Shown one piece after another: positions 1 to 64,000 of a stretch of DNA of 64,000 nt. The stretch lies in NCBI RefSeq assembly GCF_024713975.1, contig NC_091096.1:18822458-18886457 (forward strand), written 5' to 3'. The notes beneath the pieces are model-generated. The model ran no database searches and was not told the origin of the DNA. It worked only from the letters and a program-made list of their open reading frames with translations. The position numbers were made by a program, and so were the translations under genes. Source of the stretch: Paralichthys olivaceus. Taxonomy: Eukaryota; Chordata; Actinopteri; Pleuronectiformes; Paralichthyidae. Position 1 is the first letter of the stretch. Every line of letters begins with the position of its first letter.

Positions 1-1110
1 ATCCTTGTCCTGGGTGCTTTGGCTCAGGAGGTTTCCAGCCAGTAGGACCCTGGAAATGGTTGCTGCTCCACTCTGCTCCCCCTGGTCCCCGAGCTGACCA
101 GTTACCATGTCAACAAGCAGCTGCAGCCCCAGCATACTGTCGGCATGAACACTGCCAAGACCAAGTCCTGAGGCCAGGAGCACAAACCTGAAAACAGACA
201 AAACCAATAGAATCTATTTTCCCAAAAAAATGGGATTTGATGTGTGTGTGTGTGTGTGTTTACCTGTCTGAGCTGAGTGCAGGCCTTGCTGTCTGCAAAG
301 GAAGATCAGCTGTGCAGAAGTCCTCAACTGTGAACTTCCCATCATTCTTCTCAGCTCCATATATAGCAATAATGCTTCCTAGGAGAGAGAACAGAAAACA
401 CGATGGTATACAAGAGATATGTCACAGATCATCATGTGACATACTGGACATAAGATGCTGACCTGTGATACACCTGTCTCTCTCGATTTTGCCCTCTAGC
501 TTAATTCTCTGGAGCTCGTCTTCCAATATCAACTCATCTGTGTCACTGATGTATTTTGCTCGTGCAGGCTGGGGCAGCAGGTTGTGCTGCAAAAGGAAAA
601 GAAAACACTGAGATGGTGCACGACAGAGCTCATTCCATTGATGCTGAATTTAGCATCTACCTCCTTTACCTACCTCCTCACTGATCTCTTTAAGAATAGA
701 TGGCTGCAACTCCATGCGCTTGAACACAGTGCCCACAATGCAACACTGCTCACCCATCTGAAGATCACACAAATTCCTGATGGGCACATCTGATCCTGGA
801 AAAAGACAAACAAGATGTGACGATACATGGATATGATAACATAACAACCACCAAGATGTATGTAAGAAAGTGTGCTGGGCCTACCCCATTTCTGCTGGGC
901 TCTCTCTGACAGCAGGGGCCTCATCTGCATGAGTCGAGCTGCGTAGATGTGAGCATACTGGCGACTGAAGCTTCTCTCCCCGAGTGAGTAGCGCTCAGAG
1001 CAGGGAGTGAAGGCCAGAGAGGTCCGCTCGAACACCGGCCCCTGGTCCTCGGAGGCAGGGCGGCAGAGCAGAGAGGAGCCCTCCTTCTGGGCGCTCAGGT
1101 CGGAGAACAT
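1..1110 (-). CDS. pold2: DNA polymerase delta subunit 2, 5' coding part (partial at left edge)
   Basis: This is the B subunit of replicative DNA polymerase delta, which links the catalytic subunit to the rest of the holoenzyme in the nucleus. Coding exons read on the minus strand are 1110-885, 795-674, 586-463, 378-264 and 187-1, and the gene continues beyond base 1. The ATG at 1110-1108 opens [11 protein letters not shown], matching the vertebrate N-terminus. Family landmarks follow: [18 protein letters not shown], then [20 protein letters not shown], then [14 protein letters not shown], then [14 protein letters not shown], then [16 protein letters not shown]. These fall in the OB-fold region and the start of the inactive phosphoesterase domain. 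Exon 3 uses the donor after base 463, because an earlier GT at 473-472 would shift the frame into a stop. A splice acceptor at 1119-1118 shows that an upstream noncoding exon exists. The identification rests on continuous similarity to human POLD2 across all five exons. Confidence 0.95.
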
Positions 1111-1316
1111 GACCGTCCTGAGGCACACACAGTGGAGAGGGTAGTGGTGATCGACCTTCTCTATTACATGCACACTTCATGACTACCATGTATATCTAAG
1201 AAGGGGATTTAACAGAGCACGACCAGGTTTTATCCTGAGGTTGATGACAGCCGCATGAGCTACACCAAAACATGTCGACTGTTTTTTAAGAATACCACTA
1301 ATGAAACAGATCTCAC

Positions 1317-1445
1317 CTTGGAAGAAGGAAAATCAATCTGCAGCCGTGGTCCGAGTTTGACAGATGTGCGGTTCTAAGTTATTTATGTTCAGATTGTTTT
1401 CCTTCTCAGGGAGCGAAAGTGTCACTTCCCGCGAAATCATCCGCT
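1317..1445 (-). other. pold2: pold2 noncoding first exon (5' UTR)
   Basis: A good splice donor lies on the minus strand at 1316-1315 (CCAAG then GTGAGATC), pairing with the acceptor 7 bases upstream of the pold2 ATG codon (coding-exon start at 1117). The exon therefore runs from an undefined start near 1440 down to 1317, followed by a ~200-bp intron (1118-1316). The right-hand limit is an estimate because the transcription start cannot be read from sequence. The exon contains no ATG that would obviously open a long reading frame. The whole unit is duplicated in inverted orientation at 5679-6015. Confidence 0.7.
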
Positions 1446-1829
1446 CGACATCGCCGGTTTTTTCAAGACGTATGCGGAACTCTCGCGAGAACAAAATAAG
1501 CTTCGTTTTTCAGTACGTGACGCTGCTTGTGATACAAAAATCTAACGTAACGCAAAGTTTAACGAGAACGAGCTGCACTGACTTTATATATCATATAATA
1601 AACATCTTTAAGTAGAGAGCAGTGCAGCTTTTTTGTTTTTCTTGCTCCGTCGCACAGATGCGACGTCACGACTTTTGATACACACGTCGCGCTGAGATGA
1701 GGTCACAATAGCGTCGCGGCAGCACGCAGGCTCGCCATTTTCGCAGCTCTTTGTACGCCACCGTCCACCGAGAGTCTGCGTGCTTTCCATTGAGCTTTTC
1801 TTCCACTCGGGTTTAAATCCTGTTACAAG
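1420..1829. promoter_or_regulatory. Divergent pold2 / nono promoter region
   Basis: This CpG-rich stretch separates pold2 (leftward) from the nono-like gene (rightward). Visible motifs are a perfect E2F-type site TTCCCGCGAAA at 1426-1436, the TCTCGCGAGA palindrome at 1481-1490 and a YY1-like CGCCATTTT at 1733-1741 just upstream of the nono start. E2F control is typical for replication genes such as pold2, and the CGCG palindrome is a known vertebrate core-promoter motif. Whether the two genes share one bidirectional promoter or use two adjacent ones is inference. No TATA box stands out. Confidence 0.6.
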
Positions 1830-3152
1830 ATGCAGGGAAACAAAGGCCCTCAGCAGAACCATGGCCCCAACCGCCCGGGAGAGCAGAAGAAGCCCGGGGG
1901 CACGAACACCAACGGCCAGCAGCCGGAGCCGAGTGAGCAGTCCAGCCCCAATGAGGCCTTCACCCTGGACATCCAGAGCTTCAGGAAGCCGGGGGAGAAG
2001 ACCTTCACCCAGCGCAGCAGGCTGTTTGTGGGCAACCTCCCGACCGGAGTCACCGAGGAGGACATCGAGAAGCTCTTCAACAAGTACGGCAAGGCCAGCG
2101 AGATCTTCGTCAACAAGGAGAGAGGCTTCGGCTTCATCCGGCTGGAGACCAGGATCATTGCAGAGATCGCCAGAGCCGAGCTGGACGATACCCAGTTCAG
2201 AGGCAGGCCCATACGGGTGAGGTTTGCGACCCACGGTGCTGCTCTGTCTGTGAAGAATCTGCCAGAGTTTGTGTCCAACGAGCTGCTGGAGGAGGCCTTC
2301 GCCGTGTTTGGTCAGATAGAGAGAGCTGTGGTCATAGTGGATGACCGAGGGAGGCCCACAGGGAAGGGGATTGTAGAGTACACCTCAAAGCCAGCTGCAA
2401 GAAAAGCTCTGGATAAGTGCAGTGATGGTGCCTATGTTCTCACAGCCTTCCCTCGCCCCATCACAGTGGAACCCATGGAGCAGCTTGATGAAGAGGAGGG
2501 ACTCTCAGAGAAGCTAGTCAACAAAAACCAGCAGTATCACAAGGAGCGCGAGCAGCCTCCTCGATTTGCCCAGCCGGGCTCCTTCGAGTTCGAGTATGCC
2601 ATGCGCTGGAAGGCCCTGATGGAGATGGAGAAGCAGCAGTATGAGATGGTGGACCGCAACATGAAAGAGGCTCAGGAGAAGCTGGAGGCTGAGATGGAAG
2701 CGGCCAGACATGAGCATCAGGTGATGCTGATGAGGCAGGACCTGCTGAGGCGCCAGGAGGAGCTGCGGAGGATGGAGGAGCTCCACAGTCAGGAGGTGCA
2801 GAAGAGAAAACAGGCCGAGCTGCGGCAGGAGGAGGAACGCCGGAGGAGAGAGGAGGAGATGAGGATGCGCAATGAGGAGATGATGAAGAGGCAGCAGGAG
2901 GGCTTCAGAGGCAACTTCTCTGAAAACAGGGAGCAAGACATGAGAATGCACATGGGCGGCCATGGGATGAACAGAAACTCTCTGGGTGGTAATTCTGGTC
3001 CTGCAGGTACTCCCGGCATGGCTGCTGAGAATACTCCGTTGATGCAGGGGCAAGGAAACAACAACATGCCTGGAGGAGGTCAGGGCGGCTTCCCCAGAGG
3101 CCTCCCTGGACCTGGAGACTTTGGACCTAATAAGCAGCAACGCAGATTTTGA
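1830..3152 (+). CDS. nono: Intronless NONO-like DBHS RNA-binding protein
   Basis: A single uninterrupted 440-aa reading frame encodes a DBHS (Drosophila behaviour/human splicing) protein, a nuclear RNA- and DNA-binding dimer of paraspeckles, splicing and DNA repair. RRM1 lies near residues 64-133 (RNP2 LFVGNL, RNP1 RGFGFIRL). RRM2 is near 138-212 (LSVKNL, KGIVEY). The NOPS linker is near 213-270 ([20 protein letters not shown]), followed by a charged coiled coil to about 360 and a Gly/Asn/Met-rich tail. The tail ends GPNKQQRRF, where relatives end NKRRRY or [26 protein letters not shown] and the compact N-terminus resemble NONO more than SFPQ or PSPC1, though the start of RRM2 ([13 protein letters not shown]) is PSPC1-like. 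Vertebrate NONO genes normally have many introns, so this looks like a retrogene that stayed intact. I see no poly(A) tract or target-site duplication. An AATAAA follows at 3410. Confidence 0.88.
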
Positions 3153-3409
3153 ATCAAGTCTATTTTTCTTTTCCATTTTCATACTCACTTGATTTTAAAG
3201 TTCGGATAGTGAACCTTAAATGAACTTTGAAAACTGTTGCATGTATTTTTTTCCCTTTTGTATGTTTTATGTGTACCTTTGAATTATTTTTTTAGTACTA
3301 AAATATAAAAACTGTCCAAATGAGCCACATGTTTTACTTTATTTCCCAAATTATTGTATTTTTCATAGGGATAGGAAATGTTTTGTCCTGGTTATGTTGA
3401 CTTTTCTGG

Positions 3410-3415
3410 AATAAA
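3410..3415 (+). terminator. nono: Poly(A) signal of the nono-like gene
   Basis: AATAAA occurs about 260 bases after the nono-like stop codon, in an AT-rich 3' UTR with no competing reading frame. A short 3' UTR of about 280 bases is plausible. No A-rich tract follows in the genome, so if the gene arose by retroposition its original tail has decayed or lay elsewhere. Confidence 0.6.
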
Positions 3416-3430
3416 ACCATGATTCCCTAA

Positions 3431-5678
3431 GATTTTTGATTTATTCAGAACAGACATAATCTTTGTCTTTCAAAGCAGTGATGGGCCATTTATTTTTACC
3501 ATCTTCAACAAGCTCACTCTTTGTCACTTAACTGAATAGAGCAAGACGCTTTCTTCTCCGTGAGGCACATACTATGTCAACATGAGTACGTTTACACACA
3601 GTGTCTCACGCTCTCTTCATTCAGTGCATAATCATTGCTCTCATTCGTGTTTGTGGCAGTGATAAGAGTATTGATCAACTCCCTGGTATGGACCTGAAAC
3701 CTGCTTCACAGGCAGCATATAATGACACAGAGTACACATGGTGCAAAGAGAATGAAAAGCGAAGAATAAACTAAAGAAACATCTTGTATAATTGTAGTTC
3801 ATACGTGGCTTTTCAACAGCTGCTAATAATAAAGTTAACTAGTCAGTTAACTGAAAAGGATGAGTTATGATAAGTATGCACTGACTGTAATGTTGAGTTT
3901 ATAGTCCATGTGTGTAAATTAAGGTTTCATTATCTGTTTTGACACTTTAGTGAAAAGGGTCAGAAGGCCATACAGTGATATATTTTCCACTCAGTAATCC
4001 TAGCAAGCTACAGGTTTGTTTGATTTGTTATATTTCGTAACTGGAAGAGAGCGGGTTTAATCCACCACCTGCCAAACAAGACAGATTTTTAGTGAGTCAT
4101 TCACCAGCAAAGCACAGAGGATCAGTGAATGAAGAATAAAGCTCATGCCCACATGTAGAGTAGCACACCCCTGCATACCTGCACAGTGACAACAACCACT
4201 GCATATAGTGTCAACACAGTGTCCTAAAAATGGGGGCTAACCCTAAGGGAGGCTGAGGTTATAAAAAACAGTTTTGATTCAGACAGTCTTTTTTTCTTCT
4301 TTGTGTCTGGTTTAATGAACAGGTTCTCCACCAGAAAAAAAACAATGGTGTCAATTGATAAATAATCACATAGATAAAAGCCTGAGTTTCATGTGCAACT
4401 CTGTGAATGTATAGATTTTCTTCAGAGTTTAAAGAACAAAACGTATGGGTTTCAGCAGAGTATTACAAATGTATTTAAGGTTTATAGCTTTTTGGCTGAA
4501 CATAGCTGAATCGTGCATGTGCCAGGCTAGTGCAGTGAAAAGAGCTTGGTTGATTTGTAATGTTGCGCAGGACGATCAGCCATTTATCATCGATCAATCA
4601 ATCAAACTTTATTTATGTAGCACATTTTAAACAAATCAACTACAATTCAGAGTGCTTTACATAAAATAATATTAAATTATACTATTAAATATGAATTAAA
4701 TAACATTTACATGAATTAATTTTGGTTGAAAATCTATATGTAATAAACATAAACTTCGATATATATGTTATATGTGGGAGTGTGATGATCATGGCAGAGA
4801 TTTGAGGATCCTGGTATCTCCATCACACAGAGGGTTTTTATCCTCTGAGCCAGTTTTCAGCTGATAGCTATGATCTTTCAAGGAAACCATTCACCTGGAG
4901 TCCAAAATATCAAGATAACCAGCTTGCTCCACCATCCAGCCAGCACAATAAATAATGGTTGTCAAGGTCATAAAGGGGCGGAAGTGTGAGCTATCTGGAG
5001 TTGAGATCAGTCACAATAGTTTAGACAGATAAACAACACTCTGTACCTTGGAGGAGAGATGGCAAGATATTTTTCCACAGCTCTTTCTGTGAAAGGTGTG
5101 ACTTTTTTTTAATCAATGGTCAATCACAGGCTGTTGAGAATGATGATTTGATAGATTTAAGTACAGTTGAATAATAATTCAAAGCTTGCACACTTAAAGA
5201 AATAAAATGTACGTAAGACTAAATACATTTGAACTTGCAGGATAGTATTTTCAGTTTTTGTAATTTAAACCAGTATAGGTAAAAAAAAATGTTCATACCT
5301 GCCAGGAAATCTTTGTATAAATTAGCATAATACATACAATATTACCACTTGTTTCCTTTGAAATTTACCACAGAAAGAAATGAAACCCACATTCATCCCT
5401 GATGAAAGGCAGCATTAATGTACATTTGATTTATCACATTTCTGTCTAATGAGTACAAATAGTACATCTATGACATAAATGTGTTATGATGAACATTCTT
5501 ATTCTTATTAATATCCATGTAATGTTGCAACTGGTCTGATTTAACCATTTTGATTACATTTCTATGCAAATGAATATGGTGCAGTTGAAATATTAAGTGT
5601 ATTCAGTGATAAAAGTAATAAAACTGTAATTCTTCCTTTCATTAGCTGAACAAAAGTGCAACAGCATGCTAACCTGCT
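3431..5678. other. AT-rich intergenic DNA
   Basis: I find no gene here. The longest open frames are short, have no family resemblance and no splice-linked partners. A degraded interspersed repeat lies at 4590-4672. The stretch ends at the sharp boundary of the inverted pold2 duplicate. Confidence 0.6.
4590..4672. repeat. Degraded teleost interspersed repeat ('TTTATTTATGTAGCAC' type)
   Basis: The stretch has ATCAATCAATCAAACTTTAT, then TTATGTAGCACATTTTAAAC and AGAGTGCTTTACATAAAA. This combination of a 'tttatttatatagcac' start and an 'agtgctttaca' end is a familiar high-copy fish repeat. The family assignment is from memory, and the boundaries are approximate. Confidence 0.55.
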
Positions 5679-6015
5679 AAAAAACCGGCAATGTCGAGTG
5701 GATGATTTCGCGGGAAGTGACACTTTCGCTCCCTGAGAAGGAAAACAATCTGAACATAAATAACTTAGAACCGCACATCTGTCAAACTCGGACCACGGCT
5801 GCAGATTGATTTTCCTTCTTCCAAGGTGAGATCTGTTTCATTAGTGGTATTCTTAAAAAACAGTCAACATGTTTTGGTGTAGCTCATGCGGCTGTCATCA
5901 ACCTCAGGATAAAACCTGGTCGTGCTCTGTTAAATCCTCTTTAAAGATATACATGGTAGTCATGAAGTGTGCATGTAATAGAGAAGGTCGATCACCACTA
6001 CCTTCTCCACTGTGT
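5679..6015 (+). repeat. Inverted duplicate of pold2 promoter, noncoding exon and intron 1
   Basis: These 337 bases are the reverse complement of 1127-1463 with no length change and roughly eight substitutions, about 97-98% identity. The copy carries the E2F-type site TTTCGCGGGAA (5706-5716), the noncoding exon equivalent (about 5700-5825), its splice donor (CCAAG then GTGAGATC, donor at 5826) and most of intron 1. It stops 8 bases short of the acceptor AG and before any coding sequence. One end lies inside the intron polypyrimidine region and the other upstream of the promoter, so neither break is a splice site. This points to DNA-level duplication rather than retroposition. The copy would fire rightward, toward npc1l1. 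No splice partner or open frame for it is evident. Confidence 0.93.
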
Positions 6016-7299
6016 ATTTTTGGGACTGACTTTTAGAATTGAGATCAATATAATAGATATAATAAATATAATATGAATATTACTTGAATTTTATGTTTGT
6101 TGCTGTTTTGATAATTCGCTTCAGCAGTTCCGCAGAAGTCTTTTTTTCCCAGTTTGCTTTTACTTTTATTTGTATCTTATTTTTTAACTGGCAAAATAAG
6201 GTGGTGGTGAATTACAAACAAAATGCATGAACTGGAGATAGAAATAACCTATAAATACTACAGTGTTCATTTGTACATGTTTTGTGCATTGAAAATTTAA
6301 AATTGTTTGAGAAAAAAGTGGCTTTTCCTGGGAATTTTTGAATGGACTACGCCTCTCAAGGTTTTACAAAGATGAAAGATGAGTTGGAATAAAATGCATA
6401 ATAGATACATGCAAAAGTAAATGGATGCAGAGAAGAGCAGGGTAAACAAATCAGTGCCGCACATGCACTGTTTGGGTACCTGTCAGTAAATTGATGAAAT
6501 AAAATAGATAATTATTTGTGCTGATAAACCACATGATTTAATCTTTTTATCTGAGGTCACACTGACTTATCAAAAGCAAGGAATAACAACATACGATATC
6601 TGGCTCATTTCTTCTTGTCTTATTTTACCATCTCTGCTTATCACAAATGCAAATGCTTATGCACCTTCGCCCTGATATCTCTGATTTTCTCATGGTGCGA
6701 TGGTGGAGCCTTCGTGGTGAGCTTTATCTTGACTCTGTCCTTGACATGTGATAACAGCATATATCATAAAACTTAAATCAGGTAGGAAGTGATTGCTCAT
6801 GGTGTTGTGGCACTATGACGAACTGTGACTATCATCAGCCTTTTAATGGATTTGATAGATTACGTTAAAACAAACAAAAAACATCAGAAAGAAAATATTT
6901 CAGAGACATTAGCTGATACTCTGCACCTTGGAGATCAAATGGACTGCACCCATCAGTGTCACTTTATGGTCTCATTTTTTGGATTATGGTCTAAAGGTCA
7001 TGTCTAGGCTTACTGTGGTGTGGTGTGGTGTACTGCACTTTGCATCTTTGTGGTATCAAATGCAAAACAACAAACATATTAGCAACTGATTTGGAGAAAC
7101 TAGTGTTCTTCAATAGAAACAGATATACAGAAACAGTAATGACAACAATGAGTTCATTTTTTTTTTTTTACTCTAAGGTGAAGGTGAGACACGTGAGACT
7201 GTGAGACTATGTGAAGAACCGGGTGTGGTTGTTATTTAGGATTCTCCCAGAGTTTCTTCCTTCTGCTTTGACACTCCCCAGCAACCCTATCAAAATCCC
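6016..7299. other. Intergenic DNA between pold2 duplicate and npc1l1
   Basis: This is AT-rich sequence with homopolymer runs. A 60-aa open frame near 6825 has no recognisable similarity, and I consider it chance. Nothing here is supported as a gene. Confidence 0.55.
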
Positions 7300-7560
7300 T
7301 CCCATGTTAATTATCAGACAGTGATATTGATCATTCGTTGCTGTGGTTGGCCAGTCACCTCATCAGACCAGATAAGAAAGCTGAGACGTCACAGGAGTGG
7401 GGACATTGGGCTTGTCCCCATGTTTCTCCTTCCCCAACCCTAACACAGGTGATAGAGGAGTGAATAACACGCAGAGCACTTCTGTCACTGTCTTACTCTG
7501 ATGTATCATCCAACAGGACAACACTGATTAATATACACTCCTCTTTACTGTACCCGAGGA
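7300..7560 (+). promoter_or_regulatory. npc1l1: Candidate npc1l1 proximal promoter
   Basis: The 270 bases before the npc1l1 start codon hold a cluster of sites that suit an enterocyte gene. There is an HNF1-like GTTAATTATCAGA at 7306-7318, a GATA site AGATAA at 7370-7375, a CRE-like GACGTCAC at 7384-7391 and a hairpin-prone GGGGACA...TGTCCCC pair at 7399-7419. HNF1 and GATA factors drive intestinal genes in vertebrates. The assignment here is motif reading only and the transcription start is unknown. Confidence 0.4.
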
Positions 7561-7574
7561 CCGTGACAGGAATC

Positions 7575-10500
7575 ATGGTCCACGTAACGAGCCTGGTCGT
7601 TTTTCTGACTTGTATGGTGAGTTGATTTGGTCATTTTTCTCTGTTAGTGAGTTACTTTTGTAGTTTAAATTCTTTATAGATTTAATCAATTGAACATATA
7701 AGAAAAAATTACCTGTAATTACTGATAAAGATATTTGTAATCACAAAAGCCAACTTCAATTTTTTTTTATATAGGGTTAGGGTTATATAGTTTTTTTTTA
7801 TAAAGGACCATAGATAAAAAAAACAGTATTTCACTGCTTTTTTAGACATAAGCATTCAAAGTTAGGGAAGCGTTCACACAGGCAACAAAGATAAATGCGC
7901 CAAAGTACATCACATAAAGTGTCGTTCCATTTTATGGAAGATGATAAATGCCAAATTAAAAAACAAACCAGTGGAAATGTATATCACAGTGTGTGCTGCC
8001 GTTTTCTTTATCTATTCAAACCGTATTTATTAAGTTATTTAAAATATTAAATATAAAACCATAAACTAAACGTTGATACTAAACTAAAATTGTTATAAAA
8101 GTCACTAACTCTTATTTACTCTTATATTTAAAATTGATTATATTTGCAGTGATGTCACCTTAATTTTGCAGCCACACTCTTAAACATGTCAGTGACAAGA
8201 TAGTTTATATATGAGCACAGAGATTGGGGGGGTCGAGTGAAACTGGGCAGAATTCAAATACCACAGCTGACGTCAGGTGTTTACAGCAGCTCCACAACAC
8301 TTTTCAACGATTGTCCTCAGTTCAGCACATTGACAATATTTGGTCAGGATACACGCAATAGGTTTTGACCTAAAGTGTGTGTGTGTTTAAAGTTCACATT
8401 CTATTTATGCAGTTGAGTGCATTTGAACAATTGTCAACCAATTATTATTTTACATAAGAATAATTTAAAATAAAGCTAAAAAAAACTACTGTGTAAAACA
8501 CCTATGGGCAGGCAAAGCTTGTAAAATAATTGTCCATTTGACTAGTTTAAATGTAACTATGGGCTAAAGCCGTAAACTTGTGAAATATCAATATTAAACA
8601 CTTTTACTGACTTTTAATTTATTTTGTTCATTTATTTGTGGTAAGTTTTAGATATCGTAATCAACCTTGAACATACGCAACTTGTTATGTGGCAAGCCAG
8701 ACACCATTAAGTAGCTGACAAAGGAGGACACAGTGCAGCTCCAAAGTCATTCAGATATTAGTAACGCCACTGCAAACTTCATAAACCTTCACTGCAGCTT
8801 TTTAAATCATCAATTTTTATCTGGGAATTGATATAAATGATGGAGATAAAAGCAAGGCAGGGCCAAAGATCTATAATACACGCCAAAAATAAATGTTCAT
8901 ATTTGAGTTTTAGGTAGAAACTACAGTTAAGATTTTCCTTTTATTTTTCCAGTTAACTAAAGTATATGTGAAAACTCTGTCCTCCCCACAGGTTCTGTCC
9001 GAGGCCCAGCATGAGCCTGGCTACTGTGCTTTCTATGAGGAGTGTGGATCCAACCCATTGATAGAATCGCCCCTCATAAAGGTTCCTGTCCCCTGTCTAA
9101 ACTACAGCAGAGCCCGACCAATTAGAGGAGAACACTACAGGAAACTCAAACAGGTCTGCATGTGCCAATACAGTGAAGAACAGGAATGAATAACTATTGC
9201 AGTGTCGGGCCATTCACTACAAAATGTGTAGTTCTGTCTCGTGTTAAAATAGCACCTGTTTTGACTCTAGGTGTGTCCCATCCTGGACCATGGCGAGAAC
9301 AACACTTACGCTTGCTGCTCCGTTAAACAGCTGATATCCCTGGATTTGAGTCTGGGCCTGTCCAAGGCCTTGCTGGTCCGTTGCCCCTCCTGCGCTGAGA
9401 ATTTTGCCCACCTGCACTGCATCAACACCTGCAGCCCCAACCAGAGCCAGACGGTGCAAGTCACAAAGGTTATGAACCTCACTGAACAAGGCAAGACAAA
9501 TGAGGCTGTGGTGGGTTACCAGGCCTTCCTCAGCAACACCTTTGCAGATGGGGCATTCCAATCTTGTAAAAATGTCAGGATACCTGCCACAGGGGGCTTC
9601 GCCATAGCCACCATGTGTGGACGATACGGTGCAAAGTTGTGTACCACTCAGCGCTGGTATGATTTCCAGGGAGACTCCAGCAACGGCCTGGCTCCACTAG
9701 ACATTGACTTCAAGCTGGTAAATGAGGGAGACACAGAGGGACTACCAAAGGGTGTGGTTCCCTACAATGGACGTGCGCTGAATTGTAACGAGACCACACC
9801 TTCAGGAGGCCAAGTCTGCTCCTGCCAAGACTGCAAAGAGTCATGCCCGAGTATGCCCCCTCCACCACTGCCCCCGGGTCCCTTCAGACTGCTTGGGACT
9901 GACGGCTTCCTTGTGATCTCCATCATCCTGCTCTGTCTCCTGATATCTGCCTTCGTGTTGTACCTCAATGTCTCTATCTGGGTGATGCCTAAGATTAGAG
10001 AGGACGTAAAGAAAGGAAAGAGGAAGGGAAAAGGCAAAGACCAGAACAGTAATGATGTGACTCAGCGAGTTGTTGACCCATCCGAGGTGACGTGCACTGA
10101 CAGGAACAGTCTGGCAGCTCATGCTTTCCTGAGCTCAGAGTTTCGGCACTGGGGAATCCTCATGGCCACTTATCCTCTCACAGTAAGTCTTTTTAAGCAC
10201 AGGATGGCAGGTACAGATCACTGAGGTAAAAGTCATTGTGTGTACCTCTGCCAACTGTCCCGGGATTTGAACCCAATTACACACACTTGTGAATATCAGT
10301 CCCCTAAATATTAGATTTTTTTCATCAAGATCCATGAATTATTCTCTTAGAAATACAGAAATGTGTTGAACATTTTCCTATCTTGCAATGCTGCGGTAAT
10401 TTCAAAAACAATCTTGGATTTGCCCCCTGATATTAATTCTTACCAAAATGTGTTTTTCCTGACCACATGCATTAACCAAGTTTCAGGGTAATTAGTCAAG

Positions 10501-13001
10501 TGGTTTTTGCATTATCCTGCTAACTAACAGGCAAACAAACAAACACATAACCTCCTTGGCGGAGCTAAAAATGGACAGAAAGGATTTATACAACCATCAC
10601 AACAGTTTAAAACATATTATCAATATATTTGTAGTCACAGTGGCTTTCAACAAAACAAAGGTCAGCCTGATAAAAAAGATTTGACTCTGTTGCTAATAAT
10701 GAATTTTCATTCAAGGTGCTGCTGCTGTCAGCTGCGGTTGTGGCTGTTTTTGCTGCTGGCCTCCAACACATCCAGCTCACCACTGACCCAGTGGAGCTGT
10801 GGTCCGCTCCCAACAGCCGGGCCCGCCAGGAGAAAGACTTCCACGACACACACTTTGACCCCTTCTTCAGGACCAACCAGCTGATCTTGACAGCGCCAAA
10901 CAGAAAGGGCCACATATATGATTCCTTGCTGTTTGGACCACAGAACTTTAGCGGGATCATATCTAAGGATCTCATCATCGAGCTGCTGCAGCTGCAGAAA
11001 CGAATACAGGTATAAACTAGAATGTCAGTCAGTAGAGAGCATACCTCTGCCAAGGCCCAACATGCCCCTTGAATTTAATCAAGCTGCACCAAATTTCTCA
11101 TACACATAGATATCATTTTCCTAAATGTGCTCCAGGGGATTTTTTTAATCAAGATCCATGAACAATACCTTGGGGAAAAAAGTGAAATAGTTGAAAAATG
11201 CTTTATCTCACAATGTTCTGTATCAACCTCCTTCATTTGGGCTTGTTTGGAAAACCTCATCATATTATTTTGACGCCATGATGCCTCTTTTTTTTCAGAA
11301 CATTGAGTTCTGGTCAGAGGATCTGAACCGCACAGCAAGTCTGAAGGATGTCTGCTTCGCGCCTCTGAACCCAAACAATGTCTCCCTGACGGACTGTGCA
11401 ACCAACAGTTTGCCACAGTACTTCCAGAACAGCCTGGACAACATTAACGCTAAGGTGAACATGACAGAGCTGGGAGTGACCAAAGAGGTGGACTGGAGAG
11501 ACCACTTGATCTACTGCCTCAAGTAAGGATTCAACAAAAACGAATTCAACCAACACTGCAAAACAACTGCGACCGATTTGCAGCCTCACAGAGATTAAAA
11601 CGCAACTTTCCTTTTCCTGTCTCTTCTCAAGCTCTCCCCTGTCCTTCAAAGACATCACTGATTTGGGGATGAGCTGCATGGCTGACTACGGAGCTCCAGT
11701 CTTCTCCTTTCTAGCAGTGGGAGGCTATACTAGTTAGTGACTTTCAGCATTACCCTTTACACACAAATTCACAAGAATGCATTTCTAACATGCTCCTTCA
11801 TTGTTAATCTTCTCGCTTTTCCCCAGATGACGACTACACCAATGCCGAGGCTTTAATCCTGACCTTCTCCCTCAACAACTATGCTCGAGACAACATCAAG
11901 TTTAAAGTAGCCATGCAGTGGGAAACAGAGTTTCTTAAAATTGTCCAAGAGTACCAGAAAAGTCCTGCCAACAACTTCACCTTCGCGTACATGGCGGAGG
12001 TACAGTAAACTTACAAATCACATCATGCATGTTTCACATTGTCAAGAATCCCCATTTTGCCCAGTGACCTAAACCCTGTTCAGACTTGGTTTTTACATGT
12101 GACATATAAGATCTTGAGTGGCAGTTTGTTAGCACCTGGGATTCAAATTCATCCTGAATGTGTCGTTCTTCAGATCGGATCACTTAGGACAGATGTTTAA
12201 GGTCCAGTGTGTAAGATTAAGGTGAAAGGGAACTATTGGCAGAAACTGAATATGAAATAATCCTAGATATGTTTTCACGAGTAAATGAACCCTTTATGTT
12301 TTAAAATTATTTTTGATGACACTGAAGGCTACCAGGTTCTCTTTCATGTTTTGAAGGGGAGGGTGAGGTGAGGGGTGATCAGCTCCAACATGAAACTTCA
12401 TCACTATAGACCTGCTGTTACAGCTTGTCCAAGGGTTATGTTGCATCCCCTCACTGTCTTAACTCTTAAACTCCTAATCTTTGAGTTCACTCTGGTACCA
12501 CTACCCACCTGAAATCCTTTCCTCTTTCCACAGAGGTCCCTGGAGGATGAGATCAATCGGACCACGGCAGAGGACATCCCCATCTTTATGATCAGCTATG
12601 CTGTAATCTTTGTTTACATTGCTGTTGCTCTGGGAGAGTACTCTTCATGGAAACGCATACTGGTAAGACTTCACAGATAGTACTGTCCACCTTTATTATG
12701 ATATTTTCACTGTACTCAAGGGGTCAATTTATCACATAGGACGTAATTTCTAAACAACTGCTGGATTAATCATCAGAAATCTGGATACAGACATTCATGG
12801 TCAACAAATGACAAATCATAATGCCTTTCATTTTCCTCTGACCTTTCCTTTAGCCCCACTGCAGGTTGAAACGTTTTTGTCATTATATACAAATTTAAGC
12901 ATTGTCAATATTATATTTGTTATCGAACACCTGCAGAACAAATGGCATTTTTAGCATCCTCAGCTGTACTTTGTGTACTTAGCAAGTGTTAATTTGATTT
13001 A

Positions 13002-13041
<40 letters not shown>

Positions 13042-13071
13042 TGTGTGTGTGTCTGTGTGTATGCAGATGTT

Positions 13072-13104
<33 letters not shown>

Positions 13105-16100
13105 GTATATGTCTCTGGGTGTCTAGTAATAGTCTTGTTAAGGTGTTGCTGCACAACTTGGTTTGTTTTACACAAAAAAAACAGATGTCTGCAACCTTTG
13201 CCTGGGATACGATAACCCTCCACCAAGAAAGTAACATTTATGAAACCATACTTATCATACATGTGACAAGGAGAAACTGCAGTGGTGTGGCTATGTCAGC
13301 TGTATAGTGCTATCTTCCCCATGGAGCACATAGGTTTATTGGCCACAAAGTTATACAATACAGAATGCATGATACTGCATAGATATGGGAAGCACGTGGT
13401 TCAGTGAGTTGTATACACATCTGGATTCTTATCGCTCTATCCTCAAGGTGGACTCCAAGTTCCTGGTGGGTCTGGGTGGTATCATGGTGGTTGCCTGCTC
13501 TGTCCTGACGTCCATGGGCTTCTACTCCTGGATCGGCATCCCGTCTTCGCTGGTCATTCTGCAGGTCGTGCCCTTCCTGGTGCTCGCTGTAGGAGCTGAC
13601 AACATCTTCATCTTTGTTCTGGAGTACCAGGTACATACTGTGCACCAGAGGTGTTTAATATAGATGATTCCAAGTAATAAGAATGTTCACTGATGTGATA
13701 CATGCATCCTTGCAGAGAGATGTACGAAGGCCTGGAGAAAAAAGAGAGGAGCATATTGGCCGTGTCCTTGGAAACGTAGCTCCCAGCATGCTCTTGTGCA
13801 GTCTGTCTGAGTCTGTCTGCTTCTTTCTAGGTAGGAACAACAGATAAGAGTGACATATTAAAAGGTGTCACTGAAATACAATTTACCAAACACCCAAGTT
13901 CCCACACAATGTGTTAATCTGTGATCATGTCTCTTGATACCCAAGGGGGCCTCTCCACCATGCCAGCAGTCAAGACCTTTGCTCTGTACGCTGCTCTGGC
14001 TGTGCTCATGGACTTCATCTTGCAGATGACGGCCTTTGTGGCTCTGCTGTCCCTGGATTCCCGGCGTCAAGACAACGACCGCTGTGAACTGCTCTGCTGT
14101 GTCACAGTGTCAGCGCAGCATCCCAAGAAGCGAAATGAGGGGTTTCTGCTGCCCTTCATGAGGAAATACTATGCCCCCGTCCTACTGAACTCCTACAGCA
14201 GGATCTTAGTGGTAAAGCTAGCACTTCAGCCATAAAGATTTCACAGATTCTCAAGCTGTGGCCTCTGATGTGTCTAAAATATTTTTAAAAATTAAAACTA
14301 AAAAGTAATTTTTTTCTTCTGTTCTGCAGATGTTGGTTTTCATCTTCATGCTCTGTGGATCTGTATTCCTCATGTTTAATGTCACAGTTGGTTTGGATCA
14401 GGAGCTGGCTATGCCCAAGGTTAGTACTCATGCTAAAAATAAACATAAATGAATGCTCACACAGTCTTGTGTTAATGTAAAAAATTCTGTTTTTTGCCCA
14501 GGGCTCTTATATGTTGGACTATTTCCAGTTCTTGTACAAATACTTTGAAGTTGGAGTCCCTGTTTACTTTGTCACAAAAAGGGGCTTTAACTTCACCTCT
14601 GTGGAGGGCATGAATGGAGTCTGCTCCAGCGTGGGCTGTGATCAATTCTCACTAACCCAGAAGATCCAGTATGCCACCAACCATCCTGATCTGTGAGTTT
14701 TTCATAACCTCAACACAAGCAAACAAAGGATTGTAGAAACAGTTGCTTCTGAACTCAGCAACAACAAAATTAAGGAAGAGTGCCTTTGTCCTTTATATAA
14801 TTATCATCAATTATCATTATCATTTTTTCACTCACAGATCTTTGAACCTAGGTTCAAGAACACCTGTACCTGGTATCGAACTGACCATCTCTTGTATACT
14901 AGCCAATCAGATCAGTTAATGATAAACTGGGTTTTATGAGTTCCACTGAGCAGATAAAGGGTGCCTCTTACACATCCTGCCATACGGAGGGTAAACAACC
15001 AAAGTATTCCCTGTAATACTTAATCAGTATGTGGAACTTCCTGGTGTATTTTGCCAGTTTTTGGCACTTACCATCAAAACATTAATCCGGCTTTACACTT
15101 ACAGTAGCATAAACTTTATCACTCAACATTCTCATGAGTCATCTAAAGTCCTTGTCATTACTATATAAATCATCAGATAATGTGTAGGGGGTCATGGACA
15201 TTTAACAGCAGACTTTCCTTGAGATAACAAGGATCACAGAGCTCTGAGACATGATTTGAAATATTTTACACATTGTTATTTTTGGTCTATTCTTGGGATT
15301 GGGTGACTATAACAAAAGTATAATATCTAGTTTTATCCTTTATCATGGACCTTTGCTGTGTTTTGACAATGTGAAGATCGTACTTGGCCATTCCTGCTAA
15401 CTCTTGGGTGGATGATTTCATTGACTGGCTGAACCCTGGATCCAAATGTTGTCGTCTGTACACCGCCGGTGAAAATAAAGGGAACTTCTGTCCTGCAACT
15501 GAATGTGAGAATCCCTGCTGGGAAAACACCACATTTACAGACAATCTTTACAGAGTATTTCCTTGTATGATGTTACCTGTGCTTTATTACCACTCTAACT
15601 CTGCTCCCATGTCTCAATAGCTGCTGCCATTTGTGCTAAAAAATGTATGGCTCTTCCTATGAATGGCGTCCTCAGGCTGAAAGTGGAACAATTCAACCGT
15701 TTCCTCCCTGACTTCCTGGGTAACAGGCCTGACCTGCAGTGCCCCAAAGGGTGTGTATCATAGTATCATAGCAAAAACATCACAACGTGGAAACAATATT
15801 CTCACAGCTTATTTTTTAATTTTCATAGTGGTCTAGGGGCCTACGACAAGGCCGTGGTGAGAGATGCGAGCGGAGAAATTATAGGTGAGCCATCGCAAAG
15901 CAATCAAAGTTGTTACGATGTAAATAGAAATCATAATAATGAGTGAATCTTTTTTTTCCTCCTATGTTCCCAGCCTCTCGGTTCATGGCTTACCACACAC
16001 CCTGCACAAACTCTCAGGAGTTCACTGCTGCGCTGCAGAAGTCCAGAGAGCTGGCCCACAATATCACCATGGGCATGAGGAACATCCCTGGTACCTCACC

Positions 16101-17969
16101 TGACTTTGAAGTATTTCCATACACGTATGTACTTTCAGTTCCCAAACTCCGTCATGACATCTTCCATCTATAAAAAGACACTTTCTTGTCATTATTTTAT
16201 ACAGCTTTAAATCTGACTAGTCTGTATTTTCTGACCAGTGTTTTGCTCCTCTCCTTCTTCTTCCCCCAGGTTAACTAATGTGTTTTATGAGCAGTACCTG
16301 ACTATTGTGCCAGAGGGACTCTTCAACATCTCTCTGTGTCTGCTGCCAACCTTTGTTGTGTGCTGCCTGCTTCTGGGTCTGGACCTGCGCTCTGGCCTGC
16401 TCAACCTGATCACCATAATCATGATCATCGTGGACACTGTTGGCGTCATGACACTGTGGGACATCGACTACAACGCAGTGGCCCTTATCAATCTGGTCAC
16501 GGTAAGAACATGTCTGTGATGGGGGTTAGAGGACACTACATCGACTTTACAAAGCTCATTCTACTTGTCATGAGGAGCGCTGCTCAGCCTGTGAAGACAG
16601 TTTTATGTCATCTGTGGTTTTAGCTTATATTGAATCCTCCATTGTGCAAGTTCAAGTCTAAGTATGTATGTATAAATGTATTTATAATCTATATCCACAC
16701 CATAACAGTTTCATTGTGATTTCTTTTATTATTTTTTTGAAACTGTACATGTAAAATTGTAGTCTAACCTTTCAGTGATAATTCCTATGTATAAAAATCC
16801 GTTTATGATATGACAAGATTAACAGAAACATTATTTCCAGGAATTTAAGTTCTAAACATATATACAGATGTTCATATACATTCTTTGTCTTGCTTACAGG
16901 CGGTGGGCATCTCTGTGGAGTTTGTGTCACATATGACAAGATCCTTTGCACTCAGCACCAAGCCTTCACATGTGGAAAGAGCTATGGAGGCTACAGCTAA
17001 TATGGGCAGTGCTGTAAGTGAATGGCAGTTTTAAGGCATCTAGTGCAGAGTCACTCACAAATTTAAAGGAATCTAGGAAACTAGAAGGTCACTCAATAGA
17101 TATACTTTTGCCAAGGGCAATATTAAACAACTGTCTACTTCTCATAGTAGAAATATTGTAAAAAAAAAAATAATAAAATGGAAGCGGCCTTATGATGTAA
17201 GTGATTTATTTGTCATAAAACATATTTTAAATTACTGAATCTGCACTTTGCACAATTACTAATCTCCACATACATGAGATGGTTTCTTCCCAGGCCCAAC
17301 CACCATTCATCCGCCAAGTTTGAAGGCAATCGTTCTGGTGATTTTTGTGTAATCTTGCTAACAAATAAACTATCGAATAAACTAACAATAAGACCTTGGT
17401 GAAAGCATAACCTCCTTGGCAGAGCATGTTTACTTTTAGTGCCACACACAGTTAATTGTATTAGCATCCATGGTCAGAAGCTGCTGTCTGAGTTAAACAT
17501 GGATATTTTGTACCCTGAAGGTATTTGCTGGTGTTGCTATGACCAACCTGCCAGGCATCCTTGTGCTGGCGTTTGCCAAAGCACAGCTCATCCAGATCTT
17601 CTTCTTCCGGTTAAACCTGATCATCACACTTCTGGGTCTGGCTCATGGACTCATCTTCCTCCCTGTGCTCCTCAGCTACTTTGGTATGCACTTTTTTTAT
17701 GCACCTGAGAGAATCAATTAAGCTGAGAGCGAGGACTAAAATCTGCCTGTTTTCTGTTCTCAGGTCCCGGTGTGAACAAGGCAGTGCTGCTGCAGATTCA
17801 ACAGGACAAAGCAAAGGCCAGCCAGGAGCCGGAGATGGCGAGCAACATGAGACAAGTCTATGATAACCTGAGCTATGAAGACACTGACTCAAACTCCAAA
17901 AAGACTGTCACAGATGCAAGCAGACCTTTAGATATTATAGTAAAAGAGGAGAGAATTGACTACTTCTGA
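7575..17969 (+). CDS. npc1l1: NPC1-like intracellular cholesterol transporter 1, complete
   Basis: NPC1L1 is the polytopic sterol importer of the enterocyte brush border, the ezetimibe target in mammals. The model has 21 exons and 1353 aa (human about 1359): 7575-7616, 8992-9153, 9271-10182, 10716-11009, 11299-11522, 11632-11732, 11827-11999, 12534-12662, 13448-13630, 13716-13830, 13946-14211, 14330-14419, 14502-14692, 15377-15504, 15621-15750, 15829-15884, 15974-16124, 16270-16501, 16900-17013, 17521-17683, 17764-17969. Features are a signal peptide (about 1-20), a Cys-rich N-terminal sterol-binding domain, a Pro-rich linker and first membrane helix at the end of exon 3, a sterol-sensing domain over exons 8-11 ([14 protein letters not shown]), and a final helix bundle ([20 protein letters not shown]). 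[17 protein letters not shown] and [14 protein letters not shown] favour NPC1L1 over NPC1. The cytoplasmic tail ([13 protein letters not shown] ... RIDYF) lacks the dileucine LLNF of NPC1. Exon 14 ends at the GTGAGA donor, the only choice that keeps the [14 protein letters not shown] frame. Confidence 0.95.
10244..10566 (+). repeat. MITE-like element, copy 1 (npc1l1 intron 3)
   Basis: It starts ACCTCTGCCAA and ends CATAACCTCCTTGGCGGAG. The two ends are imperfect inverted repeats of each other. Internal landmarks are TCATCAAGATCCATGAATTA and a 'tgctaactaacaggcaaacaaacaaac' type tail. The same landmarks recur at four other places in the window. The structure suggests a nonautonomous DNA transposon common in percomorph fish; the family name is not assigned. 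Confidence 0.7.
11043..11217 (+). repeat. MITE-like element, copy 2, 3'-truncated (npc1l1 intron 4)
   Basis: It begins ACCTCTGCCAAGG and includes AATCAAGATCCATGAACAAT and CTTTATCTCACAATGTTCT. This is the left half of the same family as 10244-10566. The right terminal repeat is missing. Confidence 0.65.
12199..12425 (+). repeat. Degraded MITE ('AAGGTCCAGTGTGTAAGAT' family, npc1l1 intron 7)
   Basis: AAGGTCCAGTGTGTAAGAT followed by GGTGAAAGGGAACTATTGGC and, later, GAAGGCTACCAGGTTCTCTT matches a high-copy fish element I recognise from memory. The copy has internal deletions and no clear right terminus. Confidence 0.6.
13003..13110. repeat. Compound GT/AT microsatellite (npc1l1 intron 8)
   Basis: An interrupted (GT)n tract of about 50 bases passes into (GTAT)n and (AT)n. 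The apparent Cys-Val and Thr-His open frames over it are repeat artefacts. Confidence 0.9.
17280..17424 (+). repeat. MITE-like element, copy 3, 5'-truncated (npc1l1 intron 19)
   Basis: It includes CATCCGCCAAGTTTGAAGGC, GTGTAATCTTGCTAACAAAT and the terminus CATAACCTCCTTGGCAGAG, which is the right half of the 10244-10566 family. Confidence 0.65.
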
Positions 17970-18524
17970 GCGCTGACAACAAAAACTGTTTCTATCAGCT
18001 CTGATGAGTAAATACCTCTGTAACAAGCTGCAAAAGATGAACCCAGGAATGGACAGAGATAGTAAAATCAGAGTTGGGTATCTGGCTCATCCATATGGAA
18101 ATCATTAACTTAACTATGTACCTCAATCAGAAATGGACCAGGGGACTGTCAACAACATACAGTTGTGCAATATTTCTGAGCAATGCAAGAGCAGACTACT
18201 GCAATAAGCATCGACCCTCCTGTCTCACCGAAAGAGAAACTATGAGTCTCTCTTTACAAGCGCTGCAGCTGGGCAGGAATTGTTTTTTCAGTTGTGGAAA
18301 TGTGCAACAGGACAGGAGATTGGAAAGGCTCTTGAATGAGTCATTTTGAATTTTTTATTGAGAGTAATTATTTTGTACGCGAAGACTTCACATTAGAAAT
18401 GTTTGGAGTGATTAACTTACACCCCAGCATTTCATATGATAGTTTCTTATATTGCAGTATGTTGCTATTGCTGTAAAAAAAAAGTGCAATCAGTATATAT
18501 ATATATCAATATTTGTATTACTTA

Positions 18525-18530
18525 AATAAA
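18525..18530 (+). terminator. npc1l1: Poly(A) signal of npc1l1
   Basis: AATAAA lies about 555 bases after the npc1l1 stop codon at the end of an AT-rich 3' UTR. No stronger signal lies between. Confidence 0.6.
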
Positions 18531-18539
18531 TATCCTCAT

Positions 18540-19540
18540 TGAAAACACATCAGTTTTTCATGATCGCTTGTTTCAGTGCACAAAACACATGCACGCACTT
18601 GATTTAATCAAGAGACCAAAACTGGACCTGAGGATTTTTCTTTTATATATTAAAGAACTAGTTTGGGGTCAAAACTGTACTTTTTCTAATGCAATAATAA
18701 AAACTAATCAAAGAAAAAGTCTAAGTAAGTGGAATTAAAATGGTTTCGCTTATTATTGATTTAAGTTATAACCGATAAGAGTTTTCTCTCTTTCATTTAC
18801 ATGAGAGAAATTTGCTCTGAAGCTGAAAACATCATTTTTCTTAGTTGCACCAGGTTTGTTTTACTGAGAGATATTAGATTTTTCCTTAGGCTTCCCACAG
18901 ACGAACAGGGAATGATGCATCTGATTTGTTGTGTGTAATTGACTTGGAGTACCCTGCTGTTCATGTTCCCACCTTTGGCTGTTTGTCACAGTGTGTCACT
19001 GTACCTGCAGCACCAAGTTTTACCAGGAAACATTTTTAACAACAAATGTAGCACAGAGCGTTGTAAGTAGTAGATACTAAGATTAAAACTATAAGTTGAC
19101 AGTGCATTGTGCTTTTTACTGTATCCGAGCTGGAGCTAATCCCATTGGGCAAGAGGGGGGGTAAACCCTGGAAAGGTCACCACAGGACTGTAATACATAG
19201 ACAAATAACCATTCCTACTCCCATTCAAACCGATGGTGAATTTAGAGCTTCCAATCAAACCAACCCCAATCTACATGTTTGGACTGTGGGAGGAAGCCCA
19301 CACAGACACAGGCAGAACATGCAAACTCCAAACTGAAAGAAAGATTTCCTACTGTGAGTTAACAGTCAATGATCCGATTGCAGAAGTAATTATATTCTAA
19401 AAACCTCTTCATCCAATCCGAACATGTTTCTGCTGAAACATAGTATTTCTGCTGTGCCAGAAAAAAGAAGAGAACAGTTACAGATAAAAGAATGAGAAAA
19501 TAGAAACATTTCAGACATGTTGGGTATTTCAAATTTAGTT
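18540..19540. other. Intergenic stretch between convergent npc1l1 and rictor
   Basis: No gene is recognisable here. It contains the interspersed-repeat fragment at 19120-19335. Both neighbours end toward this stretch, so it should be transcriptionally quiet except for read-through. Confidence 0.55.
19120..19335 (+). repeat. Teleost interspersed repeat fragment
   Basis: The series GAGCTGGAGCTAATCCCATT, GGGTAAACCCTGGAAAGGTC, TTTGGACTGTGGGAGGAAGC and AGGCAGAACATGCAAACTCC matches the conserved body of a very common fish repeat. A second piece, including its CATC-rich flank, lies at 40391-40602. Confidence 0.65.
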
Positions 19541-19545
19541 TTATT
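19540..19545 (-). terminator. rictor: Candidate poly(A) signal of rictor
   Basis: TTTATT on the plus strand is AATAAA for the minus-strand gene. It would give a rictor 3' UTR of about 1.6 kb, plausible for this gene. Closer AATAAA variants cannot be excluded. Confidence 0.35.
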
Positions 19546-21183
19546 AACAATGCATCCCTTTGATAGGATTGTATGTTTCTTTAGGTCATCAATGCCCCAA
19601 AAACATACTGTACACATTATACAAGGGAAACCACGATTCAGGCAACAAAAAAAAGAAAAAAAAAAAAAAAAATCTTTTAAATTATAATACAGTCTTGAGG
19701 AAAAAATATAAATAACTTTTTTTCTTCTCTGGTTGAACTCACTCTATGGTACAGACATATAATAAATAGATCGGATCTGACATCACTCAGTTGATCTATG
19801 AATCATCTCTCTACGAGTCCATTTTTGTAGCAGCATTATAGCAAAAACAAGCCAATGGAAACAGAGATCCCTGTTTCCCTGGAAACCTTTTAAAAATCCT
19901 TTAGTCAGCACACACACACCCTCCCCTATCTCAGCCAATGACAGATAGTGATATTGCGTTGTGGAAACAGAGTCAGGGGGTCGTTATATATTCCTACAAT
20001 GTGATGGCAGCATGTTATGGCAACCTATTTATAAAGTTTTACAAGCAAGAAACGCGTTAAGGTGACATTACAACTTTGCCATGCTTGTTGCACATGCAGT
20101 GGAGGTGAAGCACAGAGGTAAGAAGGCATAGTCAGGTAGAGCTGCTGGGCGTATGCAGGTTCTGCAATCATCTCTGAGCAGGGTTTGGTACTAAATCTGT
20201 AATGAATAAGTCTACAGATTACTTGTACGACGGAGCATTCTTCCAAAGACCAACCACCTCCTGAGAAGCTCACTTATAATGTAATGACTGAATAAAATAC
20301 AATAAAGGTCCTACAGAAGTAAAGGATGGCATAAACTAGCATTAAATTACATGCTATTCTCATGTACCGAGTAAGGGTGGCATATATAGTGCTTAAGAAA
20401 ATATGATACTAGTGATGTTTGATTGTCTGAGATACAAGAGATAGAAAAGGAATTAGCGGTCTGTGCTGATGAGAGGCTACAGGGTTGTAGGAAGCGATGA
20501 GGTGAGAGAAGCAAAAGCGCATATCTGGCTAGAACAGATCACAGGTCAGGGTGGGATATGAGCCAGGAAGGCTCCAGATACGTTTTTTAAAAACAACAGG
20601 ATTCCTCTGTAGTGTTTTTGTTTCGTTAAGGAGAAAAGAACGCAGGTCCAAGGAATCACTGGGTAGACACAACAACATGCCTTATTCATTTCATTACAGA
20701 AAAACACCACCTCTGGAAAGAGATAAAATGTTGATAGAATCATTTCATTTTCTTTTTTTGTTTTGTTTTAAACACAATGTGAGTCTTAATGATCCAGCTT
20801 GTCCTTAAGCATTATGTTGATGTATTATTGAATGTGGTTCAAGATTGCCAACCCATGTGAAAACAGTATTTGGTTAAACTGCTCCCCCTTGTTCCTGTTA
20901 AAAGAAGAAAATAAAGTTTGAGACAGCATTAGGCATGTCAGGTTAAACCTAGTTTACAGATACTGATGTCCGTTTCCCAGCTTGATTTAGCTAGAAGAAA
21001 GGTGAGTGGTGACCACTTCCTTATTGTCCTTGGCTATGGAACTCTGTTTTGAGCAACAGAAACACACCAAACGTTTCCCCATCCTTGGAGCCATAACTTA
21101 ATTTCTCTCAGTCAAGCATTCGTTCCATGTTTGTAGGGTGGCAGGACCGGGGCTGTGCAAGGAACACGAAGGGGAAAGGGTGA

Positions 21184-24100
21184 TCAGGATTGTTCAGGAG
21201 GGTCAACGTCCTCTTCGACAGGTTTTGGTAGCTTCGTCAGGATCGCCTCTGCTTCCTCGTACATCTGGAAAAGAGGGAAAATGTTTGAATATATGGGATA
21301 CATATAGAGATTCAGAATGGGATAGGGTGGGTTTATTTTCTTACTGGCATGAATTGCACATCCTGGAAGAGCTCCTGTATGAAACGTCTTGAGGTCAAGC
21401 GAAACATGCAGTGGGCCAAGAGGTGAGAAACCTCGGAGTACAGGCAGATGTCGTCAAATGCATACGGAAACTTCTCCTTTATCCTAAAGAAACAGAGGGG
21501 ATTTAACTCGTTTTGAAAAACGATTTCTTTTTTTCTGTAAATAAACATGCATCTAAAAAATTTCAAGTAAGTAAAAGAGCTTTACGTCAGTAGTCCTGTT
21601 TCGTGGCCTTTGGTTCCAACAGAGGAGCTGAGGTTGATGATGAGGCGGAGAACCTCCTTCCTCAGCAAGACTCGGGAGGCGGGGCCGTCCTCTGATATCG
21701 CCTTTCCGCCTAAAAGACATAAATAAATACATAAATACAATAAATATAAAGCTGTGCCACTGCTTTATCAATATTTTCTTATTCCATCTGGGCGGCTTTG
21801 TGCTTCCACACCCTCTCTATTTCCTTTCCTAAGTTTAGTTCTGTTTAATTTACTGTCAAGCACAGACACCAACAGGTGCTCTGAGCTACTTCTTTTATAC
21901 TTCAATCAAATATAAAACAGATTTTATTATAGCCACACACGGTCACACTGGCTCAATTTTGTGTCATCTGTCTTCTGAATATCATATGGCAATTCATGCA
22001 ATGTCATACTGAGCAGTTTTTTTTAAATGATAAAGGAACAAAAGACCATGCAGTTTGTTTGGGTATTTGACAAGATATCCTGCATGTTGTGGTTTTTCTT
22101 ACCGAGGACAACGTCACCAGGTGTGGGCGTGCTACAGATGGAGCCTTGTGACACAGCAGCATCGCTGCAGCCTGACACTCCAGAGAACTTGGACTGAGGC
22201 ATCACCTCCAGGCGATGGCCGCTCTTGCCTCCCCATGATGGAAAGTCAACATAGTCTGTCAGAGAAAAAACAAAACAGCATATTTTATTTTCTGCACTGA
22301 CTTTAAAGTAAATCCATGTGAATGACCCAGTGTGTGTGTGTATTTGTGGGCTCACCCGTGCAAGGCTGTGTGCTGTTGAACTGTGGCTGTGTCGGGTATC
22401 CGAGGACGATGGCTCCCACACAGTACAGGCAGTTTTCTTCGGAGTGATCCTGCAGTCCCGTCTCGTCTAAGCCCACTGTGTGGTTCTGGGTGTCGCCTCG
22501 ACACACTATCAGCTCAGAGATACTGAACTGCTGCTTTAGTAGAGGGATAGCCGGGCGGTCACCTGCAGAGGGAAGAACCATGGGGAGCACATATAAACAC
22601 AATCAACCAGTCCGATTCAAAATCATATATATTTGTCATTTGATTATACATGAAGTTTTATTTACCATCTCCATCACCAAAGAGGAAGCGTTTTCGCTCT
22701 TCGGACGGGGGGCTGATTCTCTGCTGAAAGTAAGCTAAGTCTCTGATGTGGAACATATCATTGATGTCCATGGGCAGTGCTAGGCCAATGTAGTCATCGT
22801 TGCACCCATAGGTGATGCCAGAGACCATAGAGCGCACTGAAGAGCAGCGGTGCAGGGTGCTTTGGTTGATGGGACTGAGCAGCTCCTCTTTATCCAGAGA
22901 CGCAAAGCTCAGAGCTTTCAGAAACCTAGGGAGGGCAAGAGGAGAGGTACGTGAGAGGATCCGGGGGGAGAGACTGGGACAGAAAAGGAACATGGGGAGT
23001 AAGTGAAAAATGTTGGATAAAAGCACAGAGACAGAGACTCAGTGAGCAGACAGTGAGAAGGACGTTGGGATCTCAACAGACTCTAATGCCAGCATGTTAT
23101 CAGGGAGGCAGCTGCAGGTAAACAGTAGAGTCCAAGTGTCCAAGTGTGATACAAGCCAACGTGTGATACAGTCTTCAGGCATAGAAAAACTTGACCTACT
23201 AAGAAACTAAAATGTCTATGAAGGGTCAAAGATGTATCAGTATGGCTTACTATCTATATAACTGCCTAAAATAAAGACTGTTTGATACCAATATACATCA
23301 AAGTATGTAGGTTCTTTGCACGTCAGTCAACAGGAAAATAATTGGGACTTTTGACAATCGATTAATCCCCAAGAAAAAGAAGAAAAATCCTCAAACATTC
23401 ATTGGTTCAAGCTTCTAAATTGTATGAATTGCTGAATCTTAAACAAAAATAAATACATCCTGAATGTTTTTAATTTTTGATGCTGCACTCTGGTTCCTAG
23501 TTTTTTTTAACTATTAAGACTGTTGGTCAGACAAAACTAACTTTATGAATATGTCACTGTGATCTTTCTCTACATTAATAGACAAAACCATGAAGAGGTT
23601 ACTCCAGGAAGTAATTCACAGATTAACTTTCTCCCTCATAATTACTAAAGACTGATTTAGACACTGATGATCAATCACCTGAATGTTATATATATATATA
23701 TATACACACAAATAGCTGTAAAATAGCTGACAGTGACTGTGAGGAGAGTTGACTGTATAGTTGGAGTGAAGAGCTGGTAACTTTACTTTAACATCTATAT
23801 TGTGGCACGTATCTCTACCTGTTCACTTCTAAGAAAAGTCTCAGCTCCAAGAGGCAAGAACAACCAGCAACTGACCAATCTACACAGGGTTTAGTCACAC
23901 TACAGGACTACAGGAGTCAAATCAACTGAAAAACAACTGTAGGCAAGGAGTCATAGTTGAGACTAAACTAAAACCAACGAGGACCTAATTGTCTGGATCT
24001 GTGCTAGGACCTATTTCTCTACTCAGGAGGACATTGGGTCGCTCCACCCACCACGGTACGAGTGTTCTGGACAGCCTGCGGTACGGCTTTAAGACGTTGG

Positions 24101-27100
24101 GTTCTGGACAGGTGAGCCTTCTGTCTGATAATCTGACAGACATAGCAGAAGGTGCACAAAAAACACATTATCACATCTGTCATTGCTGAGGCGGACAGAA
24201 ATCAAAACTCCTGCTTAAGCTAAATGGAGGAGGCATATTTGAGTTGTTACTGGGACAAGAGAACACATATTTTTCTCATGTTGCAAAGACACACATATTG
24301 TTAAAAAAAAAAAAGAATAAATACATTCATGTACACAAATTAAAAACAGGCACATTCAGTTGCAGCAGTGTTTTGTGTCGTTCAGTCCCTGTCACTAAGA
24401 CTTACCTGCGAGGTGTTAATCTAGAGTCCAGGCTGCCAGTCTTCATAGTGATTGTGTCAGTGAAGAGTACGTCTTTGGCAGGCGAAGCCAAGGCTTCACT
24501 GTGAGACAAAGATGGGTGTATCCTCTGCTGCTGCAGCCTCTTCAACGTAGCGTAGCCCAGCGCGTCTCTTGGGCTGGTGTACATGAAGCTACAGTCAGCC
24601 AAACTCTTGATGGTGGTGACTGAAGGAGACTTGAGAGATTGAGCTCGGCGAGGGAGTGTGTGCGAGGAGCCGGGCGGTACCAGAGAGACAGTGGACGACT
24701 TCGACATTGACATGTGGTTGGTCTGAGCCTGGGGTGTGAGGGAGGAGAGTGTTTTGACAGTCTTGGCAGAAACCACTGTGTTGAGACTCACACAGTCAGA
24801 AGAGTCTGGTTCAGGTTCGGGATGGTCAGGGTTTCCAACGGTCTCCCTTGAGGGGCTGGAGCTCATGGAGCTGATGCCGCTGGTTGTGGTGTCCGTGTTA
24901 AAGCTCTGACTGCGACTTTTAAACTGAGTACCTCCGCCGCCACCGCCTCCACCCCCTCCTACATTGCCTCCACTAGAGGAGGAGCCACCATCCCCTCCTG
25001 CCAGACGTTCTCGGCTGCTCTGCTCCCGCTCACGGCTGGTGTGCTCCACAGCCCCGGGCCCTGCTAGACCACTTAGTGCAAGGCCTGAGCCTCCTCCCCT
25101 AGCCAGCCTTCCATCTACAAGGTGCTCCTCAGAGCCGCCCCTGGTACCAACAAAGGACGTCTCCAGACTCACTGTGGGACTCTTTGGCATTCCTCTGCCA
25201 TTAAACACGGGGGTGAAGACATCCCCCTGGTTTGGGCTGTAGACTGAGGGTTCGGTCACTGTCCTGTTACGCCTCATACTCCCTGTCTTGAGTTCAGTAG
25301 GGGTGCGAGAGCCTGATGGCATCTTGGGATCACTGGTGGAGCGCAGCTTCTTGCTGGGAAGGGACAGGGAGTTAAGGAAACGGGTGCGAACAAAGCGTGT
25401 GGAGGCCAGGATGGTGAAGGGGCTGCGGTCCTTCATCGGTTTGGGGTGAAGATGGAAGGACTCATCTGACTGGTCTAGAACATCACACTTGTCATCGTCC
25501 AGTATGTACATGTCTGAAAGCACAAAGAGTTGATGAAGACCACAGCAGGAGCAAAAAAAAAAGCAAATGTCTGGTGTAACTGCCCAAAATACCAGATTAC
25601 TATGATGGTGGAGAAAATTAACAAGACTTTCTCTCAAAATGTTGACAGATAAAATCCTACATACTTGGCTGAGACTCGCTCTCGCTGTTGTGACGTGAGC
25701 TGGTGGATTCAGAGTTCAGACTGAGCGTGCTTGGCACTGAGGAAAGTTCGGAGGTCAGGTGTGTGTCGACCTCGTCTGGAGTGACAGGCCACAACGTCCT
25801 GCGACTGTGTCTGACTGCATCCCAGCCGTACTGCTTCAGCACCTCACAGCCCTGCCTGGTCTTGGATATGACCCCCAGCACATAAACACAGGTCCTGTGG
25901 ACAGAGGAAAACTCTTAGTGGAAATACTGAAATTAATTCAGAAAAAAACACAAACATCCTGCTAAAAGTGTCTGTTCAAAATGATGACTTTAAATATTCA
26001 AATCTGGGTATTGTTTAGTGAAAAGTTGTAAAAAAAAAAAAAATTGATATAGGATAAGCATACCCTCGTACTGAGAGCACCTCACAGTGCTGAGCCAATG
26101 CGAGGATGTCAGGAATGACATTCTCCTCCTGCAGGAGATTCAGACCCCAGTTTGAAGAGCCAATGTTGCCCTGCACGGAAAACAACACACCATCAGACCC
26201 ATCTCTTTGTAACTTTAAATATTACATTGACAGTTACAGAGTAACTGAGGTGATAGAATGTGACAGTAAATGTGTTCCTCACCAGTGCCCAGAGAGCAGC
26301 CTTCAGTTGTTTAATGCCCTCCCAGGTGTCCAGCATCGGGGAGCGAACTGTGTAGCTGAGGTCAGGAACCACACTCTGGAAAAGACAGATGGTAAGAACA
26401 AAGCCAGCTGCATCTAGATAAACCACTTGCTCCCCAGTAAAACAAATATAGGGAATTGAAAAATGTAAAAAGGACGCAGTGTGCTGTTGAACCGATAAAA
26501 AGTAGTTACCTGAGCCTCTAAAAGATGACAGCCTGTCTTATCATGGACCAGCTGTCCGTACAAGTGCACAGGAAGATAGACATTTGGTCTTTGTAACCTG
26601 GAGAAAACCCAAAAAAATGAGAAAAATACAGTTTGCATAGCATCCAGCGGTTTGTCAGATGATGCTGACAGTATTCAAGAGTCAAGCTTCTCACCTTTGG
26701 TTGCTGCGTCTGACGTAGTTGTCTCCATCAACAGGTTTACGGTAGGTTGTTAGTGCTTCGTTGAGCTGCTCCTCTATCAGGTCCACATACTTAAGATTGT
26801 ATTCCTGCAATCCATATGACATGTAGGTCACAGAGTTGAACTGATTCTTCTGTTAGTTTGTGGTCTTATCATGATTTAGAAGCAGATGATTTAAAAACTA
26901 TTATTAAATGGATATTCTGATCATACCTTCTGCCATTTATCCAGCTGTTTGCTCACATAACCCCTTTCATTGAGGTAGGAGAAACCTTTGGGAATGGACA
27001 GGAACCTAAACAGAAAAAAGATGCACAGGGTATTTAAAGAGACGTGAATGCGGTTGGATGATAAAACAAATCAAATATATTGTAGTCCAAATTCTGGTAA

Positions 27101-30100
27101 GCATTGCTGATGTGGTAAACATGGATCGATGGTTTTCTGAGCCTAGTTTAGATGAAACCATGACCAAAGCTTCAATCCTAACCAGAACCTCAGTGAGCGG
27201 TACTTTATGTGAACTGGGAGGGAAAAACGATTCAAGCTGTATAAAACTCACCTGAGGAGCAGCAGGAGGCCTTTATCTCCCAGGTGGGACAGGGCTGGTT
27301 TTAGCTGGATCAACGCATGAAGGTTGGCCTGTGAAGCAGCAAAATATAACAAGTCAGACAGCAGGAAGCATAAGCACACTACAGAGGAGGGGACAAACAG
27401 CCACAGCTCATGTCCATGTAAATCCAACATATTTTCTCTGCCTCTTGCAATATGTTAAATCTTTGTTTCTGTGTTAACTTAAAGCAAAACTCTACAAGTT
27501 TTCTACCTTAAAAATGAGTTTGGCCGTTCACTGACTTGAAAAGGGAGAGTGGAGCTGCTTTCATTCCCACTCCGCACCCAGAGTTCTGTCCTTGCTCTTT
27601 GGTGAGCTGGTGCGATCTCCTGTGAGAAATGCTTTCTGACTGATACTCTCAACTTAAACTACCAGCATGAAAGAATAGAGTTTTGAGTATTTGTTACAGT
27701 GGCAACTCTTCTGGTTTGGTCTGGGTGGGACTACACAGTCGCAGATTGATAGTTCGATTCGTTGATAGTGATTTTTTTCTGCATGAAAACCACTTCATCA
27801 CTTGGACATGGAGCCCAGCAGAATAAATCACTAGTAGTAGCTCCAGAGGGCGCTGTTGCTCTGTAAAGTTAGACAATGTAAATTCAATGCTCTGCTCTAT
27901 ATTCATTCAGTTTCTCACTCTCTCTCTCTCTCCCATGTGAGGTGCACAGCAGAGCCACAGCCAATGAACAGCTCTACTGTGTTGACTGTAGTCAGTGAGT
28001 GATTCATGTCACCTTGTCCTCGCACGACTCATCCAGAATGTCCAGGGCCTCCATGGATACGGCTTTGCTGTGGTCATGAAGCTGCGTGACCAGCAGCTCC
28101 ATGCCCCAGCTACTGAAGAACTCCACGCCCGCACGCAGCAGCACACGGAGGTGTTTGGTGGCATACAGCCTACACGTCTGCTCGGTGAGACAAGAGGGTT
28201 GTAGGAATTGTTATTGCTGTCAAGAAGATTATGTTTTATGTGTCTGTCTGTTGGTTTGTCAACCGGATTACATAAAAAAACACTGAACTGTTTTTTTTCA
28301 AACTTGGCAATGGAGTGGGCCAGGGAAGAGCCAGTAAATTAAGCTTGGACCCTGCGGATTGGGATGATTTTTGCTGTCACTTTCTGCAACATTAAGTGAG
28401 TTATCAATTTCTCAGGAAAAAATGTACAGATCTTGAAAAATATTTAGGTCTGTTTGGCCTTGGTGGTATGTGCCCTACAAAGTGCCATTCTTACTTTCAA
28501 TTGCAATATTGTAGCACTCACAAAATGGCAATCTTTATTTTTTCTGCATAAACTGCAGTTGCAAAATGTAGCTCCAACTAACTTCAAACAGATGAGTACA
28601 AGGAAATTGCACGTTTCAGAAGGTATTTTTATGTTCCTGTGGCTGTCTCACATCAGTAGCAGCAGTGAGGATCTTGGAGAGGATCACTCTAGCCAGACCG
28701 TCTCTGCTGTAGTCCAGTGTGGTTACAGCAAGTTTGAGCACAGCGTCCTGGTTCTTCACAGAGCAGAGATTCAGCAGGCTGCAAGTACAAATTGGACACG
28801 TTGTTAGCAGGACCTCAATCTAATGTGTCTTGTGGTTGGTTCATAAAAAGAACAAATGCGTCTGAGATTATTTAAACTCTCTGGGCCTGGAAAAGGTTTT
28901 TCTGTTCACTCACCACTGAAACAGGCCACACTTCTCCAGCAGTTTGACTCCCTGTGGGTGTGCAGAGAGCGTCCCCAGGAAGAGGAAATAGTGTTGGCTG
29001 AGTGTGGTGAGCAGGCCGTTACTCTGCAGACAGCGCTCGGGCTTCAGTCCTGAGGACGAGGAGAGCCACAACACCATGTCCCTCACCAGCTCCTCCAGGT
29101 AACCCTGACCATCCTGGTGACAAGAGGGGGAAAGAGAGAGGACAGACAGAAGAGTCAAATTAGAGAATGGCCAAAGGTAAAACAGGAATATAAGGTTTGT
29201 GTGTCATTTCTCTCACCTCATCTGAGTCCATGAGGAACTCAACAAACTGACAACCAACCACAGTGAGTTGTCTGGCCTTAACGTGATCCAGTGCCAGTCC
29301 TGCATACAATTTACTACTGGGCTTATAAAAGTACAGCAGCCTCCGCACAAACCTGCATCAAATCAAAAAAAATAAGCTAGTCAAATGATTTCCCATGTTG
29401 CAATGGGGTTTTTGATGATATGAAGGGGGTCTCACTTGTGCATGTGTTCATCTTTGTTGTTCCTGAGGGTTACATTTGGCCACTAGGAGAAAATAACACA
29501 AGTTTTAATATAAGACAGGAAAAAGAGTTTACAATTGGAGTCTGTGGTGCTACATGAGAACTGCCTGACCTTCAGAATGGTGGCAATAAGCAGCCAGTTC
29601 CACTCCAGGTTCTGCTTGTGGTTGAGAATGTGACTGTCTCTCAGGTTCATCATAAGTGCTTCTTCTGTGTCCTGAAACATTGATTTTACAATTATGATAA
29701 ATAGGAACAAATACTGTTTGAATTTCTTTACAAATTATAATACAATTGTTTGCTTTGTGAAAAACATATTCATTTATTCAATAAAGAAACCGAACTTAGT
29801 TAAAGGCGTAATAACTTTAAATCTGCTGCACCTCATTCTCACATTGAATCTCACATATTTAACTGGAAAGGAGCAAAAGTGGAAGCATTTATTAAGTTTA
29901 CAAATTGAAGCAAGTTGCTCAGAAATTTTCACAATTTTACAACAAAAGCACATTCAGTACATTCTGAGATTAAATATACAGTACATATATATCAACATGG
30001 AAATTCAACCATTTTGCAGGTGAAAGAAATGCTGTGTCTCAAATCAGACACCGGCTGTTGTCCCCAAATCAAAGTTGTGGTCCATTCACCGAAAAAAACA

Positions 30101-33100
30101 CCTAACTTAAAAATGAATGTTATACTTTCTTGCATGTGGCCCCTGTGTCACATGCAACAGAAATAACAATCGATGACGTGTCTTTCTTCCGTGGCAGCAA
30201 ATTTGATAAAACATTTCTTCTACATACATACTACATAACTATGATGTCGACCATTGAGGGTTTTACTTTTTGACTGCCTTTAATGCACCATCCTGGGACT
30301 TATTGTGCAAGTATGTATGTTTTCATACTTGTCTGTAAACAGAAACTTAAAAAATGATACTGTGAGTATGAGAATATACAACCTGAGACACAACCAAGGT
30401 TCTCTTTTCATTTGTGAAGAAAACTACTGTACCCGTTTCCCCCTTTTCAGTGTTTGTGCAAAGCTAAAGTAAACCCAAGCCCAATGTTTGTAGTGAACAC
30501 AAAGAGATGAAATTGATATCTGCTAAGAGAAGGATGGCAAATTAGCATTTATACAAAAAAGTTTGCCTTTAAACAAACTAAATATGTTGATGTTACACGG
30601 ATGATGGCTACATTTTAAATCTAGAATGTGAGAAGTGTGTTTGTCTTTACCTTAATAACGTAGATATCCCTGTGGACACGCGAGTGGGACTCTCTGCGGC
30701 TATGTGACGACACCGACTTGCGAATGATGTGATCCAGGTAAAGACTGTGTGGTTTCAAACCTTTCTTCTTCTTCTCATGGAAACGCTTCAGATTGTTGAC
30801 CGCTGCACTCGCTCGACTGGAAACACACAATTAATATTAGGGATTTAATTCAGCTTCCCAAATATTTAGGATATATTTTATTTATAATTAATTTCTGGAA
30901 GTGTATTTAATTCACTGTTTGAATAGTGAGAAAATGTGTTTGCACTGAAAATATTTTTTTTGAGAGGAGAAGCAGACGTGTGGGTGTAACAGTGTGTACT
31001 CACAGTCGTTTCTCCTGGGGGATGTCAAAGGAGGCTGCCATGTTGATGAGGGTGGGAAGGCAGTGCAGGTGGTGACTGTGGGAATGAGGAAGGATGGTGT
31101 TTGCCTAAACATGAGAGAAGCGGGTGGAAGAAAAAGCAGAGATGCATTTTGAATTAGAATCACAGTAACTCAGTCATAGCAGGCAGCTTTTCAAATGACA
31201 CAAATCTCTGTATGTTTTGCAGTGACACACAGCAGAAACATTCAGGGCTTTTGCAGTGTGTGAGATGGCAGTGAGAAAAAAAATGTTCTCCTACAGTTTT
31301 CCTTAGTATGCCGTGTGTTGTTTCCCCACTTTCTTAATTACCATGTGTAGAAGTTCTCCCAACAGGATGGTAGCTCTGATAGCGAGCTGGTCATCGCTAC
31401 TTGTCACAACTTCTACAAGACCCTGCAGAGACAAAGATAAGGAAAGAAGGAAGGTTATGGCTCCAAAAGAAACATTCACACCATACAGCTGCTGTGTAGA
31501 ACGGTAAATCAGACATGTGGTGTAAAATCATGCAACAATACAATCAGAGAAACCATTGTGTATGATTCTCCTTAACTCACCTCCAACAGCCCACTGGAAA
31601 TAAAGGCAGACAGAACAAATCCCAGATAGTTGTCCATCAGATCAGGCCTAATGAAGCAAAGAAGAAACTAAAATTACTGAAGACAAGTTACAGGAAATAT
31701 TGTCTCAATCTAATGAGCAATAAAATTTGTTGGCAGAACATGATGTCCTGGTGAAGTTGACCTTTGATTTTTTTTGGGGATATAAAATGTCATCACTGTT
31801 TAATCACATTTTATTCTATCAATGCTTCATTAATAAGCAGATTCATGCCAAAAATGTGTATTGTGGCCATGACCATGAGAATCTTATCAGACTAAATATG
31901 TAGAAATCAGAAGAGATATCAGGTACACGAGAATGGAAGGGACATAGGTATATACGTGTGGACAGACAACCCAAGAGTTGACTCCATGTTCTTCTCTCTC
32001 ACCTTGAACGGGCCCGATGGGGCAGGATGACTTTGGCCTCAGCAGCAACAAACCCATCAGACAGTCTCCAGGTGTCCTGGAACCTGGCAGGGTCTGAGGT
32101 AAATAAGAGCAGAGATGATCCTAAAGGTTACTGTGAACGTAACTATTAGGGTTCTAAAACTAGAAAGCTTTTTGCCATGACCATACAGGGCCACATTGCC
32201 AATGTGGCTGCAAAACAACCAAATTAGTGTGTACCAAAATACTTTGAATATGAAAATGAATTGTGAAGATATAAAACAAATGTTTTCTCACCAACACTTA
32301 GAAGACCTTCTGTGAAGTCTTGAGTTATAATGGGCACCGGAAGTCTGAATATCTCATACAACACCTCCAACAAGCCTTTCTGCAGGGCAAATTACAATGA
32401 AGGAATCATAGTTACTGACAAAGTGCTTCACAAATAAAAAAAAAACATTAAAAATACAAGCGACCCATAAAAATAATAAAACACTTAGGGTAAATCAGGG
32501 GATGCAGTTGATTTAATGGAAGCCACTAACTCAGCTTTAGTCATATATCTTATCTGACATATATCTTAGTCAGATATCTCACTCTGTCAATACTCTGACT
32601 GGAACCAAAACAAATGAAAGCTGGTTTGGGTCTTCATCTAACCACAGCTACAGTAAAATGAAGGCCTAATGGGCATACATTCTACAGACAGGAGATCAGC
32701 GAGGTGTTGGCTGCTAGGGAAGGAACACAAAAGCTATCAACTTTTAATTCTACTAACTTCCTTGTTCTTTCAGAAATTCGCTGTGAATATTTAGAATGTA
32801 GCTGTTTCAATACTTACCCTAACTTCCATATTTGGTATGCAAAGCAAGCCAATTAAAGACTGGATCCCGGAATTTCCAGCCTTGCATAGGTTGATAATCC
32901 CTGAGTGACAGAAAGAGACACATGTAAACTCATGATACCTTCTAAATAAAAACACATTTCATATAAAACAATTCATGTAACTCTGTCTAAGCCCTTACCA
33001 GACCAGGAGCGGAAGGCTGCCACTATGGCCATTCTACTCGACAAGAAACGGGCTTCTCTGTCCTCCCTGAGAACACGAAAACATGCACATACATTAATAA

Positions 33101-36100
33101 ACAACGCACCACGTTCCACACACACAACATCATCGGATCTCTTTTTGCACAGAGCACTGAAAAACCTTTCACAAAGGTTCCAACAACACCATCAATGTAA
33201 AACTTGAAAGGATGTAAAAAAAAAAAAAAAAAAAAAGAACTGATAAAAGACCTTTTTCTATAAAGGCAAATCTTTGAGAGTGACCCAAAGGATGGTGGCA
33301 TCACATCCTCTGGGCAAGTCACTGTGGAGTCAAGAAGCCCTGATAACAAGGGCCATATCATAAAAACACTATACAAGCCCTCAACTTTCTCGACACATGG
33401 TGTTACCAATATAGTAACATAGCAAACTCTAAACAGAGTGAAATGTCAGAACACTATCTTTATTGTCTGTAACTTAACAGTAACACTGTTCATACCCACT
33501 GCCACACACACTCACTTGAGTTGCCCTTCAGCCGTGTCTGCGTTGTGCCGGTAGTGAAAATCTGTGAAAGGGGCGAGGATTTGCTGGAGGACAGACACAC
33601 AGACACAAAAGATGGATGAGTACAAAATATAACAGACTTTTTAAGTGTAAGTAACCCACCAAACTTCTCGCAGTAATAATGACCTAGCTATAGATCTCAT
33701 ATGACATCCCTGTGGATATAATGACTGCACTGATGAGATGCTGCTGTCTCAGGTGCCCGTTTACAGACAATGAGGCTTTAGAGAAATGTTCTAACTAGTT
33801 ACTCTAAGCTTCATGGGAAAGAGACTTACAACCTGAAGCTGTTAATCCTGGAGCACACTGGCTCATTTATGAACAGCAGCTTCCTCTGAATTCATATCTG
33901 TGCGTACCTCCAGCTCGACGTCCACCCGTACGTACTGGCGGGTACGTGGGTGGTTGAGAAGATGGAGTATGGTGGTGATCAGTGCTTCGTTGATGCGACT
34001 CAACTGACAGTCAATCACACTCTTCAGGATGGTGCTGAGGCCACCTCGTTTGGCCACCACCTCTGGGTTCTTCAGGGCTGCGCGTGGAATTATTCAGCAA
34101 CAAAGAAATATCAGACGCTTTGTTTTCTTCTTTCTCGCAAATGAGGTATTTTACAGGGTTTATTTCTGTCCATGAACAGAGCGACTTTCTGAGGCCAGGC
34201 ACTCACCTAGCTCACATACGATGGCGATGGCCGCGCGGACCATGCGGTCTCTCTCTTGGAGTCCATCAGTGCCAATAGCAATTAGAGAGTTTGTGATAGA
34301 CGTGGGAAACAACATTGCATTGACAGTGATAATCTACAGGAAGAGGGAGAGGAGAGAAACATGAGTCAACGAGTTTAGACAAATAGAGGCAAAAAATATC
34401 TGCAATGTTTTTTTAGGGCCTTTCTGAGAGTAACTGAATGTATTCTGAGGGTCACATATGTCAGACTGTGCAATGTATGAAGTGATGGAGAAATACATTT
34501 TATAAGAGTCCAGGCTATATGTAATGAACACAGGGGGTAATATTACTACCTATATGGCAAAGTATTCCTTTACAGAAACCAGACCTGACTCTGTGTGTGT
34601 GTGTGAGGTAGGTGTACAGTAAACTACAGAAAGAGCTAAAAATAACCTCGCCCGCAGACTCGTACAAAGTGTACACACTCTGACACTGCTGCTAACCCAA
34701 TGATATTTCTGGTGGCACTGTGTGCTGCCTCTAAAGCTGATGTCGAGTGCAGAGGGCTATCTCCTAGTGAGTGACACTGAATATACAAATTAATGGCTGC
34801 AGAGGAATGGAAAATAAGAAATAATCATGCTGTGTTCCATATATCTTACCTTTCGGACTAGTCTCAGAGCCTGAGTTCTCTCGCCCTCATTGCTCTGCTG
34901 GATGTCGATGCATCTGAAACAAGAACACAGTGGCATCATTAGTCATGTCCTTCTCGTTTCCCCACAGAGAGAGAAAAATAAACCTGTCAACCAAATAAGT
35001 ACGACTGAAGCATAGCACAAGAACCATGCAAATTTCTGAAATATGCATTATTAACCCACAACATGAGGATGAGCCCAGATGTTTCCATCTGACAGCAGGA
35101 TCTCACCTGGCTATTAAATAGTCCACCTGTAGTCTGAGGACCTTCTGCAGCACGGTGGTGTCTCTAATGAGGTAGCGGAGCGCCCGCAACCCTGCTGCAC
35201 GCACTTCCTTGGCCTCATTCAGTAGAGCTAGTCGCAGACTAAGGGCGAAGAATCAAGGTCCAAAATTAGAAAATGGGAACGGCAAAAGAATAATTATACT
35301 TACAAACTTGATTTATTCCCTGAGTTATTTCATATGCACAATGGATTTAAGATGCAAATGTATATTAATCACCAGGCCTTACTATCTAAGAGTTTTACTT
35401 GGCTGCATAAATAACAAGCTGATGACCTGGACAAGAGCATGTGTTGACAAAACTAAAACTACTGATAAACTGTCACTGACAAACTTACCAAACAATGATT
35501 TCTTCGTGTGTAAACCCAAAGTTTTCTTCACGGTAACCAATGCTGCATAGCAGCTGTAACACAGAGACAGAACAAGAAATCGAAATGGATAATCCTATGG
35601 TTTCACTGGTGGTAGTAACAATCACAAAAGCACTGGGACAACACATTCACAGGTCGTGTAGTTGGTGCAGCATTTTGTCACCAGCATTTGTTGCTTATGA
35701 GTACATGTATATTTTTGATGAATAAAAATAGAGGGTGAGAGAACAGGAAGTAAGCTACAGGTTGAATGATTCTTTTGAGCTGCTTTCAGACATGCACTGA
35801 ACTTCATGCAAGAGGCTCTAGACTTTCTAGTTTGCCCCCTAGTAAAAACTCCAGATAATGTCTGAATAAGCCAATGTAAGAACACAGCAGGAGCGCTATG
35901 ATGACGTTTGTAACACAACACAGATACAAATCTCTCAGGATGAAAAAGACACAGACAAAGCTATAAAGAGAACTTTTGGTAATAAGGGTCGAAGCTGGTG
36001 TTGATGTGCAGTAAAACAAAAACATGTGATCGCCACTGCAGAATTAATACATTTCATCCGGCCTGTGCTGCACCACCCCTCACCTGAACACTCTGTGTTG

Positions 36101-39100
36101 TTGTGAACACGTCTGAGCTGACTACCTCCTGCTGCGTTGTTCATGTGTGAAAGGCAAACTCTGGAGAAAGTCCAGACCCAGGACATTCACCGGCTTTCAT
36201 TTCTGAAAACTACTTTGTATACGTCTTCTGCTGTGAACCTGACTATTTGGCTCTGTTTGGTGTACCCTACCAGGCCTGCTCCAGCTCCTCACCCACAGTT
36301 CCTCAATGATTAACAGCGGCCAACATACTGCTGGTGTATAAATCATTCAAATTATATGGACACAAAATGCTTTGTCCATAATAAACATAAACAAAATCAG
36401 TTCATATTGAAGGCTATTGATGATGAACTGCTTTTGTTTTCACGTCTTCAGCGATAGTTGGTGTCATCTGGCTAATGCTAACAAAAGCACAGTTTAGAAT
36501 ATGCATAATACACACAAAGCAGTGAGTAAGGGTGGGTGATCCTCATAAAAAAAGAAATCATACCAGAAGCTTATGAAAAGTCGATATATAAAATCATCAG
36601 ATCACCCACCCTAAGCAATGGGAGGAGCCACCACCTTTTGAGCACCCTGAGGCACCCAGGCAGTGCTACTTTATCACAGCAGGTAACCTAAGCCTTTCCC
36701 GATGCAGCATCAGCAGAGGAGCCGATGAGTAAATCAAAAGGGTAATTTATGTGTGATTGCGTCTTGAAGATGAAAATAATCCTCTTCTCTCCTTCATTAC
36801 AAACCACAGAGCAAGGGAAGAAATGGAACAGGATGGGTGAACAAGGGCATGGTGAGTAGGGGGTTGTTTTAAACCAGCTGTGATGTCAGAGTCCAAGCAG
36901 GCAGGAGGGGGGCGGGAGAGGAGATGGGGCGATGGGCATGTGACACTCTCCGGGGGATTAGGTCACCCTTACTGTCCTGGAACCCTTATAAGGCATCAGA
37001 GGCATGGTGCTCGAACAGACGTATACACACACGTCATGACTATTACCCTCCTGTCAGTTGTAAACAAGGGAGTTAGGTGTACGGATTACAGACGCACAAC
37101 TCAGCCTCACACTTAGCCTCCAGTCAACCGCACTGCCAGCTGCACCGTTTTCTGAAGGCCAGCACAAACTGGCTGCAGGGCCACCAACAGTTGGAAAAAA
37201 TATGTCCATGACACACAGTCAGAGGTGGTTTACGACAGCGGGGGGCTCAGTGCAAATCAGCAAACATCATTATCATTACAACCGGTGCCCAAGGGTGGTG
37301 AATTGGACATTTTCTCAATGACAAGATTTTCAGTTTTATATTATTCCTGTTCAAAATTGCAAGAGGGCCCAAGACTATTCTAATGTGTGAAAGATGAAAA
37401 GCAGAAAAAGACCCTGCAGAGGTCACTAGTCCATCAGTGAGGCCACAAAGAAAAAGACTCAAATCGAAAAACACTTCCAACCCATTCCATCTGAACCGTT
37501 ATCTGCAGCGGAACGAATAGAAAACGAACTAAATCTCTTATTCTTCCTTCTTTTTTGCAAACAATAAATCTGTGCATCACTGTCACCAACTACTGTTAAG
37601 TATGACACACACAGCCCAATAAATATCTTCTCTGGTGCCCGATAAATGATCACTTGACATATGAGAAATTTAGAAGCACGGCGTCCGTTTATACTGGAAG
37701 ACCTTCACTTTTACCCTCAGTGGTAGAAAATATAATGTTTGGAAGTGACAGTGTCTCAGGTTCATAAAAACAATAACCAGACGTTAAACTTCTCAAGTTT
37801 CAAAGTTAGAGTGCTGCACATGAGTGTTTTACCATCCCTAGAGCTCCTGTTACAGTCACTGTCAGCATCACAATGACAAGACACAGCAAGGCCTACTGGC
37901 AGCAACACCCAAGAGGAGAGGATCAAGGAGAGGTCAGTGGTAACATGACAGCGGATGGAAAGCACAGTTAGTCAGTCTTTACAAAGAGTTAGTCACACGT
38001 CTTGAAAAGATTGATGATTGTAATTGCAGGTTTAACAGCCCTACAACTTTATTACCATCAATAATGATCTGTATTGTCAACACTGTCTAAAGTAATAAAT
38101 AAAACCCTGTGGTAAAAAAATAGAAATCTGGTAGAGTTACCTTTATGAAGTTGTTCAGGTGGCCCAGTTTTCGCATGTTACTGACTCCATGTGATTTGGC
38201 CACATTTTGGAGGATTTCACGGAAGTTTTCTGATGGCTCTGCAGGAGAACATGAAGGAAATACAATGTAACTAAGACAAATGTTATATTACACCATATTG
38301 CCACAATAACAGTCAATGAACTGTTTATGATATGTTGCAGGAAGGAAGTTGGTTTAGCTGGTCCAACTAAATTAGTGTGTACAGTCAAAACAAGGTCTAG
38401 ACTGTAAAAGCAAGACTTGAGCAGGGAAATGGGTTTTTTTTTTTTTCGTTTTCAGTTCCTTTTAGAAACTGTGTAAAAACAGAGGAAAGTAGCTCCAGAT
38501 ACTGTATTTCAACCAAAAGATCAATGCTGCAGAAACAAACAATACACCAGCTTAACAAATTGAATACAAAATTTTCTCCTCAGCAACAATGTTAGCCAAG
38601 CGTTTCAATCTGTCAAATAGTAGCATCTCAGTATAAGCCATCATTCGAATTACTAACAGCCGGACACATTAAAAGACGTGTTAAAGTGTCAATGTATCGA
38701 CTATTACAATCCATTTTCTCAAGTACCGAATTTACATAAGTACAAAATGTACAAATGTAATTTTATCCATGAGAAAAACAAACTGCATCTGTGGTAGATT
38801 TGATGAAACCAAACAAACACTGATGAGCATTTTCTGCTAAACTTGTGGTAGAATATAATATTGCCTAACTGTATCAGACATAGCCTGAGCTGCATAGACT
38901 GACGCAGCAATGATCTGCAAGTGCAATATTCTTCCTCTGGGATAGACTGTCCATGTAAGAGTGTGCAAAAAACATTTGTCATGGTCAGGATTTGAAGTTT
39001 GATGACCTTGAAAGTCTTGGATGCAGACACACCTTAGTCGTCAGTATTAGGATTGCACAAAACTCACGTCCACAGTGTTATGATCCACTTACCCTGACCT

Positions 39101-40006
39101 GCAATTAACCCTTGAGGTCCAATTTCTTACACGCAGGACCCTTTCCGATTCCATGAAGAAACAGCTGGCAGATTTAATGCCCCTCCACCTCATCCCTCAT
39201 GTCGATTAGACTGAGACACTCTTGACTTTTTATTCATCTGACATTCCAGATGCTGATTGACGCTGGTTTGCAGTGAATACAACCAGTGTGGGTCGCTGAG
39301 ACAGGGATTGAGGGGTGTACATTATTGCTGCAGGAGGAGAAGAGCTGCGCAGATGTATCAGAGAACAACTCGAAAGAAAAACACCCTGCCGCAGCATGTG
39401 TTGTATCTTTAACTCCCCAGCTAACAGCCCATAAACACACGAGAACCTACAGCTAGCTCTAACCTCAGGATTACTGCAGCCCTTGTGGCGGTTCGGCTTG
39501 ATACGAGCCTGTTTTGTCCACTAGCACCAACCAAAACAACACACCGTCGCCATGGGTGCTTAGCTGTGGCATCTAGCTAATGCTAACCCTGCTAGTTAGT
39601 TAGCTCGCAGCCGCCTGTTATTATGGTATAGCTGGCTAAACCAAACAGAGAGGGGGGAGTGAACAGCATCACTGACGGGACATGGGCACCGACGACCAAT
39701 GTTTTCCCTCCTCGGAGCCACAGTTTGCAGAAACGCGCCTCATCCATCTTGAACAATAATCGCTCTCAGGGTGATGATGCTTACCTCTGGTCAGATCCAG
39801 CGGTACGTTCTCCTCCCCGCTGTCATTCCGACCTGTCAGAAACACACAGCGGCCACATGGTGAGGGATCCCGCCCGGCTCATCACATGCCCGGGAACATC
39901 TACTTTCGCAAAATTCCGCCATCACACATGCCGCTCAATCGAGCTTTTCACGCTTACCTCGCATCCGAAGACTCCGGATAGGACGGCCGCGGAAGCTGGC
40001 CGCCAT
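21184..40006 (-). CDS. rictor: RICTOR, rapamycin-insensitive companion of mTOR, complete
   Basis: RICTOR is the defining scaffold of mTORC2, which phosphorylates AKT/SGK/PKC. The model has 37 exons and 1732 aa (human 1708). Exons (minus, 5' to 3'): 40006-39958, 39832-39785, 38238-38141, 35553-35489, 35238-35107, 34913-34850, 34333-34207, 34077-33908, 33583-33516, 33066-32999, 32900-32818, 32379-32292, 32093-32003, 31647-31581, 31422-31342, 31104-31004, 30816-30651, 29671-29570, 29482-29436, 29352-29217, 29113-28914, 28778-28652, 28177-28013, 27328-27252, 27005-26927, 26804-26695, 26597-26510, 26375-26283, 26170-26064, 25894-25665, 25513-24406, 22925-22666, 22562-22356, 22255-22103, 21709-21586, 21483-21345, 21264-21184. 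The N-terminal helical repeats are strongly conserved (GRNDSGEENVPLDLTRE, RCIDIQQSNEGERTQALRL). Exon 31 is the long disordered regulatory region with the S6K-type site RNRT (Thr about 1127) and SRSQSFNTDTTTSGISSMSS. It also holds a Gly run near residue 1230. The C-terminus keeps DDICLYSEVSHLLAHC and RRFIQELFQDVQF. The phase was checked at every junction. Confidence 0.96.
23340..23560. repeat. Degraded 'ATTAATC' MITE-like repeat (rictor intron 31)
   Basis: TTTTGACAATCGATTAATCC, ATTCATTGGTTCAAGCTTCT and a CTCTGGTTCC-type right part fit a common fish repeat that carries ATTAATCG-like ends. A second copy lies at 60115-60400 in kdm2b. Divergence is high and the ends are approximate. Confidence 0.45.
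28219..28494 (-). repeat. MITE-like element, copy 4 (rictor intron 22)
   Basis: This is the reverse orientation of the 10244-10566 family. It opens with the complement of the right terminus (AAGATTATGTTTTATGTG, then GTTTGTCAACCGGATTACAT) and ends near TTTGGCCTTGGTGGTATGTG. Divergence is higher than in copy 1. Confidence 0.55.
33214..33237. repeat. Poly(A) tract (rictor intron 9)
   Basis: A run of about 22 adenines lies in the intron on the plus strand. No retroposed body is recognisable beside it. Confidence 0.8.
35554..38140. other. Large rictor intron 3, no recognised content
   Basis: This 2.6-kb intron holds no splice-linked reading frame, no clear RNA gene and no repeat I can name. Short open frames on both strands are unsupported. 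Confidence 0.5.
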
Positions 40007-40200
40007 GTTTCCAGGAACATACACAACACCGGAAACTTCGCGGCTTCTCGCGAGAAAATAGACGAACAACGGGGGAGACTTCGGGGACATCGCGTCACCG
40101 CAGCAGACCCGAGATCAGCTGGAGCCTCCTCCATCACCATCCGATCTGAGATCAGCTGGATCCTCCTCCATCACCATTCGATCTTATAAGACGGAGAAAA
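40007..40200 (-). promoter_or_regulatory. rictor: rictor promoter / 5' UTR region
   Basis: This is CpG-rich DNA immediately upstream of the rictor ATG. It holds a TCTCGCGAGA palindrome at 40046-40055, 40 bases before the start codon and identical to the one in the pold2/nono promoter. The start codon sits inside a YY1-type context (AACATGGCGGC). A 37-bp direct tandem repeat occupies 40111-40184. No TATA box is seen. The transcription start is not determinable. Confidence 0.6.
40111..40184. repeat. 37-bp tandem duplication upstream of rictor
   Basis: Units 40111-40147 and 40148-40184 abut exactly and differ at two positions. Each begins GAGATCAGCTGGA and ends CGATCT. This is a local duplication in the 5' UTR or promoter of rictor. 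Confidence 0.93.
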
Positions 40201-40390
40201 CATGCATCTGACCCGGCGACTGCAGCATGGTCGATGGGGAGAGAGATTTTCTTACACATGTAACACTGATATCTCTTTTTGTGATTGATAACTTTATAGT
40301 TGATATTTGCCAGTGAAGTATTAGTTTTAGGTGCCTCGCTCTTTACTTGGTACCATATTGATGTAGTTATTGATATCCATGACTCACTAC

Positions 40391-40602
40391 ATCCATCCAA
40401 CCATCCATCTATCCATCAATTTATCCATCTTTCCATCCATCAATTCATCCATTTTTCCATCCCTCCATCCATCCATTCATCCTTTCATTTATTCATCCAT
40501 CCACCTTTTGATGGTCATGGGGAGCTGGACCCAGTAGCTGACAATATGTGAGATGCGGGTCACACCTTGGACAAGTCGCTAGTCCATTGCAGGGACACGT
40601 TC
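40391..40602. repeat. CATC-rich microsatellite plus repeat tail
   Basis: About 110 bases of imperfect (CATC)n are followed by ATGGGGAGCTGGACCC, GTCACACCTTGGACAAGTCG and AGTCCATTGCAGGGACA. This is a degraded piece of the same repeat family as 19120-19335, which in fish often carries a CATC-rich flank. Confidence 0.65.
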
Positions 40603-42374
40603 TTGATAGAAAAATTCAAATTTTTTTGATTTAGAGTCAATTCATTCTCATGAATGTGGAATATTCCTAATAATAAAATCAATTGCACAAAGAAAACAGC
40701 ATCTTTATCCAATTTGTTACAACAAACATTTGAAAAAATTGTAAAAAGTAGAGCTTGAAAAAAACATCACTAAACACATATGAATTTATTGTTGAACAAA
40801 ACTAAACTTAATTAAAAAAGCATTGGCATCAACAATGGACAAACCATGCTATCAGTTTAATAGTTTGATCAGGTGATTTAAACAAAGAGATCAACCATAG
40901 ACAATATACAAAAATATCAGCACACACAAAAACAATATTCTCATGTGACTGTTAAAAGGCATAACACTGCATTATCCTTATATATGACAACATTTTCATT
41001 TTCAAGTGTTTACCAAACATTCTGACAGGTGACTTTATTTTACATACCGTCCCCACATTAAAAGGAATCAGCACTTTGCCAAAACTGTCAACATCCATGC
41101 AGCAGCTGCAACACAATGTTAGGTCTGAAGTGAGCAATGTTTTTATTTGTAGCTGACAGAGCACAGAAAGACCAATGTTAAAACTTTTGGAGATAAGCAT
41201 TATTGGTTGCACTAGCTCTCTCTGTTGGAGTTTATAATCAACTCACAATACACTCACTATGTAAAGACAGACACAGACAGTCTGTCTACAGTATTTATCA
41301 CAAATATTAGCAAGTATTTTTTCGAATTCAAGTGTGTAAATCCTAATTTATGTATATGATGAAGAGCAGATAGTGTGGATAGATAATAATTTTCAATGCA
41401 AGAGCTCTGACGTCACCCATGACGTCACAAGTCCTCAGGAACAGTAACTGCCACAAAGAAGATGGATCTCACTCACGAGGCCCCATGTCATTGGAACTGG
41501 TTCTGCAGAGAATTCAAGGAATGTGATCAGATGCTTTTATCATGACACTCACAGCTCACTCTTTGTCAAGTGTTCCCTTAAGTTTTAAATGAACAGGGGT
41601 ATAAAACAAGGCTGCCCAAGTCTGCCATCACTCGTTAGTTGTAGCAGGTCAGTGAGCCAGTGGCTGTCATAACAAACCAAATAGATAATACAGCTTTGCT
41701 TTTGGAATATATTGACCCAAAGCTATGATAATTATATATTTCTGGTTTCAACTGAACTTGAGAACATTTTTATTATTTTTCTTTTCTTTTATTAGCTATT
41801 CATGACTGCCATCTTGTGGCAGCATATGGTATCCATATTAAACTACATTCAAGTATTTAGAATTTCTTATTTCAAAAGATGTGAGTTCAGGGAAAACTCT
41901 GAACATTTTGAACAAATTATGAATGTAAATCAAGATTAGACAGATATTATACAATTGTTTTGACGCGTTTACCCAAGTCTAAAAGATCATCAACACATGA
42001 AATGGTTAGTAACTGACCACAGCTGTGAAACCCAAGGAAAGGTTTAAAAAGACCAGGGGTATTGATGTTTGATAATTATAGTTTGGCTATCAATAGTTAA
42101 TAAATGATAAACCAGACGGACATAGAATATTCATTATGGGTGTAGGAATGAAATATCAATGTTCAAAAGCACTAGCAATAGGAAAACATTCTATATACAG
42201 ATGTTTGGGTTCTGTGGTTGAACATTTGGTGACTAGTCTGGTCAATACAATGAATATTACAAAGGATTTTGTGACACCATAACATAAGTCTTTATGTAAG
42301 TGTTTGTGCATAATGGTTAAACTGCTTTACATCTTCCCAATGAAGCTCAGACGAAGGGGTTTCTGCTCACTCCG
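40603..42374. other. Intergenic DNA between rictor and c5orf34
   Basis: AT-rich sequence with no recognisable coding region. It contains the paired CRE and TATA arrangement at 41408-41606, described separately, and would include the 3' UTR of c5orf34 on its right side. Confidence 0.5.
41408..41606 (+). promoter_or_regulatory. Orphan promoter-like element: two CREs and a TATA box
   Basis: Two perfect TGACGTCA sites (41408-41415 and 41420-41427) are 12 bases apart, start to start, about one helical turn. A consensus TATAAAA follows at 41600-41606. This is the arrangement of a cAMP-responsive promoter, but no coding exon is recognisable downstream on the plus strand before c5orf34 begins in the opposite direction. 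It may be a noncoding RNA promoter, an enhancer, or chance. Confidence 0.35.
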
Positions 42375-45293
42375 TCATGTCAGTGTGGTTGCAGACACGA
42401 GAGCATCAATCTCCTGTATGGCTCTGGATGTCCTCTGAAGAGCTTCAGCAATGGAGCTCTCACTCACTGGTTCATGAGTCTCCTCCTCTGCAGGAGGACG
42501 GTGCTGCTCCACACATGCTTTCTCACTTCTTTGCAGGTGGCTATTCTCCAGAAGAACTGAACACAGGATGTTAAAGTGCATAACAAAGTCATTGTCAACA
42601 TAAACATGAGTAACATGTAAAATCTCACAACAAGAAATAAATCAGTATTATGAGTGCTGAAGGATACAGTTGAACCGCTTTATCTTCTCCACTTCGGCAG
42701 CTACAAGATCCGACCTGAAGGACACGGAACAGATCACATCACACATAGCAAAGTATCCAACTTACAATCCAACAATAGCAAACGAGCAACCAGAAAAATA
42801 AAACTCACAGGTTTTCTTCTCTCTCTGTAACATTCATGTGATGCTCAACAGGTGCAAGATTTCCTTCAAGCACTGCAGGTTTAGAAAAATGTTTCCCCTG
42901 CAAATAGAATATAATATATATATATTTTAGAAGCTTGACTACTGTAGATATGAACAGCTATAGTAATATCAGCAGGGACTACCTCTATGGCCCCTTGCAA
43001 GCAGCTGGGTGCAGCAGGGAGCGTCAGGGATTGTTTGGCCTGGTCATAGCAAGTGAGGATCCTTTAAAACAATGACGTGATGGTTGGAGACTTAAATAAA
43101 ATAAAGCCATGAAATGTATCTGACCGTTATATACGGCTCCTCACCTGCTTGCACGATTTACAATGGAGCATATGGAGTAGGCCTGTCCCACTACATCTGG
43201 TGGAAGGTTATTCAGATGGTATGATATCTCTTTCACCTGCAAAGTCACAACAAATAATTAGTCCTTGTGCATTTATGGAAAAAATAAAGTAACTAGATTG
43301 GCTTTGTTTTTAGCTTCCATATCAACAACATGCCATTTTGAATACAGTGGATCAGACTATATAAAAGCTGCATGATGAAAGACTTACCTGCCCTGACTGG
43401 AGCTCAGGGCGGTGATGGGTAAAATAAGTGTTGAGGACACCGTTAGAACGGATCACTGATCCATCTCCTGGAGAAACCTCTATGACTGAGACAGCTCCAC
43501 TCAGTATCCTACACACAAGAGACAGGTACACACAGTCACTGTGTAGCTATATATGTATTATACATCTCTACATGGGATTTTTAAATGAGAAAAGTTAAGG
43601 TCCAACAAAAATAACACTGTGAACACCTGAGTGTAAATATATGCACCTCTTCACAAAATCTACTCAAGCTAAATGAAAAACACATGTTGTGTATTTCCTA
43701 TCATATACACTCATTTCAATGCTTTGTTTTTTCAAAGTAAACTTCTTCTTATTTGTTTGTATTATACAACAAAGTACTTCACAAGAGGAAAACAATAAAA
43801 GAAAGAATCGTAAAAAATAAATAGGTAGAGAAAGAAAGGATTAAAAAGCAGTAAGAGATGTAGCATTTCTGATCCCAGCTGGGAGGTCATCCCAGAGGTT
43901 GGGGGCCCATACTGCAAAGGCATTATGTTTTTTCACTCTGTTAAATTTTGTATGACTATAGAGTGGAGGGGCTCTTTCAAAGATCATCAAAGTAATAAAG
44001 CTCTCTAAGGATCATGAACTCCTGCACATCTACCTGTAGGTGACTCCTTGACACCACATCACTTTCATCAGCTCTGCTGGATGGTCTTCATCTTTACTCT
44101 TCCACCTTAAACACATGACCAAATCAGTCCCTGAGCGTCAATAAATACTGCACAATATGCATCTAATCAGCAAACCTGTGTCTGTGAGGGGACGGACATG
44201 TGAGAGCCAGGGCCTGAGGTAGACAAGACCTTCTCTCTTCACTAGATATGTCAGACATATTTAATTTCCTCTCTGCTTGGGCAGAATCGCTGGCGCCAAC
44301 CGCTCCAACTTCTGTAGGTTGAGAGACACGCGTCGTCCAGTGGTGGAGAGCTAAGGAGAGAGGGTAGCACCACATGGGGGCATAAGCAAAGCAGGAGTGA
44401 TGCTGGACCACTGTGGTTGATTGGTACTTCTCCCCTGGCTGGGAAGAGAAAAGATGAGAAATGACAAAGTTCGTCAAAGATGAAGCACAAGAATATTTTT
44501 ATGAAGCATGACCTCTCAATCAGGGAACAAGGCCTTGATCTCTACTTCCTCTTCCCAGATTGGTCCTGTTACTAATGGTCTGACTGATCAGATCGCTTAC
44601 ATGCTGCTCACTGACCGCCCTGCGATCCACATCCCTGCTGAAACTCTCCGCACTGTGCTGATGATTCTGAAACTGGCTGAGTCTGCACTGGAACTCGACA
44701 GAGAATTCTTCTCCTGAGGGCGACAGCATCAGTGCAGCTCGTCCCTCCTGAGACCTGATGATGGTTTCACCTCCAGGCCCGAGCTCAGCTTCACAGGAGG
44801 AGAGCTCAGGCCACATCACATCTGAGTCAATGCTGAAAGGCTGCAGGTAGAAAATTCCGTAAGCAACATGATTAGCAGCGATGTGAGGGTAACAGCGGGA
44901 CAGGAAGTGGTTAATAGTACCGTCTTGTATTCAGCAGGGACGAGTTCCTGTGGCAGGTATGGTCGACTTGCATATTTATTCCTAAACGCCAGTGCAGCTG
45001 TCATCAACTCCTGCAAAGCGACACCAGCCCGTTGAATACACTGAGGTCAGTAGTTGTAACGCAGAGAATAGCCAGGACCTGACAGTTACCTTGTATGTGC
45101 TGATGGTGAACCTCGTCCTCTGGCGGACCCTCTCTCTGGGCTGCAGAGGATGCCGGGAGGGGTCTGAGGCTTTCACCAGCAGGAACTCACCGCCGCACGG
45201 GGACACTTGTAACTGGGATCCGTTCATGTAGCGAACATCCACCGACTCGTCCTCAAACATGCTCACGGAGCTGACACCGGGGTCGGGTTCCAT
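42375..45293 (-). CDS. C5orf34 homologue, complete
   Basis: This matches the poorly characterised vertebrate protein C5orf34; I know of no established function. The model has 11 exons and 492 aa: 45293-45090, 45010-44921, 44840-44601, 44438-44176, 44105-44034, 43508-43388, 43236-43145, 43061-42983, 42897-42809, 42714-42668, 42556-42375. Matches to the human protein include [20 protein letters not shown] with [13 protein letters not shown] in the N-terminal domain. The middle has [30 protein letters not shown] and [10 protein letters not shown], and the end has KIKRFNFLLENS. It is shorter than the human protein (about 638 aa), mainly in linkers. An in-frame ATG at 45362 would add 23 residues. 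I prefer 45293 because it best matches the human N-terminal length. The exon 3 donor (GTAAGC) was chosen to meet the exon 4 phase; that junction and the GTTTGC donor of exon 4 are the least certain. Confidence 0.85.
43720..44010. repeat. Degraded interspersed repeat (c5orf34 intron 5)
   Basis: The stretch contains ACAACAAAGTACTTCACAAG and CAGCTGGGAGGTCATCCCAG followed by GGTTGGGGGCCCATACTGCA. These are landmarks of a common fish repeat whose right part resembles '...ggtcattccagaggctgggggcc...'. Family and ends are not certain. Confidence 0.5.
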
Positions 45294-45362
45294 CTTCAAA
45301 CTACCTGGACAAGACACGCGCTCAAAGTCAAAACACCGTGGTGACGCGTCAGGCAACGTCAT

Positions 45363-45421
45363 CACGTGGAGACGCTTGTTATTGGCGCGCTCGCCGAGAG
45401 GGAGAAAATCGTACCGGAAGT
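45363..45421. promoter_or_regulatory. c5orf34 promoter motifs
   Basis: Just upstream of the c5orf34 start lie a CACGTG E-box (45363-45368), a CCAAT-type ATTGG followed by CGCGC, and an ETS-type CCGGAAGT (45414-45421). This is a typical TATA-less housekeeping promoter. Divergent rnf34 begins about 880 bases away, so a shared promoter is unlikely. Confidence 0.5.
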
Positions 45422-45439
45422 GCGTTATAACATTAATAA

Positions 45440-46000
45440 CTGTACAACCTCATCTAACTGTGCAATCCCGTTACACTCTATCCATTTGATATTATATATA
45501 TTCTGTTCTGTATATATGACATATATATATTTGTATTGTATATAGTTCATTCTATTTTTCAATATTTTATTGTATTTATATTTCATTTGTACTTATTTAT
45601 TTACTTTCACTATCCTTTCTGCTGCCTTAACGCAACAAGGAATATCTTATCTAAATTAAATTTTTCAAAAACGAATAAAGAATCAACTAGATAATATCTA
45701 AATGAGTAAATGCCAAAATAATACATAAATGCATAAATACATAACTCAAAAACACAAATACAGTTTGGTGATGATAAAGTCACTTATTTATTTATGTATA
45801 TATGTATTTATTTATTCATCTATCCATTTTTACTATTTTAGCGATGTCGGGCACGCAAAATATGATCTTATTTTACTAATACTGACAGCAAATGTCACAT
45901 TTTTTATTTTAATATTATTCATTCAAATGATTAAAACATTTAAAATATAAATAGCCATTACCTCAGTTCGTTATGTGACCTCTGGGGGGCAGCAACACAA
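45440..46000. other. AT-rich spacer between divergent c5orf34 and rnf34
   Basis: Very AT-rich sequence with TATATAT runs. Short open frames are low-complexity and unsupported. No motif or gene is assigned. Confidence 0.5.
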
Positions 46001-46170
46001 CGCAGCAGGGTCCAGACTCTGGCAGCATCAGGGAGCAGTAGAAGAAGAAGCCAATCTCGGTGGTAGCTCTCGTCGTCAAAGCGAGACTCATCCAGAGAAG
46101 TGACGCTCCCTTCTGCAATGTGGAACCCGCCAGTCTGTTGCTCCACAGCCACAGACACGCCGGAGCTGCA

Positions 46171-49100
46171 ATGAAGGTGCATCTCTCCTCTTTACATAAC
46201 CTCCGCTCCTATTGTAGCTCTGCTTAGCCTGTAGCTAGCAGCTAAGATTAGCTATGCTTCGCCAAGCTTCTCGTCGCTGTGTGGGGAGCTGCCGTCTGCT
46301 CCTGTGTTAGCTAATTGTCGGAATAGCAACTCTGACAGCTGTCAGCCGCAATCCACCTCACACTGTTGTTAAGCAGGGACTCATTGAAGGGAACTTGTTC
46401 TCTTGAAGATGTCCCTTTGTTGTTTTGTTATGCTGTTTTGCAACGTTAACGTTGGACAGTTAAAAAAAATAGTCTAACGATGTATCGAGCTTAGTGTGAT
46501 TGTTGTGCTGCAGCTGTATTAGCCTCGTCCTCCTGCCTGCACCTAGTTTCTGCTTTATTGTTAAACATTGTCATCTTTATTGTCATCTCCTCTATAATTA
46601 CCACTCATATGTTGTTTCTATTCAAAGAGCAGGGCTTGTTTCTGTGGTAAACATTTGTTAACATGTTGTTGTCCATGTTCTTTCAGTATCTAAAGCAGCA
46701 ACAAGATTCATGTGAACATAGCAAATACTGAAGTCAAGGTGTTCTGTGACTTGGCAGGCAGGGGCCTCGTCCTTGTGGGCTTCATGCTGTGGTCTGCTGA
46801 ATGAAGTCATGGGTACCGGGGCCGTCAGAGGCCAGCAGCCAGGGTTTGGAGCCGGTGCTGGACCCTTCAGATTTGCACCCAGTGCGGGATACTCCACATA
46901 CCCGCCCACCAGCTCAGGGACTCCCAATCTTGTATGCAAGGCCTGTGGCCAGGCTTTCTCAGTCTTCAGGAGGAAGGTAGGTGCTTGGATGATCTGTGCC
47001 AGTAGAAATTAATTGGTCTGCTGACTTAATCAGAATGAAAATGTCCACGTGTGGAAGCAGATGAAGATACTAAATAAATACTTAGGAGTATAAATTGCTT
47101 ATTATGTTTGGCTGTTGGAAACTGAGCAATCAAATGTTTTAAATGTAGATTGAGTGCATGTTTTTATGCATATCCACATTTGTAATGCTGCCTGGCCAGT
47201 GGACCTAAAACTAGGACGGAAGTTAGTCTGTAATAAATCACTCTCTCTTTTTTAATATATCCCTGTGCATTTTAAATTGGAGAGCAGTTCAGCCACAAAA
47301 TTAAGCTCTGTGGAGCTAAAATGTATTTAGTCAATTTATTTTAATTCACACCCAGGGGCAACAGATTTTTGTTGTAAACACTGTGCCATTCTAGGCAATT
47401 GCAGAGACAGATGGAGAACATACTGGTTCTGTAATATCATCTTCACTGATGTCCCAGTGTGGCTCAGAGGCTCTCATTCTGTCTGAACCTTGTGCTGCAC
47501 TCGATCATCGTGCCAGTCTAATCCCATGTCTTGCATTTATTACTATTTGATGTTTGTCACTTAAAAGAAATGAGCTGCCTTATGTTTCTGTGCCTGGAGA
47601 GGTAGAGCAGATGTGAATGATTCAAAAATGCAGGAAAGGTCTACTGGCAAAGATATGCTTTTCAGTCTCTCAACTTGACTGTGTTCCTATTTATTCTAGA
47701 ATGTCACAGGTTAGTAAAATAAATAAAAATGAAGGGCAGATAAACTTGTTCATGTCTGATGAATCCTGCTGATGACAGGGATCTTTGGCTGTAATGCGTC
47801 GTAGAAAGAGCAAAAATTTCCTCATTTACATTATCTTGATTTCTCTCTGTTTTTTTCCTAGTATATTTGCTGCGACTGCAAGAAGAGCTTTTGCTCGCTG
47901 TGCTCCGTCCTTCAGGAGAATCTGCGCATTTGTGCCACATGCCATTTGCTGAAAGCCACAGCCTTTCAGCGGCCTCGGCTTATGCGTCTACGAGTAAAAG
48001 ATCTGCGCCAGTACTTGCTGCTCCGCAACATCCCCATCGATACCTGCAGGGAAAAGGAAGACTTGGTGGAGTTGGTGCTCTGTCATCAAGGCATTGAAGA
48101 GGAGGAGGACCCTGACACGGGCAGCTTGCACTCACGTTCCCTGTATACCCCTTCTACCACACAATCTGCCTCTGAGCTGTCCGCTTTTGTCACCTCTCAG
48201 GAGGAACCGCTCAGCAGAAGTGATAGCTCTGATACCAACCAGGTCAGGACCAACCTTAAAACATGTTTGACACATAAACTTCACCACACATCAGCCAAAT
48301 CTGTGTCATTTTCTGCTGAGAATGTTGAGAACAGTTACATTTCTGAAGAGTCCACAGCTCATTTGCACTTGTTTGTTAAGCTGCTATAAATGGATAATAT
48401 GGGAAGCCCATGACTTCACTATTGACAATTGCGTTTCCTAAACCGTCTAATTGGAAACTGAGTTGGATGCTAGAGAGCAGAGACAAAAGGTAAAAGAGAG
48501 AACGAGGAGTTCTGCAACTGGCAATGAAAGGGTAGCTCCGAGCAGCCAGGATCCACTATAAATACTTGTACTTGGCCTGCTTAGGGAAAGTAAGCTTTTC
48601 TATGAATGGAAGGGAAGAGGCATTGTTCCTCCTAAGGTATCAATGGGCTGTCTGAAGGTTGTCTAATCCTAATCTTCAGTTAACTGGCGTGTTCCTTGCA
48701 TGTAGTACATTCTAATGGTTGTTGTTGCTGTTGTATTACAGGATATAGGTGACGCAACGTCTGTGTCTCTCCTCAACTTGGATCCCAGTGAACACACCCC
48801 TGAGGTGATCATATTTTTATTGATCATTTTAAAATCATTTATATGGGAACTATTGACAGACACATTTCATTTCTGTTGCTGAATGTTAATGTGCAAGAAA
48901 ACCAATGTAAGGGCTGAAAATGAGACACTAATGCTAAGAACTTCTTGGCTGGATCTTTAACCACTTTCTCTCCGGCCGCAAAAACTGCAGTGTCTGCAGA
49001 TTGAAGAACTCGAAAATACTTTTTACATTAATAGAATAAACTAAATCTAAAATGTTCAGGTTGAAATCCGAAACATATTCTCTTTTCATGTACAAATGGT

Positions 49101-50873
49101 GTATTAATGGTTTTCTGGTGCTTTAGGTGAGTCCTCAGACACGGCGTCGGGCCAGAGCATCGCTCTCCGACATTTCCAGCTTGAGGGACATAGAGGGCCT
49201 GTCCGTCAGGCAGCTGAAGGAGATCCTAGCCAGGAACTTTGTCAACTATTCAGGGTGCTGTGAGAAGTGGGAGCTGGTGGAGCGCGTCAGCAGATTGTAC
49301 AGAGAGACGGAGAAGAACAGGAAATCATGTGGGTACTATGATCAGTGAATAAATACTGTGCATAGAGATGACACTGTTTGCAGCTTTCTTATTGACTCAT
49401 TGGTAGCTATGAAAAAGCATGACATTATCTGTCATAGTATGTATGAAGCCAAGTAGAGAGTACAGACTAGATATTGACCCCTACCGTGTACTTTCTGTGT
49501 ACTTGCTGACTGACTGATTTCTCTCTTGCAGTGGAAAATGTGAGCAGTACTGTAACCACAGGTAAGCTGTCACCCATCTGTTTGAAATGTCCTAGATTTT
49601 TAACTTTAGGTTAACATTAGGTAAAAATAGGGGTGTAGCGGTGCACGCATTTGTAACAAATGTTCAAACCTCAATATCATCTGAACCCAGCCCTACCAGG
49701 TAGCATATACACACTCTAATAACAAATGCCATAGATGTTTTTATAGCGGCCTTACTCTTTGTGAGAATGCTGGTTTGTGCTGTACCGAAAAAATACAGAG
49801 CTGTGACTTCAAAACCGAGATACATATCAAACTGTGATTTTTGTGTTCCGTTGCACCCCTAGTTAATAATAATAATAATACAAAAATATTCATAATTTGA
49901 ATTACCTACACTGAGCACACAAAGTCACAAGCAGAGTCATTTCAATTTCGCCCTGAATGATGATGGAATGTCTCTCGCTTGCTTTACTCCTCCCACATTA
50001 AAGTGGTGGCCTTCCCCCCTCCTATCTGCAATGGTGCCATCGGAGGTAAGGCTTATGGATTCCTTGCCACCGTTGCCATGGTCACACTTAACCATCTCGT
50101 GGTTCGCCTCTCCATAGTGTGAGCTGTATCACATCTGCACCACATCTGTGTTCGTTGTGAACCTGTTGTCATTCATCTTCCAGTCCCCTTTCTTTGTCAA
50201 ATCCCTACATGTGCCCCTCCCTCCCTGCGGAATGGCATTTCCTGTAAAGGCTGTTTTTATTGAAAATGAATTTTCACTTATCCCACTAAAGAACTTGAAT
50301 TTAAACGTTTTAGTTAAGCCATGCTCCAGGAACATTGATCCACCATGGGGTCACTCTCCTAGGGTCATGTGTTCAACATGTGAAGCTAATTATACTGAGA
50401 ACTGCAGTATGTTAGCTGTGTACAGTCACTCTCTTACGAACACATCTCCAGCGATAAAGGCTATGTGGTTGTCATAGAAACATCTTGACACATAACCACA
50501 GCAGGCATTTTTCAGGTGATTGTGAGCGTGACCTGAACAAGATATGGCACACTTGATAACATGAGTTGATTTATCAAGCTGCTGCTCCTTGCCCCTCCAC
50601 AGTGCATGAAATGTCACACTTAATTCTTCATTGTGTCCAAAGCAGTTTCCCAACATTTGCCGTCACCTCTCTCTGTCTCCTGTAGACCGTGTGAAGGGTC
50701 CACTGACGATCCAGGACGACAACCTCTGCAGGATCTGCATGGATGCAGCTATCGACTGTGTTCTTCTGGAGTGCGGTCACATGGTCACCTGCACCAAGTG
50801 CGGCAAGAGAATGAGCGAGTGCCCGATCTGCAGGCAGTACGTTGTGAGGGCCGTGCACGTCTTCAAGTCCTAA
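46171..50873 (+). CDS. rnf34: E3 ubiquitin ligase RNF34, complete
   Basis: RNF34 is a membrane-associated RING E3 ligase that targets caspase-8/10, p53 and other proteins. Exons: 46171-46176, 46758-46976, 47862-48242, 48742-48804, 49127-49328, 49532-49561, optional 50004-50045, 50686-50873, giving 376 aa with the optional exon or 362 without (human 372). The first coding exon is only ATGAAG. Joined to exon 2 it gives [20 protein letters not shown], the vertebrate RNF34 N-terminus, which also rules out a non-ATG start near 46746. Next come the FYVE-like zinc finger (CKACGQAF ... [12 protein letters not shown] ... CATC, about residues 50-105), a SAP-like helix pair ([20 protein letters not shown]), a second one ([20 protein letters not shown]) and the C-terminal RING ([20 protein letters not shown] ... 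CPICRQYV). The acidic linker of the mammalian protein is reduced. rnf34 and kdm2b are also neighbours in human 12q24. Confidence 0.95.
49629..49861. mobile_element. hAT-like MITE (rnf34 intron 6)
   Basis: The left end AGGGGTGTAGCGGTGCAC and the right end TTCCGTTGCACCCCTA are imperfect terminal inverted repeats (about 14 of 18 match). This is the pattern of hAT-type nonautonomous elements (CAGGGGTG...CACCCCTG). The flanking octamers GTAAAAAT and GTTAATAA match at 5 of 8 positions, which would fit a decayed 8-bp target-site duplication. No transposase is present. Confidence 0.65.
50004..50045 (+). CDS. rnf34: Candidate 42-nt cassette exon of rnf34
   Basis: The block is flanked by AAAG on the left and GAG-GTAAGG on the right, a strong donor. 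It keeps the phase of the junction it would split and encodes [14 protein letters not shown] with no stop. Inclusion gives 376 aa, closer to the human length than 362. The upstream acceptor (CCCACATTAAAG) has a weak pyrimidine tract, so it is likely alternative or not real. Confidence 0.45.
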
Positions 50874-51762
50874 AGCACTGCAGCACCGCAGCACGTGCTT
50901 CAGAGTAGCAGCTCTGAAGCAAGCGAGACTGTACCTTAACTCAACCATGCAGCTCACAACCTTTGAATCCCAAAAAGACTTGATTTTGTGGATGTCTCAT
51001 GTTTGTATTCACATTATTTGCACATTGAAATATTAAGAGAAATGTGTTTGTTTTTTGGAAAATATGTCACTCTTTGCTTTCACCAGTGGGCAGAGCGTAG
51101 GCTCATACCCTCTTGTGAGTCATTCCTTAAGTAAACATATCTATAATCTGTGCTCATTCCTAAGTATCAGTTTTGCTTTTCTTACAACTTTTCAACACAA
51201 AGAATGTGTGGCACTCAGCCATGTGCAGTCTCGTTTTAACACAACTCATCACCCTCAGATCAGCCTATAAACTGCAGATGGCCCTCAACTCTGAGTGTTC
51301 TTTAGAGCACTTCTCTTTTACAGCTGCTGCAAGGGAATACATCTTAGTAACACTGAGGACAGACACATGCTGAACCTGAGCACAGGAGTTAGTTGCCAAA
51401 TAATGGGTCACACCCTCACGCTTCTCACCCATTTTCTGTTCCCTCGACTGTGTGGGCCAGTGTGTGACTGTTGGTTGTTTTAACAGTAAGCACTTTCACT
51501 CTGTGTTGATGCACCACATCTCACAAACTGCAAACCAGTAACAGAGGCTGAGGTAGCACGTGTACTTATTATGGAATACTTGTCCAAGTTTCAGCCTAAC
51601 TGAAGGAGTTTTTAATCCCAATAATTGTATTCTAGTCAGTGTGAAAACAGAAGTAGAAATGAATGAGCTTGTGTTTTCTTTTCAAGCTAACATTTCCCAG
51701 CCCACAAAGCAGCAGGTGAGGATTCAGATGACTGATAATGACGACTTATGAGAAACGTGATA

Positions 51763-51832
51763 TATCATTTCTTTTATTATCTCCATTAATTTGCTGTTAT
51801 CATTTCTTTTATTATCTTCACTGATTTGCTTT
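51763..51832. repeat. 35-bp tandem duplication in rnf34 3' UTR
   Basis: Two adjoining units, 51763-51797 and 51798-51832, each begin TATCATTTCTTTTATTATCT and differ at a few positions in the second half. Both are T-rich. Confidence 0.8.
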
Positions 51833-52693
51833 TAAAAATATGTTATTGTAATGCATGACATGATCATGCAAACTCTTGCCATTACAGCAAAACAGTAGTT
51901 AACCTCTTCTGCTGTCACCTCTGTCCTGTCTCAGCACTTACATGGAGACAGGAGACAACAACTGGTGCTAACTCCTCCCATCATCTTCTACTGTTTTCCA
52001 GCTGAACTGTGGATGTGAAACTGAATGTTTGTTTTGTCGTCGTGTTTTGTGGGGAGTGGAATGAAGTGTCTTAATGCTTTTCAGTTGATTCTCTCTCATG
52101 TAGGAGTAATATATTGAACTAACTATTCAAATATATAGTGTGAGTTAACTGACACCTGTGGTATAGAAAGTATATAGAAATAATGACTTGCTAATGTACA
52201 TTTGCATATATTGACTCATATCAGATGTATATACATCTATATTTTTTTTCCATTTGATTTCAAATTGAGTAATGTGAGATTGTGGGATTGGGTTAGTTTA
52301 TTATTACAGAGTTATGTTTACCTGTCAAGTGGTTTGACGTGTTTAATCTGCATAGGTTCGCTTGAACTATCTGTCCCTCTTGAACCAGAACATGACAAGA
52401 ACCCAAACCCATTTGACGATGGTTATGTTATATTCTGCCATCTTCTCCAGCTGCAAAGCTCTATTTCCTGGTTTTACATTCCCCTCCCCAAATCCTGCTC
52501 ATTTTAGATGTATCCATCTCTACTGTGCCCACACAAATCCAACGTTGCTGCTATTACAGTAAAGATGTCCCCCTACAATCATGAAGAGTAGCGGAGCAGG
52601 TTGCACTTTTAATTTAGTGAGGGTATACGTGTGCAAGGTTTGTCTTCGTATTTGGGAATGTCAAAACTTTTTATTTTGGTAATTAAAGATTCA

Positions 52694-52699
52694 AATAAA
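52694..52699 (+). terminator. rnf34: Poly(A) signal of rnf34
   Basis: AATAAA at the end of an AT-rich stretch without other genes implies a 3' UTR of about 1.8 kb. Earlier signals may also be used. Confidence 0.5.
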
Positions 52700-53039
52700 A
52701 ATTCTGTTTTTGTACATTGATGCATCACATTCAGTGTCGCTGTATTATCTTGGATTGTGTCGGCATCAAAATTATCAACATAAAATCATATTTTTGGCAA
52801 CAGAGGATTTTTTATGGTTTGAGCTTGTGAGATGTGAGGACATGCAGGGTTTCCATTTAAAATATGTTATTTTAGAGGTTTGAGACAAAATTATTCAAAA
52901 ACCTCATAAGGAAAATTGTATGGGGCATTTTACATTTTAAACTAGAATGGCTTTCAGTAGTCATTACTGACCTTAATAGTCCCCTTATAAAACCATGTTT
53001 AAATTCACTACATCCTGATTTTTTGTTAAATCTAACAAA

Positions 53040-53283
53040 TATCAACCCTCTAAACATTTTTCATCAAGATCCACAGATTATTCTCTGAGAGATCAACAAA
53101 AATGTTGAATAATGGCATTTTTGTCAATGCTAAAAAATAAAGTAAACCCTTATTCGGATCTCCACCCAAAAATGTATAGATTATTTCCTCACCCACGCCA
53201 CATCCTGCCACCAAGAAATGCTGCTAAAAACATACAAACAAATAAGCATGCAGACGGAAACAACCTCCTTGGTGGAGGTTATG
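53040..53283 (+). repeat. MITE-like element, copy 5 (between rnf34 and kdm2b)
   Basis: TTTTTCATCAAGATCCACAG, CACCCACGCCACATCCTGCC, CCACCAAGAAATG and the terminus CAACCTCCTTGGTGGAGGTT place this in the 10244-10566 family, plus orientation, 5'-truncated. Confidence 0.65.
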
Positions 53284-54482
53284 AGTCAAAAAAGTAGGGA
53301 ACCATTGCTGAACGTGACTTTTGCCTCACAAGTTCCCTGGCATCTTTAAACTTCATCAGAATATAAAAACTGGAGACTCAATATTGATACAAATGAGATT
53401 CTTTTAATGCATTTTTAGCACTTCAGTTTTTGGATTTACAAATATAAACATCATCACATTCACTGAGGTGATAAGATTACAGCACGACACCCAAAATACA
53501 CACGACACCTACTGTATGGAGGTTTATTTCACCTTTAAATGTTTGCAAATGACTTATTTGCAAGGGTCTTATTTAGATACTTGTATAGAGAACCAGATAT
53601 GTGGGATTGACTGCATTACTGCCAGTCAGTGTGAGGTGAGTCACTTGTTTACTGTGACTGTCAAATTCTGGGTGTTAAACCCAGCAAGTGTGTGCTGCAA
53701 CAGACTCAAACCCAACCCCCCCAACCCCATAAATTATTTGCAAGCATTATTTGACCCCGCTGTGTGAGACCTCTGTGTCAAGCGACTGAATTATTGAATA
53801 AATACAAACTGTAATAAAAAAAGAAACAATAAATTAATGTTGAAATGTTGATGAAAACCCATCCAACACCAACACTTAACAGTTCATAGAAGTATTTAGG
53901 AAACTGAAGACAAGAGGGTGTAAAAGGAAAATTAAGTTTGTTCTTTCATTCTTGATAAACATTCTAAATATTTGGGGAGTTGTTTAATGATAATTTAGTC
54001 AGATATGTATCACTGTACATGCTGCTTTCCTCTCTGATACTGATAAATTACACAGATGTCAAATAAAGATTTTGGCACAAAGGAGACACCGTCGTATGAA
54101 GGCAAACTGAGGAAGGTGACATGTTTCTGTTCACATCACACAGTCTCTGTGATATTTAGCTCCTGAGACACTGTAAACTCATGAAATGATGCTCGTATAA
54201 AAATACTGGGTTTTCAAATATTTTAAGATTAAAAATAAACAACCCAACCGTCAATTACAAGCAATGTCTTTATAAAAAGTACAATCTCAACACAAATGCA
54301 TGCATGCCGCTTCATCTTTGTCCATCCAGTGAAAGTCTATCACTTCTCATGAGTCCATCTCAGGTCTCTGTCCACAATTTACTGTCAAACTGACTCAGAG
54401 ACTTATCAGAGGGACCGGTCCGAAAACAAAATTGTTCCATTAAGTGCAAAGACAGTTATTTGATCTTTTTTTCCATTGGGAA

Positions 54483-62883
<8,401 letters not shown>

Positions 62884-63049
62884 GGCTCCTCTGTCTCATC
62901 GTTTGTGGACGGCACAGAAAACTAACATGGCTGAACGAGGCTCCTGCAGCTCCGCCCTCCCTGCTCCTCACAGGCAGCTGCTAGCTCATGGTGCTAGCTG
63001 TGTGCACCGCGCTGCGTTCACTGACGGCGGGAAACACTAGCCTCACGCT

Positions 63050-64000
63050 CGCCTTATCCACTCCCATCATCCACGCTACCTTTCGTTCTTGGACACAAAA
63101 AACAACAGTTACGCACACTTTCTGTATTTTAAAGCGTACTTGAAACAATAACGTAAAATAAAAGGTTGATGCAGATGCAATTGTGGCGCATCACAGCGTT
63201 GTAACACACTAAAATACGTATTTACGTGCGTTATAAATGCAGCATGGATGCAACCGGAAATGAAGATGAGCAGGTAAAACAAGATGATTCACCGTACACA
63301 CGTGTGTGTTTGCTTCTGCTTGGTGTTGTAAGACCGTACAGGTTCATTCTTCAAAGGTTGATTTGATTTATTCTGCATCTTAATCCCCACATGTTCATGT
63401 TAGTCGCCCGCTCATCTGACAAGCCTTTGGATGGGTTTACCTGACATTAAGTGTGGCCTTATTAGCTTTGCAAGGATTATTCGTGGTGTTTACATGTTAG
63501 AGCCCATTGGTCAAAACTATTGTGACTGATAAAAGTCAGTCAGATGAAGATGAAGATGGCTGCCGTACATTTAACATCAGTAATTGACAGGTCTTCCGGT
63601 GTCACATAAAAGCTTTGCCCCCATTTGTTAAACACGATAACATTGAATACATTTCATTCCTCTGATATTAAAACCCACCCACACTAATGGTGTCATATTG
63701 ATAAACACCCTCAAGACAAACGTGAGTCAGCTCTTTGTCCATGTCTAGTTTCACATCTTATCAACGTAACAACAGATGTGTCATTGACTTACTCATGAGT
63801 GAACTGTGTGACGTCACGTTTGTGATTTCATACTGAATCATGTCGGCCACTCTGTGTGGGGTGAAGATGACGTGATTTGGCGGCATCTGGTGGTCGCTTC
63901 AAGAACGTCTCGTGCAGTGAAACAGTTATATGACAACCATGTCGAGGGAAATGTCAGTGTTCCTTCTGCTAACATGAAAAGGGATTTTGTCTCAAGATGA
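63050..64000. other. Right-edge DNA upstream of the kdm2b short-isoform exon
   Basis: No JmjC-domain or other recognisable exon is visible on either strand. It is either intergenic or the 3' end of a large intron of the long kdm2b isoform. Confidence 0.5.

Follow-up and report, generated by a model that had tools for sequence, protein, structure and literature searches.

An inverted 337-bp copy of the pold2 promoter side, exon 1 and nearly all of intron 1 beyond nono in Paralichthys olivaceus, probably placed by local templated insertion

Short genomic sequences that have been copied and placed elsewhere in the same genome are described as class 2 templated sequence insertions, DNA patches at double-strand breaks, which in the parts of that account drawn on here stem from a distant region, come without target-site duplication or poly(A) tail, and for which an RNA origin is favoured (PMC5110952). 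Inverted copies on both sides of a segment are also described for staggered-break inversions in Drosophila, where duplications lie at both ends and sometimes stem from one breakpoint (PMC5080602, in part), and for herring, where inverted duplications of 8-60 kb flank inversions of megabase size, for which recombination between the duplications is held mainly responsible (PMC11499932, in part). The locus studied here, in a 64,000-nucleotide window of the Paralichthys olivaceus genome, shares with herring the inverted repeats around genes in a fish genome, whereas its arms measure 337 bp and enclose 4.2 kb. Like the staggered-break inversions, it has inverted copies flanking a segment; unlike them, as far as that account goes, it has a promoter anatomy that suggests an original left junction.

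We searched the whole window for repeats, compared the arms base by base, and found that 1127-1463 and 5679-6015 form a reverse-complement pair of 337 bp per arm, with eight mismatches (97.6% identity), no indels and a spacer of 4,215 bp. The sequence-only reading had described a gap-free inverted pair of this length with about eight mismatches, with high identity in noncoding DNA around an intact nono gene, and the analysis agrees with it on each count. The mismatches lie at 1139, 1198, 1199, 1200, 1204, 1276, 1443 and 1452 in left-arm coordinates, and similarity is lost immediately outside both ends of the arms, so that their boundaries are sharp. Among the 25 longest of the 56 inverted pairs in the window this pair is the longest, the next-longest being TG/AC microsatellite matches of 75-88%. 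Similarity by chance is excluded, because the longest mismatch-free run extends over 166 bp and has an expectation of ~1e-91 in a random sequence with equal base frequencies. Searching the organism's own genome with the arm (588,085,608 bases in 25 contigs, with repeat counts to be read as lower bounds) gave two matches (100% and 98%), both in the window, and hence no dispersed repeat copies were seen in these contigs beyond the two arms. The features on which the comparison depends are as follows.

1127..1463, minus strand: left arm, apparently the source; pold2 promoter-side sequence, noncoding exon 1 and 190 of the ~197 nt of intron 1
5679..6015, plus strand: right arm, apparently derived; inverted copy, with the pold2 sense on the plus strand
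1277..1442, no strand: mismatch-free stretch of 166 bp, holding exon 1, the donor and the GCGGGAA element
886..1119 (left end approximate), minus strand: pold2 exon 2, the first coding exon; ATG at 1112-1110; POLD2 match with E 3.5e-16
1400..1579, no strand: CpG-rich block, 18 CpG in 180 bp, spanning the arm boundary 1463/1464
1481..1490, no strand: TCTCGCGAGA (BANP-type) motif, outside the copied segment
1830..3152, plus strand: nono, a single intronless open frame of 440 aa between the arms
5710..5716, plus strand: GCGGGAA (E2F-core) element of the right arm
5826..5827, plus strand: retained pold2 splice donor GT of the right arm; exon end 5825

The exon to the left of the left arm is identified by its POLD2 match on the minus strand, and the arm can be placed in the structure of this gene. 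It takes in all of noncoding exon 1 as far as the donor, sequence past the presumed start, and all but the end of intron 1 (~1120-1316), stopping 7 nt before the acceptor AG at 1121-1120. A duplication of the pold2 promoter and first intron, as first proposed, therefore stands for the promoter side and exon 1, while the intron is nearly whole (190 of 197 nt) and not complete. Two exclusions in the same proposal hold: the pold2 coding exon lies with its acceptor to the left of the arm, and TCTCGCGAGA lies beyond 1463.

The differences between the arms have a direction. Six of the eight mismatches are GC in the left arm and AT in the right and none is the reverse (0/8), the other two being A/T changes that adjoin one GC/AT mismatch. 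Three of the eight fall at CpG positions of the left arm, which make up 28 of its 337 positions (P 0.022), and the right arm reads TpG or CpA there; CpG counts are 14 in the left arm and 11 in the right. Across the inner end of the left arm (1400 to 1579), CpG per 60 bp runs 7, 6 and 5, and the 120 bp inside the inner end of the right arm (5560-5679) hold none. The Banp motif, which here falls within this CpG-rich block, is described as located near the start sites of CpG-island promoters and as methylation-dependent (PMC9363121); the main text of that source mentions neither pold2 nor nono. Because of the GC-to-AT and CpG-loss polarity, the structure of pold2 and the CpG block that crosses the left junction, the left arm appears to be the source, with copying from left to right, an original left junction and a new right one. 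If the three adjacent mismatches were one event, fewer independent changes would stand behind this argument.

Taken together, the sequence makes it probable that a single local templated insertion gave rise to the right arm, the left arm being the original and the copy having since drifted, with little or no function by default. Repair of a break, or template switching in replication, near 5.7-6.0 kb would have copied 337 bp of the nearby pold2 promoter, exon 1 and intron 1 and joined them in inverted orientation, after which the right copy would have lost CpG and GC positions by drift. As this copy has the start region, the ATG-free exon and the donor, weak rightward transcription towards npc1l1 would be possible. 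The existence of both copies, their ends, the polarity of the mismatches and the genes around them are read directly from the sequence; the mechanism of repair, the age and the lack of function of the right copy are what we infer from this pattern. As in the class 2 templated sequence insertions of PMC5110952, in the portion of that account considered, the right arm is a short genomic insert placed elsewhere without target-site duplication or poly(A) tail, and its sequence is found at two places in the same genome, of which the left one stands in its gene context; in contrast to that class, its source is 4 kb away and there is no sign of an RNA origin. The 30 bp on either side of the right arm have no word of 5-12 bases in common, such as a target-site duplication would give, and no poly(A) tail was seen at the insert beyond a run of six A at its inner end, which is also in the source.

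Three other sources of mobile sequence were considered and rejected. An element with terminal inverted repeats does not agree with the two genome matches, the absence of a flank duplication and nono as the enclosed gene, and an L1-type insertion of an RNA copy does not agree with the lack of a target-site duplication and of a tail beyond the A run of the source. Dispersed repeats concealed at the ends of the arms were rejected as well: of 42 candidate matches to 3150-6800, 40 were scored, namely the query itself, the left arm and, 38 times, a fragment at ~4587-4705, the sole repeat fragment, which is away from the arm ends. Two pattern searches for other fish copies, as contaminants, were run in prokaryote and viral collections, of which one gave 149 matches, none confirmed, and the other gave none.

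The same geometry, by a route that the sequence-only reading had not raised, could result from a small inversion of 1464-5678 with staggered breaks at one end. Fill-in of the overhang on either side would then have left an inverted copy at each breakpoint and turned nono round relative to pold2. Equal inverted arms flanking the segment fit this exactly, and the Drosophila inversions cited above are a precedent. It would, however, require that the CpG-rich block and TCTCGCGAGA beyond the left arm were newly joined to pold2 by coincidence, and CpG density is continuous at the left arm and zero at the inner end of the right. The head-to-head order of nono and pold2 is plausible as the older arrangement. 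Owing to this promoter anatomy at the left junction, we prefer templated insertion and regard the inversion as unlikely. Recombination between the arms, the process invoked in herring, might be allowed only rarely by arms of 337 bp at 97.6%. An assembly artefact or unresolved haplotype, with one real copy, is scarcely credible: inverted duplicates can arise in assemblies, but the unique flanks differ between the arms, and eight differences that follow a mutational direction speak against mere duplication in the assembly.

Neutral rates are a few 1e-9 per site and year, and at such rates the divergence of 2.4% (8/337) would correspond to some millions of years without conversion. It had been proposed that the arms may be kept alike by gene conversion, and a clean centre with differences towards the arm ends is what old arms held alike in this way could look like. 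One-way changes nevertheless fit the plain decay of a young copy, and the run is weakly unusual in length (P 0.04 to 0.11); conversion is not shown by these data, and we consider it highly improbable. The probability of the 166-bp run, an interval chosen after the fact, is 0.036 with eight independent mismatches, 0.114 with six events and 0.196 with five. Selection on this stretch, with exon 1, the donor and GCGGGAA in it, was likewise discarded, as its length is not significant once the three neighbouring mismatches are treated as a single event. The clean run alone is no evidence for selection or conversion.

We then compared what the right arm retains with what it lacks. It keeps the ATG-free exon 1, the GCGGGAA core and the donor, and the claim that the pold2 splice donor survives in both arms is correct (CCAAG/gtgaga is intact). 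The TTCCCGCGAAA element is identical in both arms and fits the core GCGGGAA/TTSSCGC only; an E2F-type site is thus shared, whereas calling it perfect was too strong, the full TTTSSCGC having no match in either arm. Lacking are TCTCGCGAGA, part of the CpG-rich block and the pold2 acceptor, which leaves an orphan donor, and because all three are absent strong promoter activity of the right copy appears less likely; on its sequence, weak or no transcription is most likely. Double-stranded RNA between transcripts of the two arms was rejected by reasoning, as both would have the same exon 1 sense.

The cholesterol-transporter gene npc1l1, on the plus strand, follows as the first gene to the right of the copy; its exon at 9271-10224 matches NPC1L1 (E 3.8e-71). 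The pold2 sense of the right arm faces this gene, and the presumed first coding exon starts ~1.56 kb further on.

7256..7281, plus strand: candidate acceptor upstream of the npc1l1 ATG by a simple pyrimidine rule; a hypothetical partner of the orphan donor
7575..7616, plus strand: presumed first coding exon of npc1l1

By the same rule, candidate acceptors precede the npc1l1 ATG at 7281, 7317 and 7448; they are a hint only, as the rule gave seven sites in 6016-9010, yet missed the acceptor at 8991 of npc1l1 exon 2, which begins at 8992. It is quite unlikely that the right arm has become a working second promoter with a 5' untranslated exon, from which a noncoding rightward transcript, or one joined to npc1l1, would arise. 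Such a role would be consistent with the start region, the donor, the GCGGGAA element and an exon 1 free of ATG, all unchanged, and with npc1l1 as the next rightward gene behind three candidate acceptors, but TCTCGCGAGA and part of the CpG block are missing, CpGs are being lost, the arm has no acceptor of its own, and AATAAA/ATTAAA motifs occur at 6061, 6388 and 6498, within the would-be intron downstream of the arm. Moreover, splicing from the orphan donor to npc1l1 exon 2 would bypass the exon presumed to encode the signal peptide, and the first ATG would then be out of the npc1l1 frame. The more specific idea that one repair event gave npc1l1 a second, cell-cycle-type promoter and an untranslated exon, as a cassette of pold2 promoter, 5' exon and donor, seems very unlikely from these sequences.

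To estimate how common such local copies are, four 50-kb blocks were sampled, all at 8.0 Mb on contigs 1-4, of which 195 kb were read. With minima of 200 bp and 90% identity, they held a single pair, a direct one of 405-410 bp at 97.6%, 984 bp apart and present only twice in the own genome. Inverted pairs at these thresholds were found in none of the four blocks (0/4), and a weaker inverted pair measured 158 bp at 80%. Given a two-copy duplication of similar size and identity within 195 kb, young local duplications of this size look not rare here and the pold2 copy looks ordinary, in a small sample that held the direct orientation only.

The enclosed gene was examined as well. The product of 1830-3152 has RRM and NOPS domains and its best PDB match is NONO, in keeping with the intact gene that had been placed between the arms. 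An own-genome protein search with nono gave 11 matches, with nono itself in one piece and the others as four pieces on contig C20, four on C24 and two weak ones on C22 (32-35% identity); one C20 piece matches SFPQ best (1.3e-53 versus 6.9e-47 for NONO) and one C24 piece PSPC1. A DNA search with 1464-3450 gave seven matches, namely itself, four on C20 and two on C24. In neither of these searches of the own genome was an intron-bearing nono found, and sfpq and pspc1 are split. The mammalian NONO gene has introns, and from this and the paralogues we infer that a parent nono had them too. As the gene is intronless, is the only nono found and has split paralogues, it may be an orphan retrogene that outlived its parent and now stands head-to-head with pold2. 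No poly(A) tract was noticed past 3410 on reading the sequence downstream of nono. In the literature covered, which included few subscription papers, none of the papers listed concerned a fish nono retrogene by title or abstract start, and none was found on orphan retrogenes in teleosts, on intronless zebrafish nono, sfpq or pspc1, or on a pold2/nono bidirectional promoter; for vertebrate orphan retrogenes with a lost parent the only match was on brown algae.

On a small scale, the locus illustrates cleanly how DNA copied from nearby can bring a promoter, an exon and a splice donor next to a new gene, with a copy that appears to be decaying. If the copy were transcribed into npc1l1, it would matter more, as the gain of a promoter in one step. 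The more useful lead may be nono, intronless and apparently parentless, which has an intergenic promoter region in common with pold2.

The features considered here are as follows.

1464-1900 (as listed), region on the nono side of the left arm, with 367 bp from arm to nono ATG
4587-4705, dispersed-repeat fragment, from own-genome matches
13004-13060 and 60438-60564, TG and AC dinucleotide arrays
L026:4448-4852 and L026:5836-6245 (a block of the base-rate sample, own coordinates), direct local duplication, 405-410 bp, 97.6%

The next-longest inverted pairs in the window came from the dinucleotide arrays. Within the same assembly, the repeat fragment had at least 38 other matches, and the L026 direct duplication occurred in two places only.

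By own-genome search, the intronless nono (1830-3152) was the sole nono detected in the assembly and lies in one piece, whereas sfpq (on C20) and pspc1 (on C24) each lie in several; nono is probably an orphan retrogene. It is arranged head-to-head with pold2, and the 367-bp interval holds two CpG-rich blocks separated by a CpG-free gap (1580-1639), a TCTCGCGAGA motif and, at 1735, CCATTTT, which we take to be a YY1-like element. Judged by its sequence, this interval is probably a bidirectional promoter region.
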